Source: Candidatus Omnitrophota bacterium
Lineage (GTDB): Bacteria > Omnitrophota > Omnitrophia > Omnitrophales > JACROU01
Length of the DNA stretch: 64,000 bases
Assembly: GCA_029261035.1 (NCBI GenBank)
Contig: JAJDCD010000012.1
Coordinates: forward strand, 208,719 to 272,718
Direction: 5' to 3'
Part shown: in pieces, positions 1-64,000 of the stretch
Numbering within the stretch: position 1 is the stretch's first letter
How the letters are laid out: every line of letters starts with the position of its first letter
The notes under the pieces: model-generated
Database searches by the model: none
What the model was told of the DNA's origin: nothing
The model's input: the letters and a program-made list of their open reading frames with translations, nothing else
Position numbers and translations under genes: made by a program

Positions 1-564
1 AGTTTCTTCGTCTCTATTTAAGAAGGGCCCTCCTGAAGCAGTAAGATAAATAGAAGAAATTTCATTTCGACTCCGGTCTTGTATACACTGAAACACCCCG
101 CTATGCTCACTATCAACTGGAATCAGATGCACCCCATGTTCACGAACTAAATCATGAATAAGTTCGCCCGCCATAACTAAGGGTTCTTTATTTGCTAAAG
201 CAATATGTTTTTTAGCCTCAATTGCTTTTACAAGAGGCACTAATCCTTGAGCTCCCATCAAAGCAAGCAACACTTGATCTACTTCCGGATGTGTAACGGC
301 CGCAATAAGCCCTGCAGCCCCAGAGTAAACTTCTATGGGTTCTGAGTATTCCTTTGTCAATTTCTGACAAAACAAATCCTTCTTATCTTCATCATGAACA
401 ACAACTAATTTAGGCTTAAACTTAACAACCTGTTCGAAAAGCAAATCAATACTCGTATTCACCGCTAAAGCATAAACAGAGAATTCATCCGGGTGTTGAG
501 AAATAACTTCCAGCGCATTTTTACCAATCGAGCCTGTTGACCCAATAATACAAACTTGTCTCAT
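1..564 (-). CDS. dxr: 1-deoxy-D-xylulose 5-phosphate reductoisomerase (partial, C-terminus outside window)
   Basis: This is the first 188 codons of DXP reductoisomerase; the reading frame runs open off the left edge of the window. The enzyme converts DXP to 2-C-methylerythritol 4-phosphate with NADPH, the first committed step of the MEP isoprenoid pathway in the cytosol. Visible signs are the NADPH-binding GSTGSIG near the N-terminus, the ALANKEPLVMAGE segment and the active-site PVDSEHSG region. The ATG lies 15 nt after the cdsA stop, so the gene is the distal part of a purA-uppS-cdsA-dxr run. Together with uppS and cdsA it links isoprenoid supply to lipid-carrier and phospholipid synthesis, a common bacterial grouping. 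The family is about 380-400 residues, so roughly half is missing. Confidence 0.95.
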   Translation of the reverse strand, partial: MRQVCIIGSTGSIGKNALEVISQHPDEFSVYALAVNTSIDLLFEQVVKFKPKLVVVHDEDKKDLFCQKLTKEYSEPIEVYSGAAGLIAAVTHPEVDQVLLALMGAQGLVPLVKAIEAKKHIALANKEPLVMAGELIHDLVREHGVHLIPVDSEHSGVFQCIQDRSRNEISSIYLTASGGPFLNRDEET

Positions 565-579
565 TATTTTTTCCTAAAA

Positions 580-1431
580 TTAAAATCTAGATATGGCATT
601 TAAACCAACAAATGCCGTCAGGTAATAGTATGTAAAGGGTACGGTAAAAAGCAAACTATCCATCATGTCCAGAACACCACCCAATCCAGGAATAATACCC
701 GAATCTTTAACATTCACATCTCTCTTAATTAAACTCTCTGCCAAGTCTCCTAATTGAGACAACAAGCCTAAAACAATACCCAAAACCAATAAATGTATAA
801 AATGAACTCCTTCTATAAAAAACCCTGCACATAAGGATACAACAATGGAAGCTATAAAATTAGCCACAGCCCCTTCAATTGTCTTATTGGGGCTAATATG
901 CGGAACTAAAGGACGCTTCCCAAACCAGTTACCAACAAAGTACGCTGCTGTGTCTCCTAATTTGGTAACACAAAGAATATAAGCAACCCAAAACGTTCCA
1001 TCTTCCAAATATTTAACTTTCGTAACGAAAGAAAAAAGCCAAGCTATATAAAAAATACCAAAAACGGTTACCGCGGTGCTAATAAGAGAATTTGACTTAA
1101 GAGATCTATGGAAGTTGAAAATAAATAAACAGAGGATGGTCACTAAAATAATTACAGATTCTCCTTGAAAAAAAATGGAGAAAGGCAAAATAGCTCCAAA
1201 AATCAAGCCAAGGACTTTATTTATAAATATGCCCTTCTTCTCTGCCATCTGATAAAACTCGTATAAAGCTAACAAAGAAAAAGCTTCAACCATGACAAAG
1301 AAAAACCAATTAGGCGCAAAAAAAACGGCATAGGTACATAAGGATATAAAAAATGCGGAAAATAAAAGTCTTTTAGTTAGAGAAGTTTGTCCGGCCAAAG
1401 CGACGCTCTCTTTTTTGAAAGGATTGAATTG
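580..1431 (-). CDS. cdsA: Phosphatidate cytidylyltransferase (CDP-diglyceride synthase)
   Basis: Integral membrane enzyme that makes CDP-diacylglycerol from phosphatidate and CTP for phospholipid synthesis. The protein has multiple hydrophobic segments and ends with the CdsA signature region (LGDLAESLIKRDVNVKDSG, then the PGLGGVLDMMDSLL loop), which carries the catalytic Asp residues. With the ATG at 1431 the length is 283 residues, close to E. coli CdsA (285). A further upstream ATG at 1473 adds 14 residues. Neither start has a clear Shine-Dalgarno sequence, and both overlap the 3' end of uppS, by 59 or 101 nt. The overlap implies translational coupling to uppS. Confidence 0.92.
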   Translation of the reverse strand, partial: QFNPFKKESVALAGQTSLTKRLLFSAFFISLCTYAVFFAPNWFFFVMVEAFSLLALYEFYQMAEKKGIFINKVLGLIFGAILPFSIFFQGESVIILVTILCLFIFNFHRSLKSNSLISTAVTVFGIFYIAWLFSFVTKVKYLEDGTFWVAYILCVTKLGDTAAYFVGNWFGKRPLVPHISPNKTIEGAVANFIASIVVSLCAGFFIEGVHFIHLLVLGIVLGLLSQLGDLAESLIKRDVNVKDSGIIPGLGGVLDMMDSLLFTVPFTYYYLTAFVGLNAISRF

Positions 1432-2149
1432 CATTAAGAAAATTTTGTTTTCTGAAATCAGGCCAGAAAACATCTGTTACAAAAATTTCAGTATAAGACA
1501 ATTGCCATAGCAAAAAATTACTTACCCTCATCTCTCCACTGGTACGAATCAGAAAGTCTGGGTCTGGCATATCTTTGGTGTACAAATGCTGTTGAATAAC
1601 TTCTTCATTAATATCTTCAGGACTCAGAATACCGTCTTTAACTTTAAGAGCTAAATCCTTCATCGCGTCTACAATTTCGCAACGACTGGAATAACTTAAA
1701 GCTAAAGTTAAGGTTAACCCTGTATTGTTTTCAGTCTCTTTCACATTGAAAGCAATTTTCTTTTGAATTTCTTTTGGTAATGTATGAATTCGACCAATCA
1801 CTTGAAACCGAACATTGTTTTTCGTCAGAGTCTTCAATTCTTTGTCTAAATAATCAGATAAAAGATGCATCAAAACATCAATTTCCAGCTTAGGTCTTTG
1901 CCAATTCTCTGTCGAAAACGCATATAAAGTTAAGTACTGAATCCCTAAGTCGCAAGAAGCTGTAACCACTTCACGGATGCTTTCAACCCCAGCCTGATGT
2001 CCTTGGATACGCTTTAAACTCTTAGACTCAGCCCATCGCCCATTCCCATCCATAATAATAGCAATATGAGCAGGCAAACCTTCCTTGCTTTCAGAAACCC
2101 CTGATTCAAAATTACTCTGTGTCATATCTTTAAAAATAGATTTAATCAT
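1373..2149 (-). CDS. uppS: Undecaprenyl diphosphate synthase (cis-prenyltransferase)
   Basis: Soluble cis-prenyltransferase that extends farnesyl diphosphate with isopentenyl diphosphate to C55 undecaprenyl diphosphate, the carrier lipid for peptidoglycan and surface glycans. It has the catalytic-Asp motif HIAIIMDGNGRWA near residue 30 and the C-terminal LIRTSGEMRVSNFLLWQ signature. The length of 258 residues is normal. It begins 7 nt after the purA stop and its 3' end overlaps cdsA. The first ATG lacks a good ribosome-binding site, and a second ATG nine codons in is possible. The N-terminal extension before HIAII is not conserved in the family as I know it. Confidence 0.95.
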   Translation of the reverse strand: MIKSIFKDMTQSNFESGVSESKEGLPAHIAIIMDGNGRWAESKSLKRIQGHQAGVESIREVVTASCDLGIQYLTLYAFSTENWQRPKLEIDVLMHLLSDYLDKELKTLTKNNVRFQVIGRIHTLPKEIQKKIAFNVKETENNTGLTLTLALSYSSRCEIVDAMKDLALKVKDGILSPEDINEEVIQQHLYTKDMPDPDFLIRTSGEMRVSNFLLWQLSYTEIFVTDVFWPDFRKQNFLNAIQSFQKRERRFGRTNFSN

Positions 2150-2156
2150 TTATTAT

Positions 2157-3443
<1,287 letters not shown>

Positions 3444-3465
3444 TTAATTATTCCAAACAGTAAAC

Positions 3466-3494
3466 GAGCGGGTCACTGCTTAGTAAACCCGCTC
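3466..3494 (-). terminator. Hairpin between serA and purA
   Basis: A perfect 8-bp stem (GAGCGGGT / ACCCGCTC) with a 13-nt loop sits 25 nt after the serA stop and 35 nt before the purA start. There is no clean T-tract on the minus strand (GTTTACTGTTT follows). It may attenuate transcription or stabilise a 3' end rather than terminate fully. Confidence 0.45.
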
Positions 3495-3518
3495 TAAACT
3501 TTAAGGCCTAATAAAAAT

Positions 3519-5171
3519 TTATAAACTTAATAACTTAACATCAATAACCTTGGAAGCACTCTTTATTTCATCTAAAACAGCCGAGCTCACATCGCTATCT
3601 GTATTGATAACAGTAATAGCTTTAGCACCTTCTTCATTTCTACCCAAAGTCATTTCTGCAATATTAATATTATTGTTCGCAAGAATGGTTCCTATCTCAC
3701 CCACAACGCCTGGTTTATCTTCATTCTCAACAACCAGAATATTCCCTTTAGGAACTGCATCCAAAAAGAAATTATCAATTTTCACAATTCGAGAATCTGT
3801 TTTACCAAAAAGCGTTCCCACAATGACATGAGACCCTTTATCCATTACTATTTCAACAGAAATGAAATTAGCAAAATCTTCCAATTGAGAAGTCTTGCTC
3901 TCATTAATCGTAATCCCTCGTTCTTTAGCAAACAAAGGAGCGTTAACATAATTAACAACACCTTCCCCACAAAAAGGCTCTAACAATCCCTTAACTGCAG
4001 CTAGAGTAAGAGGCGCTAGAGGAAATTGAGTCACTTCCCCACTATACTTCAAATTGACTTCTTTAATACTCCCGGCAAAAAGCTGCGCTTGTGCTTTTCC
4101 AAGTTTTTCAGCCAACTTAATCCAAGGCCTCAATATCTCCATCGATTTTATGTCTAACGAAGGCATGTTTACTGCGTTTTTAATTTCGCGTCCTAAAAGA
4201 ACGTCCACAACCTGCTTCACAACGGCGACAGAAACGTTTTCTTGAGCTTCTGCTGTAGAGGCCCCTAAATGAGGAGTCGCAATCACCTCGTCTAAATCTA
4301 ATAGTGGGTTTTCGAGTGGAGGTTCACTCTCAAAAACGTCCAGAGCAGCTCCTTTTACTTTTCCGCTTTTAATAGCATCATACAAATCCTTCTCATTAAT
4401 GATACCGCCACGAGCACAGTTTATTATCCGAACTCCATCTTTCATTTGCGCAAAAGTTTTTTTATTTAACATATGTTTTGTATCATTTGTTAACGGTGTG
4501 TGAAGAGTAATATAATCTGCCTTTGCATAAATTTCATCTAGCGTTGTTATTTCAACACTCAAATCAGAAAAAGTTGTATTAGCAGCAATAAAGGGATCGT
4601 ACGCCAATATATTCATACCAAAGCTCTGCAACCGCTTCGCCACTTCACGACCAATACGACCAAACCCAACAACTCCCAAAGTTTTTCCGTAAATTTCACT
4701 CCCTTGAAACTTTCCACGTTTCCACTCTTTATCTCTAACGGAAACATGCGCTTGAGGAATATTTCGATTTAATGACAACAACATACTAACGGTATGCTCA
4801 CAGGTGGAAATGGTATTCCCTTCTGGAGTATTCATCACAATAATACCTTTTTTGGTCGCTGCTTTTATATCTACGTTGTCTACTCCAACACCAGCCCTAC
4901 CAATAACTTTAAGTCGATCTGCTTTTTCTATTAATTCCGCAGTTACTTTTGTGCCACTGCGAACAAGTAAAGCGTCATAATTACCAATAATATTTTTCAA
5001 TTCTTCAGGGTCTAATTTAGGCTTTACATCAAACTCTATTTCTGTTTGCTCTTTCAATAATTCTAAACCTTTATCCCCCAAAGGATCTGAAATTAATATT
5101 TTCATTTTCTCTATTCCCTTATCCGGATCGATCTCTCGACTAGTTTTTTGGACTGTTTCTACTGACATCAT
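3519..5171 (-). CDS. serA: D-3-phosphoglycerate dehydrogenase
   Basis: First enzyme of phosphorylated serine synthesis, oxidising 3-phosphoglycerate with NAD+. It is the long form: a catalytic and Rossmann core (LGVVGFGRIGREVAKRL; RGGIINEKDL; ATPHLGASTAEAQENV with the catalytic His), an intervening ASB-like domain, and a C-terminal ACT domain (NILVVENEDKPGVVGEIGTI) for serine sensing. The first two ATG codons at 5171/5168 follow AAGGA and lie 13 nt after clpP. Starting at the internal ATG at 5105 would give 528 residues, the usual length of long-form SerA, so the 22-residue N-terminal extension may not be real. Confidence 0.95.
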   Translation of the reverse strand: MMSVETVQKTSREIDPDKGIEKMKILISDPLGDKGLELLKEQTEIEFDVKPKLDPEELKNIIGNYDALLVRSGTKVTAELIEKADRLKVIGRAGVGVDNVDIKAATKKGIIVMNTPEGNTISTCEHTVSMLLSLNRNIPQAHVSVRDKEWKRGKFQGSEIYGKTLGVVGFGRIGREVAKRLQSFGMNILAYDPFIAANTTFSDLSVEITTLDEIYAKADYITLHTPLTNDTKHMLNKKTFAQMKDGVRIINCARGGIINEKDLYDAIKSGKVKGAALDVFESEPPLENPLLDLDEVIATPHLGASTAEAQENVSVAVVKQVVDVLLGREIKNAVNMPSLDIKSMEILRPWIKLAEKLGKAQAQLFAGSIKEVNLKYSGEVTQFPLAPLTLAAVKGLLEPFCGEGVVNYVNAPLFAKERGITINESKTSQLEDFANFISVEIVMDKGSHVIVGTLFGKTDSRIVKIDNFFLDAVPKGNILVVENEDKPGVVGEIGTILANNNINIAEMTLGRNEEGAKAITVINTDSDVSSAVLDEIKSASKVIDVKLLSL

Positions 5172-5184
5172 TTTCCTTTTTAAA

Positions 5185-5790
5185 TTATTTTTTCTTTGGA
5201 ACGACAGGAGCTGCTTCTATTACAGAATCCACTAAGCCATACGCAGCCGCTTCTGCACCTGTAAGAAAGTAGTCTCTATCTGTATCTTGTTCTATTTTTT
5301 CAAAAGGTTGCCCTGAATGATGGGCTAAAATATGATTCAACTCGTCTTTCAACTTCAATATTTCCTTAGCTTGGATATGGATATCTGAAGCAGTTCCTTG
5401 AGCTCCTCCCCACGGTTGGTGAATCATAACCCTAGAATGAGGAAGCGCGTATCTTTTTCCCTTAGTCCCCGCTGTTAAAAGAACAGCTCCCATACTCGCC
5501 GCCATACCCACACAATAAGTAGCTACATCACATTTAATAAACTGCATCGTATCGTAAATAGCAAGTCCTGCACTCACAGACCCACCCGGAGAATTTACAT
5601 AAATATTAATATCTTTATCCGGATCTTCCATTTGCAAAAAGAGTAATTGAGCAATAATTAAGTTTGCAACCATATCATCAATTCCAGAACCAATAAAAAT
5701 AATTCTATCTTTTAACAAACGACTATAAATATCGTAAGAACGTTCACCTCTACCCGTTTGTTCAATTACCATAGGAACCAAAGTACTCAT
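5185..5790 (-). CDS. clpP: ATP-dependent Clp protease proteolytic subunit
   Basis: Serine protease subunit forming the tetradecameric barrel that works with Clp ATPases in cytosolic protein turnover. The triad context is visible: Ser in [14 protein letters not shown], His in [11 protein letters not shown] and Asp in [11 protein letters not shown]. Its 201 residues are standard. A GGAGG-like site (AGGAGGG) precedes the ATG. It follows tig by about 34 nt, the usual tig-clpP pairing, but the next gene is serA rather than clpX. Confidence 0.97.
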
Positions 5791-5824
5791 AAAACCCTCC
5801 TCAAAATGTTATCTTCTAATTAAA

Positions 5825-7093
5825 CTAAGAATTTTCTATTGTCGCCTTATCTTTAATCAATTGAATTACTTTTTCATTTAATATTTGATTCACAAGACCA
5901 CTAATCTGATCCTGCCCTTTGAAATGTTCTTGAATTTTTTCTACTGGAACATGATATTGCACAGACATTTTCTGAAACTGTGTATCTAAGTCCGACTTTT
6001 CAACTTTAATATTTTCTTTTTCTGCTACCTTTTCCAAAATAAAAGCTAATCGAACTTGTTTTTCAGCTTCGGGTTTTAAATCTTTTCTCAAACGATCCAC
6101 TTGTTTTTCAGCTTCTTCTTGTTTTTGTCCACTTTGCATCAAACGCTGAACACCATCAGAAACCATTTTCTTCAAATGTCGGTCAACAACTCCTCGAGAT
6201 ACCTGAAAAGAGTTTTTCTCTATCAATCGATCCATAAGATCACGCTCTACCTGACTCTGAAGTTCCTGATCTTTCTGTTTCTTAATATCATCTTCAATTG
6301 CTTTTTTAAATTCATCGACCGTCTTGTAACCTCCAGCTTTATTAGCCAAGTCATCATTAAGCTCAGGCACTTTTTTAATTTTGACGTCTTTTACTGTAAT
6401 CCAAAATTCAGCTTCTTTGTTTTTAAGCTCTGGATTAGGGTGATCTTTTGAAATTGCGATTTTAAAATTTTTAGTTTCACCTGCCTTAACACCTACTAGA
6501 TGTTTGGGGAAATCTCCTAAATAATCAATGTCTTTTATCTGGATCATCTCTTCCTTATGATCTTCTTTTGGCTTATCCCCAAATTGAGTTTCGTAGTCTG
6601 CTATTAAAAAATCATCTAACTCAGCAGCTCGATCTACAGGCTCAAAAGAAGACAATGAATCACGAACTCTTTCTACCACAGAATTTATTTCCTCTTCTTT
6701 AACTTCAACACTTGGTTTCTTTACTTTAATTCCAGAATAATCAGCAACTTCAACCTCAGGCTCTAACTCAACATCAACCTTAAATGTCAATTCTGTATCT
6801 AAAAAATTTACATCTTTAACATTAGGATACGAAATAAGCTTCAATCCTTCAGAATCAGAAATTTTTTTCACAGCAAAAGATATAATCTTTCGAAGAACTT
6901 CCTCTTGTGCTTTATCTGCAAAATGCTCCTCAATGACTTTACGAGGAGCCTTCCCTTTTCTAAACCCAGGCAAATTAGCATCTTTTGCCGCTTCATCAAA
7001 AAACTCTGTCCGTACCTCTGTGATAATTTCCGGCCCTACCTTTATTGTGATTTCTTTTTCACAAGCTTGCACATCTTTAACTGAATATTCCAT
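5825..7093 (-). CDS. tig: Trigger factor, ribosome-associated chaperone and peptidyl-prolyl isomerase
   Basis: Ribosome-bound chaperone that receives nascent chains. The N-terminal ribosome-binding domain carries a GFRKGKAPRKV version of the signature loop. A central FKBP-like PPIase domain and a Lys/Glu-rich helical C-terminal domain follow. From ATG 7093 the protein is 422 residues, typical for the family. The frame stays open upstream into the tRNA-Gly gene, so a longer start at 7171 is spurious. The start is only 33 nt from the 3' end of tRNA-Gly, which implies co-transcription and processing of the tRNA away from tig mRNA. Confidence 0.95.
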   Translation of the reverse strand: MEYSVKDVQACEKEITIKVGPEIITEVRTEFFDEAAKDANLPGFRKGKAPRKVIEEHFADKAQEEVLRKIISFAVKKISDSEGLKLISYPNVKDVNFLDTELTFKVDVELEPEVEVADYSGIKVKKPSVEVKEEEINSVVERVRDSLSSFEPVDRAAELDDFLIADYETQFGDKPKEDHKEEMIQIKDIDYLGDFPKHLVGVKAGETKNFKIAISKDHPNPELKNKEAEFWITVKDVKIKKVPELNDDLANKAGGYKTVDEFKKAIEDDIKKQKDQELQSQVERDLMDRLIEKNSFQVSRGVVDRHLKKMVSDGVQRLMQSGQKQEEAEKQVDRLRKDLKPEAEKQVRLAFILEKVAEKENIKVEKSDLDTQFQKMSVQYHVPVEKIQEHFKGQDQISGLVNQILNEKVIQLIKDKATIENS

Positions 7094-7126
7094 GAGTCTT
7101 TCTCTCTTTCTTAAGTATTTATAAAC

Positions 7127-7201
7127 TGGAGCGAGCGAAGGGATTTGAACCCTCGACATCAACCTTGGCAAGGTTGCGCTCTACCACTGAGCTACGCTCG
7201 C
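7127..7201 (-). tRNA. tRNA-Gly (GCC anticodon)
   Basis: On the minus strand the sequence folds as a 75-nt tRNA. It has acceptor GCGAGCG/CGCTCGC, a D-arm, an anticodon stem-loop with GCC, a T-arm containing GGTTCAAATCC, discriminator T and an encoded CCA. It lies just upstream of tig with no room for a separate promoter or terminator between them. Confidence 0.97.
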
Positions 7202-7313
7202 ACTGATATACGGGGTACATCCATACCCCACACATATTGATTGACTGATGCCCAAATACTCTAAATGTGCTAAAACACACGTATTAAGGCAAAGTCCCAC
7301 AATCAAACTAGAC

Positions 7314-7342
7314 ATTTTATATAGGAATCAAACCCTTGTCTA
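7314..7342 (-). promoter_or_regulatory. Candidate sigma70-type promoter for tRNA-Gly-tig
   Basis: Read on the minus strand, TAGACA and TAAAAT are separated by 17 nt. The predicted start is about 105 nt before the tRNA. A short GGGGTA/TACCCC hairpin (7212-7229) lies between the promoter and the tRNA 5' end. The match is moderate. Confidence 0.4.
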
Positions 7343-7359
7343 CTATTATTAGAGGCTAT

Positions 7360-7731
7360 TTAAGGACATATTTCGGAGTTTAGAACTTTTTCTACTTCTT
7401 CTTGTAACCGGATTAAATTAAAGGGTTTAGATAAAAAGGAATCACAACCCAATTTTTTTGCATTTTCTTTAACTGTGAAATCGATATACCCGGTATTCAC
7501 AATCACTTTACTCTTCTTATTAGAGGCTTTCATTTCTTTTAAGACCTCTAGTCCAGATATGTCTGGCAGCTTCAAATCAAGTAAAATAAGGTCAAAATCG
7601 CCACTGTCAAATAGGTCCAATCCCTTCCGACCCGTATCTGCAACGGCAACTTGGAAGCCTTCATCTTCGAAAAACAGCTTCACTTCCTGAATAATGTCTT
7701 CTTCGTCATCAATGACTAATAGTTTCTTCAT
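7360..7731 (-). CDS. Single-domain response regulator (CheY-like receiver)
   Basis: A 123-residue receiver domain with no output domain. The acidic pocket is D8/D9, the phospho-acceptor is D52 in LLDLKLPD, T80 is the switch residue, and K102 lies in SKPF. The ATG at 7731 is preceded by GAGGAAG and lies inside the last codons of the histidine kinase gene (23-nt overlap), so the two are translationally coupled and very likely partners. With no DNA-binding or enzymatic output, it must act by protein contact or as a phosphorelay intermediate. An upstream alternative start at 7746 lacks the good ribosome site. Confidence 0.93.
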   Translation of the reverse strand: MKKLLVIDDEEDIIQEVKLFFEDEGFQVAVADTGRKGLDLFDSGDFDLILLDLKLPDISGLEVLKEMKASNKKSKVIVNTGYIDFTVKENAKKLGCDSFLSKPFNLIRLQEEVEKVLNSEICP

Positions 7732-9379
7732 GTTCCACTTCCTCAAAGATAGGAATTCTTATGATAAATTGGGTTCCAAGATCTGGATTACTGATTACCT
7801 CAATATCACCCCCATGAAGCTCAATAATATATTTACTCATATACAAACCAATACCAGAACCTTTACCTTCTTTTTTTGTTGTAAATCTGAAATTAAAAAT
7901 TTTCTTCTTTATTTCATCAGACATCCCACAGCCATTATCTGAAAAATCAACCTTCAGCAAAGACTCATTTTCTTCATCACGAGATGCTTTAACCGTTATT
8001 CTTTTTTCCCTCTGACTTAGTAAAGCATGTGTAGAGTTAATAAACAAATTCAAAAACACTTCTTGCAAACGCTCTAAATCCCCTTTAATCAAAGGTACAT
8101 CAGGAGCAATATCTATATCCACATCCACCCCAGATAAGTTATCCATATAAGTCTGGAACCGAACCAAAGGAAGAGTCTCTTCTAATACAAGTTTTAACGA
8201 TAGAGGCTGCATATGCCCCTTCTCATGTTTTCGCAAAAGTCCTGTCAGCGTGTTAACAACAGCCTTAATACGCCCTATATTTGAATCAATCTTTTTAAAT
8301 ACATCCAAAACTTCACTTACCTTTAAATCTTTATTTTTTCTGTATTTCAAAATAACACGACTTACATTCATTGACAGAATAGTTAAAGGATTATTGATTT
8401 CATGCCCTACAGAAGAAGATAAACGTCCTAATGTTGCCATCTTTTGCTCGTGCAATAGTTGAGCCTGTTTATCTTGCAATTGTTTGTTAGCCTCTTCCGT
8501 TTCCTTTAATGCTTCAATTAACTTATTTTGAGCGTCTGAAAATTCAAAATTAATAGACTCCAATTTCTTACTTTTTGTAAGGGCTTCCTCATACAAACGT
8601 GAGTTTTCCATCGAGATTGCTAATTCTTGAACTAACTGAAACAATAAAGCCAGGTCGTCCTTATGAAAACTTTTCTTATCTTTTCTTTCCCCCAATAACA
8701 AAATAATTTTCATTTCACTGCCCAGAAAACTAGGAATAATACTAGCCGATTGAAGCCTCATCATTTCTTGTTTTAACAACTCACAGGAATAAGGTGCTGG
8801 AGCCCAACTTAAACCTCGGTTAGATTCCTGAATTACAGCTTCTAATCTCTCCAAACAAACAGATTGTTTTTCATTTTCCAAAAAGCTAATTAAAGGATTT
8901 CTCTCATCTACAGACAAAGCTATTTCTTCTTTTATCAAATATCCACGTTGATAAGCTAAACGAAACAAGCCTTCTTGGTCCTTATAAAGAATAGCAGCGT
9001 TCTTAACTTCAAGTATCAGTGTAGCGAAATGTACGATCAAACTAAACAATCTTCTTCTACTGCTAACTTTTGCTAAACGACGACTCACATCTTCAAGTAA
9101 ATGCTTATATATAAGTTTTCTTGGAAAAAAGACCCAATCTAGGATCGTTTCTGTATGAGGGTATAAAAGATCATAAATAACGAAGGATAAAAAAGAAACC
9201 AACCCTACCAAAACCCAATGATTAATAGTTGTGGCAGATAAAAAATATCGGTTGCAGATATAAAGAACAAAGTAGAGAGATAAAAAAACAGTAAGGAAGA
9301 ATAAAGATTTTACAGCTTGTTTTGAAATGAAGTTGATTAGCGTAGGTTTTGAACCTGGATTGAATTTTTCTCTTGCCAT
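7709..9379 (-). CDS. Membrane histidine kinase with GAF-like sensor region
   Basis: A 556-residue sensor kinase. Two hydrophobic helices (about 24-42 and 52-72) form a membrane anchor with almost no extracytoplasmic loop. A GAF-like region (about 95-255), a coiled coil (260-312), the phosphoacceptor H-box with His about 326 (SSVGHEINNPL), and an HATPase_c domain (420-550) follow. The HATPase shows the N-box NLFINSTHALL, G1 DNGCGMS and GKGSGIGLYMSKYI. The small external loop suggests an intracellular or membrane signal. The start has a clear AGGAG. It is paired with the overlapping CheY-like gene. Confidence 0.92.
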   Translation of the reverse strand: MAREKFNPGSKPTLINFISKQAVKSLFFLTVFLSLYFVLYICNRYFLSATTINHWVLVGLVSFLSFVIYDLLYPHTETILDWVFFPRKLIYKHLLEDVSRRLAKVSSRRRLFSLIVHFATLILEVKNAAILYKDQEGLFRLAYQRGYLIKEEIALSVDERNPLISFLENEKQSVCLERLEAVIQESNRGLSWAPAPYSCELLKQEMMRLQSASIIPSFLGSEMKIILLLGERKDKKSFHKDDLALLFQLVQELAISMENSRLYEEALTKSKKLESINFEFSDAQNKLIEALKETEEANKQLQDKQAQLLHEQKMATLGRLSSSVGHEINNPLTILSMNVSRVILKYRKNKDLKVSEVLDVFKKIDSNIGRIKAVVNTLTGLLRKHEKGHMQPLSLKLVLEETLPLVRFQTYMDNLSGVDVDIDIAPDVPLIKGDLERLQEVFLNLFINSTHALLSQREKRITVKASRDEENESLLKVDFSDNGCGMSDEIKKKIFNFRFTTKKEGKGSGIGLYMSKYIIELHGGDIEVISNPDLGTQFIIRIPIFEEVEHEETISH

Positions 9380-9541
9380 TGCAACTCCTGTTGCTATCTT
9401 ATTTTATTTCATTCATACGTTCTCACTGAAATAATATATCGGCACTCAGAACCAGAACCTAAGCCTTGATGTCCAAGGAAAAATACTTAGATTTACTTAA
9501 TAAACTACTTCATCCCCTACCAAATGTCAAACCATTGAAAA

Positions 9542-9626
9542 TGGTGGCGCCGGAGAGACTTGAACTCTCACACCTTGCGGTACATGATCCTAAGTCATGC
9601 GCGTCTGCCAATTCCGCCACAGCGCC
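9542..9626 (-). tRNA. tRNA-Leu (TAG anticodon)
   Basis: An 85-nt class II tRNA on the minus strand with acceptor GGCGCTG/CGGCGCC, a long variable arm (TACCGCAAGGTG), anticodon loop CTTAGGA (TAG), T-loop GTTCAAGTC and encoded ACCA. The CCA end is part of a small inverted repeat ACCATT-TTC-AATGGT running into the 3' flank. Confidence 0.97.
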
Positions 9627-9685
9627 AGAACTAGATTAAAATTCAGCTTGTATTACTAATTAATAATTTCACAAAGTGCACCGTG

Positions 9686-9900
9686 CACCCAAGGGAATAT
9701 CCCCTTCAGCACCAGGCTAATCACTTCGCTACGCTTCGTAGCCGATGCTGGACTCATACCTTCCACATTTTATGATGTGGTGCATGGTCTGCCAGTCGAC
9801 AAAACGATGTTTGCCTGTCGTGCACTTAGCTGTGAACCGTTTTTTGTGTTCACGCTTAGCATAGTGCATGGCCAATTCCCTGCCTGCCGGCAGGCAGGCG
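9686..9900. repeat. Palindrome-dense non-coding stretch between tRNA-Leu and tRNA-Lys
   Basis: No plausible ORF or RNA family was recognised in 9627-10066. The stretch contains a chain of inverted repeats. Examples are GTGCACCGTGCAC (about 9686), GGCTA...TAGCC around CTACGCTTCGTAG (about 9717-9744), GTGAAC/GTTCAC (about 9832-9853), and a perfect 20-bp self-complementary CCTGCCTGCCGGCAGGCAGG at 9879-9898. Its base composition is clearly more GC-rich than the flanks. These look like REP-type elements. Confidence 0.6.
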
Positions 9901-10023
9901 CCAGCTTCAGCGCCCTGAAGAGATCAAAATTATAAAGTATAAGCTAAAAAATAGCGAGAAAATCATATATATGATTTTCACTCTCATTTTGAATTTTTAC
10001 TCTTCCATCTTTATTTGTATGGC

Positions 10024-10071
10024 CTACCATACGAAGCTAAGGACACGCTAGTGCCTTAGCGTAGTATGGTG
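10024..10071. repeat. Inverted repeat abutting the tRNA-Lys 3' end
   Basis: CTACCATACGAAGCTAAGG (10024-10042) is nearly complementary to CCTTAGCGTAGTATGGTG (10054-10071) across an 11-nt loop. The second arm includes the encoded CCA of tRNA-Lys. It could serve as a 3' processing or termination hairpin, though no T-tract follows on the minus strand. Confidence 0.6.
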
Positions 10072-10143
10072 CCCGCACTAGGACTTGAACCTAGGACCCA
10101 CTGATTAAGAGTCAGTTGCTCTAGCCAACTGAGCTATGCGGGC
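10067..10143 (-). tRNA. tRNA-Lys (CTT anticodon)
   Basis: A 77-nt tRNA on the minus strand with acceptor GCCCGCA, anticodon loop CTCTTAA (CTT), T-loop GTTCAAGTC and an encoded ACCA end. Both flanks carry inverted repeats that re-use parts of the tRNA sequence itself (10024-10071 and 10124-10215). Confidence 0.97.
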
Positions 10144-10215
10144 AAAGTTATACCGCATAGCTAAGTTGGCGTTATAGCTGCCTGTCTGCCATCTTGCTGG
10201 GCAGAAGCTATGCGG
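10124..10215. repeat. Inverted copy of the tRNA-Lys 5' region in its leader
   Basis: Plus-strand CCGCATAGCTAAGTTGGC (10153-10170) is the tRNA-Lys 5' sequence with one mismatch in 18, inverted relative to the gene (10124-10141), with an 11-nt loop between. A third, shorter match AGCTATGCGG lies at 10206-10215. A precursor transcript would therefore carry a leader complementary to the tRNA acceptor and D-arm. Confidence 0.7.
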
Positions 10216-10231
10216 ACTTATTATTTTATCT

Positions 10232-10906
10232 TTACGCCCTGTTTCTCTTCTTATCGAAATAGTCAAGGTCAGATAAAGGAACAGCTACAGATGTCGCAAT
10301 ATTGGTTAAATGCGCTGTAATTCGTTTAAAATACCTTGCTGTCAAAGTTAGGGAAACGGTTTCATCGGACGGATAATTACTTTTTACTAGCTTCTTTAAA
10401 ATTTCATCACAAGTCTCAGAAACTTCTCTCTCAACTTCCCATACAGATTCTGCCTTTTTTTCATCCGAATTCATAAAAGCTGTTTTTGTTTGTTTAAACA
10501 GTTGGAGAATTTTCTCATCAATAGAGTCAAACAATTCAACAAACTTCTGATTGTCTAAAGGTTTACCTGTAAATGTAGTAACTTCGTATAAGTTTTTTGA
10601 GTAATCCCCCAATCTCTCAGCATCCTTAACCACACTCATCAGCAATAACGAGGTCGACATATCCACGGAGGGCTGAACGGCCAAATGTTCAACAATCCGT
10701 TTGCGAATTTCTTTTTCACGACTATTTACGCGGAAATCTATGTCATAAATAATCTTCTTAAGATCACCTTCTCCTTTATCGCGAATTAATTTGTCGCAAA
10801 CAATCACAAACATCTCTTCTGTGTCATCCAGCATTTTTTTAAAATCCCCTAATACTTCGCTGACAAAATCACTACCTTTCCAAAACTGCATTAAATTTTT
10901 AAACAT
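10232..10906 (-). CDS. PhoU-like phosphate uptake regulator
   Basis: A 224-residue, all-helical acidic protein with the PhoU/DUF47 pattern: MSTSLLLMSVVKDAERLGDYSKNL in the middle and a second helical repeat with RYFKRITAHLTNIATSV near the C-terminus. PhoU proteins adjust phosphate transporter activity and Pho signalling; the conserved Glu/Asp in the E-R-x-x-D segments bind metals in solved structures. AAGGAG lies close before the ATG. It is 36 nt downstream of the Na/phosphate cotransporter and clearly in its operon, which supports a role in controlling that transporter. No pst genes are seen here. Confidence 0.88.
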   Translation of the reverse strand: MFKNLMQFWKGSDFVSEVLGDFKKMLDDTEEMFVIVCDKLIRDKGEGDLKKIIYDIDFRVNSREKEIRKRIVEHLAVQPSVDMSTSLLLMSVVKDAERLGDYSKNLYEVTTFTGKPLDNQKFVELFDSIDEKILQLFKQTKTAFMNSDEKKAESVWEVEREVSETCDEILKKLVKSNYPSDETVSLTLTARYFKRITAHLTNIATSVAVPLSDLDYFDKKRNRA

Positions 10907-10942
10907 AGCACCTTCTCCTTTTAACCCTAAGTGGACTCATCT

Positions 10943-12070
10943 TTAATTAAATAACTTTGATATCAAAATCATCAATGCCGGAAGAATAAAAAACACTCCG
11001 GTAACATAAAATATGGCATACCTTCTCTTCTTAAATGCTAACTCACTCAAACCTTTAGCTAAGCGAATTGGAATGGTTCTAAAAATCTTAATAGGGTAAA
11101 TAATAACCACACCAATAAAATTAAAGAGGAAATGAACAAATGCAATCGTAATTGCTGCTATATTCCCTGTCGCTAAAGAAGCTAAAATGGCTGTCCCCGT
11201 AGTTCCAATATTAGCTCCAAGAGTTACGGGGAAAGCAAACTCAATTGTAACAATACCAGCCGCAATCATAGGAATTAACAAGGATGTTGTAATAGAACTA
11301 CTCTGAACAATGATCGTAAAAATAATCCCTGCAAAAATCCCAACAATCCCCCCTTTAGTCAAAATGTTATTTAAAACCGTTTCTGTTTTATCTAACACAA
11401 GTGACTTCATAACCTTAACAATGCCAAAAAGAGTAAAATACATAATAATAATTGAGACCACTAAAATGAGTATGTAACTTAGATTATGTGAAGCTTCGAA
11501 AAGGTCAAGAAACATATTTTTAATATAGTTTATCGTTGGTTTGGTTACCATCTTAAGAGGGCTCGTAAATTTAATCCCTCCTATTGATTCAAACTGAGAA
11601 GACATAAACATAGCTGTTTTCTGAAGAAACCCGGTCATCAGCTCTAAAGGAAATATAATAGCAACACAAATTAAATTGAAGAAATCATGAACCGTCGCGC
11701 CTGCAATCGCACGTTTAAATTCTTCACGGCGCGTAATATGTGCCAGAGATACTAATGTATTCGTTACCGTTGTCCCAATATTGGCACCCATAATAACAGG
11801 GATCGCATTTTCAATAGTAATCACACCCGATGCAACAATACCGACCAGAATGGAGGTTGTGGTTGAGGAACTTTGAACCAAACTTGTAGCAAGAATACCA
11901 ATAAACAAACCAACGAAAGGGTTATTCGTTGTCGTCAACAAGGTTTCAGCAAAACCTTTGCCAAATCCCTTGAAAGCAGCTCCCAGCAACCCAATACTAA
12001 CTAAAAACCAATAAATTAAACCAATAACAATAAGTAGCTTAAGAATGGTTTTAATTATTTTATTATCCAT
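10943..12070 (-). CDS. Na+/phosphate cotransporter (NptA/PNaS family)
   Basis: Inner-membrane sodium-driven phosphate importer of about 375 residues. It shows the two inverted QSSS repeats that define the family: SLVQSSSTTTSILVG near residue 65 and IVQSSSITTSLLIP near 260, each followed by a GANIGTT motif. About eight or more hydrophobic helices are visible. It lacks the C-terminal PhoU domain that some homologues have fused; here that function is the next gene. The ATG at 12070 is preferred over the GTG at 12076 because AGGTGG lies just before it. It sits behind a candidate promoter and Pho box. Confidence 0.93.
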   Translation of the reverse strand: MDNKIIKTILKLLIVIGLIYWFLVSIGLLGAAFKGFGKGFAETLLTTTNNPFVGLFIGILATSLVQSSSTTTSILVGIVASGVITIENAIPVIMGANIGTTVTNTLVSLAHITRREEFKRAIAGATVHDFFNLICVAIIFPLELMTGFLQKTAMFMSSQFESIGGIKFTSPLKMVTKPTINYIKNMFLDLFEASHNLSYILILVVSIIIMYFTLFGIVKVMKSLVLDKTETVLNNILTKGGIVGIFAGIIFTIIVQSSSITTSLLIPMIAAGIVTIEFAFPVTLGANIGTTGTAILASLATGNIAAITIAFVHFLFNFIGVVIIYPIKIFRTIPIRLAKGLSELAFKKRRYAIFYVTGVFFILPALMILISKLFN

Positions 12071-12148
12071 ACCCACCTAAACGAAAAATGCATTCTACAT
12101 TCAGAAATCAATAAGAAATTAGATTTAAACTTTATACAGGAACGTAAT

Positions 12149-12176
12149 ACTATAACAAAACCTCTACATTGTCACA
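12149..12176 (-). promoter_or_regulatory. Candidate promoter for the Na/phosphate cotransporter operon
   Basis: On the minus strand TGTGAC and TATAGT are separated by 16 nt, giving a start roughly 70 nt before the transporter ATG. The -35 is weak, as expected for an activated promoter. Confidence 0.4.
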
Positions 12177-12200
12177 TTGAAATTGCACCAAAAAGCAACT

Positions 12201-12228
12201 TTTACATTCACCTTACAATTGCTTTACA
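12201..12228 (-). promoter_or_regulatory. Candidate Pho box (three 11-bp-phased repeats)
   Basis: TTTACA, CTTACA and TTTACA occur at 12201, 12212 and 12223, exactly 11 bp apart (minus strand: TGTAAA, TGTAAG, TGTAAA). Direct repeats with 11-bp phasing upstream of a phosphate transporter match the layout of known PhoB/PhoP boxes. The block lies about 25 bp upstream of the candidate -35. Confidence 0.55.
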
Positions 12229-12271
12229 TTCAAGGGCTAAAACACTCATTCAATTCAAAACTCAACACAAT

Positions 12272-12317
12272 AAAAAGGGTCAAGATTACAACTTCACGTA
12301 TCCTTGACCCTTTTTAA
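12272..12317 (-). terminator. Rho-independent terminator after the small secreted protein gene
   Basis: AAAAAGGGTCAAG and CTTGACCCTTTTT form a 13-bp stem with A/T tracts on both sides, so it could work in both directions. It lies 25 nt past the stop of the 12342-12731 gene. Confidence 0.75.
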
Positions 12318-12341
12318 TTTTAAATTAAAATCTCAACAAGC

Positions 12342-12731
12342 TTATTTTACAGTAAATACAATAATTGACGTTGCCCCATTTGCAACAAAATTAGCTCTGT
12401 ACTTACCTGACTTCAATTTTTCACCACTTAATAGTTTATCCAAAGCACCTTTTGGAGCTTCAAATAATAATAGAGCTGGAGCAGCTCCCGCTTGTGGGTT
12501 CCCAGAAGCATCTGCTTTAAAAATATTAACAATTACTTGACCTTCTCCTTCAACTTCAATCTTTGAATTAGAAGGAACTGTACCTTCAACTTCAGCGAAA
12601 ACACTCCCCTTCACAGCTTCTTGTCCATTGATAGAAACTTTAAAAGGATATATTGGATCCGTTTCTGCATTTGCAATAGAACCTAAAGAACAAAAAATAC
12701 CCATCATTAAAATCACCAACATTTTATTCAT
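12342..12731 (-). CDS. Small secreted protein of unknown function
   Basis: A 129-residue protein with a classic Sec signal peptide: positive start MNKM, hydrophobic core, likely cleavage after SIANA near residue 23. The mature part of about 106 residues is rich in small residues and beta-prone, with no cysteines and no recognisable domain. It may be a small beta-sandwich exported to the periplasm or beyond. A strong GAGGAG precedes the ATG and a strong terminator follows, so it is a well-expressed single-gene unit. I do not recognise the family. Confidence 0.75.
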   Translation of the reverse strand: MNKMLVILMMGIFCSLGSIANAETDPIYPFKVSINGQEAVKGSVFAEVEGTVPSNSKIEVEGEGQVIVNIFKADASGNPQAGAAPALLLFEAPKGALDKLLSGEKLKSGKYRANFVANGATSIIVFTVK

Positions 12732-12793
12732 AACACTTCTCCTCTTTTGAGATCCTATCAGTCGCGCTTGGTCGCGCTCCTTCAGGATAAATT

Positions 12794-12838
12794 AGTACGG
12801 GCAACTTCAGCCTCACTGCGTGAGTCTAAGTTGTGTAC
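12794..12838. terminator. Imperfect hairpin downstream of dcd
   Basis: The arms AGTAC..GCAACTT.AG.CTCAC and GTGAG.CT.AAGTTG..GTACT pair with small bulges around a 3-nt loop, starting 5 nt after the dcd stop. It lacks a T-tract and may be a REP-like element serving as a 3' end. Confidence 0.45.
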
Positions 12839-12842
12839 TCAT

Positions 12843-13370
12843 TTACTTGTCTTGAAAAACTCGACTCCCCACAGTTTGAAGTTGTCCCTGGTACTTCCCA
12901 CTATAAGGTGTTTCTGCCGCGTTATCCATTTTACAAAAAACCAACTGACAAACCCGTCTACCAGCCTCTAACTTGATGGGTAATGAATTTGCATTATATA
13001 GCTCTAATGTAATCCTTCCTTTAAAACCAGGATCTACCCATCCTGCATTTTGAATAAACAGACCCATACGACCAATAGAGCTTCGCCCTTCAACAAAAGC
13101 CGTTAGGTCCTCAGGAAGTTCGATGTACTCTTGAGTTGTAGCTAAAATAAAGGAATGAGGTGGAAGTGTTATTTCTTTGGATTGTAACTTGCGGTATTTA
13201 ATTTCGGAATTTAAGGTAAGGATATCCATGTTGTTTTCATCGACAACAAGAAAATCATCTCCCAAAGTGCAATCAACCGAAGCTGGTTGAACACCATTTG
13301 AAGCCAAAGGTTCAATTTTTAATTTCTTTTGTTCTAGATATTGTTTAATTGTCTTATCAGATAAAATCAT
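12843..13370 (-). CDS. dcd: dCTP deaminase
   Basis: Deaminates dCTP to dUTP for thymidylate synthesis. Its 175 residues belong to the dUTPase/Dcd trimer fold. The signature EGRSSIGRMGLFIQNAG, then WVDPGFKGRITLELYN, supplies the catalytic Glu and substrate-binding Ser/Arg. Some relatives are bifunctional (dCTP to dUMP), and this cannot be decided by eye. It lies 6 nt after sufE, the last gene of folE2-sufE-dcd. Confidence 0.92.
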   Translation of the reverse strand: MILSDKTIKQYLEQKKLKIEPLASNGVQPASVDCTLGDDFLVVDENNMDILTLNSEIKYRKLQSKEITLPPHSFILATTQEYIELPEDLTAFVEGRSSIGRMGLFIQNAGWVDPGFKGRITLELYNANSLPIKLEAGRRVCQLVFCKMDNAAETPYSGKYQGQLQTVGSRVFQDK

Positions 13371-13376
13371 AAAACC

Positions 13377-13835
13377 CTAACTTTTGTTATTCGCTGTTAA
13401 TTGTTCAACAGCAATTTGCTTCATCTTTTCAACCATAGAATAAAAACCATTAGTACGATTTGCACTAAGCTGATTTTCCAAACCCAATTGGGTGAATATA
13501 TTTTTAACATCCGTTGTTAATATAGTTTCAGGAGTTTGATGATTGAATAAGGCCATCAAAACAGCAACAAGGCCTTTTACAATATGAGAGTCACTATCCG
13601 CTTTAAAAGAAACAACACCTTTGTCTTCTAATAAAGATTCTCTAACTAACCATACCTGGCTAGAACAACCGCGAACACGATATTCCTCAACCTTAAATTC
13701 TTCAGGAAAAGCAGAGATTTTTTTGCCTAACTGGATAAGAAAACGATACTTCTCTTCCCATGAGTCTAGTAGCTGAAAATTTCTAAGAATACGATCAATC
13801 GTAATTGTTTTGTTTTCCGGAGTAACTGTAGACAT
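13377..13835 (-). CDS. sufE: SufE-like cysteine desulfuration protein
   Basis: A 152-residue sulfur acceptor that takes persulfide from a cysteine desulfurase (SufS) during Fe-S cluster assembly. The conserved YRVRGCSSQVW holds the acceptor cysteine, and the N-terminal region LDSWEEKYRFLIQLGKK is typical. No sufS, sufB, sufC or sufD lies in the window. It sits 7 nt after folE2 and 6 nt before dcd, so it is expressed with nucleotide and folate enzymes rather than with its pathway. Confidence 0.93.
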   Translation of the reverse strand: MSTVTPENKTITIDRILRNFQLLDSWEEKYRFLIQLGKKISAFPEEFKVEEYRVRGCSSQVWLVRESLLEDKGVVSFKADSDSHIVKGLVAVLMALFNHQTPETILTTDVKNIFTQLGLENQLSANRTNGFYSMVEKMKQIAVEQLTANNKS

Positions 13836-13842
13836 GGGGAAA

Positions 13843-14781
13843 TTAAACCAATCCGCCTTCTATTCCCTTACGAATAACTGCTGTGGCATTGTGGCTATGA
13901 AGAGATTCCCAGTGCTCCACAGAAACAACCCAATCCTTAATTCTTTTCTCTGCATTCAACTCTACACTTAAATTTCTAGACGCATGCTCCACAAAAATAG
14001 GATTAGCTCCGTTCAAAATTGCAAATGCTTGTTCATCTACTCTTTTTACTAAACTTTGAGTTTCTGTAGGAATAGCTTTTCTCAAAACATCCACCAAGTC
14101 TTCAATGTAAAATTCCGAGTCTGCATCAAATTCCACGGTGCACTTAGCGCCTGAGCGCTGACTATGGGCTGAGGCAATTCCAGAACCTTCAGATGTCTTA
14201 CCTGCTTGAAATTCTTCTTCGTATTGTTTAGCCATAGAAAGACTACAAGGACAAGTAGAGGAATATTCATAAAAAAGAGTTAAATACATCTTCAACTCCC
14301 CTTTTTTATTTTCTCTTCCTTCTAGCTCAACATCATAATATTGCCATCCCCAATTATCACTCTTAAGGGACTGCTGCTTCAAAACTATTTTAAATTTTAA
14401 CTTCAAATAAGCATCAGAAAAATAAGGGTCATTATCATGATCTCTCATATCTACTCGAAAACGATTAAGAACCTTTCTAAATAAATCTACGCTCATTGGA
14501 ATTTCAGCTGCTTCAACAGTTAAAATCTCACACAAACGGCTCATATTAATTCCATTTTTACCTTCTGGGCAATTAATATACATACTAGCAACAGCATCAT
14601 GATTACGAATAGCACCGTTTTTATAACGGTAAAGGATGGGTAATCTAAAATGATTAATTCCTACTTTATCAATAGAAACAACAACATCATTTTCTGATTT
14701 ATGGAAATCATTTAAACCATTTTCGTCTTGGAGATTAAAATTTAAGACTGGATTTTTATGTTTCGTCTGAGATTCTTCCAC
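13843..14781 (-). CDS. folE2: GTP cyclohydrolase FolE2 (type IB)
   Basis: Converts GTP to 7,8-dihydroneopterin triphosphate, the first step to folate and related pterins. The protein has 312 residues with the FolE2/MptA signature YSSTCPCSLSMAKQYEE containing the metal-binding cysteine. HSQRSGAKCTVEF and a C-terminal SVEHWESLHSHNA segment are also seen. The start is GTG, preceded by AAGGAAG. FolE2 enzymes tolerate other metals when zinc is limiting. No folE is seen here. Confidence 0.93.
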   Translation of the reverse strand: MEESQTKHKNPVLNFNLQDENGLNDFHKSENDVVVSIDKVGINHFRLPILYRYKNGAIRNHDAVASMYINCPEGKNGINMSRLCEILTVEAAEIPMSVDLFRKVLNRFRVDMRDHDNDPYFSDAYLKLKFKIVLKQQSLKSDNWGWQYYDVELEGRENKKGELKMYLTLFYEYSSTCPCSLSMAKQYEEEFQAGKTSEGSGIASAHSQRSGAKCTVEFDADSEFYIEDLVDVLRKAIPTETQSLVKRVDEQAFAILNGANPIFVEHASRNLSVELNAEKRIKDWVVSVEHWESLHSHNATAVIRKGIEGGLV

Positions 14782-14807
14782 AAAGACTTCCTTTCGAAGT
14801 ACAAAAT

Positions 14808-15299
14808 TTATTTCTTAAGTTGTTCACTTTCATAGAAAGTAACATGATGACTCAACAGTTTCTTATCTTTATAAACAAATTTCGCCGAAAAAAACCTTTG
14901 CTCTTCTTTAAGCCACTGCAAGAAGTAAGGGTCACCTTCCCATAAAGGTAGGCTTAAAATCTTATCATCCTCAATCCAATGAAGCTCTCCTTCATCACAT
15001 GATTGAAGGTCTCCCGAAAACTCAAACGCTTCAAAGAGAAAAACAACCCAATCTTCCCCTAAAATAAAACTAGGAAAAGTTAGAACGCCTCTCAACACCG
15101 GGTTCTTAATGAGTAAACCAGATTCTTCTTTTACTTCACGAACAACACATTCTTCCGGAGTTTCTCCAGAAAAAAACTTACCCCCCAAACCATTCCACTT
15201 ACCTTCATGAATATCTTTATTTTTCTTAATTCGATGGAGCATCAAAGTATTACCTTGATCACGAACATAACAAAGAGTAGAAAGTTGGGTTTTATTCAT
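14808..15299 (-). CDS. NUDIX hydrolase (MutT/NUDT1-like)
   Basis: A 163-residue NUDIX enzyme with the full box GGKFFSGETPEECVVREV followed by KEESGL. The catalytic Glu pair lies in REVKEE. The N-terminus (LCYVRDQGNTLMLHR) resembles 8-oxo-dGTP diphosphatases of the MutT/NUDT1 type, so nucleotide-pool cleaning is likely, but substrate choice cannot be read from sequence. It is separated from folE2 by 26 nt. A palindrome lies immediately upstream and no strong ribosome site is seen. Confidence 0.88.
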   Translation of the reverse strand: MNKTQLSTLCYVRDQGNTLMLHRIKKNKDIHEGKWNGLGGKFFSGETPEECVVREVKEESGLLIKNPVLRGVLTFPSFILGEDWVVFLFEAFEFSGDLQSCDEGELHWIEDDKILSLPLWEGDPYFLQWLKEEQRFFSAKFVYKDKKLLSHHVTFYESEQLKK

Positions 15300-15309
15300 A
15301 ATCTAAGAA

Positions 15310-15332
15310 AAAATGGTGACAGTCACCATTTT
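15310..15332. repeat. GTGACAGTCAC-type palindrome between metE and NUDIX gene
   Basis: AAAATGGTGAC-A-GTCACCATTTT is an 11-bp perfect inverted repeat with a 1-nt centre. On the minus strand it is followed by T-rich sequence, so it may terminate metE transcription. It belongs to the GTGACAGTCAC family also seen at 25971-25996, 32482-32588 and 58902-58949. Confidence 0.7.
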
Positions 15333-15345
15333 AAGCTTAACAAAA

Positions 15346-17664
15346 TTAAGATTTTGCTGCGCTTTGACTTTCTCTTAAGTTTTTAGCTGACAATACCATA
15401 TTTTTTAAAGCTTCTTTAACTTCTGGCCATTGCCTTGTCTTTAAACCGCAATCTGGATTCACCCAAATATTTTGAATTGGAAGAACATCTTCAGCTTTTT
15501 GAAGCAGTTGATCCATTTCAGTTACTTCAGGAACACGTGGAGAGTGAATATCAAAAACTCCAGGCCCAACCTCATTTGGGTACTTAAAGTTAACGAACGC
15601 CTCTAAAAGCTCCATGTTAGAGCGAGATGTTTCAATAGAAATAACATCTGCATCTAAGTCCGCAATCGCTTGGATAATGTCATTGAATTCTGCATAACAC
15701 ATATGGGTATGAATCTGAGTATCATCCTTTACTCCACTAGAGCAAAGTCTAAACGCATCTACAGCCCATTTTAAATAATCTTTCCAATCATCTCTTCTTA
15801 AAGGCAAACCTTCACGAAGAGCTGGCTCATCGATTTGAATAGCCGCAATGTTTGCCGCTTCTAAATCTTGCACTTCGTCTCGAATCGCTAGACCAATCTG
15901 CTTTGCTGTTTCGCTTCTTGGTTGATCGTTTCGAACAAAGCTCCATTGAAGGATGGTCACAGGACCTGTCAACATACCCTTCATCGGCTTGTCTGTGAGT
16001 GTTTGTGCAAAACTAGAATAGTAAACAGTCATTGGTTTTGGTCGAGAAACATCTCCGAAAATCACCGGAGGTTTCACATAACGAGAACCATAACTTTGAA
16101 CCCAACCAAATTGAGTAAAAGCAAAACCTTCTAGGTTTTCCCCAAAGTACTCAACCATGTCATTTCTTTCAAATTCACCATGCACAAACATATCGATTCC
16201 AACTTCTTCTTGGAAATCGACTGCTTTTTTAATTTCGTCTTTTACAAAGGTGTCATAGTCTTCAGCGCTTAACTCACCTTTTTTTAATTTCGCACGGTTA
16301 GAACGAACTTCTTTTGTTTGAGGAAAAGATCCAATGGTTGTCGTTGGAAACAATGGCAACTTTATCTTTTCTCTTTGAGCTGTTTGACGAGATGTAAACT
16401 CAGAGTCTCTTTTAAGATCAGCTTCTGTAACAGCATTAGAACGATCTTTAACAGCATTGTTATGAATTCTAGAACTGCTTCTACGAGATTCATTAGCTGC
16501 TTTGTTAGCTTCAAGAGCTTCTTGACCACCTTGCCCTGTAATCAATTGAAAAAGACTAGTTACTTCTGTAAGTTTTTCTTCAGCAAATGCTAACCAGTTT
16601 TTTAATTCATCATCCAACTTAGCTTCATTTCTAAGTGTTACTGGAGAGTGCACCAAAGAACAGGATGGAGATACAATCAAACGATCTTCGCCGATAGCTG
16701 CTTTTGCTTTTTCTAAAATAGCTAAAGATTGTTCAAAGTCATTCTTCCAAATATTTCTTCCATCAACAACACCTACAGACAATAGTTTATCTGCTGGTAA
16801 TTGAGACAATACTTGATCTAACTCACCTGCTGCACGCACACAGTCCACATGAAATGCATTAACAGGCAACCCTAAGAATGTTTGAAGGTTATCTCTAAGA
16901 TCTCCAAAATAATTTGCGGCCAAGATTTTTAGATTAGGTACACTAGAAGCAAATGTTTCAAATGCTGATTTAGCTAAGCTACGTTGCTCATCTGTTAAAT
17001 CCAAAGATAAAACAGGCTCATCAATCTGCACCCATTCAGCCCCTTGAGCTTCTAATTTTTGAAGAATCTCAACGTACAAGGGCAACAATTTGCCAAATAA
17101 TTCAAAACGATCGAAGTTAGGATTGTCTTTGTCTTGAATCTTTCCTAAAGTTAAATAGGTTAAAGGTCCAATCAAAACGGGTTTTGTTTTAATCCCCGCA
17201 TCTAAAGCTTCTTGGAATTCATCAAAAATTTTAGAAGAAGAAATTTTAAAATTAGTATCCTGGCTAAATTCAGGAACAATGTAATGGTAATTGGTGTCAA
17301 ACCACTTGGTCATTTCACAAGCAAAGGTTTGAGAAGCATGGTCACTACCTTCTTCTTTAGAACCACGTGCCATCAAAAACAAGACATCTAGGTCAATATT
17401 GTTGCCATCCCACTTAAAGCGTGGAGGAACATTTCCTAGCAAACAGGACATATCTAACATTTGATCATAAAAACTAAAATCATTAGAAGGGATTAGATCA
17501 ATACCAGCTTCCTTCTGTGTTTGCCAATTTGCTTTTCTTAATTCAGATCCTGCTTTTTTAAGCTCTTCGCCAGACAGTTCACCTTTCCAATAAGACTCTG
17601 TTGCTTTCTTCAATTCTCTTTTTGCACCTATTCTTGGAAAACCTAGATTACCTGATAAAGCCAT
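15346..17664 (-). CDS. metE: Cobalamin-independent methionine synthase
   Basis: Transfers a methyl group from 5-methyltetrahydropteroyl-triglutamate to homocysteine. The 772 residues span the duplicated TIM-barrel protein, with the N-terminal half beginning LGFPRIGAKRELKKATESYW. The C-terminal zinc site includes THMCYAEF and VNPDCGLKTRQWPE. It has a good AAGGAG start site and lies 32 nt after hisI. Confidence 0.97.
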   Translation of the reverse strand: MALSGNLGFPRIGAKRELKKATESYWKGELSGEELKKAGSELRKANWQTQKEAGIDLIPSNDFSFYDQMLDMSCLLGNVPPRFKWDGNNIDLDVLFLMARGSKEEGSDHASQTFACEMTKWFDTNYHYIVPEFSQDTNFKISSSKIFDEFQEALDAGIKTKPVLIGPLTYLTLGKIQDKDNPNFDRFELFGKLLPLYVEILQKLEAQGAEWVQIDEPVLSLDLTDEQRSLAKSAFETFASSVPNLKILAANYFGDLRDNLQTFLGLPVNAFHVDCVRAAGELDQVLSQLPADKLLSVGVVDGRNIWKNDFEQSLAILEKAKAAIGEDRLIVSPSCSLVHSPVTLRNEAKLDDELKNWLAFAEEKLTEVTSLFQLITGQGGQEALEANKAANESRRSSSRIHNNAVKDRSNAVTEADLKRDSEFTSRQTAQREKIKLPLFPTTTIGSFPQTKEVRSNRAKLKKGELSAEDYDTFVKDEIKKAVDFQEEVGIDMFVHGEFERNDMVEYFGENLEGFAFTQFGWVQSYGSRYVKPPVIFGDVSRPKPMTVYYSSFAQTLTDKPMKGMLTGPVTILQWSFVRNDQPRSETAKQIGLAIRDEVQDLEAANIAAIQIDEPALREGLPLRRDDWKDYLKWAVDAFRLCSSGVKDDTQIHTHMCYAEFNDIIQAIADLDADVISIETSRSNMELLEAFVNFKYPNEVGPGVFDIHSPRVPEVTEMDQLLQKAEDVLPIQNIWVNPDCGLKTRQWPEVKEALKNMVLSAKNLRESQSAAKS

Positions 17665-17696
17665 GACTTATATCTCCTTTATTTTTTAATATTTGA

Positions 17697-18182
17697 TTAA
17701 AGCTTTGTTGGATTAGCGGCATCCCCATAAACATCTTTTGGGTCAAACACCTTTTCCGTATCTGTAAACACAAGTTCTATTGGTTTATTGTCTTCAACTG
17801 CTTTCCCATAAGGAATTTCTCTATAAAAACAAGAACGGTACCCAACGTGACAACTTGCCCCACCTTGTACATCTACACGTAACCAAATTGTATCCTGATC
17901 ATCATCAATCATAATTTGTTTTACTTTTTGAACCAAACCACTGGTTGCCCCTTTATGCCAGATTACTTTTCTGGATCGGCTCCAATAAACAGCTTCGCCC
18001 AACTCAATCGTTTTAGTTAAAGCTTCTTTATTCATATATGCATGCATTAAAAGCTCGCCTGAGGTATGATCCGTAGTCACTACTGGAACAAGTCCGTCAG
18101 CATCAAATTTAGGAGCTAATAGCTTACCTTCTTCAACTTCTTCAACATTCTTTCTTTCTGCAAAAATATTTTTATCACTCAT
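17697..18182 (-). CDS. hisI: Phosphoribosyl-AMP cyclohydrolase
   Basis: Opens the purine ring of phosphoribosyl-AMP in step three of histidine synthesis. The protein has 161 residues with the typical [28 protein letters not shown] and zinc-ligand [16 protein letters not shown] motifs. It is stand-alone, with no fused HisE. It is the only histidine gene in the window and is first in a two-gene unit with metE. AGGAG precedes the ATG and a promoter-like sequence lies just upstream. Confidence 0.95.
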
Positions 18183-18209
18183 TACGCTTCTCCTACACCT
18201 ATTTTAGAT

Positions 18210-18237
18210 AATATAGATAATTTTCCCTTTATGTAAA
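18210..18237 (-). promoter_or_regulatory. Candidate promoter of hisI-metE
   Basis: On the minus strand TTTACA and TATATT are separated by 16 nt, giving a predicted leader of about 20 nt before the hisI ATG. Confidence 0.5.
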
Positions 18238-18358
18238 AATGGTCGGATACTCTATCATTTATTAGATGAAATATCTACCTAAATCCATCATTCTAAGCAA
18301 GCACAAAGCCTAATTCATATTGAGGAATCCTATTACCAGCACTCAAGTTATGGACCCA

Positions 18359-18386
18359 GTGTGCCAGGTCTAAAGACCTGGCACAC
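18359..18386. repeat. Perfect 13-bp palindrome in the hisI-HIT intergenic space
   Basis: GTGTGCCAGGTCT and AGACCTGGCACAC form a perfect stem with a 2-nt loop. It lies in the 419-nt divergent gap between hisI and the HIT gene, which holds no ORF. Confidence 0.75.
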
Positions 18387-18460
18387 AATATAACGTTATA
18401 AGTTGATACTGTATATGGGGTTATGGTTGTTTTTACTGGCTACAGCCTACCCTTTGCCTA

Positions 18461-18517
18461 GGGGACACGCACTTTTGACACAGCTGCTTCGCAACAGTAT
18501 CAAAAGTCCATGTCCCC
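18461..18517. repeat. REP-like inverted repeat with GGGGAC/GTCCCC ends
   Basis: GGGGACACGCACTTTTGA (18461-18478) pairs imperfectly with TCAAAAGTCCATGTCCCC (18500-18517) around a 21-nt loop. The layout of GGGGAC ends with an inner A/T block resembles REP elements mobilised by Y1 transposases. No such transposase is in the window. Confidence 0.6.
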
Positions 18518-18562
18518 GAATTCCTCATCTTTTTTAACCTGGTACACAAAGTCAAAAGTCCG

Positions 18563-18568
18563 TATAAT
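18563..18568 (+). promoter_or_regulatory. Candidate -10 element for HIT-hemB
   Basis: TATAAT lies 33 nt before the HIT ATG. No good -35 is seen at the normal distance. Confidence 0.35.
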
Positions 18569-18601
18569 TATCTTTCAACAATTTTAAATACGGAGATAAA
18601 T

Positions 18602-18991
18602 ATGGCTACATTGTTCACAAAAATCATTGCTGGCGAAATCCCCTGCCACAAGCTTATAGAAGATGAAAACTTTCTTGCGTTTCTAGATATTCGTCCTATA
18701 AATCCAGGCCACAGTCTTGTTATTCCTAAAAAGGAAGTTGATTATATTTTTGATAATGACGACGAAACACTTTCTAAAATTATGCCTTTTGCAAAAAAAG
18801 TAGCAACAGCCATCCGAAAATCGGTTTCGTGCAAACGTGTAGGAATTATGGTTGCAGGACTCGAAGTTCCTCATACTCATATACACCTTGTTCCCATTCA
18901 CTCTATCGGTGATTTGAATTTTGCCAATGCAACCCCAACAGAAGACAAAGACCTCGCTCTTGTTGCAGAAAAGATTAAAGAGAATTTATAA
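18602..18991 (+). CDS. HIT family nucleotide-binding hydrolase
   Basis: A 129-residue HIT protein (HinT-like) with the histidine triad HTHIHLVPI and the N-terminal FTKIIAGEIPCHKLIEDENF pattern. These enzymes hydrolyse nucleoside phosphoramidates or AMP conjugates; the exact substrate is not readable. GGAGA precedes the ATG. hemB starts 2 nt after its stop, so they form an operon on the plus strand. Confidence 0.92.
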   Translation: MATLFTKIIAGEIPCHKLIEDENFLAFLDIRPINPGHSLVIPKKEVDYIFDNDDETLSKIMPFAKKVATAIRKSVSCKRVGIMVAGLEVPHTHIHLVPIHSIGDLNFANATPTEDKDLALVAEKIKENL

Positions 18992-18993
18992 AT

Positions 18994-19983
18994 ATGAATA
19001 ACTCCCCACTCAGTCGTCCAAGAAGAAACAGAAAAACAGAATCGATTCGAAGAATGATGCAAGAAACGCAATTTCAAGCTTCAAACCTCGTTCTCCCTCT
19101 TTTTGTTCAAGAAGGAGAAAACAAATCTACACCGATAGATTCTCTCCCTGGACATTTTAGACTCAGCATTGATTTAATTGTTAAAGAAGCACAAGCAGCT
19201 TTTGAATTAGGAATCAAAGCATTATGTCTTTTTCCGGTAATTAATCCTTCTCTCAAAAATTCTAATGCCACAGAATCTACAAATGACAAAGGGCTTCTTC
19301 CTCAAACTATTCGAGCAATAAAAAGTGCCGTCCCTGAAATAACAATTATCACAGATGTCGCTATGGACCCTTATTCAAGCGACGGGCATGATGGGGTTGT
19401 TAAAAATGGAAAAATAATAAATGACGCCACTTTACCCATCTTAGCCCAGATGGCTTTAACACAAGCAAAAGCAGGCGCTGATATCGTAGCCCCATCCGAT
19501 ATGATGGATGGTCGCGTTGCTGCTATTCGTAAAATCTTAGACGAATCAAACTTTCAAGAAGTCTCTATTCTTTCCTATGCTGCCAAATACGCATCTTCTC
19601 TTTACGGTCCTTTCCGAGATGCTTTAGACTCCTCTCCAAAAGATGGAGACAAAAAAACATATCAGATGGACCCGTCAAATATTCGTGAAGCCAAAAGAGA
19701 AATTGAGTTAGACATCGCTGAAGGGGCAGACATCTTAATGGTTAAACCCGCACTCCACTACCTTGATGTTATTTCTACAATCAAAAGCAACTACCCCTTA
19801 CCTATTGCGGCCTATCATGTCAGCGGTGAGTATGCGATGATCAAAGCAGCGAGTGAAAAAGGTTGGATTAATGGTGAGGATGTTCTTTACGAAACATTAG
19901 TTTCTATAAAACGAGCAGGAGCAGACATCATTTTCACATATGGTGCTCTTGAAATTGCTGAAAGATTAAAAAGTTTAAAGTAA
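18994..19983 (+). CDS. hemB: Delta-aminolevulinic acid dehydratase (porphobilinogen synthase)
   Basis: Condenses two 5-aminolevulinate molecules to porphobilinogen for tetrapyrroles. Its 329 residues include the active-site lysines in SYAAKYASS and the Schiff-base region LMVKPALHYLD. Where zinc-type enzymes have three cysteines (DVCFCEYTSHGHCG in E. coli), this protein reads DVAMDPYSSDGHDG, so it belongs to the zinc-independent, magnesium-type class. It follows the HIT gene with a 2-nt gap. No other heme gene is in the window. Confidence 0.96.
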   Translation: MNNSPLSRPRRNRKTESIRRMMQETQFQASNLVLPLFVQEGENKSTPIDSLPGHFRLSIDLIVKEAQAAFELGIKALCLFPVINPSLKNSNATESTNDKGLLPQTIRAIKSAVPEITIITDVAMDPYSSDGHDGVVKNGKIINDATLPILAQMALTQAKAGADIVAPSDMMDGRVAAIRKILDESNFQEVSILSYAAKYASSLYGPFRDALDSSPKDGDKKTYQMDPSNIREAKREIELDIAEGADILMVKPALHYLDVISTIKSNYPLPIAAYHVSGEYAMIKAASEKGWINGEDVLYETLVSIKRAGADIIFTYGALEIAERLKSLK

Positions 19984-20018
19984 AAAATCAAAAACACCCC
20001 ATCTTTAGAACATTTGTC

Positions 20019-20186
20019 ATCCCCGAATGTTTGTATCGGGGATCCAGGCTTTCTCCCACATAGCGCAATAAAATATGATTTATAGATTCCCGACTAAAGA
20101 TTTCGGGAATGACACTTTCTCTAGCATTCTGTCAAAATTCTGAGATTGCCACGGCCAATTTGTCCACCGCCTCGTAATGACAAACA
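20019..20186. repeat. Dispersed palindromic repeat (GTCATCCCCGAA...TTCGGGAATGAC, then GAGATTGCCACGG block)
   Basis: Between convergent hemB and the oligopeptidase gene lie GTCATCCCCGAA (about 20027) and TTTCGGGAATGAC (about 20101), the ends of a large imperfect palindrome. A second part, CTGAGATTGCCACGG...CCTCGTAATGACAA (about 20140-20184), follows. The second part recurs in diverged form at about 35107-35158. No ORF is credible here. Confidence 0.65.
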
Positions 20187-20194
20187 TTCTGTTT

Positions 20195-20220
20195 TCAGAC
20201 CTCAGACTTCTGACTTCAGG
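20195..20220. repeat. Heptanucleotide-period repeat at the oligopeptidase stop codon
   Basis: TCAGACC-TCAGACT-TCTGACT-TCAGG repeats with a 7-nt period. The stop codon and last few codons (LKSEV) of the 20202-22253 gene are read from this repeat on the minus strand. It is of the same sequence type as the array at 59056-59128. Confidence 0.7.
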
Positions 20221-22253
20221 TTGTTCAAAATAAACGCGTATTCCATTGCAATCTCTTTCAAGTATTCGTAGCGCCCTGAAGCACCTCCATGACCTGAACC
20301 CATATCAATTTTAAGCAACAAATCATTCTGATCCGTTTTAAATTCTCTTAATTTAGCGACCCATTTCGTAGGCTCCCAATATTGAACTCGAGGATCATTA
20401 AGCCCTCCCGTCACAAACATTGATGGATAATCCTGTTGTTTAATTTGATCATAAGGAGAGTAAGAGTAAATATAATCAAAATATTGTTTCTCATTTGGAT
20501 TCCCCCACTCATCATATTCTGTAACGGTTAGGGGAAGGGACTCATCTAACATCGTGTTAATTACATCCACAAAAGGAACATGCATAATTACGCCCTGGAA
20601 TAAATCTGGCCGCTCATTCACACAAGCTCCCATAAGCAAACCTCCAGCACTTCCCCCCGCAACATAAAGTTGATTGCTAGATGTATAGCCCTCTTGAATC
20701 ACATGCTCACTGCATGCAATAAAATCAGTAAACGTATTTTTCTTGGTTAAGAATTTTCCATTCTCATACCAATCCCGCCCCAGGTCAGATCCCCCGCGTA
20801 TATGTGCTATCCCGAATACAAAACCTCGATTCAACAGACTCAACCGATTGGATGAAAATGTCGCATCGATATTAATGCCGTAGGAACCATACCCATATAA
20901 ATAAAAAGGGTTCCCTTCCTCTTTCTTTAAACTTTTCTTATACACTAAAGAAATAGGAACTTTAGTTCCATCACTTGCTGTTGCATAAATTCGTTCAGAT
21001 TGATAATCCTGAGGATCATAACCTCCTAAAACGTCTTGCTGCTTTCGAACAGTTTTTGTTTTGTTTTTAAAATTAAATTCGATCACGGTATTTGGGGTTG
21101 TCAACGAAGTATAAGAAAATCGAAGCATAGGAGCTTTGAACTCCGGATTATTTCCCTGTCGCAAAGCATAAACGGGTTCTTCAAAAGGAATTTCAAAAAC
21201 TTCCTCTGAATTCCAATATCTCAACTCTATATGGTCTAACCCTCCTTCTCTTTTAAACACAACTAAAACATCTTCAAATACATCAATGTCTTCAAGCTGA
21301 ACACCTTCCTTATGAGCAATAACTTCCGACCAGTTCTCTTTCTCTGGCGTAACAACTAAAGTTTTCATCAACTTAAAATTCTGAGCTTGGTCATTAGACA
21401 ATACATAAAACTCGCCCTTATGATGCTCTACAGAATACTCATGTTTTTCTTCTCGCTTTTGAATGAGGCTAAAATCTGCCGTTGGATTATCCGCATCCAA
21501 AAACCAAGCTTCTGAAGTGATTTTACTATCTAAACCTAAAAGCAAAAATGCCCCATCTTTACTTTTGTCTAACGAAAGAAAAAAACGCTCGTCCTTCTCT
21601 TCAAAAAGTTCCTTATCGCTTTCAACAGGTTCCCCTAGAACATGTTTAAACAACTTATAAGGCCTTTTAGATTCGTCTAAAGTACTATAAAAAAAAGTCT
21701 TATTATCATTAGCCCATTCACAGCAAGTTGCTGTATTTTTAATTTGATCTGCTAGCAAACACCCCTTCTCCAAGTCTTTGATGTACAACGTGTATTCCTC
21801 ATCTCCTTTTAGGTCTACAGAGTAAGCTAAGTAATTGTGGTTTGGACTTATCTCAAATACACCTAAATCAAAATAAGCTTCCCCCTCAGCTAACTGGTTT
21901 GAATCAATCAGAATTTCCTCATCAGCTTCAGTCGAAAAATGTTTTCTAGCATAAATAGCGTACTGCTTTCCCTTCTCTGTTCTCGAATAATAAAAGTAAT
22001 CTCCTTTTTTAACGGGTACAGAAATATCTGTTTCTTTAATTCGGGACACCATCTCCTCATACAACTCTTTTTGAAGAGTTTCTGTAGACTCTAATTTTAG
22101 TTTTGTATAATTATTTTCACTCTTTAAGTAATCCAAAACTTCTTCATTATCTCTTTCTCTCAACCAGAAATAATCATCCTGAATCTCCAAATCATGGACA
22201 TTAAATTTATATGTCTTTTTAGCTACTTCTGGAACTTTAAAAGCTTTTTCCAT
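20202..22253 (-). CDS. Prolyl oligopeptidase family protease (oligopeptidase B-like, S9A)
   Basis: A 683-residue serine peptidase with an N-terminal beta-propeller (about 70-400) and a C-terminal alpha/beta hydrolase domain. Catalytic Ser is in GGSAGGLLMGA, Asp in VTGGLNDPRVQYWEP and His in MGSGHGGASGRYEYL. The NPFYLYGYGSYGINID segment is typical of oligopeptidase B, which cuts short peptides after basic residues. No signal peptide is seen, so it is probably cytosolic. The C-terminal few residues come from an intergenic repeat, suggesting the original stop was lost or moved. Confidence 0.93.
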   Translation of the reverse strand: MEKAFKVPEVAKKTYKFNVHDLEIQDDYFWLRERDNEEVLDYLKSENNYTKLKLESTETLQKELYEEMVSRIKETDISVPVKKGDYFYYSRTEKGKQYAIYARKHFSTEADEEILIDSNQLAEGEAYFDLGVFEISPNHNYLAYSVDLKGDEEYTLYIKDLEKGCLLADQIKNTATCCEWANDNKTFFYSTLDESKRPYKLFKHVLGEPVESDKELFEEKDERFFLSLDKSKDGAFLLLGLDSKITSEAWFLDADNPTADFSLIQKREEKHEYSVEHHKGEFYVLSNDQAQNFKLMKTLVVTPEKENWSEVIAHKEGVQLEDIDVFEDVLVVFKREGGLDHIELRYWNSEEVFEIPFEEPVYALRQGNNPEFKAPMLRFSYTSLTTPNTVIEFNFKNKTKTVRKQQDVLGGYDPQDYQSERIYATASDGTKVPISLVYKKSLKKEEGNPFYLYGYGSYGINIDATFSSNRLSLLNRGFVFGIAHIRGGSDLGRDWYENGKFLTKKNTFTDFIACSEHVIQEGYTSSNQLYVAGGSAGGLLMGACVNERPDLFQGVIMHVPFVDVINTMLDESLPLTVTEYDEWGNPNEKQYFDYIYSYSPYDQIKQQDYPSMFVTGGLNDPRVQYWEPTKWVAKLREFKTDQNDLLLKIDMGSGHGGASGRYEYLKEIAMEYAFILNNLKSEV

Positions 22254-22284
22254 TTTATTTTCCTATAAGTTGCTCTGAATCAGT

Positions 22285-22290
22285 TATAAT
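22285..22290 (+). promoter_or_regulatory. Candidate -10 element for the phosphoesterase gene
   Basis: TATAAT lies 27 nt before the ATG at 22318 in the divergent gap with the oligopeptidase gene. No convincing -35 was found. Confidence 0.35.
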
Positions 22291-22317
22291 TTAGTTAATA
22301 ACAAAGGACCTAAAAAC

Positions 22318-22953
22318 ATGTCTAAAAGAACTATAATTTTTGGTGACATTCATGCCTGCCATAAAGAATGGCAAACGCTTATGAATAAAATCAAAATCAA
22401 ACCATCCGATGATTTGATTTGTGTGGGCGACGTTGTCTGCAAAGGCCCTTCAACCAAAAAAGTTTTAGATATCGCCATGAGTCTAGATAACCTGCAATGC
22501 ATTCTGGGAAACCACGAACTTCATCTCCTTAACGCCTGGAAAAACAATCAATTAGACAACCTCTCAAAAGCATACCAATTTGATGCTATTCGAGAATTGG
22601 GAAACGAACTCGAGACCTACATGAACTTCATGGCTCAGTGGCCTCTCTATATCGAAACCGAGGATTACATTGTCTTACATGCTGGACTTAAAGCAGGCAT
22701 CCCCTTAAATAAACAATCCGCCAAAGATTTAACAACGCTACGAACCCTCGAAGACAAATCTCCTTGGTACGAACATTATCAAGACACAAAGCTCATCGTT
22801 CATGGGCATTGGGCTCGTCAAGGTCTGGTCGTCCGAGAAAATGTTATTGGTCTAGACACAGGATGTGTTTACGGGAAAGAACTAACAGCATGCATTCTTC
22901 CCGAACGAAAAATTGTAAGTGTTCCCGCTGAAAAAACATACATTTCTGTTTAA
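22318..22953 (+). CDS. Calcineurin-like metallophosphoesterase (ApaH/PrpE type)
   Basis: A 211-residue phosphoesterase with the metal-binding motifs FGDIHACH, GDVVCKGP, LGNHELHLL and a C-terminal VHGHWAR...GLDTGCVYG. The pattern matches the symmetrical Ap4A hydrolase / PrpE / serine-threonine phosphatase group. Substrate is not decidable from sequence. It is a single gene on the plus strand, convergent with the hydrolase gene with 7 nt between stops. Confidence 0.88.
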   Translation: MSKRTIIFGDIHACHKEWQTLMNKIKIKPSDDLICVGDVVCKGPSTKKVLDIAMSLDNLQCILGNHELHLLNAWKNNQLDNLSKAYQFDAIRELGNELETYMNFMAQWPLYIETEDYIVLHAGLKAGIPLNKQSAKDLTTLRTLEDKSPWYEHYQDTKLIVHGHWARQGLVVRENVIGLDTGCVYGKELTACILPERKIVSVPAEKTYISV

Positions 22954-22960
22954 TAAAATG

Positions 22961-23518
22961 TTAACTCTTCGCTATCTCTAGAAAACGCTCCAAAACCACA
23001 GGAAGTTCTGTACAACCATCACTGCCTCGAAAATGAAACATATTCTTCTCCAGTATGGCCTTTGCTCCAATTTGCTCTGAAAAATTTTTAGCCAACTCTA
23101 ATGGAACCATTGGATCATTGTCTGAAAAAATAGCAACAGCTTTTCCTATCCACTTTCTTACAATATCAGGATGGAATGTAAGCTCATAAAATTCTTTTGT
23201 TGAAGGGTTATGTATATTCCCACTAAACCCGGCAACAAACACGCACCCCCCAATAACTTCTTCCGGAATATGAGCCTCTAAAAAACGAGCAATTGCGATG
23301 CAGCCTAAACTATGACCAATAAAGTAAGTTTCCGCATCGGCTTTTCCTACAGCATCATGAATGCAATCAATCCATTCAGAAGGATGTGGCATTGCAGCTC
23401 TGGGCATAGCTAGTACATGAGCTTCAAAACCTCTTGAATTCAACTCTTTCTCCAGCCATCGAAACCAATTCGATTCTGGACTCGATCTCCAACCATGAAC
23501 GATAAAAACTCTCTTCAT
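22961..23518 (-). CDS. RBBP9/YdeN-type alpha/beta hydrolase
   Basis: A 185-residue small serine hydrolase. It has the N-terminal oxyanion strand VFIVHGWRSSPESNWF, nucleophile in FIGHSLGCIA, Asp in FSDNDPMVP and a C-terminal His in NMFHFRG. RBBP9-like proteins are small esterases with poorly known substrates. Its ATG overlaps the lgt stop as ATGA, so it is translationally coupled. Confidence 0.85.
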   Translation of the reverse strand: MKRVFIVHGWRSSPESNWFRWLEKELNSRGFEAHVLAMPRAAMPHPSEWIDCIHDAVGKADAETYFIGHSLGCIAIARFLEAHIPEEVIGGCVFVAGFSGNIHNPSTKEFYELTFHPDIVRKWIGKAVAIFSDNDPMVPLELAKNFSEQIGAKAILEKNMFHFRGSDGCTELPVVLERFLEIAKS

Positions 23519-24369
23519 TCTGCTAATTTTCCTCTTTGATTATTATTAAAATAAAAATTTACAGTCATAATCGTTGAACCTATAAAAATCATAAACAAAC
23601 ATAAGATTTGCCCCATCGAAAAAGACGCTACAACAAACCCTAAATGAGCATCAGGTTCTCTTGTATATTCAATAAAAAAACGAAACAATCCATACCCTAT
23701 TAAATATACACCACTGACAAATCCATTAAAATAATTTTTATTTCTTATCGACCATAATAAAACAAATAGAATCAGTCCCTCAAACAAAGCTTCTAATAGC
23801 TGTGACGGATAACGAAGCTGTCCAGAAGCATCCGAATTAAAATACATTCCCCAAGAACTTTGAGTAACCCTTCCAAACAATTCATCATTTAGAAAATTCC
23901 CTATACGCCCTAAGGTATAGCCTAAAGGAACTGCTGGAACAATAAAATCCACTAATTTCCAAAATGAAAATTGGTAATGCAAACCAAAAAATAGAATTGC
24001 TAGAAAAGCCCCAAAAAGCCCTCCATGATAAGACATCCCTCTAAGGCCTATAAAATTAAAACCAGAATCAAATGGGAGGAAAATTTGAAAAGGATGATGA
24101 ATAAAATAACTCAAATCATAAAACAAGACATAACCTAATCGTCCACCCAAAATAACACCAAAAACCAACCAAACAATCAGAATATCTAAATCTGATTGAG
24201 TTAAAATAGAATCCTCTTTTTTAATTCGATATAAAACGACTAAGTAGGTAATAACAATTGCCGAAACAAAACAAATTCCATAATAACGAATCTGTAAGCC
24301 TCCCAATTGAAAGAAAACAGGATCTATATGTTGAGGTAAATGCTGCCACCAATCAAAAAAAGAATTCAT
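23515..24369 (-). CDS. lgt: Prolipoprotein diacylglyceryl transferase
   Basis: Inner-membrane enzyme that moves diacylglycerol from phosphatidylglycerol to the lipobox cysteine of prolipoproteins. It has 284 residues with about seven hydrophobic helices, the YHGGLFGAFLA segment and the Lgt signature LGRIGNFLNDELFGRVT containing the key Arg/Asn. It lies 23 nt after the kinase-like gene and overlaps the next hydrolase gene by 4 nt. Confidence 0.96.
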   Translation of the reverse strand: MNSFFDWWQHLPQHIDPVFFQLGGLQIRYYGICFVSAIVITYLVVLYRIKKEDSILTQSDLDILIVWLVFGVILGGRLGYVLFYDLSYFIHHPFQIFLPFDSGFNFIGLRGMSYHGGLFGAFLAILFFGLHYQFSFWKLVDFIVPAVPLGYTLGRIGNFLNDELFGRVTQSSWGMYFNSDASGQLRYPSQLLEALFEGLILFVLLWSIRNKNYFNGFVSGVYLIGYGLFRFFIEYTREPDAHLGFVVASFSMGQILCLFMIFIGSTIMTVNFYFNNNQRGKLAE

Positions 24370-24392
24370 AAACTGTTCTCTGGGTTAAAAAT

Positions 24393-24932
24393 CTAGGCTT
24401 TTAAAATAGTATCCATTTTTTGAAATAACAATTCTAATGTTGAAGAGTTGTCTATGTTGTAATTTGCCATTTGTATTGTTTCGTCAAGTTGCTGATCACT
24501 AGCCGTTTGACTTGATGCTTCATTTTCTTCTAAAGCGATAAACTCTTCTAAGGTCTGAGGATCCTTCTCCCGATTTCTTTGTCTCATCCGATCAAAACGG
24601 ACTTCGCTGAGAGCCGTAACAGCCACTAATCTAAAATTAGGTAATTCCATTAACACTTTAACTTCTTCTGGATGACGAATGGAGTCAATAACACAATTTT
24701 TTTCTGAATCAACTTTTAACACAACTCTCTTAGCTAAAACTCCTGCACCTGCTTCTTTTCTTAAACGGTTTCCCAACTGAAACAAATTATCTCTGACAAC
24801 AGGGATTGATTCTTCCATAGCGGCATCTCTCAAACAATCTGAGAGGGAAAAATAAACAAAACCCTTCTCTTTTAAATACTCCGCAACAGCGCCTTTTCCA
24901 GAACCATTTTTTCCGGTTAATCCAATAATCAT
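24393..24932 (-). CDS. P-loop nucleotide/nucleoside kinase-like protein
   Basis: A 179-residue P-loop protein with Walker A GLTGKNGSGKGAVAEYL and a LID-like Arg-rich stretch (RFDRMRQRNREKDP). The fold resembles dephospho-CoA kinase and dNMP kinases, but the central segment (DCLRDAAMEESIPVVRDNLF) is unlike CoaE, so I do not assign a substrate. Its ATG overlaps the tatD stop by 4 nt (ATGA), placing it within tatD-kinase-lgt-hydrolase. Confidence 0.75.
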   Translation of the reverse strand: MIIGLTGKNGSGKGAVAEYLKEKGFVYFSLSDCLRDAAMEESIPVVRDNLFQLGNRLRKEAGAGVLAKRVVLKVDSEKNCVIDSIRHPEEVKVLMELPNFRLVAVTALSEVRFDRMRQRNREKDPQTLEEFIALEENEASSQTASDQQLDETIQMANYNIDNSSTLELLFQKMDTILKA

Positions 24933-25702
24933 AATGGCAGCCTTAAGACACTCTTTGCATTACTTAAAATCTGATCAGACAAAGCCTCACCTCCCATTCC
25001 ATGAATCTGCTTCATCGTTTCAAAAGTCTCCATCATATAAAGAGTCTCATTTCTTTTTCCTCTTTTTGTCTGTGGGGGTAAATAAGGAGCATCTGTTTCA
25101 ATCAACAAACGATCCAAAGGACAGTACTGACAAGCTTCCCTTAACTCATCGTTCTTTTTATAGGTTAAAGGCCCAGCAAACGAAATATGAAAACCAAGAT
25201 CCAAACAACGTTTTAAAATATCTTTGTCCCCAGAAAAACAATGAAAGATCCCAGAATAAGGCGCCTTACCATAATGGGTTACAATCTCCAACAAACGGTC
25301 AAAAGCGTCTCGACAATGAAATATCAAAGGCTTATCAATTTCAGAATAAAGCTCCAAAAACTGTTCTAGCACCTTCTCTTGAACTTCTTGAGGCGACATG
25401 TTCCTAAAAAAATCCAACCCCACTTCTCCAATAGCCACAACCTTAGGGTCTTTTAAAATTTCTTTAATCTCATTCAAAACCGCTTCATTCACATCCTTGG
25501 CATCATGAGGATGCACCCCCGCAGTAGCAAATATATTTTCATACTTATTTGCCAACTCCTGCGATTGTTTAGAAGTCTCTACATCGGTACCCACATTAAC
25601 AAAATAAGCAATCCCCGCCTCTTGAGCCCGCTCCATAATCTCCACACGCTCTTCCTTAAAATCCGGAAAGTTCAAATGCACATGCGTATCAATCAACCTC
25701 AT
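24929..25702 (-). CDS. tatD: TatD family metal-dependent hydrolase/DNase
   Basis: A 257-residue TIM-barrel metallohydrolase with metal ligands in LIDTHVHLNF, GEVGLDFFRN, HCRDA, FHCFSGD and LLIETDAPYLPP. TatD proteins are Mg-dependent 3'-5' exonucleases linked to DNA repair and turnover. The ATG at 25702 with upstream AAAGGAA is preferred; a longer start at 25726 reads through a heptamer repeat. It is the first gene of the operon, 350 nt downstream of metG. Confidence 0.92.
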   Translation of the reverse strand: MRLIDTHVHLNFPDFKEERVEIMERAQEAGIAYFVNVGTDVETSKQSQELANKYENIFATAGVHPHDAKDVNEAVLNEIKEILKDPKVVAIGEVGLDFFRNMSPQEVQEKVLEQFLELYSEIDKPLIFHCRDAFDRLLEIVTHYGKAPYSGIFHCFSGDKDILKRCLDLGFHISFAGPLTYKKNDELREACQYCPLDRLLIETDAPYLPPQTKRGKRNETLYMMETFETMKQIHGMGGEALSDQILSNAKSVLRLPL

Positions 25703-25719
25703 CAAAATTCCTTTGTTTA

Positions 25720-25747
25720 TAGCCATCAGCTTTTAGCTTTTAGCTAT
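25720..25747 (-). repeat. Heptanucleotide array upstream of tatD
   Basis: TAGCCAT-CAGCTTT-TAGCTTT-TAGCTAT, four 7-nt units, ending 17 nt before the tatD start codon just outside its ribosome-binding site. Confidence 0.7.
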
Positions 25748-25826
25748 TTGTAAATCTTAAATCAACATTTCCCACAAAAAAAAGACTTAATCCCAGTAAA
25801 CGCATAAATAGGTACCAATAAAACGC

Positions 25827-26040
25827 GTTTCGTTATGAATAGCATAACGAAACACCCTAAACTCCAGAAAGAATATGGGCTCGATGCCCATCTTCTTTCA
25901 ACGCCTCAACACCCAACAAGCGTTCATAACTTAAAGGAAAATATTGCATCCCCGCCGCGAGTTCACAAAAGGGACAGTCACCGTAGGTGACAGTCCCTTT
26001 TGTGCTGTCTGAGCGCCGGGGATGCAATATTTTCCGAACA
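25827..26040 (-). repeat. Composite three-hairpin intergenic element, copy 1
   Basis: Hairpin A (25827-25853) has stem GTTTCGTTATG. Hairpin B (25867-25899) has a stem GAAAGAA.ATGGG capped by GCTCGATG. Hairpin C (25938-26033) has outer stem AAAATATTGCATCCCCG, an asymmetric internal loop (CCGCGAGTT opposite CTGTCTGAGCGC) and an apical stem CACAAAAGGGACAGTCACC. The whole fills the gap between metG (stop 20 nt away) and tatD. The apical part carries a GTGACAGTCAC-type palindrome. About 80 nt separate it from the heptamer array at 25720. Confidence 0.8.
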
Positions 26041-26053
26041 ACAACCTAATCTT

Positions 26054-27592
26054 TTAAGCCTCATCCTCCAACTTAGGAAACAAAGCCTCCCCCTTATCAA
26101 CCTCCCCACCAACCTCAACAAAAACCTTCTTATAATCTCCAACTGTTTTTATTTGCTCAACCCCAGAAAGCTTTAATCGACCCAAAATCTCTTTAGAAGA
26201 ATTCGGTAAAAACGCCTGAAGCAAACAAGCTATATGAGCCAAACAATCCAATAGAACAAATAAAACATCCGCCAACTCTTGCCTCTTACTCTCGTCCTTA
26301 CTCAACGCCCAAGGCTTCTTCTCTTCAATAAACTGATTCGATTTACGCATAACTTCCCACACAGAAGCTAAAGCTTCTCTAGGATTATTTTTTTCCATGC
26401 TGGAAACCACTTTATCATATAAATCATAAGTCATTTTCATCAACGCTTCATCAGAAACCGATTCAGATGGGCTTGGAACTTTTCCTTCAAAATATTTTCC
26501 AAGCATGGATGAAGAACGCGACCACAAATTTCCTAGGTCATTAGCCAAATCCGTTCGGTATCTCTCTCTTAAAAGATCCTCAGAATAAGCCCCGTCAAGG
26601 CCCACCGTTACTTCATTTAAAAGAAAATATCGAAAAGCATCCACACCATATTTTTCAATCAACTCTACAGGATCCACTGAGTTTCCACTCGACTTAGAAA
26701 TCTTCCCCCCGGATAACGTCCACCAACCATGCGCCAACACCGTTTTAGGCAATTCAATCCCACAAGCCTTCAACATAATCGGCCAATAAACAGCATGATG
26801 TCTTAAGATATCCTTCCCCACAACATGAAGATCTGCAGGCCAAAGCGAATTAAACTTATTTTCATCAACACCATAACCAATACCACTTACATAATTAATA
26901 AGTGCATCAAACCATACATAAATTACATGCTCTTCAGAACCAGGATATGGAATCCCCCACTTCAAACGATCTTTTGGCCTTGTAATACACAAGTCTTCTA
27001 AAGGTTGTTTTAAAAATCCTAAGATTTCATTTTTTCTCATCTCAGGCTGAATAAATGTAGGATTTTTTTGTATTGTTTCAATAAGCCAATCCTGATACTT
27101 TGACATTTTGAAAAAATAATTCTCCTCTTGGATTTTCTGAACTTCTCCACCCGTATCTGGGCATCTCCCCTCCACAAGTTCACTTTCAGAATAAAAGGTT
27201 TCACTCTTAATGGAGTACCAACCTTCATAAGTGTCTTTATAGATTTCGCCACGCTTCTCTAAATCTCTAAGTATATTTTGAACAACTTTCTTGTGCTGCT
27301 CGTCAGTCGTTCGTATAAAATAATCATGTTGAATCCCCAAAGATGACCAAAGTTCTTTAAAATGGGGCACAATCTTATCCACATATTCCTGAGGCTCCAT
27401 TCCCTGCTCACGAGCGGTCTTCTCAATCTTACTTCCATGCTCATCGGTACCTGTCATAAAGAAAACATCATTTCCCAAGAAACGATGAAAACGAGCAAAG
27501 GCATCACACAAGATATTGGTATAAGCATGCCCAATATGAGGCTTAGCATTTACATAATAAAGAGGTGTTGTAATGTAATATTTTTTTGGCAC
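26054..27592 (-). CDS. metG: Methionyl-tRNA synthetase
   Basis: Class I synthetase charging tRNA-Met. The 512 residues include the N-terminal YITTPLYYVNAKPHIGHAYT (HIGH) and KISKSSGNSVDP (KMSKS version). The anticodon-binding helical domain follows. The C-terminal tRNA-binding EMAP/Trbp111 domain found in E. coli MetG is absent. The connective peptide zinc site is reduced, with a single Cys in GRCPDTGGE. Confidence 0.97.
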   Translation of the reverse strand: MPKKYYITTPLYYVNAKPHIGHAYTNILCDAFARFHRFLGNDVFFMTGTDEHGSKIEKTAREQGMEPQEYVDKIVPHFKELWSSLGIQHDYFIRTTDEQHKKVVQNILRDLEKRGEIYKDTYEGWYSIKSETFYSESELVEGRCPDTGGEVQKIQEENYFFKMSKYQDWLIETIQKNPTFIQPEMRKNEILGFLKQPLEDLCITRPKDRLKWGIPYPGSEEHVIYVWFDALINYVSGIGYGVDENKFNSLWPADLHVVGKDILRHHAVYWPIMLKACGIELPKTVLAHGWWTLSGGKISKSSGNSVDPVELIEKYGVDAFRYFLLNEVTVGLDGAYSEDLLRERYRTDLANDLGNLWSRSSSMLGKYFEGKVPSPSESVSDEALMKMTYDLYDKVVSSMEKNNPREALASVWEVMRKSNQFIEEKKPWALSKDESKRQELADVLFVLLDCLAHIACLLQAFLPNSSKEILGRLKLSGVEQIKTVGDYKKVFVEVGGEVDKGEALFPKLEDEA

Positions 27593-27650
27593 TAAATTCT
27601 CCCTTTGAATACTATAATTTCAATCTGAATATATCGACCATAACAGGTAT

Positions 27651-28922
27651 TTACATAAATCTCCAAACAATAAACACAACACTAATACTCAATAAGAATC
27701 CTAACCCAACCCAACTTAAAAATTTCATCCCCTTAGAAGGAATACACTCTGTTGGCACATGATCATGAGTTACAACCCAATAATTTAAAAAAGCAAAAAC
27801 AGGAGCCGCCAAAAATGAGATGATGGTTGCAAAATCAATCATCGCTTTCATATTATGTGCCAAATAAGCAATCACACAAAAAGAAAGGCCACAGACAAAC
27901 AACATCCAAATTTGCTGCAAAAATCTTGTACTCCAATTTTCAAACTTTGGAAAAAGTAATTTAACACAAACTGCCATCGTTCTTGGATAAGCATCATTCA
28001 CTGTAAGCGTTGTACTTAACATTGTTGTCAATGCTGCAATGCCAATGATGGGCGCGCTCCACCTACCTAACGAATCCGCATAAAGAGAAACGACCTGGCC
28101 TGCAAACTGGATTCCCGAAGAAGAAAATTGTTCTCCAGTGCCAAACATCACCAGTGAACCCAATCCCAAGAAACAACATGCAAGAACAGCTGTTACGACA
28201 TAACCCAAATTGAAATCAAACTGTGTTTCTTTTAGTGTGGGGTGATGGCCTGTTTCTTTAGCTCTCTCCAACAGCCATACAGACGACCAAGTGGACGCTT
28301 CGATCGGGGCTGGCATCCAGCCCAAAAGAGCAACTAAAAATGAAAGTCCTGCCAAATTCCAAATATCAGGGGCTTCAAATCCTGGCTGAGCACTTCCCCC
28401 ATGAGCTAAAGCAATAGAAAATGCTGCTACAGTAGAAACAGACAGAACACATATAATAAGTTTTACTATTTTATCAAGCCAACGATAATTGCCAATAAAG
28501 ACAATGGCAATTGTTAAAACAAATAAAACACCACTCCACTGTACAATATTTAACTGATCTCCAAATACAAACCCAGCCAAAGCTCCTGTTACCATCGTCA
28601 CCGCAGCACAGTTCACTATGGCAGTACAAAAAGATAAAGCAAAAAACAAATACAATAATGGCTTACCTATATGCAGATAACCTTCCAGCAGACTTTTTCC
28701 TGTAGTTGCTGTATACCTTTGGCCATATTCAAAAAAGGGGTACTTTAAGATATTAGCTAAAATAACAACCCAAAGAAGCGTAAAACCATAATTAGCCCCT
28801 GCCCTCGTTGATTGGATTAAATGAGAGCCTCCAATAGCAGCCCCCGCAAATAAAATCCCAGGCCCAATACTTTTAGCTATATTCTTCCATTTTGATATGG
28901 TATCCACTTGTCTCAACGCCAT
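27651..28922 (-). CDS. Divergent Nramp-family transporter
   Basis: A membrane protein of about 423 residues and roughly 11 helices with an Nramp-like TM1 start SIGPGILFAGAAIGGSHL. The canonical metal-binding DPGN of TM1 is replaced by a GGSH-type sequence, and the TM6 MPH motif is replaced by GWMPAPIEAS. It is therefore in a divergent Nramp-related clade, and classical Mn/Fe transport cannot be assumed. The ATG at 28922 follows AAAGGGAG. It sits between metG and the divergent gmhB without operon partners. Confidence 0.8.
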   Translation of the reverse strand: MALRQVDTISKWKNIAKSIGPGILFAGAAIGGSHLIQSTRAGANYGFTLLWVVILANILKYPFFEYGQRYTATTGKSLLEGYLHIGKPLLYLFFALSFCTAIVNCAAVTMVTGALAGFVFGDQLNIVQWSGVLFVLTIAIVFIGNYRWLDKIVKLIICVLSVSTVAAFSIALAHGGSAQPGFEAPDIWNLAGLSFLVALLGWMPAPIEASTWSSVWLLERAKETGHHPTLKETQFDFNLGYVVTAVLACCFLGLGSLVMFGTGEQFSSSGIQFAGQVVSLYADSLGRWSAPIIGIAALTTMLSTTLTVNDAYPRTMAVCVKLLFPKFENWSTRFLQQIWMLFVCGLSFCVIAYLAHNMKAMIDFATIISFLAAPVFAFLNYWVVTHDHVPTECIPSKGMKFLSWVGLGFLLSISVVFIVWRFM

Positions 28923-29002
28923 AAACACTCCCTTTAAAGAAAGACATCATATCTAATTCAAGCAACGAATTCAATTATCAATACGCCCAAAGCCATCCAA
29001 CC

Positions 29003-29031
29003 GTGACAGGCACTAGCTTTTCGTCTATAAT
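29003..29031 (+). promoter_or_regulatory. Sigma70-type promoter for gmhB-ileS
   Basis: GTGACA and TATAAT are separated by exactly 17 nt on the plus strand, followed by a predicted start about 19 nt before the gmhB ATG. Only one -35 base differs from consensus. Confidence 0.75.
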
Positions 29032-29056
29032 GAACGGCTTCGGAGGCATATATCAT

Positions 29057-29620
29057 ATGGACAAGGTTATCTTTATCGATCGTGATGGCGTTATCAATAT
29101 AGACCTTATTGGGGACTATATTAAAACTTGGGATGAATTTCACTTTGAGTTAGGTGCAGAAGAAGCTCTAAAAAGGCTCAATGACGCAGGATATAAGATT
29201 ATTATCATCTCCAACCAAGCTGGAATTGGAGACGGCATCTTTAAAGAAGAGGCTCTTTGGGATCTTCACCAAAAGATGATCGAGGCCTTAAATAAACAAG
29301 ACATCGTCATTCATGATACTTTTTACTGTCTTCATGGGAAACAAGAAGGCTGCAAATGCAGAAAACCGGAAGTAGGCCTCTTTGAGAAAGCCCTCACCTC
29401 TGCAGACTTTGACAGAGAGAAAACTTTTTTCATTGGAGATAAAGCAACGGACATTGAAGCGGGTCTTCGCTTTGGTCTTAAAACCATATTTGTATTAACG
29501 GGTCACGGTCCCTACGACAAAGAGAAATTAACAGACACCATTAAACCCAATTTAATGGCAGAAAACTTATTAGAAGCAACCCAGTTACTGCTAACTCAAG
29601 ATGAGTTAACGAAAGGCTAA
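29057..29620 (+). CDS. gmhB: HAD phosphatase, GmhB/HisB-N type (heptose-1,7-bisphosphate phosphatase-like)
   Basis: A 187-residue HAD-IIIA phosphatase with nucleophile motif FIDRDGVIN, motif II IIISNQAGI, a zinc loop CLHGKQEGCKCRKP and motif III/IV FIGDKATDIEAG. The zinc loop and length fit D-glycero-D-manno-heptose 1,7-bisphosphate phosphatase, needed for LPS inner-core heptose; histidinol-phosphatase is the close alternative. The ATG at 29057 follows GGAGG. It is 7 nt before ileS and shares its promoter. Confidence 0.85.
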   Translation: MDKVIFIDRDGVINIDLIGDYIKTWDEFHFELGAEEALKRLNDAGYKIIIISNQAGIGDGIFKEEALWDLHQKMIEALNKQDIVIHDTFYCLHGKQEGCKCRKPEVGLFEKALTSADFDREKTFFIGDKATDIEAGLRFGLKTIFVLTGHGPYDKEKLTDTIKPNLMAENLLEATQLLLTQDELTKG

Positions 29621-29627
29621 TCTTAGT

Positions 29628-32480
29628 ATGAGCGAAGAGAAAAAGAAAAAATACAACGTCAACTTACCCAAAACAAGCTTTCCAATGAAAGCTTCTCTAT
29701 CTAGCCGTGAGCCTGAAAGATTGAAACTTTGGAGCAAAGAAGGTCTTGAAGAAAAGATCAAAGAGAAATCTGATCAATCGGAAGGCAAATACATTCTTCA
29801 CGACGGACCTCCCTACGCAAATGGAAAAATTCATATTGGTCACGCATTAAACAAAGTTTTAAAAGATATGATTGTTCGTTACCAATCACATAAAGGCCTC
29901 AAAACAACTTATGTTCCCGGTTGGGATTGTCACGGGCTTCCAATTGAACACGCTTTATTAAAAGAACTCGGCCAAGACAAAAATGATGTCGATCAAATGG
30001 AATTTAGAAAAAAAGCAAAAAGCTACGCCAGTAAATTTGTTAAAACCCAAATGAAGGATTTTCAACGCTTGGGCATTTTTGCTGAATGGAAAAACCCATA
30101 CCTCACTATGGCCAAACACTACCAAGCCAGCATTGCTCGAAGTTTTTTTGAACTCTACAACAAGGGTTATATTTATCGAGGGGAAAAACCCGTTTATTGG
30201 TCTATAGGTTGTGAAACCGCTCTTGCTGAAGCTGAGCTCGAATATCAGGACAAGACATCAAAAGCAATTTTTGTACATTTCCCTATCGTAAACAATAATT
30301 TCCTAAAAGAACTAGGTCTCGATGAAGCAACATCTACATCCTTTATGATATGGACAACAACACCCTGGACATTACCTGCCAATGTTGGTATTGCGATTCA
30401 CCCAGATTTAGAATACGGAGTTTATAAAATTAATGATAATGAAGTAAGCATATTCTGTTCTGCATTAAAAAATCGCATAGAAGAAAAATTAGAGTTGCAA
30501 AATGTGGAGTGTTTAAAATCTTTGACTGGAAAAGAACTAAAACAACACATTGATGAATATCAACATCCCTTCATCGATCGAGCTGGAAAAGTTATCGAAG
30601 CAGACTATGTTTCTGCTGAAGATGGTACCGGTATTGTCCATATAGCTCCCGGACATGGTGAAGACGACTATATCTTCGGTCACCTCAAAGCAGGTTTGGA
30701 AATTCTTTCTCCAGTAAATGCTAAAGGCCAGTTTTTAGAAGATTTCAATAAAGACTTAAAACTTAAAGGAATGAATGTTTTTGAAGCAAACACTCCTATC
30801 ATCGAACACCTAAAGAGCAAAAAGTTACTCAAAAAAATCGAAGATCATCAACACTCTTACCCTTTTTGTTGGAGATCTAAAACACCCGTTATTGTACGCT
30901 CCACCCCACAATGGTTTCTAAAAGTAGATCACCAAGATTTAAGAAAGAAAGTTATTGATGCCATTGAAGACAACTCCAAAACTTCTTGGTATCCGGACTG
31001 GGGTAAAAACAGAATCCTTAAAATGATAGAAACAAGACCAGACTGGTGTCTGTCTAGACAACGTCTATGGGGTGTTCCAATTCCTATTGCTTATAAAAAA
31101 GATACGGATGAAGTTTATTATTCCGACTCTTTCAGAAACAAAGTTCTAGAGCTTTTCGAACAAGAAGGAGCCGACGCTTGGTTTTCTCACCCAAAAGAAG
31201 ACTTCTTTGATGGGGACAAAACATTAGCAGAATCTCTTGAATTCGAAACCGATATTTTAGATGTTTGGTTTGATTCTGGAGTAAGCCATCAAGCAGTCTT
31301 AGAGACAGGTCACAAACTTGGTTTCCCTTGCGAGCTCTACTTAGAAGGCTCCGACCAACACCGAGGTTGGTTTCAAACCTCTCTTATTACTTCTATGGCT
31401 TTACGAGGACAATCTCCGTTTAAAAATGTTCTTACTCATGGCTTTGTGGTAGATGGACAAGGTAAAAAAATGTCTAAAAGTGAAGGGAATGTCGTAAGCC
31501 CTCAAGAAGTAATAGAAAAATTCGGGGCTGATGTTCTCCGCCTTTGGGTATCCTCTTGTGATACCAATAGTGATATCCGATTAAGCTCTGAAATTATTGA
31601 CCGCATGGCTGAAGCCTACAGAAAAATAAGAAACACATTTAGATTCCTCCTTGGAAACATTGCTGACTTTAACCCAGAAAAAGAAAATATCCCATTTGAG
31701 AAAATGCATTCCCTTGACCAATGGGTTTTAAGTCGTTTGAACCAGGTTTCAAAGGAAGTAACCGACTGTTATGAAAGTTTTAAATTTCATAAAATCTATC
31801 AAATCATTTATGACTTTTGCATTAGCGATCTCAGCTCTTTTTATTTAGATTCGTTGAAAGATAGAATGTACTGTTCTTCCCCTGATGACCCTTTAAGGAA
31901 ATCATCGCAATCAGCCATGCACATCATTGCCAAAGCACTTTGCCAACTGCTCTCCCCAATACTTGTTTTTACAACGGATGAAATATGGAGAACAACCTTT
32001 GATGAGAATTCAAGCATCCACGAAAAGAACTGGGACACTTCTCTATGGGAAAATCACTCAAAAGAAAATTTAAATCGTTGGAATACGATCCGTTCTATCC
32101 GAAGAAATAGCGACCTCGTCATTGAAAAATTAAGAGAAACCAAAGAAGTCGGAAGTTCTTTAGACTGCATTGTTCACATCGATTCTAAAATAAATGAAGA
32201 ATTAAAGAAATTCACAGAAGATCTAGAACTTGGACTCATCGTATCCCAAGTCCAATACGAAACAATAGAAACAGAAAATAAATTAGAATTTGATTTAGAA
32301 TGGACCACCTCAGAAGATAAGCCCCGCTCGGACAAAGTAACCGTTTATATCTCAAAAGCGAGCGGAGAAAAATGCGGCCGCTGCTGGCGCTTCGACACCA
32401 CCGTAGGCACCACAGACACCCCCGAACTCTGTGAACGCTGTACCACCGCAGAAAAAGTAGTTAGTTCTTTAAACTCATAG
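29628..32480 (+). CDS. ileS: Isoleucyl-tRNA synthetase
   Basis: Class I synthetase of 950 residues with HDGPPYANGKIHIGHAL (HIGH) and GKKMSKSEGNVV (KMSKS). The editing domain contains WTTTPWTLPANVGIAIHP. The C-terminal zinc finger is CGRCWRF...CERC. It is the bacterial type and complete. It ends 333 nt before the convergent flippase gene, a gap filled with repeats. Confidence 0.97.
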   Translation: MSEEKKKKYNVNLPKTSFPMKASLSSREPERLKLWSKEGLEEKIKEKSDQSEGKYILHDGPPYANGKIHIGHALNKVLKDMIVRYQSHKGLKTTYVPGWDCHGLPIEHALLKELGQDKNDVDQMEFRKKAKSYASKFVKTQMKDFQRLGIFAEWKNPYLTMAKHYQASIARSFFELYNKGYIYRGEKPVYWSIGCETALAEAELEYQDKTSKAIFVHFPIVNNNFLKELGLDEATSTSFMIWTTTPWTLPANVGIAIHPDLEYGVYKINDNEVSIFCSALKNRIEEKLELQNVECLKSLTGKELKQHIDEYQHPFIDRAGKVIEADYVSAEDGTGIVHIAPGHGEDDYIFGHLKAGLEILSPVNAKGQFLEDFNKDLKLKGMNVFEANTPIIEHLKSKKLLKKIEDHQHSYPFCWRSKTPVIVRSTPQWFLKVDHQDLRKKVIDAIEDNSKTSWYPDWGKNRILKMIETRPDWCLSRQRLWGVPIPIAYKKDTDEVYYSDSFRNKVLELFEQEGADAWFSHPKEDFFDGDKTLAESLEFETDILDVWFDSGVSHQAVLETGHKLGFPCELYLEGSDQHRGWFQTSLITSMALRGQSPFKNVLTHGFVVDGQGKKMSKSEGNVVSPQEVIEKFGADVLRLWVSSCDTNSDIRLSSEIIDRMAEAYRKIRNTFRFLLGNIADFNPEKENIPFEKMHSLDQWVLSRLNQVSKEVTDCYESFKFHKIYQIIYDFCISDLSSFYLDSLKDRMYCSSPDDPLRKSSQSAMHIIAKALCQLLSPILVFTTDEIWRTTFDENSSIHEKNWDTSLWENHSKENLNRWNTIRSIRRNSDLVIEKLRETKEVGSSLDCIVHIDSKINEELKKFTEDLELGLIVSQVQYETIETENKLEFDLEWTTSEDKPRSDKVTVYISKASGEKCGRCWRFDTTVGTTDTPELCERCTTAEKVVSSLNS

Positions 32481-32590
32481 CGACTGTCACCAGGCTGCGA
32501 TCAGCAGACCATGGTGACTGTCACTATTATGCTAAAAGAAAAATGACAGTCACATTCAACGATCTTTATAAATCCGGGTGACAGTCACTT
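32481..32590. repeat. Cluster of four GTGACAGTCAC half/whole palindromes after ileS
   Basis: GACTGTCAC (32482), GTGACTGTCAC (32514), TGACAGTCAC (32544) and GTGACAGTCAC (32578) occur in about 107 nt. They can pair with each other in several ways and could act as the ileS 3' end. No ORF is present. Confidence 0.7.
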
Positions 32591-32638
32591 TTAAAACCAA
32601 ACGCGCGAAGCGACTCCTCTCAACAAAGGATGTCTAAT

Positions 32639-32793
32639 AAAATAAACAGGAGCTCGATGTTCCTGTTTATTTTCACCCTCAACACCCCACAAGCTTTTGC
32701 ATTCAAAACAAATGGGTATCCTCCGCCGCGAGTTCACAAAAATTGATTTTTATTTTTGTGCTGTCTGAGCGCCGGAGGATACCCATTTGTTTT
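32639..32793 (-). repeat. Composite hairpin intergenic element, copy 2 (hairpin A missing)
   Basis: Hairpin B (32639-32673) has a perfect 13-bp stem AAAATAAACAGGA with loop GCTCGATGT. Hairpin C (32705-32793) has outer stem AAAACAAATGGGTATCCTCCG, the same internal loop (CCGCGAGTT opposite CTGTCTGAGCG) and apical stem CACAAAAAT. Its stem sequences differ from copies 1, 3 and 4 but remain complementary. It lies 19 nt after the flippase stop, between convergent genes. Confidence 0.8.
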
Positions 32794-32812
32794 ACAAACC
32801 CATCTTAAAACA

Positions 32813-34285
32813 CTACTTGTTTTTAAACGAAATCAACCGAGAAACAAACTGAGTCTTATGATTAATATAAAAGACTAAAGGAAGAGAAGCAACACAAACA
32901 ACCACACTCTGAACTAAACACTGAATCAAACGATCATCCAACACAACCCACTTTTCAACAAACCAAACAACCCCCAACATAAAAACAAACGGAATCAGCG
33001 CCTTAACCCAAAAAAGAAAAACCCCCAACAAATGCCCAACCTGCAACATAGCATAACTCACTATAGCAATACTAAAAACAACAAAAGTAAGAACCGTAGC
33101 TAAAGCGACCCCCTCAATCCCCCAGCCAAGACTAATCACATACCAATTCAATAAAATCGAAATTAAAATAGCCGCTACGACCAAAGGAATTACTTTCATT
33201 TGCTTGTTTAATGTAACTAAAAACGTACTCGTATGAAAACCCAAAGAAGCAAAAAAGGTTCCAAATAAAAAGATCTTCAAAGCTGCTGTTCCTGGAATAT
33301 AATCTGGCAAAACCCACCAAACCACATAAGGAACAACTACATAAGCCAGTGCGATAAAAATAGGTGTTAATGCAGAAAGAATCTGAAGAGGCAAAATGAG
33401 ATAATTTTTAATACCTTCAGCGCTCCCACTTTCCCCATACTTCTCTTGAAGTCGCGGATATAGAACCGTGGATATAATAGTTGGAAATGCCAACAAATAG
33501 GTTTGAGTCATTGTAGCGATAGAATAGAACCCTAATTCTGTAAGATTAATAAAGCGTCCAATCATAACTTTATCAATACTTCTTAAGATCTCATAAGAAA
33601 AGCTCAATAAGAGTAAAGGGATCCCTATTTTTAAAAGACCTTTCAATTTTTTCGAATTCCAACACCACTTCATTTCATAACGTGCATGTAAATGCGCATA
33701 GGTAAAATTAAAAACAAAACTCAAAACTAATCCCGCATAAAGCCCATACAAACCCCACTTCCAAACCAAGCCGATAGTTACCGCTAAATCAACTAAAATA
33801 CTCACTATTTTAATTTTACTCAATAAAACAAACTGTTTATTCGCTCTCAAAAGAGTTAAATAATAATCATAAATACGCTGCATAATAACAACAAGGGCTG
33901 TCACCATTAACCCCCAACATATAACCGGAGAGTAATCTTCTCTCTTTAAAGCAACATAACCTACGATTAAAAGGGCTGGGATAATTGAATTAATAATACT
34001 AAAACTAAACACCTGATTTTTAATCAATTCCGCTTCTTCTTGATTCCCCTTTCCTTTAAAAAAAGGAATCTCTCTAAAAGCTGCCTTCGTTGTCCCTAAG
34101 CTCGAATAGCCGCAGTAATTCATTACTACTTTTAGGAGAACAAAGATACCCATCTGTTCAGGCCCTAGAAATCTTCTTAGAAGGACACTATTGATAACGC
34201 CTAAGAACTGCGCAATATAGGAAGCTCCGCTAAAAATAACTGTGTCTTTTATAATTTGATTTTTATTTTTTGAAGAATCAGACAT
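32813..34285 (-). CDS. Wzx-like polysaccharide flippase (MOP superfamily)
   Basis: A 490-residue membrane protein with about 12-14 hydrophobic helices. The N-terminal VIFSGASYIAQFLGVINSVLLRR pattern and following FLGPEQMGIF are typical of PST/Wzx exporters. Its role is likely to flip undecaprenyl-linked oligosaccharide across the inner membrane. It is the last gene of the minus-strand glycan locus. No Wzy polymerase was recognised with certainty nearby, although several GT-C-like proteins could be one. Confidence 0.88.
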   Translation of the reverse strand: MSDSSKNKNQIIKDTVIFSGASYIAQFLGVINSVLLRRFLGPEQMGIFVLLKVVMNYCGYSSLGTTKAAFREIPFFKGKGNQEEAELIKNQVFSFSIINSIIPALLIVGYVALKREDYSPVICWGLMVTALVVIMQRIYDYYLTLLRANKQFVLLSKIKIVSILVDLAVTIGLVWKWGLYGLYAGLVLSFVFNFTYAHLHARYEMKWCWNSKKLKGLLKIGIPLLLLSFSYEILRSIDKVMIGRFINLTELGFYSIATMTQTYLLAFPTIISTVLYPRLQEKYGESGSAEGIKNYLILPLQILSALTPIFIALAYVVVPYVVWWVLPDYIPGTAALKIFLFGTFFASLGFHTSTFLVTLNKQMKVIPLVVAAILISILLNWYVISLGWGIEGVALATVLTFVVFSIAIVSYAMLQVGHLLGVFLFWVKALIPFVFMLGVVWFVEKWVVLDDRLIQCLVQSVVVCVASLPLVFYINHKTQFVSRLISFKNK

Positions 34286-34314
34286 AATTTACTTTCGAAT
34301 TTAATTATAAAAAA

Positions 34315-35013
34315 TTAAGATTCAAAAATTTTCTTTTTTTCTTTGGCAGGAACACCTACAGCAAGAGCGGAATCAGAGATGGATTGATTAACAACACTTC
34401 CAGCTCCTATTACTGCTTTTTGACCTATTTCAACCCCTTTAAGCACAACACTTTTCGCCCCAATCCAAGCATTTGCTTTGATATGAATCTTTTTGCTACG
34501 ACCCGAATTCATCAAAATACGTTTATTGGTACTATCAATGTCATGATCACTGTCAAATAGATAAACACCAGGGCCTAAAATAACATTGTTCTCTAAGCAC
34601 ATTTCCTTACTCCCTAACATACAATCTCGAGCGATCCAAACCTCATCTTGAATAACCACTTCTCCACTAGAAGTAATCATCGCGTTTCTCAGAATGGAAC
34701 ACTGCCTACCTATTTGAATCGTATCATTGGAAACAAGATGAGCCCCTCTTTCAATAAAACAATCATCTCCGATTGTAATAATTCCGTTCCCAAAACACTC
34801 TAAACGAGCACCTGCTTCAATGACAACATTTTTTCCAATACGAATATGTTTTGACCCCTTAAGATCTATAGCCCCCGTCACAACAGAACCCAAGCCAAAA
34901 TTTTTAAAACGCAAACGATAATAGAAGGTAAACAAGAGCTTTTTAAGATAAACAGCCACCTTTTCAATAAAGCCCAATAAACCGTCTTGTTTAAATACTG
35001 ATTTTACATTCAT
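34315..35013 (-). CDS. Hexapeptide-repeat acyltransferase (WbbJ-like)
   Basis: A 232-residue left-handed beta-helix protein with many [LIV]GxxxxI hexads, e.g. IRIGKNVVIEAGARL, FIERGAHLV and the C-terminal VIGAGSVVNQSISDSALAVG followed by VPAKEK. It is most like sugar O-acetyltransferases. An N-terminal amphipathic/basic region of about 35 residues precedes the helix. It probably acetylates the glycan or a sugar precursor, but acceptor identity is unknown. Confidence 0.85.
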   Translation of the reverse strand: MNVKSVFKQDGLLGFIEKVAVYLKKLLFTFYYRLRFKNFGLGSVVTGAIDLKGSKHIRIGKNVVIEAGARLECFGNGIITIGDDCFIERGAHLVSNDTIQIGRQCSILRNAMITSSGEVVIQDEVWIARDCMLGSKEMCLENNVILGPGVYLFDSDHDIDSTNKRILMNSGRSKKIHIKANAWIGAKSVVLKGVEIGQKAVIGAGSVVNQSISDSALAVGVPAKEKKKIFES

Positions 35014-35032
35014 ATTTTTCCCTATGTCATCG

Positions 35033-35158
35033 CGCCTGTCCTCCGGCTTGTTGGGAGGGAGGCTTTGACAATTAAACCGCGGAAATCTCGGGTTTTAATG
35101 CTCAAAGCTAAACCTGAGATTACCACGGACCCTTTGCCACATTCCTCGCCATGACGAT
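35033..35158. repeat. Dispersed repeat related to the one at 20140-20184
   Basis: This 153-nt gap between the acyltransferase and neuB contains GAGATTACCACGG and CCTCGCCATGACGA, matching GAGATTGCCACGG and CCTCGTAATGACAA of the repeat after hemB. GC content is higher than in the genes around it. Confidence 0.6.
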
Positions 35159-35166
35159 TTTGAAAG

Positions 35167-36186
35167 TTATACTAAATCCTGCACCTTAATGGTTTTATTT
35201 GCTGGAATATTTTTTTTAGCTTTTTTGTTTAATACTTTATGAATTTGATTTGCTTTAATTCCACTTGATTCTGGACGAATTGGAACAATCATCGATTCTT
35301 TCAAAAAAGTTCCTTTTGCAACATCTGTTTTTGCTACATAACTTCTACGAATTAAAGGTTTCATTTTTATTTCTGTTTTAGATACCTTTTTAGAATATTC
35401 GCCTAACATAGCTTCAACCAAACGAATCTTATCCACCATCTGCTTTAATTCCACAGGAGTCACAGAATGAAAATGATCCCCTCGAGGCCTGTTTTTATTT
35501 AAAGTAAAATGCTTTTCGATCACATTCGCCCCAACAGTCACCGCATGAACACAAGCATCAAACCCTAGCATATGATCCGAATAGCCAACAGGCACTTTGA
35601 ATTTATCTTTTAAATACGGAATTGATTGAAGATGAATGTTCTCTGGCAATGCTGGGTAATTAGCAACACAATGAAGCAATACCACTTTTGATTTTGGAAC
35701 CACTTTGAAAAGCTCTTTAATCTCAGACTCTTCTGTAGCACCCGTGGAAATAATAAGTGGTTTTTTGAACTTTTTTAAATATGTGAGTAAATGAAAATTG
35801 TTTACATCCCCAGAAGCTACTTTAAATACAGGAGAAAGCTTAGCCACCAGGTCCGCACTTTCACGATCAAAAACACTGGCCATAAAAACAACTTTGTTCT
35901 TTTTTGCTTCCTGCGCTAACTGTTGATATTGTTTGAAGGTAAACTGGAGTTTTTTAAATCGTTCTAATTGTGACTGCCCCTTACTTTTAGTATGTGAATA
36001 AGAGGTTGCTGAAACACGAATCAATTGTTCTGGCTGGTACACTTGAAATTTAACGGCATCGGCTCCAGCCTTAGAAGCTTCTTTGATCAGCTTTTTCGCT
36101 TCAGAGAAACTCCCCTCATGATTCCCACCAATTTCAGCAATCACAAAGGTTCTTTTAGAATTAAGATTAAACTTCCCTATTTTCAT
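35167..36186 (-). CDS. neuB: NeuB/SpsE-type nonulosonic acid synthase
   Basis: Condenses phosphoenolpyruvate with a hexosamine (ManNAc or a 2,4-diacetamido-6-deoxy sugar) to make a sialic-acid-like nonulosonic acid. The TIM-barrel part shows FVIAEIGGNHEGS, AGADAVKFQVYQPEQL, VFKVASGDVNN and VGYSDHMLG. GANVIEKHFTLNK follows, and a C-terminal SAF (antifreeze-like) domain covers about 280-339. The ATG at 36186 follows AGAGG. NeuB, PseI and LegI cannot be separated by eye; the neighbouring PseG-like and DegT genes favour a Pse/Leg-like product. Confidence 0.92.
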   Translation of the reverse strand: MKIGKFNLNSKRTFVIAEIGGNHEGSFSEAKKLIKEASKAGADAVKFQVYQPEQLIRVSATSYSHTKSKGQSQLERFKKLQFTFKQYQQLAQEAKKNKVVFMASVFDRESADLVAKLSPVFKVASGDVNNFHLLTYLKKFKKPLIISTGATEESEIKELFKVVPKSKVVLLHCVANYPALPENIHLQSIPYLKDKFKVPVGYSDHMLGFDACVHAVTVGANVIEKHFTLNKNRPRGDHFHSVTPVELKQMVDKIRLVEAMLGEYSKKVSKTEIKMKPLIRRSYVAKTDVAKGTFLKESMIVPIRPESSGIKANQIHKVLNKKAKKNIPANKTIKVQDLV

Positions 36187-36200
36187 AAGCACCTCTTATC

Positions 36201-37208
36201 CTACGCTCTTTCAGCAAAAACAATCAGTTTGTATCCCAAATTGTTCTCAAAAATAAATTTCTCAACCTGTTCTCTTAATTCTGGACTAATATTAAACTCT
36301 TCTTTGTTTACCGATTTATCTGCCAAGTAAGGATTGTTATATCTCAGGAAATGAAGCGTTTCTTCAAACTGAGACAATTGAGTATACATATCTGTAACTT
36401 TAAAACCTTTTTTCTCTAAAAGCTGAGTAATCGTATCTGGAGAAAAATACCATAAATGATTTCTACCACCAAACGTTGGAGAATATTCATGCATAACACG
36501 TGTTACAAAACTGTGGCCATTTGGAATCAACATAACCAAAGTTCCATCATCAGCAAGTAAAGGATGTACTTGTTCTAAAATCTCATCCGGATTAGGTGTA
36601 TGCTCTAAAACTCCCCACATAGAAATAACCTGAAAATCTTTTTTAGGATAATCCACTTCATGAAGCAGCTTCGCGTCAACGGTTAAACCTAGTTCCTTAG
36701 TAGCATACTCATAAGCCTTCTTACTGATTTCCATGCCATGTGTATTCCATCCTAAATCACGAGCTAACTTCATAAAAAGCCCCACAGAACAACCTACATC
36801 TAACAATCTTTTACGATTGCCTTCAGAGTACTTTACACTCAAACGTTGAAGAGCTTCACCAAAACGGTGCTTAGCATCATAATCTTGCTGCTCTTTAGTC
36901 AAAAGTATATCAACCCACGTATCTTGAGACTCATTCCCCTCATAACTTTCAATCAACTTATCCGTATCCACTTGAGGGCTCACAAACAGCATTCCACAAT
37001 CACAGCATTTCACAAATCGAAATCCCTCTTTCATAAAAGCCAAGTTATGCTTTTTGCTTTTACAAACACAACAATCCACGTGACGCGCCAAAGATTCTTT
37101 CAATTCACCCGTCTCAGGATCCATTAGATCCAACAACTCTTTCTGCTGTTGTTTCCAATACTTATCTCGTCCTGTAGCTTTAACAAACGTATAAGGATTC
37201 TCAGCCAT
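36201..37208 (-). CDS. Zinc-ribbon SAM-dependent methyltransferase
   Basis: A 335-residue class I methyltransferase. An N-terminal zinc-ribbon (CCVCKSKK...CCDCGMLFVSPQ, about 45-80) is followed by the SAM-binding LLDVGCSVGLFMKLARDLGW and an ISMWGVLEHTPNPDEIL acidic loop. This is the Methyltransf_23-like family common in glycan loci, where members methylate nucleotide sugars or glycan ends. It has two paralogues here (48501-49406 and 57506-58399). Acceptor unknown. Confidence 0.87.
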   Translation of the reverse strand: MAENPYTFVKATGRDKYWKQQQKELLDLMDPETGELKESLARHVDCCVCKSKKHNLAFMKEGFRFVKCCDCGMLFVSPQVDTDKLIESYEGNESQDTWVDILLTKEQQDYDAKHRFGEALQRLSVKYSEGNRKRLLDVGCSVGLFMKLARDLGWNTHGMEISKKAYEYATKELGLTVDAKLLHEVDYPKKDFQVISMWGVLEHTPNPDEILEQVHPLLADDGTLVMLIPNGHSFVTRVMHEYSPTFGGRNHLWYFSPDTITQLLEKKGFKVTDMYTQLSQFEETLHFLRYNNPYLADKSVNKEEFNISPELREQVEKFIFENNLGYKLIVFAERA

Positions 37209-37225
37209 TTAAATACTCCTTTTAA

Positions 37226-38383
37226 CTAACCTTTATGCTTACTTAAAAATTCCTTAATAAAATCAATAACCACATCTACATCCTCATCGCTTAAACGTGG
37301 ATGTAAGGGCAAACTCAAAACCTCATTCGCTAATTCTATCGATTGAGGAAACTCACTACCCGAAGGTACAAATGGGTGAAACAACGGATGATCATGTAAA
37401 GGTAAATCCCAATGAACACTAGCACCTACCTGATTTTCCACTAAGAACATTCCCAAATCGTTCCTTAACCCAGATTTAACTCTAAAAGCATAATAAAGAG
37501 GCACGGCATCTGAGCCATCTTCAACTTCCATCAACTCAAACAAGCTTTCATTTTTCAAAAACTCACTATAACGCTCTGAAATTTCTTTGCGTCTTTGAAT
37601 AAAACCATCCAACTTCTTCATTTGAACCATACCCATAGCGGCCTGAATATCTGTCATTCTAAAGTTATGTCCTAGGTCATGAATCTGATAGCTCCATGGT
37701 CTTTGACTTTCTTTTCTGTCCCAGGCTGATTTATTCATTCCATAAGAGCGGAGTGAGTTAATTTTTTGAATAAAAACCTCATCATTCGAAGTAACCATAC
37801 CCCCCATTCCAGCGCTGCAAATCATTTTTAAAGGACCAAAACTAAAAGAAGTGGCGTCCTTCCAGTTTCCAATTTTCACTCCTTCAAATGAAGAGCCGAG
37901 AGCATGAGCTGCATCTTGAACAATTTTCAACCCATGTTTTTCAGCAATAGCAGAAATAGAAGTCATATGAGCAGGAGTTCCAGCATAATGAAGAAGCAGT
38001 ATCGCTTTTGATTGTGGTGTAATTTTTCGTTCTAAATCTTCAGGATCCAAATTACCTGTGGCTTTATTTACATCAACAAAAACAGGTTTCAATCCTGCTT
38101 GTAAGATAGAAAGTCCTGCCGCAATAAAGTTGAATGTAGGGATCAAAACCTCATCCCCCGACTTAAACCCATAAGCACTTAAAGACAAATGCATCCCTGC
38201 GGTACAAGAACTAACGGCTGAAGCAAATTTAGCCCCAGTATACTCCTTAAACATTTCTTCAAAAGCTCTCACTTGAGGGCCATTCAAAATCCAAGGAGAC
38301 TCAACAACATCTTGAATTGCTTGTCTTTCCTCTGCTTCTAAAATAGGTTGGCCTAACGCTATTTTACGATTCGTTTTTTGCAT
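37226..38383 (-). CDS. DegT/DnrJ/EryC1/StrS aminotransferase (PseC/SpsC-like)
   Basis: A PLP-dependent sugar aminotransferase of 385 residues. The N-terminal PILEAEERQAIQDVVESPW, SSCTAGMHLSL, HYAGTPAHM and QDAAHALGSSFEG segments are typical. The PLP lysine lies in SFGPLKMICSAGMGGMV. It probably aminates a UDP-4-keto-6-deoxy-hexose as in pseudaminic or legionaminic acid synthesis. It overlaps the acyltransferase gene upstream by 20 nt, a pair matching PseC-PseH or spsC-spsD order. Confidence 0.9.
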   Translation of the reverse strand: MQKTNRKIALGQPILEAEERQAIQDVVESPWILNGPQVRAFEEMFKEYTGAKFASAVSSCTAGMHLSLSAYGFKSGDEVLIPTFNFIAAGLSILQAGLKPVFVDVNKATGNLDPEDLERKITPQSKAILLLHYAGTPAHMTSISAIAEKHGLKIVQDAAHALGSSFEGVKIGNWKDATSFSFGPLKMICSAGMGGMVTSNDEVFIQKINSLRSYGMNKSAWDRKESQRPWSYQIHDLGHNFRMTDIQAAMGMVQMKKLDGFIQRRKEISERYSEFLKNESLFELMEVEDGSDAVPLYYAFRVKSGLRNDLGMFLVENQVGASVHWDLPLHDHPLFHPFVPSGSEFPQSIELANEVLSLPLHPRLSDEDVDVVIDFIKEFLSKHKG

Positions 38384-38960
38384 GGTCTACTGTTTCGCTT
38401 TCTTGTTTAATCTGTTTCACAACCTTCGCAGGAATACCTGCAACAACGCTCCAAGCTGGAACATCTTCCTTCACCACACTTCCAGCAGCAACAACGGAGC
38501 ATTCCCCTACGGTAACGCCACAAAGAATAGTAGATCTCGCGCCCAACCAGCATCCTTTTTTCAAAAGAACAGGTGCTTTTTTAGGGGGATAAAATTTTGA
38601 AAGAGGCTTACCTAACTTAGAACCACAATCTTCATGAGTTAAAATCATTACTTCAGGAGAGAATGTAACACTATCTTCGACAATCACTTTATCAGCCAAA
38701 TCTACAAAACAGCCTGGCTGAAGCGTAACATTATTTCCTAAGTCCAAATGACGAAACCCATCCACATAAGCATTCTGAAAGAGAACATCATGCACAAACG
38801 TGTTCTCTCCTACTTTTGCTCCGCCTAATTTTAAGAAGAAACTTCGCCAATTAGGGTAAGGTAAAGAACGTAGCCATTTTTCATAAAACATCCACCACAG
38901 CCACTTTCTCCCCTCTCTTGTCTTCCATTTGGATAGCCAGCTATAAGATTTGGGATTCAT
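38364..38960 (-). CDS. Hexapeptide acyltransferase next to the aminotransferase
   Basis: A 198-residue left-handed beta-helix acetyltransferase (WcaF/CysE-like). Hexads run from GGAKVGENTFVHD to VVAAGSVVKEDVPAWSVVAG with IPAKVV at the end. The acetyltransferase His is likely in ILTHEDCG. Coupling by overlap to the DegT aminotransferase suggests it N-acetylates the new amino sugar. The short Trp-rich N-terminal stretch (about 1-45) may contact the membrane. Confidence 0.87.
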   Translation of the reverse strand: MNPKSYSWLSKWKTREGRKWLWWMFYEKWLRSLPYPNWRSFFLKLGGAKVGENTFVHDVLFQNAYVDGFRHLDLGNNVTLQPGCFVDLADKVIVEDSVTFSPEVMILTHEDCGSKLGKPLSKFYPPKKAPVLLKKGCWLGARSTILCGVTVGECSVVAAGSVVKEDVPAWSVVAGIPAKVVKQIKQESETVDHAKNES

Positions 38961-38978
38961 AAGATTCGGTAGTCAGGC

Positions 38979-40379
38979 TTAGCTAAAAATCAAGCTTTCC
39001 TGCTGTAACATATTGTTGTATTTCTTATCTTTAAAATCTTGAAATTTACCTTGATCAAACTGAGCTTTAATTTCTTCTACAGCAGACTCAATTGTATTCG
39101 CAGGAACAAAACCAATGTCATCTCTAATTTTATCAAAGTTAACAAAGTAATCTCTTTGGTCTTTAGCGCCCTCATCATGAATCACTTCTGTTCCTTCAAT
39201 TTTAGAAGCCACCAAATTAGCCAAGTCGATCACACGATGATTTTGTTCGTTAGAACCTAAGTTAAAAACTTGTTTATGAATTTTTTGTTTATCCGCTTTC
39301 AATCCACAAATCATTGCACGCGCAACATCACGAGCATGAACATAAGGCCTCCATTGCTCACCACCAAATACGGTAATCTTCTTATTCGTATATGCATGCA
39401 GCACAAACAAATTTGCAACAAGATCAAAACGCATTCTAGGAGAAAGCCCATATACTGTTCCTAAACGAAAGATACATGGAGAAAAGTCATCATCCGCTAA
39501 AGACAAAATACCATGCTCCGTACGATACTTTGTTTCCGCATACAAAGAAACGGGAGCCACAGGAGATTCTTCCTTAAGCCCTTGCTTCCCTTCAGAAGCT
39601 CCATAGACAGCACAAGTCGACGCAAACAAATATCGGCCCACTTTATAATGACGAGCAGCGTCCGCGGCTGCTTTCGCTGTAAAATAGTTCACCATAATCG
39701 TGTGATTTACATCCAAATCACAAGCAGGGTCACCAACGATAGCTGCTAAATTAATAACAGCATCCACTCCAAAAGCAGCATCTACTAGAACATCTAGATT
39801 TCTAATGTCCCCAGTCATTAATTCAAAGTCAGGATGATTTACAATTTCTTTAAGTGAAGCATCTCCAAAAAGAAAACGATCCACACCTCGAACGGCATAA
39901 CCCTCTTTCAAAAGCTCTTCACACAAAAGAGAGCCTACATATCCACCAGCTCCAATAACACACACTTTTTCTTTGGTCGTGCTTCGTTCAGAATTTAAAG
40001 TAAAATCAACATGATCTTTATTTTCCTCTAAGGCTTCTTGAAGCTTCCAATATAATGCTAAATCTTTAACAACACCCTCAGCGTCCACTACAGGGACACG
40101 ATTCACTCTATTTTTTCTCATAAACTCAACGCCATCTTCGATGGAAAAACCCTCTTTAAGAGTTCTTGGTTCCTTAGTCATTACTTCTGAAATTGGAGTG
40201 CTTAATTCAATATTATTTAAAATAGCTCTACGAATATCACTATCCGTAAGAAGACCTATCAACTTATTATCCGCATCAACAACCAAAGCGGCTCCTATTT
40301 TTGCGTTGGTAATAATCCCCATTACTTCTTTAATTGTTTGGTCCTTATTTGCTAATTGATTTTTTACCCAGTCTTTCAT
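38979..40379 (-). CDS. CBS-pair + NAD-dependent epimerase/dehydratase fusion
   Basis: A 466-residue two-part protein. Residues 1-120 are a CBS pair (GAALVVDADNKLIGLLTDSD, then NRVPVVDAEGVV), like the nucleotide-sensing N-terminus of LegX/PtmE in legionaminic acid pathways. Residues about 137-466 are an extended SDR with NAD motif GAGGYVG (143-149), acidic DRFLFGD after beta-2, and catalytic YAETK (Y280, K284). The SDR likely acts as a 4,6-dehydratase or epimerase on an NDP-sugar. GGAGA precedes the ATG. I know CBS pairs fused to nucleotidyltransferases in this pathway, but not to an SDR. Confidence 0.85.
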   Translation of the reverse strand: MKDWVKNQLANKDQTIKEVMGIITNAKIGAALVVDADNKLIGLLTDSDIRRAILNNIELSTPISEVMTKEPRTLKEGFSIEDGVEFMRKNRVNRVPVVDAEGVVKDLALYWKLQEALEENKDHVDFTLNSERSTTKEKVCVIGAGGYVGSLLCEELLKEGYAVRGVDRFLFGDASLKEIVNHPDFELMTGDIRNLDVLVDAAFGVDAVINLAAIVGDPACDLDVNHTIMVNYFTAKAAADAARHYKVGRYLFASTCAVYGASEGKQGLKEESPVAPVSLYAETKYRTEHGILSLADDDFSPCIFRLGTVYGLSPRMRFDLVANLFVLHAYTNKKITVFGGEQWRPYVHARDVARAMICGLKADKQKIHKQVFNLGSNEQNHRVIDLANLVASKIEGTEVIHDEGAKDQRDYFVNFDKIRDDIGFVPANTIESAVEEIKAQFDQGKFQDFKDKKYNNMLQQESLIFS

Positions 40380-40386
40380 CGCGTTA

Positions 40387-41427
40387 CTATCTCCTTTTCA
40401 AAAGAAACTCAATTTTTTTTATTAACCGTTCTGTTCCACGAGCATCAAGTCCTTTTTTTCCTAAAGAACTTATTTGGGATAATTGCTTACGATTCTCAAA
40501 TAACCGAGAAACCTGACGAGCCCCCTTTACCGCATTCGCATGATTCATACGTCCCATGTAAAGAGCAGACCCTTTTTTCTTAAATTCTATAATATTTTTC
40601 TCTTGATGCTTCACCTTAGCAAAAGCAAGTGCCGGAACTCCCATCAAAGCACACTCATAAAGAGTGCCCCCTCCTGCAACTAAAGCTAAGTCGACCTTAT
40701 ATAAATAAGGAGCCAGCGATTCCTGCGGCTCCAATAAATGAATCTTAAGGTTTTTAAGCCCTGACCAACGGTTTCGAATGCTAGTCTGTGAAGGTCCGAG
40801 CACGAAATAAACCTCTATATTAACACAAAAGGTTCTTATTGCGTCCAATAAAATTCCTGAAAAACCCAGGTCGCTCCCCCCTCCCAAACTAACCAAAATG
40901 GAAGATTTCTTAGAAATCTTACGCTTTCTTTTTAGGTATTTAGGGTAATCTGGGTGAAAAACACGGTATTTAGGCCCTAAATCCACCACTGAAGAACCTT
41001 TTTTTATGCTTTTTGAGGAAATCCCCTCCACTAGTGTATTTGAAGTGAAATTAGCCTCAAATTTAGAGTCAGAACTGTTCTCTAGAGTAATAACAGAGAA
41101 TGAAAAATGCTTTAATTGACGAATATAGCTCTTGGAAACCTTAAGAATATCCAAAACACAAACAACCTTATCTGAAAAAGAAACTTTCTTTGAAATAAAA
41201 AGAGGCTCTTCTGCTTTTGATAAGCGCTTTGGTATCACAATAACTGTAAGGCCTTGCTTCTTCAACCAAGCAATCCCTTTTTTGTCTTCTTTAATAAAAA
41301 TAAGAATTTTAGGTCGTATGAGAGAGGATTTTAAATGACGGACGAGAATTTTTGTTTTTTTCAGGTGGCCCATCCCGAGATGGGCACCACCGTCAACTCG
41401 AAAAACAACTACAGACTTTGTAGTCAC
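40387..41427 (-). CDS. PseG/SpsG-like nucleotide-sugar hydrolase
   Basis: GT-B-fold protein of about 346 residues. The N-terminal VVVFRVDGGAHLGMGHLKK matches PseG/SpsG, which removes UDP from the 2,4-diacetamido sugar before NeuB-type condensation. A C-terminal VAGGGTLYECALMGVPALAF nucleotide-binding motif is also present. I choose a GTG start at 41427, 4 nt after the SQD1-like stop. An ATG at 41484 would overlap that gene by 53 nt with an unconserved N-terminus. Confidence 0.82.
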   Translation of the reverse strand: MTTKSVVVFRVDGGAHLGMGHLKKTKILVRHLKSSLIRPKILIFIKEDKKGIAWLKKQGLTVIVIPKRLSKAEEPLFISKKVSFSDKVVCVLDILKVSKSYIRQLKHFSFSVITLENSSDSKFEANFTSNTLVEGISSKSIKKGSSVVDLGPKYRVFHPDYPKYLKRKRKISKKSSILVSLGGGSDLGFSGILLDAIRTFCVNIEVYFVLGPSQTSIRNRWSGLKNLKIHLLEPQESLAPYLYKVDLALVAGGGTLYECALMGVPALAFAKVKHQEKNIIEFKKKGSALYMGRMNHANAVKGARQVSRLFENRKQLSQISSLGKKGLDARGTERLIKKIEFLLKRR

Positions 41428-41431
41428 AATG

Positions 41432-42598
41432 TTATTTAGCCTGCAATAACTTCTTATCGATAAAGCTTTCTTTGTATTTATCAAACGTATCTTTAAATGG
41501 AATCAATCTCTTTAACGTTTGTTCAATACCTTGCTCAAAGGTCATCCTTCTTGGTCCCAATAACTCCAGAAAACGATCGTTAGCCATTTCCATATCATGT
41601 TCTTCTTTTTCAACACGAGGATTTGGAATATTAATCACTTCTACATTAAGACCCAACTCGGTTCCTTTGGTATTAATCAATTCAGAAAGGTATTTAATGC
41701 TAACCACATCTGTGGTTTGGTTATACACTTCCATGGTATTATTTGGTTTTTTGTTTACAGTGTTTACCAAAGACTGAACACAATCTTCAATAGAAATCTG
41801 AGGTTTTCCCTGTTCCCCTTTTCCATAAATGGTAATTGGGAATCCAGCAAGAACCATCGCACAAAAACGATTCACAACCACACCGAAATTGAAGTCGAAA
41901 TCAAAACGAGTTGCAAGTTCGGGTGCTAATTGAGTTTCTTCTGTATCTGTTCCGTAAACAATAGAAGTTCTTAAGTCTGTGACAGATAAATTCCATTGCT
42001 TATTCGCTAGGTATAAGTTGGAAATATCATGACACTTAGACATGTGATACCAAGAACCTGCCATAGAAGGAAAAGGAACGGTATCTTTACCACCTTTATA
42101 TTCCACTTCGAAGAAACCTTCAGGAATAGGAAATTCCGGAGCTCCATAAACACCTGTCGTTGTCGTTGTCACAAAGTGTGTTTCTAAAAGATCTAACTCT
42201 TTAAGACCCCACAACAAATTACGTGTTGATTGGTTATTATTATTTTGCGTGTAATTACATTTCTCAATATTGATTTGAGAGTAAGGCGCTGATGGCTGAG
42301 AAGCGATATGTAAAATCGTTTCTGGTTTAAATTTTCTCAAAAGGTCATAAGTAAACTCAACATCCACTAAATCCCCTTCAATCAATTCAATGTTCGTAAA
42401 TCCATTCGCTTTTGCAACAGACTCACGTGTTTTCATATCTGCAATTGGAATAGCAGAAACAGATCCACATTCTTCAACCCACTTCCTTCTTCCTAAATTG
42501 TCCACCCCAATAATTTGTGCATCTGGAAATGTTTTTGACAACCTCAACATTGTTGGCCAACCTACATATCCATCACAACCTGTAACTAAAATATTCAT
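41432..42598 (-). CDS. UDP-sulfoquinovose synthase-like (SQD1 family) SDR
   Basis: A 388-residue extended SDR. Motifs in order: MNILVTGCDGYVGWPTMLRL, GVDNLGRRKWVEECGS, SAPYSQINIEKCNYTQNNN, TTTTTGVYGAPEFPIPEG, YHMSKCHDISNLY and FNFGVVVNRFCAMVLAG. These follow SQD1/Agl3, which convert UDP-glucose and sulfite to UDP-sulfoquinovose, including the T...YxxxK catalytic set and the FNFGVVVNRF segment. In the usual SQD1 the later motif is YGKGGQTRG; here it is YGKGEQGKPQ, so the reaction may differ. The ATG at 42598 follows AAGGA. The gene lies in the nonulosonic acid block, so a sulfonated sugar in a surface glycan is possible. Confidence 0.82.
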   Translation of the reverse strand: MNILVTGCDGYVGWPTMLRLSKTFPDAQIIGVDNLGRRKWVEECGSVSAIPIADMKTRESVAKANGFTNIELIEGDLVDVEFTYDLLRKFKPETILHIASQPSAPYSQINIEKCNYTQNNNNQSTRNLLWGLKELDLLETHFVTTTTTGVYGAPEFPIPEGFFEVEYKGGKDTVPFPSMAGSWYHMSKCHDISNLYLANKQWNLSVTDLRTSIVYGTDTEETQLAPELATRFDFDFNFGVVVNRFCAMVLAGFPITIYGKGEQGKPQISIEDCVQSLVNTVNKKPNNTMEVYNQTTDVVSIKYLSELINTKGTELGLNVEVINIPNPRVEKEEHDMEMANDRFLELLGPRRMTFEQGIEQTLKRLIPFKDTFDKYKESFIDKKLLQAK

Positions 42599-42633
42599 CT
42601 TATTTATCCTTTCTTTTTTCAAATAAAATCTAA

Positions 42634-45204
42634 TTAAACTTCAGGGTTCTGATCCTTTTGTATCACCGTCTTATTTAATTCAAAAAGATGCGGTGATTTT
42701 TCAGCAAGAGACAATATCTCATCAAGTCCAAAAGGTGTTTTTTCTTGATTTAATTCTTTAAAAAGCCTTTCCAGAACTTCTAAATCTAAAGGCTCATCTA
42801 ATGCTAATCTCAAATCCTTTGATTGCCACTCTCGTCTTGGGCTCAAAACCCCAAGCTTAAACCGTTCAGAGTGGCGGCGATTATACCATGTTACATGTTC
42901 CTTGTCTTTATCCGTTTCAGCCTTCTGCCAGGCTGTTTTCAGGCTAGAAAATGACAAGATTTCAGCTGTTGTTCCTCTAGGAAAAGCCTCTGGATCCTTA
43001 GCGCTAGCATAGTCTAAGTCCCCATCTCTGTAGAGGTTAATTAAATCTGTAATGTAGCCTGGCTCAATTAAGGGACAATCTGCTGTAATACGAATAATCG
43101 GGTCTAACTTCCATTTATTAGCCGCTTGGTAAAAACGATCTAAAACATGATCTAAATCCCCTCGGAAGCATAGAACCCCTCTCTTCTTTGCAAAAACACT
43201 CACAGGGTCATCCGATTTTTCTTTAGAGGTCGCCAAAATCACTTGTGAAGGATGAACCACTTTCTCTAAGCGGTCCAACAAATGCTCTAAAACTGTTTTT
43301 CCTTGAATGGCTTTTAAGACTTTACCCGGAAGTCGCTCAGAACTCATTCTGGCCTGAATTACTATTCCTAATTTTTTTATTTTTTGATACCGTTTCACCA
43401 AGCAATGGATGGCCTCTATTAACCTTTCTACTTCTTTACCATCTGTAGGCCCGTAATAACTTTTAAGAAAACTTTCTTGTTCTGATTTTAATGTATTCCC
43501 TTTTTCTAAAGCTAACTTCAATTCGCTCCCTAAAAGAGCCTCCTCAGCAACATAACGAACCGGCATTTTTTCTCCAAAAGGAATATAATCAATTTTCTTA
43601 AATAAATTCACATTCACAACAGGAAGCTGATAAGCCATAGCATCCACACACACTGTTGAAGCCATATTAACCACAACATCAGAAATAGATAAAATAGAAG
43701 ATATATCATACGCATCAATAACTTGAACACTTACCCCACTTTTCAAATGTAATTGATCAAGGGTAGGCTTAAAATATTCTATCTTGTCCCCGGGATGCAT
43801 TTTAATCAAAAGAGTCGTCTCGTTAAGTTCTTCAACAGAGTTACAAATTGCTTTAAGCAACTGAATACCTTGCTCAAAGGTCAGTTTAACTTTCATCAAA
43901 CCATGATCTCCAAAACGTAATCGATTAGCAGGATAGAAAATAACTTTATGTCGTTCTGGAATACCAAGATCTTTTTTAATTCGATTCTTCTCAGAAGCGG
44001 ATTTCTGGAGAGCTTTTTTTCTTCCTGGGAAACCTGTAATCACAATATTTTTTTCCGGAATCCCCCATCGTATAAGCTGCTGCTTAGACATCTCCCCCCA
44101 GACTGCAATTTGATCGGTGGAAAAAGGCGTAAATCCTCTCTTCTGCCCTGTAATGCCATGCTGAATGACGATAGAAGGAATAAAGCAAACTCTGGCAACC
44201 TCCGCTAATATCTTATGAAAAAAAGTAACATCTTCATCCAATATCAAGGATTCAATTTTATTCCTTTTAAAAAAAGATTGAGCTTCGTCAATAAGACTTA
44301 TAGCTGATTTCCATTCATTAGAAAACAAAAGTTCAAACCGCTTCTTACAAACAGAAAATAAAGATATTTCGTTTACACAAAATAAATCTGAAGAACTTAA
44401 TAAAGTAAGAAGTTTTCCAGCTTCAATTCCCTCTGTTCTTTTTTTAGAAAGAACGAAACTACTAACCCCCTGAAAATAGTTTCTTAAGTAATATCGAGGA
44501 TTAATCACATTATTTACATAAATCCATTGAAATGGATTCTGAGAATAATCCAACAAACTCTTCCCAACCCTCGGCGAAGCCGACATTGCCACTTTAGGCT
44601 TAGTGGATGAAAACAAACCTCTAATAGCTCTTATGATTGAAAATAAAAAATAAAAACCTACGTGAAATAAGGAAGGACGATAACTAGAGGAATTTGTATT
44701 TTTTGAATCCTGAAAACTACCCACAACTTCAAAATCAACACCCTTTAACTTTGCTCTTTCTATTGCAATTCGAACAAAGTAATTTTCTCGAGCCGCAAAA
44801 AATGTCCCTTCAGCTTCTATTCCAGGAAAACAAATAATTTTCTCTGGCTTCTCCTCTTCAAAAGCACTTTCAACCGCCTTCATTTGCTTTAAAACACGAA
44901 CCCAAAAGTAATCCAAACCATGGACTAATAACTTCCCCAGAGAAACATCCCTATATTTCATTAAGCGAACACATTCAGGTCGTTCTGTCCATTCCACCGC
45001 TAATCGATTGGCCGTATCATCTACCCAAAGTTGCTCTTCCTCTGTCATCTCTTTAAATGCAACGCTTCTTGCCCCTTCAGGTAACTTTTCCTTTAAACCT
45101 AAAGGCCCTAAAACACAAAAATCTCCTAGGCTCTCCAAATTTTCCTTCAGATAAGCCTTAAAAGAATTTAACTGATTTTGATGATCCAGAATGATTAATT
45201 TCAT
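42634..45204 (-). CDS. GT-B-like glycan enzyme fused to SpsF-type cytidylyltransferase
   Basis: An 856-residue fusion. The first about 600 residues carry QHGITGQKRGFTPFSTDQIA, VWGEMSKQQLIRWGIPEKNI, LIKMHPGDK and SISDVVVNMASTVCVDAMAY. These resemble CDP-glycerol glycerophosphotransferase / polysialyltransferase-like GT-B enzymes. Residues about 612-856 form an SpsF-like domain (GIVIQARMSSERLPGK, RITADCPLIEP, FPRGTTAEI), related to CMP-nonulosonate synthetases. This could couple activation of a nonulosonic acid with its transfer. The frame is continuous with no sign of frameshift. Confidence 0.85.
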   Translation of the reverse strand: MKLIILDHQNQLNSFKAYLKENLESLGDFCVLGPLGLKEKLPEGARSVAFKEMTEEEQLWVDDTANRLAVEWTERPECVRLMKYRDVSLGKLLVHGLDYFWVRVLKQMKAVESAFEEEKPEKIICFPGIEAEGTFFAARENYFVRIAIERAKLKGVDFEVVGSFQDSKNTNSSSYRPSLFHVGFYFLFSIIRAIRGLFSSTKPKVAMSASPRVGKSLLDYSQNPFQWIYVNNVINPRYYLRNYFQGVSSFVLSKKRTEGIEAGKLLTLLSSSDLFCVNEISLFSVCKKRFELLFSNEWKSAISLIDEAQSFFKRNKIESLILDEDVTFFHKILAEVARVCFIPSIVIQHGITGQKRGFTPFSTDQIAVWGEMSKQQLIRWGIPEKNIVITGFPGRKKALQKSASEKNRIKKDLGIPERHKVIFYPANRLRFGDHGLMKVKLTFEQGIQLLKAICNSVEELNETTLLIKMHPGDKIEYFKPTLDQLHLKSGVSVQVIDAYDISSILSISDVVVNMASTVCVDAMAYQLPVVNVNLFKKIDYIPFGEKMPVRYVAEEALLGSELKLALEKGNTLKSEQESFLKSYYGPTDGKEVERLIEAIHCLVKRYQKIKKLGIVIQARMSSERLPGKVLKAIQGKTVLEHLLDRLEKVVHPSQVILATSKEKSDDPVSVFAKKRGVLCFRGDLDHVLDRFYQAANKWKLDPIIRITADCPLIEPGYITDLINLYRDGDLDYASAKDPEAFPRGTTAEILSFSSLKTAWQKAETDKDKEHVTWYNRRHSERFKLGVLSPRREWQSKDLRLALDEPLDLEVLERLFKELNQEKTPFGLDEILSLAEKSPHLFELNKTVIQKDQNPEV

Positions 45205-45244
45205 AATTGAGTCTCTAAAATAATGTTAATATCAATAGGAGTTG

Positions 45245-46714
45245 TTAAGAGCTAATTTTATATATGAGGTATTTAGAATTTTCTTCAAATAACGAATACT
45301 GGCTCTCAATATATTTTTTAAACTTCTGCTTTTTGTTAAACGTCTTTAGATCAGTAACAATATAGTAGGATGCTAGATTCTGAGACATATACTTTTTAAA
45401 CTTTTCTACCAAAGCATCATCCTCACCTTTTAGAAAAAATGCCCACCCCGTTCTATCCGCATAGTACAGCACTGCTATTGGGATAGGATGAGACACGATA
45501 ACTGTTTCATTTTCACTGCTTATTTCATCTATTCTCTCTGAGACTTCAATAATATCAACACCTTCTGGACTTGGCTGATACAAAGGTCCTGCAACATATC
45601 TAAACGACACAAGCAACGGTATGCACAAAGCAATTATAAGAACAAAGCGATTCCAATCTTTTCCTGAAAAAAAACTTTTGAAAGCTACTGCAGAAAATAC
45701 GGCTGCCGGTGGGAGTAAAGGCAATAAATAAAAAGGGTGGTCAATTGCTTTTTGTGGTAATAAAATTCCAATACTTAAAGCAAAAATAAACCAAAAATAA
45801 AAGACATTCCGTTCTTTCCATTGAGAAAATTGTAACATCCCGAAAAGAGTCAAAACAAACCCAATAGGGCTAAGAATGATCCCCCAAAATAAATTAGGGA
45901 AATCCTTCAAATAGCTAAGCGTATAGGTGAATCGTCGTTCTTCTCCGAGTTGAGTAAATAAACTGGTATGCAAACTATCAAACACCGACGATTGAAGATA
46001 AACATAAAGAAACCAGAGCATAGGAATTAAACCCATTCCTATTGCTACACCAAAAGCTTTAAGCTTCCAAGCTTTTGGATAATGGTTAGCTAAGGCTATT
46101 AAAAATACAGGTGCACAAACAATGAAATGAATCCGAAGAAGAAAGCTAAGAGAACAGAATAGAGTCCCTAGAATCAAAAGTAAATTAGAGTTTTTACCTT
46201 CTTTTGGAAGCATCAATAAATGCCCTAAAAGCAGAAAAAATAAAGCCAAACTCTCATTCATAAATGTTTGGCCCATCACCCAATTAATAGGAAAAATCAT
46301 AAAAAAGAATACCGCGAGTAAGGCTATGACTTTATCTTTCAAATATCGCATAACAATAGAATAGAAAATAAAAACAGAGGCTGTTGAAACAACAATCGAT
46401 AAGCCTTTCCCCCACACATCCATATTCCCTCCAAAGAAATGATAAAACACAGAGGTAATCAAAGATGGAATTGGGTAATAAAGAAAAACGACTGCAGGCT
46501 TCCCTTCTATAAGGTACAAGGTCTGAGGAACTAAGAGATTAGAAAAATTATTCCAAGAAAAAACTTTGGCTACCATTCCAGTAAAAGCTTGATAACCTCC
46601 AAAATAACCCGTGAAAGGGATTTGTAACGTAGTTAGTTTCAATGCCAACACAATAAGAAATGTGACAGAGACGCAAACTTTTAGAAGTTGAGTAGGAAAA
46701 GGATTAGGATTCAT
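45245..46714 (-). CDS. Membrane glycosyltransferase, ArnT/PMT-like (GT39/GT83 family)
   Basis: A 489-residue integral membrane protein with about 11-12 hydrophobic helices. The first periplasmic loop ([21 protein letters not shown]) stands where PMT/ArnT enzymes have their acidic catalytic residues, and the C-terminal about 80 residues are soluble. Such enzymes use lipid-phosphate sugars, which fits the DPM1-type gene two genes upstream. It overlaps the methyltransferase gene by 11 nt. Sugar and acceptor unknown. Confidence 0.8.
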
Positions 46715-47777
46715 TTTTTATTGAAGCAGCAAGAATAGTCAAATAGTTTGAATAAGTTACTTTATCAACATTGAAATTTTGAGTTTTTATTAGCTGCAAT
46801 AATCTCTTTTTTGAAAAATGATTGATATGCCCACAACGTTTTTTATAAAGATCATCATCCGTTAAGAAACCTGTCAAAAAGCAATGGACGTTAAATAATA
46901 AATAAAAAGGGCTCATAAAGAAATCATAAGGAACATCAATAATAAAAACCCCTCCTGGTTTTAAAACACGAAATATTTCTTTTAATGCTTTCTTCGGATC
47001 ATCCAAATGTTCAAAAACATGAGAACTGATTACAATATCAACAGAATTAGATTCAAAAGGCGTGCTATACATATCCCCAGGCTGTATATCAATAAGCCTT
47101 CCCTTCTTCAACCCATACTCTAATAAGTCCTTGTTTACATCCAGCCCCGTCACCGGAAGACTTTCGGTATTCCAAGTACAAGACCCACAAGCAAAATCTA
47201 CTATTTTAGCGCCTGGCACATAATACTGATTCACGAGTTCTTGAGTTTTTTTAAAGCGCGATAAATGAAACCAAGCCCTAAAACCACCTACCTTACTTTG
47301 CGTCACCATATCATCAAAGAAGGTCCCGTCGAGGTTCTCATAGATAACCTCATCAATAGGAAGATCCACAAAAGCCCAAAAAACAACAGTGCTTAAAATA
47401 AGAAAAGAAGATAACGACATAAGTAGAGCAGCACACACTTCTGATTGCCCTTGAAAAGCGCCGTAAAACAAGGCTATCACTCCTACACCAAAAGCAAACA
47501 CAAAGAGTAACAGAGCTGCCACCCTCATGGGTTGAGTTAAAATATAATCTCGGAATGTTTTTAAGAAAAAGATATTTAATATTAAGAAGATTGCTGAATG
47601 AGCAACAAAAGAAAATGTAAATGCTTTAAATATTTCCCAATCTAAAACAGTAAAAAAATACATAAAAGAAACGTAGTTGACTAATGCACTCACAATTGTG
47701 ATTGCAGATATACCCAAACAATGTTTTGGATAAGAATCTAAAGAAGAAACAGGAGGAGACACTGTTGTTTGATTCAT
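46704..47777 (-). CDS. Four-TM domain fused to SAM methyltransferase
   Basis: A 357-residue protein. Four hydrophobic helices (about 23-44, 53-72, 82-106, 112-136) are followed by a cytosolic class I methyltransferase (about 165-357) with [20 protein letters not shown] and [20 protein letters not shown], then [15 protein letters not shown]. The membrane part resembles GtrA-type four-helix proteins in layout, but sequence similarity is not certain. It likely holds the methyltransferase at lipid-linked sugars. It ends inside the next GT gene and starts 1 nt after the DPM1-like stop, so the genes are coupled. Confidence 0.75.
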
Positions 47778-47778
47778 C

Positions 47779-48501
47779 TTAAACTCCCTTTTGAAACAAC
47801 TTTTTATTTTTAAACCTTAAAAACCAAACAATTAGAAGAGCCTCGTAAACAATTTTCTTAGAAATCTTAGAAGTCCCGTCTTGCCTATCTGTAAACAAAA
47901 TTGGAATTTCATATAAAGAGAACCCTTTAAGCAAAGCTCGATATTTCATTTCGATCTGAAAACTATATCCATCCGAATGAATGTGATCTAACTCAATAGC
48001 CTCTAAAACTTCCTTACGATAACAAATAAACCCGCCTGTTAAATCACGAACCTGTACTCCTAAAATCCAACGAGAATATATATTCGCAAAACGGCTTAAA
48101 AGAACTCTCCAAAAAGACCAATTCACAATCTTCCCGCCTGGCATCCATCGAGATCCGACAACAATATCATAATCTTTAATACGTTTAATAAACTCAGGAA
48201 TGTAACGAGGTCTATGAGACAAATCTGCATCCATTTCAATAACCGCATCAAAACCATTTTTAATCGCCCATTTAAACCCTGCTACATAAGCAGGTCCAAT
48301 ACCCTCTTTTTTCTCTCTCAACAATAATTGGACTCGAGGCTCTGCTTGATAATGACTCTTCACAAAATCCGGGGTTCCATCTGGAGAACTATCATCAATT
48401 ACAAGAATAGAAACATCCGAATCCAACCTTAAAAGACGGTCAACTAATTTCCCGATATTATTAATTTCATTGTATGTAGGAATGCAAATAACTGTTTTCA
48501 T
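47779..48501 (-). CDS. Polyprenyl/dolichol-phosphate sugar transferase (DPM1-like GT2)
   Basis: A 240-residue GT2 enzyme with [41 protein letters not shown] and the catalytic [22 protein letters not shown] and [17 protein letters not shown] follow. It makes polyprenyl-phosphate-mannose or a related sugar donor for the membrane GT39-type enzymes around it. The ATG at 48501 shares its A with the TAA of the upstream methyltransferase gene (TAATG). It lacks the C-terminal TM pair of ArnC/GtrB-type proteins, like the soluble DPM1 type. Confidence 0.9.
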
Positions 48502-49406
48502 TATGATTTTTTCTTCCCTATGACCATCACACGGTTTTGCATGTTGAAAATTCTTCCAAATAAAAGAATTATTTTTGCAACAAAATTTTCCCATGGTTTC
48601 AGCTGATACTTATCAATATCCGTACTGGAATGAAAAGCATCTACAGATTCAAATTGATTCATTTCTAAAAGCTGAGATAACGTTTCCGCTGTATAGTATG
48701 TAATATGTTCTAAAAAATAGAGTTTATTCATACCTGTTTTAAAATTTTTTCCGCTCAATCGATAAAGAAACGTAGATAACCATTGAAGAAAACTGGCATC
48801 GTTCGGTGTTGCAAGCAACAGCAGCCCACCTGGGTTGAGCATCGCACATGCTTCTTTGACGAAATAATGTGGATCTTGTTGATGTTCTATAACATCAAGC
48901 ATCGCAACCACATCATACTTCTTATCCTTCGGGATGTTTTCTTCAAATAACCCAGCATCTAAATCTAAATCAAACTTTTCTTTAGCCAGCACGGCATTTT
49001 GTTTACTTGAGTCAATTCCCCCAACCTGCCAACCTCTACTTTTTGCCAAAGCTAAAAAAAAGCCATTCCCATATCCCACTTCATAAATCGATTTATCAAC
49101 AAAGGAAGGTGAGTGTTTCTCTAAGCGTTTGAGCTCTGTTTCAAACTCATCTCGAGTCTTCGTTTTCTTGTTCAAGTCCCCGTACTCGTAATAACCATCG
49201 TGATAGCTGTGCATTTCCTTAAGCTGGTCGGATGACTGATAAGCATCCACCATACTATCCGCCCCTAAGCATGGATCCAAATATCTCAAATTGCACTCGC
49301 TGCAGGAATAACAAACTGTTTCCTTAGTAGGGAAAATCAATACCCTTTCCTTAGAGTGACACAAAGGACATGCCCCTAAACGATCTAACTTTATATCCAA
49401 TTCCAT
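48501..49406 (-). CDS. Zinc-ribbon SAM-dependent methyltransferase
   Basis: A 301-residue paralogue of the 36201 and 57506 genes. N-terminal CPLCHSKERV...CYSCSECNLRYLDP zinc-ribbon, SAM motif YEVGYGNGFFLALAKSRGW, then VVAMLDVIEHQQDPHYFV and LLLATPNDASF. It is translationally coupled to the DPM1-like gene. Likely methylates a sugar or lipid-linked intermediate. Acceptor unknown. Confidence 0.86.
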   Translation of the reverse strand: MELDIKLDRLGACPLCHSKERVLIFPTKETVCYSCSECNLRYLDPCLGADSMVDAYQSSDQLKEMHSYHDGYYEYGDLNKKTKTRDEFETELKRLEKHSPSFVDKSIYEVGYGNGFFLALAKSRGWQVGGIDSSKQNAVLAKEKFDLDLDAGLFEENIPKDKKYDVVAMLDVIEHQQDPHYFVKEACAMLNPGGLLLLATPNDASFLQWLSTFLYRLSGKNFKTGMNKLYFLEHITYYTAETLSQLLEMNQFESVDAFHSSTDIDKYQLKPWENFVAKIILLFGRIFNMQNRVMVIGKKKS

Positions 49407-49547
49407 GAATCCTTACCCCAAATATGTTTTTTAGCCTTAAAGGGCCTATGCCCCTATATATAATGACGGCTTAAAAATAAGCTTAGTATGCTAACATACC
49501 CCTATATTACTGGCAATCTTTTATCTAAGTACAATAGCCTGGTTAAC

Positions 49548-51401
49548 TTATAAGATTTCGTATAACCTGTATTGGGTCTTATTCTTAGGATTTTCGGACG
49601 GATTAAAGGTAATCTGCTTTACCTCATTAAATACACTGCTATTTAGGATTTGGCTCTGCAAGGAAGACGCTTCCTCATCTGTTTTACTTAATATATTTGA
49701 TAAGAGTAAAATGTGAGTATAACCCTCCAATTTAATTTGTTGGATCAACCCCTTCTCTCGATTCTGCTTTTTGCTTAAATAAATTTTAAGCCGATCCGTA
49801 TTACGATCTACATAAAATAGCTTCACTTCTTGGCTTAAAATTTTTGCGTCTTCGGGCAATTCTTGATTAATCCATTGAGCCATCTCATAACTTCTCTCAT
49901 TTTGATTTAAATACTCCACAGAAGATTCTACCCCTAAAGCAACTTTCCAATCGGACTTCAAGAAATAAGCCGCAAACAAAACACATACCCCAATGTAAAT
50001 CAATAAAAGAATTCTTAAAATATTTATAAAAAAAATGGGAACAATCTCTTCTATTTCTTGATATGTATACACCATTAATAAACACAGCACGGGTAATACA
50101 GGAAAAAAGAATCTTAAATTTTGAGGTCCAAAAAACCAAAGACCCCAATAAGAAAAGAAAACTAGGAGCGCAAACCGAACTAAAGGTGTCATTTTCCGAA
50201 AAAATACTAAAAAACATGGAATGATTAATAGAAAAATAGGACCTAACTGATTCCCCATCCCCCCAAACTGATTTGGGTGCATAATCATATTCCATGGCAA
50301 GAGAACAAAAGCAACCCATCCCTTACCCATACCATGTTTTGCTAGATCATATGAAGAGCTCTCTAATCCAAACCAAGAAGAAAAATATGGAAAGAATGGA
50401 TTTCCTGTATAAATATAAGCTCGAATGTACCAGACACAAGAAACTAAAAGAGCAATGATAAATACAACACAAAAAGATTTAAGAAACCGAAGCTTATTGG
50501 CCTTCAAAGATATAAGCCCATAGGCCATAGCAATACTCAAAACTCCAATAGCCATAATCAGCTTGATACCAAAGCCATAACCGACAAAGCACCCCGCTAA
50601 GAGGTACCAACCCATGTTCTTCGACTCAATCCCCCTCCAAACAGCATAAAAAATAAGAAACAAAAAGCAAGTCATAGCAACGTCATTATTTGCTGTTGGC
50701 ATTTGATGAAATATGCCAGGGATACTCAAAAATAAAGCTGTCGCTAATAACGAAGGAAATAATTTTAATTCGTTTTTGACCAACGTATAGATTCCAAATG
50801 CTGTAATCACACCAAACCCCCAATGAAAAAGCTGGGCGCATTCAGGGCCACGCAAAGCCAAACCTAACGTATAAAACATTTCCATAAAAAATGGAAATAC
50901 TGAATTAGCGGTATAGGGCAAAAACTCAATACTGTGATTCAACAAGAACCGTTTTGGTAATTCCAAATGATAGATTAAAGGATCGTTGTCAATAGGCGGC
51001 GTCAAAGATTTTAAATAAACTAAATAAACAATCAAAATGGATGCGGCCACAAAAAGAGAACTCAAAATCCCTCTATCACTTATTTGCCAATCTTTTCGAA
51101 GGGCTTCAACTAATTCTCGACATAAAACCCCCGATCTTTTCACAACACAAAAAAACAAGAAAAGAAAGATTGAAAAAATTAAAAGTGGATACAAAACATG
51201 CGCTAGCCCCAGAGGTAAAATAATCAAAGGAATAAACCCCAACCCCAACCCTACAGAAAAAAGACACTCTTCCTTAATATTAGAGAACTCTAACTTCAGC
51301 ATTTTTAAAAGAATGTTTCCAGAACCCAGACAGATAAAAAAAACACACAGGACGGTAAATAAATCAGCAAAACTTGATAAAAGATGTTCCAACATCACCA
51401 T
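49548..51401 (-). CDS. Membrane glycosyltransferase (GT-C fold, PMT-like)
   Basis: A 617-residue integral membrane protein with about 13 hydrophobic helices. The loop PPIDNDPLIYHLELPKRFLL has the acidic residues expected near TM1-2 of PMT-like transferases. A soluble C-terminal region of about 130 residues includes ELPEDAKILSQEVKLFYVDR, a pattern common in bacterial GT39-like proteins. It starts 4 nt after the YfhO-like gene. Substrates unknown. Confidence 0.8.
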   Translation of the reverse strand: MVMLEHLLSSFADLFTVLCVFFICLGSGNILLKMLKLEFSNIKEECLFSVGLGLGFIPLIILPLGLAHVLYPLLIFSIFLFLFFCVVKRSGVLCRELVEALRKDWQISDRGILSSLFVAASILIVYLVYLKSLTPPIDNDPLIYHLELPKRFLLNHSIEFLPYTANSVFPFFMEMFYTLGLALRGPECAQLFHWGFGVITAFGIYTLVKNELKLFPSLLATALFLSIPGIFHQMPTANNDVAMTCFLFLIFYAVWRGIESKNMGWYLLAGCFVGYGFGIKLIMAIGVLSIAMAYGLISLKANKLRFLKSFCVVFIIALLVSCVWYIRAYIYTGNPFFPYFSSWFGLESSSYDLAKHGMGKGWVAFVLLPWNMIMHPNQFGGMGNQLGPIFLLIIPCFLVFFRKMTPLVRFALLVFFSYWGLWFFGPQNLRFFFPVLPVLCLLMVYTYQEIEEIVPIFFINILRILLLIYIGVCVLFAAYFLKSDWKVALGVESSVEYLNQNERSYEMAQWINQELPEDAKILSQEVKLFYVDRNTDRLKIYLSKKQNREKGLIQQIKLEGYTHILLLSNILSKTDEEASSLQSQILNSSVFNEVKQITFNPSENPKNKTQYRLYEIL

Positions 51402-51405
51402 AAGA

Positions 51406-53790
51406 CTACCTTCTCAACTTTCTTGAATTCCTAATAAAAATTCCTAATGGGAAAAATACTGCAAAAGCCATTCCTACACAATAGAGATAAATTAATTTCT
51501 TCCAGAAAGGCTTATATTTAAACTCAACAATATAATCTCCTACCGTCGGAATCTTAACCGCCTTAAAAAGCCCATTCGCTTTAACTAAAGTAGTCTCAGC
51601 GCCGTTCAGAAACACATGCCAACCTGGGTAGTAAAGATCACTGAGTACAAACACACCCGCTTGACTTACTTGCAATTGATACTTAATGTATTGATTTCTG
51701 TTTTCTATCTCTTCAGCATCCACTCGTTCCAAAGAACCCGAATTATCCCCTTCCCCTTTTCCATCAACATAAATCATCTTCTGAGGGTTAAACTCTCCCT
51801 GATCCAACAAGGTATAAAAATTTTCGTCGCTAACATACTGATAGTGATTTAAGAAGTAAGCCTTAGGCAATGGGTTCTGAATCTGATATAAATTAAAATT
51901 CTCATTTTTAGAGACTGGATTAAAATTTGAATTATTAAGAGTTATATCACTAGCAAGATAAGCCACATTCAAAAACTGTAAAAGTTTCACATACTTAGCT
52001 AACTTCTCCTCAGTCGCAAAAGCTAAATCCTGAGAATTATTCACATCCCCTATTCTGGCTAGAAAATCGTAATAGTTTTTCATGATTAAAGGCGTATAAC
52101 CTCCCGTTACGGGAACCCCTTCTAATATATTTGTAGAAGCGGGTAAAGGGAGACGGTCGTTAGCAACCACTGAAGAAGGCGCCCTATGAAGCCGCGCATT
52201 TCCTTCTTTTAACATGCTCACGATGTCAGCATCTGTTTTTACAAAACTGAGAGGTTCGTAATTGCCCTTCACACTGGTAATTCCATAGAAAAACAAATTA
52301 CCAAAGAGTAGAGCGACTAAAGCCACAAGCCCTGTTTTAGATTTTTTTCTTACTCCAAAGAATAAAACCCAAGCTAAAGAAAGAACCATAAAAATCACAA
52401 ACCCTAAGTTCCAAACGTCTTTTGGAGATATAAAGGTTAGAATCGCTTGATAGAGACCTCCGAAACGTTCAATGTAATTTGACAAAGGTTTAAAGTGAAT
52501 TTCCGGATTATAAAAATAAGACTCAATGAACCAGCGAAAAAACTCTTGTATCGGAATACTGAAAATTTTGAGAATCCAATACGACGCTAGCAAGCCTAAA
52601 ACACCCAACCCTGTTAAGAACACAAAGCTTGTCGCAGACTTTTTGATCACAGGGTCTCCAACATCACTCTGACGCCACTTCTCCACGCCAAAAGCAACCA
52701 AGATGGATAAAGCAAAGCCTAAAAAAAACAAAAACTTTGTTGGGACTCTAAAGCTATAGAATTGAGTTAATTTAATTAACCCTACAAATAACGGATTAAA
52801 CTTTCCTAAACAAAGTAAAAATGTGAGTACTGCAAAAAATATAAAAAAGATTTCTTTGGAAGTTTTAGGCTTAAACAGAGAAACTAAAACAAAAAACAAG
52901 CCTATGGCTCCTACATAAATCTCAGAACGAAGAAAGGCATCCCAGTTCGGAAAGAAAAGCGTTGATAAGGCAAAAGGGTTAAATGATCCAATATAAACAA
53001 AAGCCTCTGTAAAAGAAAATCGGTTAGAAAAAGTAGCCAACTCTAAAGTAGCTGCCAATTGAGGAGATGCAATAAATAAGCTTAAAACAAAAGCAAAAGA
53101 TAAAAGCATCATCTGAGTAAAAAATATTTTAAAGCTCTTTTCTTTGAAGTAATTCGCAATAGCAAACCATAAAAAATAAAACATGCTAAAAGAAATAGAA
53201 TAAACAGCATACTGTAAGTATCCCCCTAGAAATTGCATTGAAAACACAAGTCCTAAAAGAGGAGTAAGAAAATAACGTTTCTTCTCAACAATTTGATCCG
53301 CTATTATCAAAGTAAGTGGCAACCATATTAAAACTTTAAGAGAAATAATATTGTAATAATACCCCCCTTGAGATGTCCCAAACAAGAACACCAAGGCCCC
53401 CATAAAAGATGAAAATCGAGACAATTTAATAGAACGAAGATAAAAGTAGAAAAACAAAGCCCCTAGTAAGTAATGAAGCAAGATTCCATAGTTATACGCA
53501 GGAAATAATGGTAAGAAAAAATAAAAGAGCAAATTAAAAGGATAAAAGGCCCCTATCTGACCTTCTGCCAGCAAAGGAAAACCACAGTGAAAAAGACCAC
53601 ACCACCAAGGCAACTGCCCCATACGTATATTCTCTTGAAGAAAAGAAGCCCAAGGGAAATGCTGAACACGATGATCTCCACTGAGAAAACCCTTGGTCAG
53701 TAAAAACAACTCCGGAAAAAAAAGAAAAAGCGCCGAAGCAATAAGAACAATAAAGGTGAATTCTTTTTTCCATTCAAATGTTTGTTTCAA
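51406..53790 (-). CDS. YfhO family membrane protein
   Basis: A 794-residue membrane protein with about 13-14 hydrophobic helices. The N-terminal loop FLSGDHRVQHFPWASFLQEN has the acidic residue expected of GT-C enzymes. The C-terminal periplasmic domain ends LSDLYYPGWHVFLNGAETTL then a last TM, the hallmark of YfhO. In Firmicutes YfhO glycosylates lipoteichoic acid using a lipid-phosphate sugar. Here it would use the DPM1-like product to decorate a surface polymer. Confidence 0.87.
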   Translation of the reverse strand: MKQTFEWKKEFTFIVLIASALFLFFPELFLLTKGFLSGDHRVQHFPWASFLQENIRMGQLPWWCGLFHCGFPLLAEGQIGAFYPFNLLFYFFLPLFPAYNYGILLHYLLGALFFYFYLRSIKLSRFSSFMGALVFLFGTSQGGYYYNIISLKVLIWLPLTLIIADQIVEKKRYFLTPLLGLVFSMQFLGGYLQYAVYSISFSMFYFLWFAIANYFKEKSFKIFFTQMMLLSFAFVLSLFIASPQLAATLELATFSNRFSFTEAFVYIGSFNPFALSTLFFPNWDAFLRSEIYVGAIGLFFVLVSLFKPKTSKEIFFIFFAVLTFLLCLGKFNPLFVGLIKLTQFYSFRVPTKFLFFLGFALSILVAFGVEKWRQSDVGDPVIKKSATSFVFLTGLGVLGLLASYWILKIFSIPIQEFFRWFIESYFYNPEIHFKPLSNYIERFGGLYQAILTFISPKDVWNLGFVIFMVLSLAWVLFFGVRKKSKTGLVALVALLFGNLFFYGITSVKGNYEPLSFVKTDADIVSMLKEGNARLHRAPSSVVANDRLPLPASTNILEGVPVTGGYTPLIMKNYYDFLARIGDVNNSQDLAFATEEKLAKYVKLLQFLNVAYLASDITLNNSNFNPVSKNENFNLYQIQNPLPKAYFLNHYQYVSDENFYTLLDQGEFNPQKMIYVDGKGEGDNSGSLERVDAEEIENRNQYIKYQLQVSQAGVFVLSDLYYPGWHVFLNGAETTLVKANGLFKAVKIPTVGDYIVEFKYKPFWKKLIYLYCVGMAFAVFFPLGIFIRNSRKLRR

Positions 53791-53805
53791 AAATATACTC
53801 CTAAA

Positions 53806-55491
53806 CTAAATTGAATAAACTTCTACAATCTGACCATTCCGATCTCTTTGAAGTAATTCACTCCATAAAAAAGGAGCTCCCGTAAGCGGTTGTGGGTCTA
53901 AGGGGTATACTATCGATTCGTCTTCGTAAGGCGAAAATCGTTTCACTCGTTTAGCCGTACCCGCTAAATCAGCAACAAATTGCGGCTGATCTTCTTTACT
54001 TACCTTTTCAATCAAAACATAATTAATGCCCATCTCTTTTAAAACGTTTATATCATAAGGAATTCTAGGCTCAGAGAATAAAGGTGGAGACTCGTTTAAA
54101 TTTTCGCTCAAGTAAAACAACTCAAAACCTTCCGGTTTTGTTTTTTTCTGTTCTAACATAAATTGAATTCTCTTTTTTTGAAAATCACTATAATTCTCAG
54201 ATTGTTTTGCTATCTCTTGTTTGCCCAAGAGCTGTTTTTCATTTAAAGGTAATCGAGGTATAAAGAAAGGCGTTCCTAAAGCTAATTTAGAATCTTTAGG
54301 CAAGTTAGCGACAACCCATTCATAAGCAATAGAACGAACATCTTTTTTTATTAACAGCTGATCCAACAAAACTGATTTTGTTAACGAAGGGGCAATCAAG
54401 ATAAGGACAAAGCCAACAGAAACCCAGTTGGAAAACGAAGCAAAACGGAAGAGTGAATTAACAAAATAAGCGCTAAAAATAATTAAAAAAGGAATCAAAG
54501 GTAAAACGTAACGATCATAAGGCTGGCCCATAAAAACAATCACAACATAGTAAGAAAGCACAAAACTTAAAAGAACAAACATCCCTTTATCTAAACGCAA
54601 AAAAGAAACGATAATCCCCAATACCGCAGTCCAAAACAAAGGCTGAGTCATCCCCTCCATCAAAGAATACTGAATGTGGTGCAACCACCCCGTATAGCCC
54701 TGAGAGCCTGCCTGCCCTGATAGCTCAGAAAAGAACGCTCTATAATCCAAAACGGCGTAAGGATTCAGCAATGCAAACGTAATCAAAGAAATAAATGCTG
54801 CAGCCCAAAGAGGCCAATAAAATATAAGTCGGAAAGAAAACCCAACACGAAGAGTATGCGCAACCAGAAAAGGAATAAGAATAAAGACCCCGTTATATTT
54901 AAACGCCACAGCCGTCCCTAGCAACATTCCGAAAATAAGATAGGCTCTTCGATTTGCATCAATTAAAACTGAAAAAATAGAAAAGAATGCTGCAATCAAA
55001 ACACACATCAAAGGCATATCTGCATAAACAAAATGCGAGTCCCGAACATGCAAAAAACAAACGGATAAAAACAAAGCCGCAAACAACCCAACAGACAAAG
55101 AAATATATCGTTTGCAAAGTTTATAAACGAGGTAAACTGAGAACGTTCCTAAAAATACTCCAAAGACCATACGTGCAATCAAATAAAAAGAAGACGGATC
55201 TTGCAGAAAAAACTGAACAAACCCTTCTTTCCCCTCAATCAAACCCAATAGATTCATCACAACAAACTGAATCCCATAAAAAAAGAAAAGTAAATAACTT
55301 GTTAAAGGAGGAATCTTAAAGAAGTACGGGTTAAAATCTAGATTCCCATAAGAAAGAGCATGATTCACCACAATAGGCTCATCCGCATGATAAAGAAACG
55401 GCAACCCAAAGCAAACCCCAACAAACCTCAACCCAAAAGCCAAGATCAATATCAACGGCAAATAAACAGACGCCCGAGACTCCAACTTCAT
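53806..55491 (-). CDS. Dolichyl-phosphate-mannose-protein mannosyltransferase-like (GT39)
   Basis: A 561-residue membrane protein with about 12 helices. FLYHADEPIVVNHALSYG at about residue 35-52 holds the Asp-Glu catalytic pair of GT39 enzymes, and GMLLGTAVAFKYNGVFILIP is typical. The C-terminal about 160 residues are soluble. It is the promoter-proximal gene of the minus-strand glycan run. Upstream lie a heptamer array 17 nt before the ATG and composite element copy 3. Confidence 0.85.
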   Translation of the reverse strand: MKLESRASVYLPLILILAFGLRFVGVCFGLPFLYHADEPIVVNHALSYGNLDFNPYFFKIPPLTSYLLFFFYGIQFVVMNLLGLIEGKEGFVQFFLQDPSSFYLIARMVFGVFLGTFSVYLVYKLCKRYISLSVGLFAALFLSVCFLHVRDSHFVYADMPLMCVLIAAFFSIFSVLIDANRRAYLIFGMLLGTAVAFKYNGVFILIPFLVAHTLRVGFSFRLIFYWPLWAAAFISLITFALLNPYAVLDYRAFFSELSGQAGSQGYTGWLHHIQYSLMEGMTQPLFWTAVLGIIVSFLRLDKGMFVLLSFVLSYYVVIVFMGQPYDRYVLPLIPFLIIFSAYFVNSLFRFASFSNWVSVGFVLILIAPSLTKSVLLDQLLIKKDVRSIAYEWVVANLPKDSKLALGTPFFIPRLPLNEKQLLGKQEIAKQSENYSDFQKKRIQFMLEQKKTKPEGFELFYLSENLNESPPLFSEPRIPYDINVLKEMGINYVLIEKVSKEDQPQFVADLAGTAKRVKRFSPYEDESIVYPLDPQPLTGAPFLWSELLQRDRNGQIVEVYSI

Positions 55492-55508
55492 CCATACCCC
55501 CCAATTTA

Positions 55509-55536
55509 TAGCTGATAGCTATCAGCCATTAGCTTT
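55509..55536 (-). repeat. Heptanucleotide array upstream of the GT39 gene
   Basis: TAGCTGA-TAGCTAT-CAGCCAT-TAGCTTT, four 7-nt units, ending 17 nt before the ATG at 55491. The same type and distance occur upstream of tatD. Confidence 0.7.
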
Positions 55537-55658
55537 TCACCTGTCAACAAAGCGACAGATCCGCCATATTTATGGCGGTCACTTAATCCTAATTCTCATA
55601 ACATAACAACGAATGCTTTTATCCCAGAGCACCACAAAATAGCTAACAACAAAAATGC

Positions 55659-55852
55659 GTTTCGTTATTTAATTAATAACGAAACACCCTAAACCCCAGA
55701 AACAATATGGGCTCGACGCCCATCTTGTTTCAACCCCCTACACACCCCACAAGCGTTCATAACTTAAAAGAAAATGCTGCATCCCCGCCGCGAGTTCACA
55801 AAAATCGCATTTCAATTTTTGTACTGTCTGAGCGCCGGGGATGCAGCATTTT
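55659..55852 (-). repeat. Composite three-hairpin intergenic element, copy 3
   Basis: Hairpin A (55659-55685) has stem GTTTCGTTATT. Hairpin B (55699-55731) has stem GAAACAA.ATGGG and loop GCTCGACG. Hairpin C (55771-55852) has outer stem AAAATGCTGCATCCCCG and the same internal loop. Compared with copy 1, G/C swaps in hairpin B and the TGCTG/CAGCA change in hairpin C are compensated on the other arm. It lies in the 420-nt divergent gap between GT39 and the plus-strand GT-C gene, which holds no ORF. Confidence 0.8.
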
Positions 55853-55896
55853 CCAAACAAACCAAACCATTTTCCCCTACCCCAACATAAACCTTC

Positions 55897-55905
55897 TGCT
55901 ATAAT
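55897..55905 (+). promoter_or_regulatory. Extended -10 promoter giving a leaderless transcript
   Basis: TGCTATAAT (extended -10) ends 6 nt before the A of the ATG at 55912. There is no Shine-Dalgarno sequence, so transcription would begin at or next to the start codon. No good -35 is seen, as is common with extended -10 promoters. Confidence 0.6.
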
Positions 55906-55911
55906 ACCCCA

Positions 55912-57504
55912 ATGAAAACAAGAACACACGCAGCAATTATATTCTCAATAGGCTTCTCTCTCTGGTTCTTCCTTATCCAGAACCTCCCATTCACTCTCGG
56001 AGACGACCTAAACGTAATCAGCTTCTCAATTCAAAAAAACTGGGCAACCCTAATAAAAGCATTCCTCAATCCGCTGACTCCAGCCCTCTATGTCCACGGA
56101 GAAATCAGCTTAGAAACCACAAGAACCTTACAACCCATCCTCTTTAAGCTCTGCCATCAAATCTTCGGTTACTCCGCGCCCGCATTTGATATGATCAAAA
56201 TCATTGGCATGGCCCTTACTGGCACTTTTGTTTTCTTATGGATACAAAAACTTAACAAAAACACATTCATTTCCTATTTAGGAACACTCATCTTCTTAAC
56301 AGCAGCTCCCCTTTACCGAGGCGTTAATTGGATTGCCGACCTAGATATCTTAGCCCAATGGGGCACAATCGCTGCAAGCTATTTATTCATAAGCTATTAT
56401 ATATCGAGTACTGAAAATTCAAACAGAAATAAACAGAGCACTTCCCGCTTTATATACACTCTACTAGGGATTATCTGCTTTTATTGGATTGGAATGAAAC
56501 TAAAAGAAACAGGACGCCTCTTTCCTCTCATTGCTCTATGCTTTATTCTCGTAGATCAGAACGTTCGACTCTTTAGCTGGTTCAAGTCTTCAAAAAAGAA
56601 TTTGGCTCTTTTTAGTGCCGTTTCTCTACTCATCTTTACTGTAATCCCAGTATCAACACAACATACCGTCATAGATGAAAGAGCCAGCTCCGTCACCTCA
56701 GCATTTCAAATTAACAATATCCCTTATGCTCTTTGGAACAACCCTCTGAGTAACCATATTCCTTCCGATCTAGCTTCAATGCTTTTCTGGGGACTCTTTT
56801 TACTTACGCCTATTTTATTCTTATTTATTTTCATTCAATGGCTCCGAAAGAAATTAGCCCGAAACCATTTCCAACTGATATTATTCACTTTAATTTGGAG
56901 CTCAGCTGCATTGTGCGCACTTTGCCTTGGCTTTCACCTAACTGAGAACGAACGTTATCTATCAACACTCATCGTTCCCTTCATTCTATTTTTATTTCTT
57001 TTAATTAGCTCCACATCATCATTTTTATCAAAAAAAGCTAAAACCCTTTTTCTTTTGACTATCTTTATACTTTCTGTAATTCCCATTCAAAGAAACATAG
57101 ACTCTATTGTTTTCATCAAAAAACTGTATGACAATCGAAATATTGCAGATTGGAAAGGAACACAAATTATATTCGAGGATCTTTACAATAAAGAAGCCAC
57201 TGCAGAAAATTTAGTCGATTTCTATCAAGGAAATCCTCCCTACTCCAAAAAACTCTTTCATGAATCCAGAGTCAAGCAATGGGATAGCTCTGTGGCTTCA
57301 GACATAAATACGGTAAGAAAAATTGCAAAGGATTGGGGTTCGGCTTTCGTTATTTCGTTTGATAAGAACCTCTACACCAATGAAAACGATGTAACCTTAA
57401 TCAAAGAATCCGACACTCGAATTGGCAGTCTATACACCACACTCATGCCTCTAATTAAAAAGAAAAGTCTGCAGAAGTTTTACGTTTACAGAATCACTAG
57501 CTAA
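55912..57504 (+). CDS. Large membrane protein, possible GT-C glycosyltransferase
   Basis: A 530-residue protein with about 11-12 hydrophobic helices and a soluble C-terminal segment of about 110 residues. The first loop (PFTLGDDLNVISFSIQKN) has the acidic pair in the position used by GT-C enzymes, but no family signature is clear. It is the only plus-strand gene in the glycan locus. Its stop is 1 nt from the stop of the convergent methyltransferase gene. Function is inferred only from topology and location. Confidence 0.72.
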   Translation: MKTRTHAAIIFSIGFSLWFFLIQNLPFTLGDDLNVISFSIQKNWATLIKAFLNPLTPALYVHGEISLETTRTLQPILFKLCHQIFGYSAPAFDMIKIIGMALTGTFVFLWIQKLNKNTFISYLGTLIFLTAAPLYRGVNWIADLDILAQWGTIAASYLFISYYISSTENSNRNKQSTSRFIYTLLGIICFYWIGMKLKETGRLFPLIALCFILVDQNVRLFSWFKSSKKNLALFSAVSLLIFTVIPVSTQHTVIDERASSVTSAFQINNIPYALWNNPLSNHIPSDLASMLFWGLFLLTPILFLFIFIQWLRKKLARNHFQLILFTLIWSSAALCALCLGFHLTENERYLSTLIVPFILFLFLLISSTSSFLSKKAKTLFLLTIFILSVIPIQRNIDSIVFIKKLYDNRNIADWKGTQIIFEDLYNKEATAENLVDFYQGNPPYSKKLFHESRVKQWDSSVASDINTVRKIAKDWGSAFVISFDKNLYTNENDVTLIKESDTRIGSLYTTLMPLIKKKSLQKFYVYRITS

Positions 57505-57505
57505 C

Positions 57506-58399
57506 CTATCGCTTTTTAGCGATAACAAGTTGAATATCCCAGGGGTTGCAATAGAATTTTACATTTGAGAGACGAGTGAGCTTAAAAAATCCATCAATGA
57601 ATTTAGAAAGAAGTGGAAAGTAAAGCCCCAAACGATTAGCGAAAAATTCAAAAGAGATATACTTCCCCGCAAATTTATTACTAATCAATTCAAAACCCAA
57701 AGACTCTACACATTGATTTAAATCTTTTTTAGAAAAATAATAGAGATGTTCATGATCCTTGAAGCCCATCCATTTATTACCAAATAGTTTGGCAGGAAGA
57801 CTAGAAAAGTCTGGAGTAGCCATAATCAAAATGCCGTCCTTTTTCAACAAAGAGTAAGCCTTTTCGATATCTTGCTTTGGGGTTGTGGAATGCTCGATAT
57901 AATCCCACATAGTAATCAAATCATAATGGTTCTCTTCGCTTTGTAAGTTCTGAAATAAACCTAGATGCCCCTTAAAGCCCTCCGATTTAATATGGTCAAT
58001 GCAGTATTCGGAAATATCTAGACCTTCAGCACTCCAACCTCTTTCTCTAGCAACCTCAATAAAAAAACCTAAAGCACACCCAATATCTAAAGCCTTTCCT
58101 TTTGAAGGAATAAACTTTTCTATTTCTTTCAATCGCTTATGAAAGGTTCTCTTAATTAAAGGCTTATCTCTTAAATAGTCACAATATCCTTTTTCCCCAG
58201 AAGAGTCGCTATTAAAGTAATGCTCAGAATAAAACTGCTGTAAGGCACTATCAGGAAGTCTTTCCTCTAAATGAGCAACACCACAACCTGTGCAACTCAC
58301 AACTTTCAACTCCTGAATGAGAGGTTCCGCCTCTAAAGTCCCACAAAAGTCACATTCCATTTTTTCTAATGTTAATTCAGATACGCTCAAATCGGCCAC
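57506..58399 (-). CDS. Zinc-ribbon SAM-dependent methyltransferase
   Basis: A 297-residue third paralogue, with CDFCGTLEAE...CTGCGVAHLEERLPD zinc-ribbon, SAM motif ALDIGCALGFFIEVARERGW, LITMWDYIEHSTTPKQDI and ILIMATPDFSSL. The architecture is the same as that of the 36201 and 48501 genes. An internal ATG just before CDFCG is an alternative start. Likely modifies the surface glycan. Confidence 0.86.
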   Translation of the reverse strand: MADLSVSELTLEKMECDFCGTLEAEPLIQELKVVSCTGCGVAHLEERLPDSALQQFYSEHYFNSDSSGEKGYCDYLRDKPLIKRTFHKRLKEIEKFIPSKGKALDIGCALGFFIEVARERGWSAEGLDISEYCIDHIKSEGFKGHLGLFQNLQSEENHYDLITMWDYIEHSTTPKQDIEKAYSLLKKDGILIMATPDFSSLPAKLFGNKWMGFKDHEHLYYFSKKDLNQCVESLGFELISNKFAGKYISFEFFANRLGLYFPLLSKFIDGFFKLTRLSNVKFYCNPWDIQLVIAKKR

Positions 58400-58429
58400 A
58401 CCAACTCCCTCTTCAGCTTAAGTAATCAA

Positions 58430-58458
58430 TTGACACAAGCTATACACCATTCTATAAT
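58430..58458 (+). promoter_or_regulatory. Consensus sigma70 promoter for tRNA-fMet
   Basis: TTGACA and TATAAT, both exact consensus, separated by exactly 17 nt. Predicted start is about 44 nt before the tRNA. Confidence 0.9.
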
Positions 58459-58508
58459 AGCCGTCTTTGCAATTTTACAAAAAAATCAGCAAATTTCAAA
58501 CATTTTAT

Positions 58509-58585
<77 letters not shown>

Positions 58586-58588
58586 ATT

Positions 58589-58882
58589 CTAAGAATTCAC
58601 TTCTCGTTGTTCCCTTTGAACTACCTTATAGAGCACTTCCCCAGGCTTAACCATACCCAGATCTTCTCTTAATACTTTTTCTAAATATTTGGTGTCTGTT
58701 CGAAGTAAAAGCGCTTGTTTTTCCAATTCTAAATTTTGGAGTTTGACTTGTTCTATTTCTTTAGCGAGTTGAATATTTTTTTCTTTAAGCTGTCTCATTT
58801 GAGTAAAACTAGGAAGATACAGAGATATGACAAAGATGAGAACTCCAGAAATAATACTGAAGGTTAGGATTTTACGCAACAT
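58589..58882 (-). CDS. FtsB/DivIC-like septum formation protein
   Basis: A 97-residue single-pass protein from ATG 58882. It has a short basic N-terminus (MLRK), TM helix at about 5-22 and a coiled coil (about 28-65, MRQLKEKNIQLAKEIEQVKL). It ends LEKVLREDLGMVKPGEVLYK, the FtsB/DivIC signature. FtsB with FtsL and FtsQ activates septal synthesis. It is downstream of eno, the usual eno-ftsB order. A truncated tandem copy lies directly upstream. The frame extends to 58912 through repeat-derived codons. Confidence 0.87.
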   Translation of the reverse strand: MLRKILTFSIISGVLIFVISLYLPSFTQMRQLKEKNIQLAKEIEQVKLQNLELEKQALLLRTDTKYLEKVLREDLGMVKPGEVLYKVVQREQREVNS

Positions 58883-58901
58883 GGGGATGAACTTTCTTTG
58901 G

Positions 58902-58949
58902 GTGACAGTCACTTAATATAAGTAACATAATTAAGCTAGTGACAGTCAC
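58902..58949. repeat. GTGACAGTCAC palindrome pair between the two ftsB copies
   Basis: GTGACAGTCAC occurs at 58902-58912 and 58939-58949, framing a TTAATATAAGTAACATAATTAA palindromic centre. It sits exactly where the upstream ftsB copy breaks off. Confidence 0.75.
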
Positions 58950-59045
58950 CAGTTGTCCCACTTGGGTAAAACTGGGAAGATATAAAGATATGATGAAAAT
59001 AATGATTCCAAATACAATGGAAAAGGTAAGAATTTTGCGTAGCAT
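58950..59045 (-). pseudogene. Truncated tandem duplicate of the ftsB N-terminus
   Basis: The 32 residues from MLRKILTFSIVFGIIIF to FTQVGQL are nearly the same as residues 1-32 of the intact ftsB-like protein downstream. The copy then enters the GTGACAGTCAC repeat and stops at 58872 after repeat-encoded residues. The coiled coil and C-terminal signature are lost, so it cannot replace ftsB, although it could still yield a short membrane peptide. Confidence 0.75.
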
Positions 59046-59055
59046 GAGAACCTCT

Positions 59056-59128
59056 GAAGTCAGAAGTCGGAAGTCAGACAACAGAAAAAAGCTATTTCTG
59101 ACTTCTGTCGTCTGACCTCTGTCTTCAG
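59056..59128. repeat. Inverted pair of heptanucleotide arrays between eno and ftsB copies
   Basis: GAAGTCA-GAAGTCG-GAAGTCA-GAC (59056-59079) faces TCTGACT-TCTGTCG-TCTGACC-TCTGTCT-TCAG (59097-59128). The two arms can form a long imperfect hairpin just after the eno stop (59132), and could act as its 3' end. Confidence 0.75.
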
Positions 59129-59131
59129 TTA

Positions 59132-60478
<1,347 letters not shown>

Positions 60479-60505
60479 TTACGTTAAACGAATAGCTAAA
60501 TTAGC

Positions 60506-61117
60506 TTACCTTAAAACTTTATTACCCTTCAATTTTATTTTCCCTTCAAAAACATTTTTAAGTGCTTTTGGGAAAATTTCATATTCTGCTTCATGAATTC
60601 TTTTTTCAAATTGAGCCAAGCTATCTTTCGATTTTAATTCCACCGTTGCTTGATCGATAATAGGTCCACTGTCGACCTCTGGAACAACGTAATGAACCGT
60701 CACACCACTAACTTTCACCCCATACTGATACGCATCTTTAATACTAAAGGCTCCCTTAAATGATGGAAGTAATGAGGGGTGAATATTAATAATTCTATTT
60801 TTAAAGGCCTTTATGAATGCTGTTGACAGGATTCTCATATAACCCGCCAATATCACATAATCTACTTTTTCGCTCTTCAGAAGCTTCAACAACTGATTTT
60901 CATAAGCTTTTTTATTTTTAAATTCTTTAGGATCGAAAGAATAAAATGGAACCCCTAATTTCTTAGCTCTTGTAAGCACTTTTGCCTTAGGTTTATCACT
61001 AAACACAAAAGCCAAATGAGCTTTGAGCTTTCTCTTTTTGATAGATAAAATTATATTCTCGGCATTAGCCCCATTTCCTGAAGCCAAGATAGCAATCGTC
61101 TTTAATTTCTTAGTCAT
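60506..61117 (-). CDS. purN: Phosphoribosylglycinamide formyltransferase
   Basis: Transfers a formyl group from 10-formyl-THF to GAR in purine synthesis. Its 203 residues have ILASGNGANAENII at the phosphate-binding N-terminus, YVILAGYMRILS, catalytic INIHPSLLPSFKG and VTVHYVVPEVDSGPII. It is 42 nt upstream of eno. A TAGCG-type heptamer array lies 18 nt before its ATG. Confidence 0.95.
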   Translation of the reverse strand: MTKKLKTIAILASGNGANAENIILSIKKRKLKAHLAFVFSDKPKAKVLTRAKKLGVPFYSFDPKEFKNKKAYENQLLKLLKSEKVDYVILAGYMRILSTAFIKAFKNRIINIHPSLLPSFKGAFSIKDAYQYGVKVSGVTVHYVVPEVDSGPIIDQATVELKSKDSLAQFEKRIHEAEYEIFPKALKNVFEGKIKLKGNKVLR

Positions 61118-61135
61118 ATCTCACCTTTTGTCTAC

Positions 61136-61166
61136 TAGCGGATAGCGCATAGCGTTTAGCGGATAG
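61136..61166 (-). repeat. Heptanucleotide array upstream of purN
   Basis: TAGCGGA-TAGCGCA-TAGCGTT-TAGCGGA-TAG, four and a half 7-nt units, ending 18 nt before the purN start codon. Confidence 0.75.
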
Positions 61167-61247
61167 TATAAATCCTATTTCTATATCAACACCACCACCA
61201 ACGCTTTTATCCCTTAACTTACATAACTTCATGTCAATAATATAAGC

Positions 61248-61436
61248 GTTTCGTTATTTAGACAAATAACGAAACACGATAAACCCAGGCAATAAAAGTG
61301 CTCGATGTACTTTTGTTGCCAACCCTCTTCATCCCCACTAGTTTTTACAACTTTCAAGGAAAACAGTGTGCCCTCGCCGCGAGTTGCGCAGGCCAAAGGC
61401 CGAGCATGTCTGAGCGCCGAGGGCACACTGTTTTCC
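61248..61436 (-). repeat. Composite three-hairpin intergenic element, copy 4
   Basis: Hairpin A (61248-61275) has stem GTTTCGTTATTT. Hairpin B (61288-61320) has stem GGCAA.AAAAGT and loop GCTCGATGT. Hairpin C (61358-61436) has outer stem GGAAAACAGTGTGCCCTCG with the same internal-loop motif (CCGCGAGTT opposite TGTCTGAGCG) and a different apical stem (GGCC/GGCC). Stems B and C share little primary sequence with the other copies yet pair fully. It fills the 352-nt gap between rsmI (stop 33 nt away) and purN. Confidence 0.8.
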
Positions 61437-61469
61437 GAACAACCACTATTTTTAATTACGCCATTAAAT

Positions 61470-62168
61470 CTATTTTCTTTTCGGCAATTTCGGAATTATT
61501 ACAACAAACTCACCCTTAGGTTTACGCTCTGAATAATGAGTTAAAAGTTCCTCAATCGTTCCTTTTCTTTTTTCCTCATGAATCTTTGTCAACTCTCTAC
61601 AAAGAACTATTTGTCTATCCGCCCCCAAAGTATCCTTAAGGCTTCCTAAAAGCTTCTCAATCTTATAGGGAGACTCATATAATACCTGAGTTCTTAGTTC
61701 TTCTGCAATCCTTTCTAAACGTTCCGATCTGGCTTTCCCCTTAGGCGGCAAAAAACCAACAAAGACAAATGAGTCCATCGCTGCCCCTGTAGAAACAAGC
61801 GCCGCTAAAAGAGCGGATGCTCCAGGAATAGGTATTATTTCAATTTCTCTTTCGACTGCTTCATGAACAAGCGTATACCCAGGATCACTCAATAGAGGAG
61901 TTCCGCTATCGCTCAATAGAGCAAAACTAGAACCCTTTTCTAATCGATCTAATAATTCTGATATTTTTTTTGGAGATGTATAATCATGATAACTGGTTTT
62001 GGGTGTTTTGATATCATAATGACTGAGTAACTTACCCGCTTGCCGCGTGTCTTCTGCCAAAACCAGCTCTACTTGAGAAAGAACTTCGATAGCTCTAAAG
62101 GTTATATCTTTGAGATTGCCTATGGGTGAACTAACAATATATAAAGATCCAACACTGGATGGGTTCAT
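61470..62168 (-). CDS. rsmI: 16S rRNA 2'-O-methyltransferase RsmI
   Basis: Methylates the ribose of C1402 in 16S rRNA. Its 232 residues belong to the tetrapyrrole-methylase-like fold, with LYIVSSPIGNLKDITFRAIE, LVLAEDTRQAGKLLSHY, ALLSDSGTPLLSDPGY and IPIPGASALLAALVSTG. It starts 11 nt after atpC. It lacks the C-terminal extension of some homologues. Confidence 0.95.
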   Translation of the reverse strand: MNPSSVGSLYIVSSPIGNLKDITFRAIEVLSQVELVLAEDTRQAGKLLSHYDIKTPKTSYHDYTSPKKISELLDRLEKGSSFALLSDSGTPLLSDPGYTLVHEAVEREIEIIPIPGASALLAALVSTGAAMDSFVFVGFLPPKGKARSERLERIAEELRTQVLYESPYKIEKLLGSLKDTLGADRQIVLCRELTKIHEEKRKGTIEELLTHYSERKPKGEFVVIIPKLPKRK

Positions 62169-62179
62169 AAATACGAGGT

Positions 62180-62428
62180 CTATTCGCTCAAAACTTCAAC
62201 TTCATCAGGGTTAATCTTAACAACCCCTTTATTAACCGAATAGCTTTGCTCACGCCCTTCATTTTTAACACGAATATCACCAGGCTCTAAGAGTGCAAAC
62301 ATACGCGTGTGTCCAGGAAGAACACCCAATTCGCCCATTTGTGTAGGCAATACCACAAACTCCGCCTCCCCCTGGTAAATAACCCGATCATAACCAATGA
62401 TATTAAGTTTTATCTTTTTCTCATCCAT
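62180..62428 (-). CDS. atpC: ATP synthase epsilon subunit, short form
   Basis: An 82-residue epsilon subunit. The N-terminal beta-sandwich is present (LNIIGYDRVIYQGEAEFVVL, then PTQMGELGVLPGHTRMFALL), but the C-terminal two-helix domain (residues about 85-135 in E. coli) is absent. The stop is followed 11 nt later by rsmI, so the shortness is not from the window edge. The auto-inhibitory role of the helical domain is therefore missing. It lies 20 nt after atpD. Confidence 0.93.
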   Translation of the reverse strand: MDEKKIKLNIIGYDRVIYQGEAEFVVLPTQMGELGVLPGHTRMFALLEPGDIRVKNEGREQSYSVNKGVVKINPDEVEVLSE

Positions 62429-62448
62429 AAAATAGCGCTCTCAGTTAA

Positions 62449-63873
<1,425 letters not shown>

Positions 63874-63874
63874 T

Positions 63875-64000
63875 TAGCGGATAGCGCATAGCGTTTAGCG
63901 TTTAGGGCCTTTTGTCTTAAAAACTATCTTCTTCCTACAAAGGAAGCTGATAAAATACAGACATTTGGATTCCTATACGCTCCACGCTAAACGCTCTACG
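63875..64000 (-). repeat. Facing heptanucleotide arrays upstream of atpD
   Basis: TAGCGGA-TAGCGCA-TAGCGTT-TAGCGTT-TAG (63875-63905) and an inverted array ATACGC-TCCACGC-TAAACGC-TCTACG (63975-64000, continuing past the window) frame about 70 nt. The arms are partly complementary. No ORF is present. Confidence 0.7.

Follow-up and report, generated by a model that had tools for sequence, protein, structure and literature searches.

Within a 64,000-nucleotide stretch of the genome of a Candidatus Omnitrophota bacterium (the whole of the DNA analysed, hereafter the window), four copies of a composite hairpin element carry fixed loops on stems that differ in sequence but remain complementary. The question raised by this locus is whether such compensatory change is the mark of a structure under selection, be it RNA or single-stranded DNA, or the product of a process that keeps the two arms of a hairpin alike. 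A first-pass annotation, made from the sequence alone, had placed the four copies, and direct re-location of hairpins A, B and C recovered all of them at the positions it gave and with the loops and stems it described. On the + strand, hairpin A (copies 1, 3 and 4; copy 2 is without it) is followed by hairpin B with its TCGAY loop, a C-rich linker and hairpin C. In the window copies, hairpin C is built of arms of 19-22 nt enclosing CGCGAGTT, an inner hairpin D, and TGTCTGAGCG; its size including D is about 75-100 nt, and the distance from B to the core is about 51-64 nt in most copies. The features are as follows, bit scores being those of the covariance model described below:

25827..25853, + strand: hairpin A of copy 1 (GTTTCGTTAT...ATAACGAAAC)
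25867..25899, + strand: hairpin B of copy 1, loop TCGAT
25936..26035, + strand: hairpin C of copy 1, conserved core flanked by 20-nt arms (70.5 bits)
25956..25963, + strand: core strand 1 of copy 1, CGCGAGTT
25964..26005, + strand: variable inner hairpin D of copy 1 (long form)
26006..26015, + strand: core strand 2 of copy 1, TGTCTGAGCG
32639..32673, + strand: hairpin B of copy 2
32705..32793, + strand: hairpin C with D of copy 2 (86.9 bits)
55659..55685, + strand: hairpin A of copy 3
55699..55731, + strand: hairpin B of copy 3, loop TCGAC
55770..55853, + strand: hairpin C with D of copy 3 (79.1 bits)
61248..61275, + strand: hairpin A of copy 4
61288..61320, + strand: hairpin B of copy 4
61358..61436, + strand: hairpin C with D of copy 4, GCGCAG...CGAGCA type (73.6 bits)

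The D hairpin of copy 1 (25964-26005) is enlarged by a nested GTCACC/GGTGAC hairpin, and several copies in the genome likewise have a match length of 96 nt. Words resembling GTGACTGTCAC adjoin copy 2 at about 32512-32600. Two further repeats were observed in the window: the direct repeat TAGCGGATAGCGCATAGCGTTTAGCGGATAG, an iterated TAGCG word, at 61136-61166 and 63875-63905, and a 33-nt inverted repeat, TTCTGTTTTCAGACCTCAGACTTCTGACTTCAG, at 20187-20219 and 59054-59086, the two halves of which are 88% complementary and 38.8 kb apart. Where GTTTCGTTAT...ATAACGAAAC is absent, the A position upstream of hairpin B is often occupied by another variable-stem palindrome (L018, L021, L022, L025, L028) with a fixed centre, e.g., CACATGTG or CACATGCG; hence, a third free-stem hairpin with a conserved loop seems to exist at this position.

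The four copies belong to a larger family. The motif TGTCTGAGCGC occurs four times in the window, a count reached in 0 of 100 shuffles, and the exact pattern CGAGTT-N(10-40)-TGTCTGAGCG has 37 matches in the genome as opposed to 0 for a reversed-pattern control. A covariance model, the check proposed by the first-pass annotation, was trained on 28 cross-phylum copies; it identified 56 copies in the 2.7 Mb genome, exactly the four among them in the window, and gave matches in 9 of the 56 genomes searched, these being the window's own and eight others with 1-12 copies each. One of the genomes, G071, which is 94% complete, has 11 copies by the model at the same loci as G006. The core with complementary arms was found in at least the Atopobiaceae (Olsenella, Thermophilibacter and others), Omnitrophota (further carriers at loci L048, L051, L080, L091 and L094), Eisenbacteria, Planctomycetota and Gammaproteobacteria. 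Among the matches listed, the planctomycete and gammaproteobacterial occurrences are single MAGs, Olsenella and other Atopobiaceae have up to 15 copies per genome, and a loose core pattern is present, in some cases by chance, in 29 of the 121 Atopobiaceae genomes sampled. The true extent of the family exceeds the matches listed, and the core may have spread horizontally. An element borne by viruses or plasmids was considered and rejected, as viral, plasmid and phage collections yielded no genuine element: 0 of the 126 core matches on viral contigs passed the arm test, three weak arm scores being seen, and no plasmid or phage record was covered to at least 80% by one Olsenella core query. Local multiplicity was also noted. 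An Omnitrophota genome (G069) holds 18 near-identical cores, and in genome G000, three near-identical copies lie inside 5.7 kb at a contig end (L286, C16:1-9000) and a further copy stands at the beginning of a 4.6-kb contig (L287, C19), these last apparently tied to local duplication.

Across phyla, the core consists of CCGCGAGTT, a variable hairpin D, and TGTCTGAGCGCC, set within long complementary stems. The asymmetric internal loop that it forms, CGCGAGTT opposite TGTCTGAGCG, is nearly invariant and separates the variable D from a long outer stem whose sequence is free; the fixation of the same core in different phyla points to selection on, or recognition of, this internal loop. It contains a possible tandem G-A mismatch beside a GCG/CGC helix, which by eye would fit a k-turn; this reading was set aside because the other side of the loop has 2-3 against 5-6 nt and not the standard 3-nt bulge. 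A permuted topology, TGTCTGAGC-short loop-GCGAGTT in a variable stem, occurs in a few Gammaproteobacteria, one Omnitrophota genome and some viral contigs (L362, L366, L368, L360, L361, L363, L337 and L338, and viral L345, L346 and L347; mostly GNA-closed), and the genes around it look mixed, with no functional pointer. If the two topologies are related, conservation applies to the two-stranded internal loop as a unit, regardless of which of its ends is closed.

The compensatory nature of the stem changes, as had been claimed from the four copies, was upheld across the genome. Hairpin D was cut out of the input such that the outer stem alone was counted, and 97.0% of cells in the 35 C stems were paired, with 15 of the 20 pairs changed on both sides. 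Two-sided changes occupied 225 cells compared to a shuffled mean of 63.2 (0 of 500 shuffles as high) and at most 55 in slid controls; the covariation score of 0.826 fell to 0.206 on shuffling and to 0.192 or less with partners slid. The 23 B stems of the genome behaved alike (95.3% of cells paired; 90 two-sided changes against a shuffled mean of 24.5, 0 of 500; covariation score 0.798 versus 0.201 shuffled). Leaving aside the few stem positions that adjoin the core, most show all four Watson-Crick types. An absence of significant covarying pairs, which the first-pass annotation had named as telling against its claim, was thus not what was found, the covariation of both C and B lying far above that of shuffled stems.

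How these stems change was seen most directly at orthologous sites. Loci L107 and L130, with right flanks that are 95% identical, differ by 11 double and 0 single pair changes; for L087 and L130 (98% flank identity), the counts are 8 double, 0 single and one other, and for L102 and L136 (95%), 15 double, 0 single and one other. An ispG-proS site, the gene names being read off the sequence, was detected in 29 of 31 genomes searched. Its panel (10 of 13 second elements) gave 169 double compared to 51 single or other stem changes, and 65 adjacent double changes where 500 shuffles had a mean of 26.5 and a maximum of 41, counts that are descriptive as the species pairs are not independent. At a separate orthologous site, both arms shift in length jointly (26, 27, 28 and 29 nt) and are still complementary. 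Clustered double changes and coordinated arm lengths are the pattern expected if one arm is copied onto the other, the route by which template switching has been proposed to generate and preserve hairpins (PMC8794818). From this pattern, the arms of the C hairpin appear to be homogenised by template switching; strong selection against mismatches could be an alternative means of keeping them complementary. Two neighbouring elements at L388 are fused, with a match between the new left arm and the second element's right arm; as a case of arm copying, this is suggestive only.

With respect to the strand that folds, mismatches of the G-T and A-C types are equally rare in the window genome (14 and 13, respectively, of 689 pairs); an RNA strand would give an excess of one, and there is consequently no sign of it. 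In the Atopobiaceae, G-T exceeds A-C (60 to 27, a single stem position accounting for 23 of the G-T cases), and tolerance at the RNA level is therefore possible in that group. Outside the window genome, 12 of 18 D triloops are GNA, and no GNRA or UNCG tetraloop was present among the D variants scored. GNA triloops closed by C-G are unusually stable in DNA, and the loop composition thus mildly favours single-stranded DNA as the folded form. The view of the first-pass annotation that the covariation marks a structure under selection, whether RNA or single-stranded DNA, stands in part: the core fixed across phyla argues for selection or recognition, whereas the step from covariation to selection is unsafe given the equal G-T and A-C counts and the clustered double changes at orthologous Olsenella sites. 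As template switching yields such double changes, covariation alone is no proof of RNA function.

Three other explanations were weighed. In the window genome, the copies are intergenic (by a simple ORF caller on the stretches around them), and the genes flanking those of the window are ordinary (MetRS, TatD, IleRS, a polysaccharide synthesis protein, a formyltransferase and a tetrapyrrole methylase). Of 24 cases, most have the stop codon of a facing gene 8-33 nt from the end of the right arm. Orientation is that of the contig majority in 53 of 56 copies, and a T-rich stretch (5 or more T among the 8 nt that follow the stem) stands on the gene-sense side of 15 of 36 copies and on the other side of 0 of 36. 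Together with the strong covariation of C and B, these features would suit a 3'-UTR RNA element on the strand opposite that of the window (5'-CGCUCAGACA-D-AACUCGCG-3'), serving as an mRNA terminator or exonuclease barrier with a protein-bound loop and stems under ordinary compensatory evolution. This explanation is nevertheless unlikely. There is no wobble bias to that strand, the double changes are clustered, and a whole genome has merely 56 copies; in the Atopobiaceae, the T tract is found in 2 of 73 copies on one side and 0 of 73 on the other, inverted pairs are frequent with no orientation rule, and one ispG-proS element lies upstream of proS. Fifteen Atopobiaceae copies overlap a called ORF, and such ORFs may be spurious in these GC-rich genomes. 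In the window genome, orientation also agrees with the local GC skew in all but one of the copies examined, and an orientation bias is the expectation for insertion into the lagging-strand template. The strong bias, together with a habit of extragenic hairpins with a mid-stem mismatch and inverted pairs, would accord with membership in, or kinship to, the REP/RAYT family, with hairpins recognised and moved by single-strand Y1 (HUH) transposases of the TnpA-REP type. Y1_Tnp was indeed detected in all five of the Atopobiaceae tested and in most core-bearing Omnitrophota. Against this, no core lies near any Y1 locus examined, Y1_Tnp was undetected in 7 of the 16 core-bearing genomes (drafts, G071 included), and REP stems are conserved in sequence while those of the C hairpin are not, which together with the missing stem-base tetranucleotide described below makes a REP/RAYT origin quite improbable.

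A third explanation is that the core and D insert together and, in doing so, copy some 20 nt of the flanking target as an inverted sequence, which gives a perfect, site-specific stem. In one Eisenbacteria genome, three of the four copies (L302, L303 and L304) have an identical core and D on different, unrelated perfect stems, the fourth having a stem in common with L304. Gradual compensatory drift hardly explains this; the cores have either been homogenised or are mobile, with the stem gained on arrival at each site. Also in favour, L289, L296 and L298 in G069 have similar right flanks, and their left flanks switch precisely at the boundary of the core (compared with L288, L292-L295, L297, L299 and L301). 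Three element-free orthologous sites keep parts of one arm, with L125 and L057 holding one arm only. Such empty sites fit inverted target copying but could equally be deletions, the polarity being ambiguous, and slippage deletion between short direct repeats also leaves one-armed sites (CCCC repeats, L138). Furthermore, stems persist between species at several sites and change only in part, so that an origin of the stem from the site is unneeded. No cognate enzyme was found by protein comparison or by association with Y1_Tnp, and an all-vs-all comparison of the proteins around the elements, with the resulting clusters annotated in part, had no cluster that stood out as an inter-group mobile gene. 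A self-made stem of this kind is hence improbable. In an Olsenella panel, an element pair is present in one species set and absent from others, and one element at L384 was most likely lost by deletion.

The claim that the element matches no recognised RNA family held on comparison with Rfam, which at gathering scores returned only tRNAs, for the window as for 13 element loci; under permissive settings, sub-threshold matches far below the gathering scores overlapped hairpins A and B of copy 1. Integron attC sites are likewise excluded as a class, as had been claimed, with R'/R'' boxes (GTTRRRY / RYYYAAC) in 0 of 36 and 0 of 73 copies (0 of 109) on both strands. These sites are recognised as folded single strands and have conserved short motifs with a variable terminal structure, and in this they resemble the C hairpin, which differs in having neither R boxes nor cassettes and in its long variable stem outside the conserved motif. 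The streptococcal BOX and other composite intergenic repeats are built of modular A-B-C hairpins, as here, but their stems are conserved in sequence and they are confined to one lineage. Among the closest systems are the REP/BIME/REPIN sequences with TnpA-REP (RAYT), which are also numerous short extragenic hairpins with conserved stem mismatches, found as inverted pairs and near gene ends (PMC8266576; PMC3116915). Of the features that define REPs (taken from PMC8266576), the guide tetranucleotide is wanting at the stem base of the window-genome copies (GTAG in 0 of 36 left and 0 of 36 right; GGAG in 4 of 36 left) and is infrequent in the Atopobiaceae (GTAG in 7 of 73 left and 8 of 73 right; GGAG in 3 of 73 left), and conservation of the palindrome within a genome fails, the C and B stems taking nearly all pair types. 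The C hairpin differs further in its free outer stem, its greater length (about 75-100 nt with D), a core conserved between phyla, and a Y1 transposase that neither adjoins it nor is detected in every genome. The earlier statement that no REP class is recognised in it thus holds for the defining features and not for the habit, in which the element is extragenic, dispersed and arranged in inverted pairs resembling BIMEs; it is REP-like in habit, yet cannot be filed as REP. Hairpins shaped by template switching share its instantaneous compensatory multi-base stem changes (Monttinen and Loytynoja 2022, PMC8794818), that case concerning a mutational process on known RNA genes and the present one a dispersed bacterial family with a fixed internal loop. 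Selfish-looking, nested, intergenic palindromes with fixed loops and differing stems are known from Volvox organelles (PMC2670323), and the double-hairpin elements (DHE) of Allomyces, as cited therein, share these traits; as far as described in that source, both are organellar, with simple 3-5 nt loops (TAAA/TTTA) and no two-stranded internal-loop core. Among the matches listed in a literature search on the core string, papers containing part of it were unrelated by title and abstract, no paper with the permuted string was found, and a search on Olsenella palindromes gave nothing relevant.

With its dispersed intergenic copies, a patchy distribution over several phyla, a core that hardly varies, stems that vary in all four Watson-Crick types and arms that change in concert, the C hairpin is best read, at a probability of about 0.55, as a new REP-like family of dispersed extragenic palindromes in which the core is recognised and the arms are homogenised by template switching. 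On this reading, template switching or hairpin-templated repair in the course of replication, with one arm copied onto the other, would be the main means by which the outer arms stay complementary, and selection would bear on the core and the capacity to fold. The core would have spread horizontally and be recognised as a folded single strand by a putative trans-acting DNA-processing protein. In the window genome, the element bears two additional variable-stem hairpins, B and A, and lies shortly after stop codons with its orientation fixed. The empty sites could equally be deletions, and mobility of the element is accordingly putative. A further proposal, speculative and rather unlikely, is that only the core of ~60 nt (internal loop plus hairpin D) is mobile, a new stem being formed from the target wherever it lands and the arms of that stem being constantly re-copied from each other. 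If true, this would represent a widespread class of miniature mobile DNA and imply an enzyme with a folded single strand as its substrate.

The family is a repeat common to distant phyla, and clustering by sequence would miss it because the greater part of every copy can vary freely. It also provides a naturally replicated example of bacterial hairpin arms evolving in concert, and its panels of species at individual sites permit a direct test of template switching versus compensatory selection. The family serves as a caution that covariation statistics can be near-perfect without RNA function, and its fixed internal loop points to a putative recognition protein.
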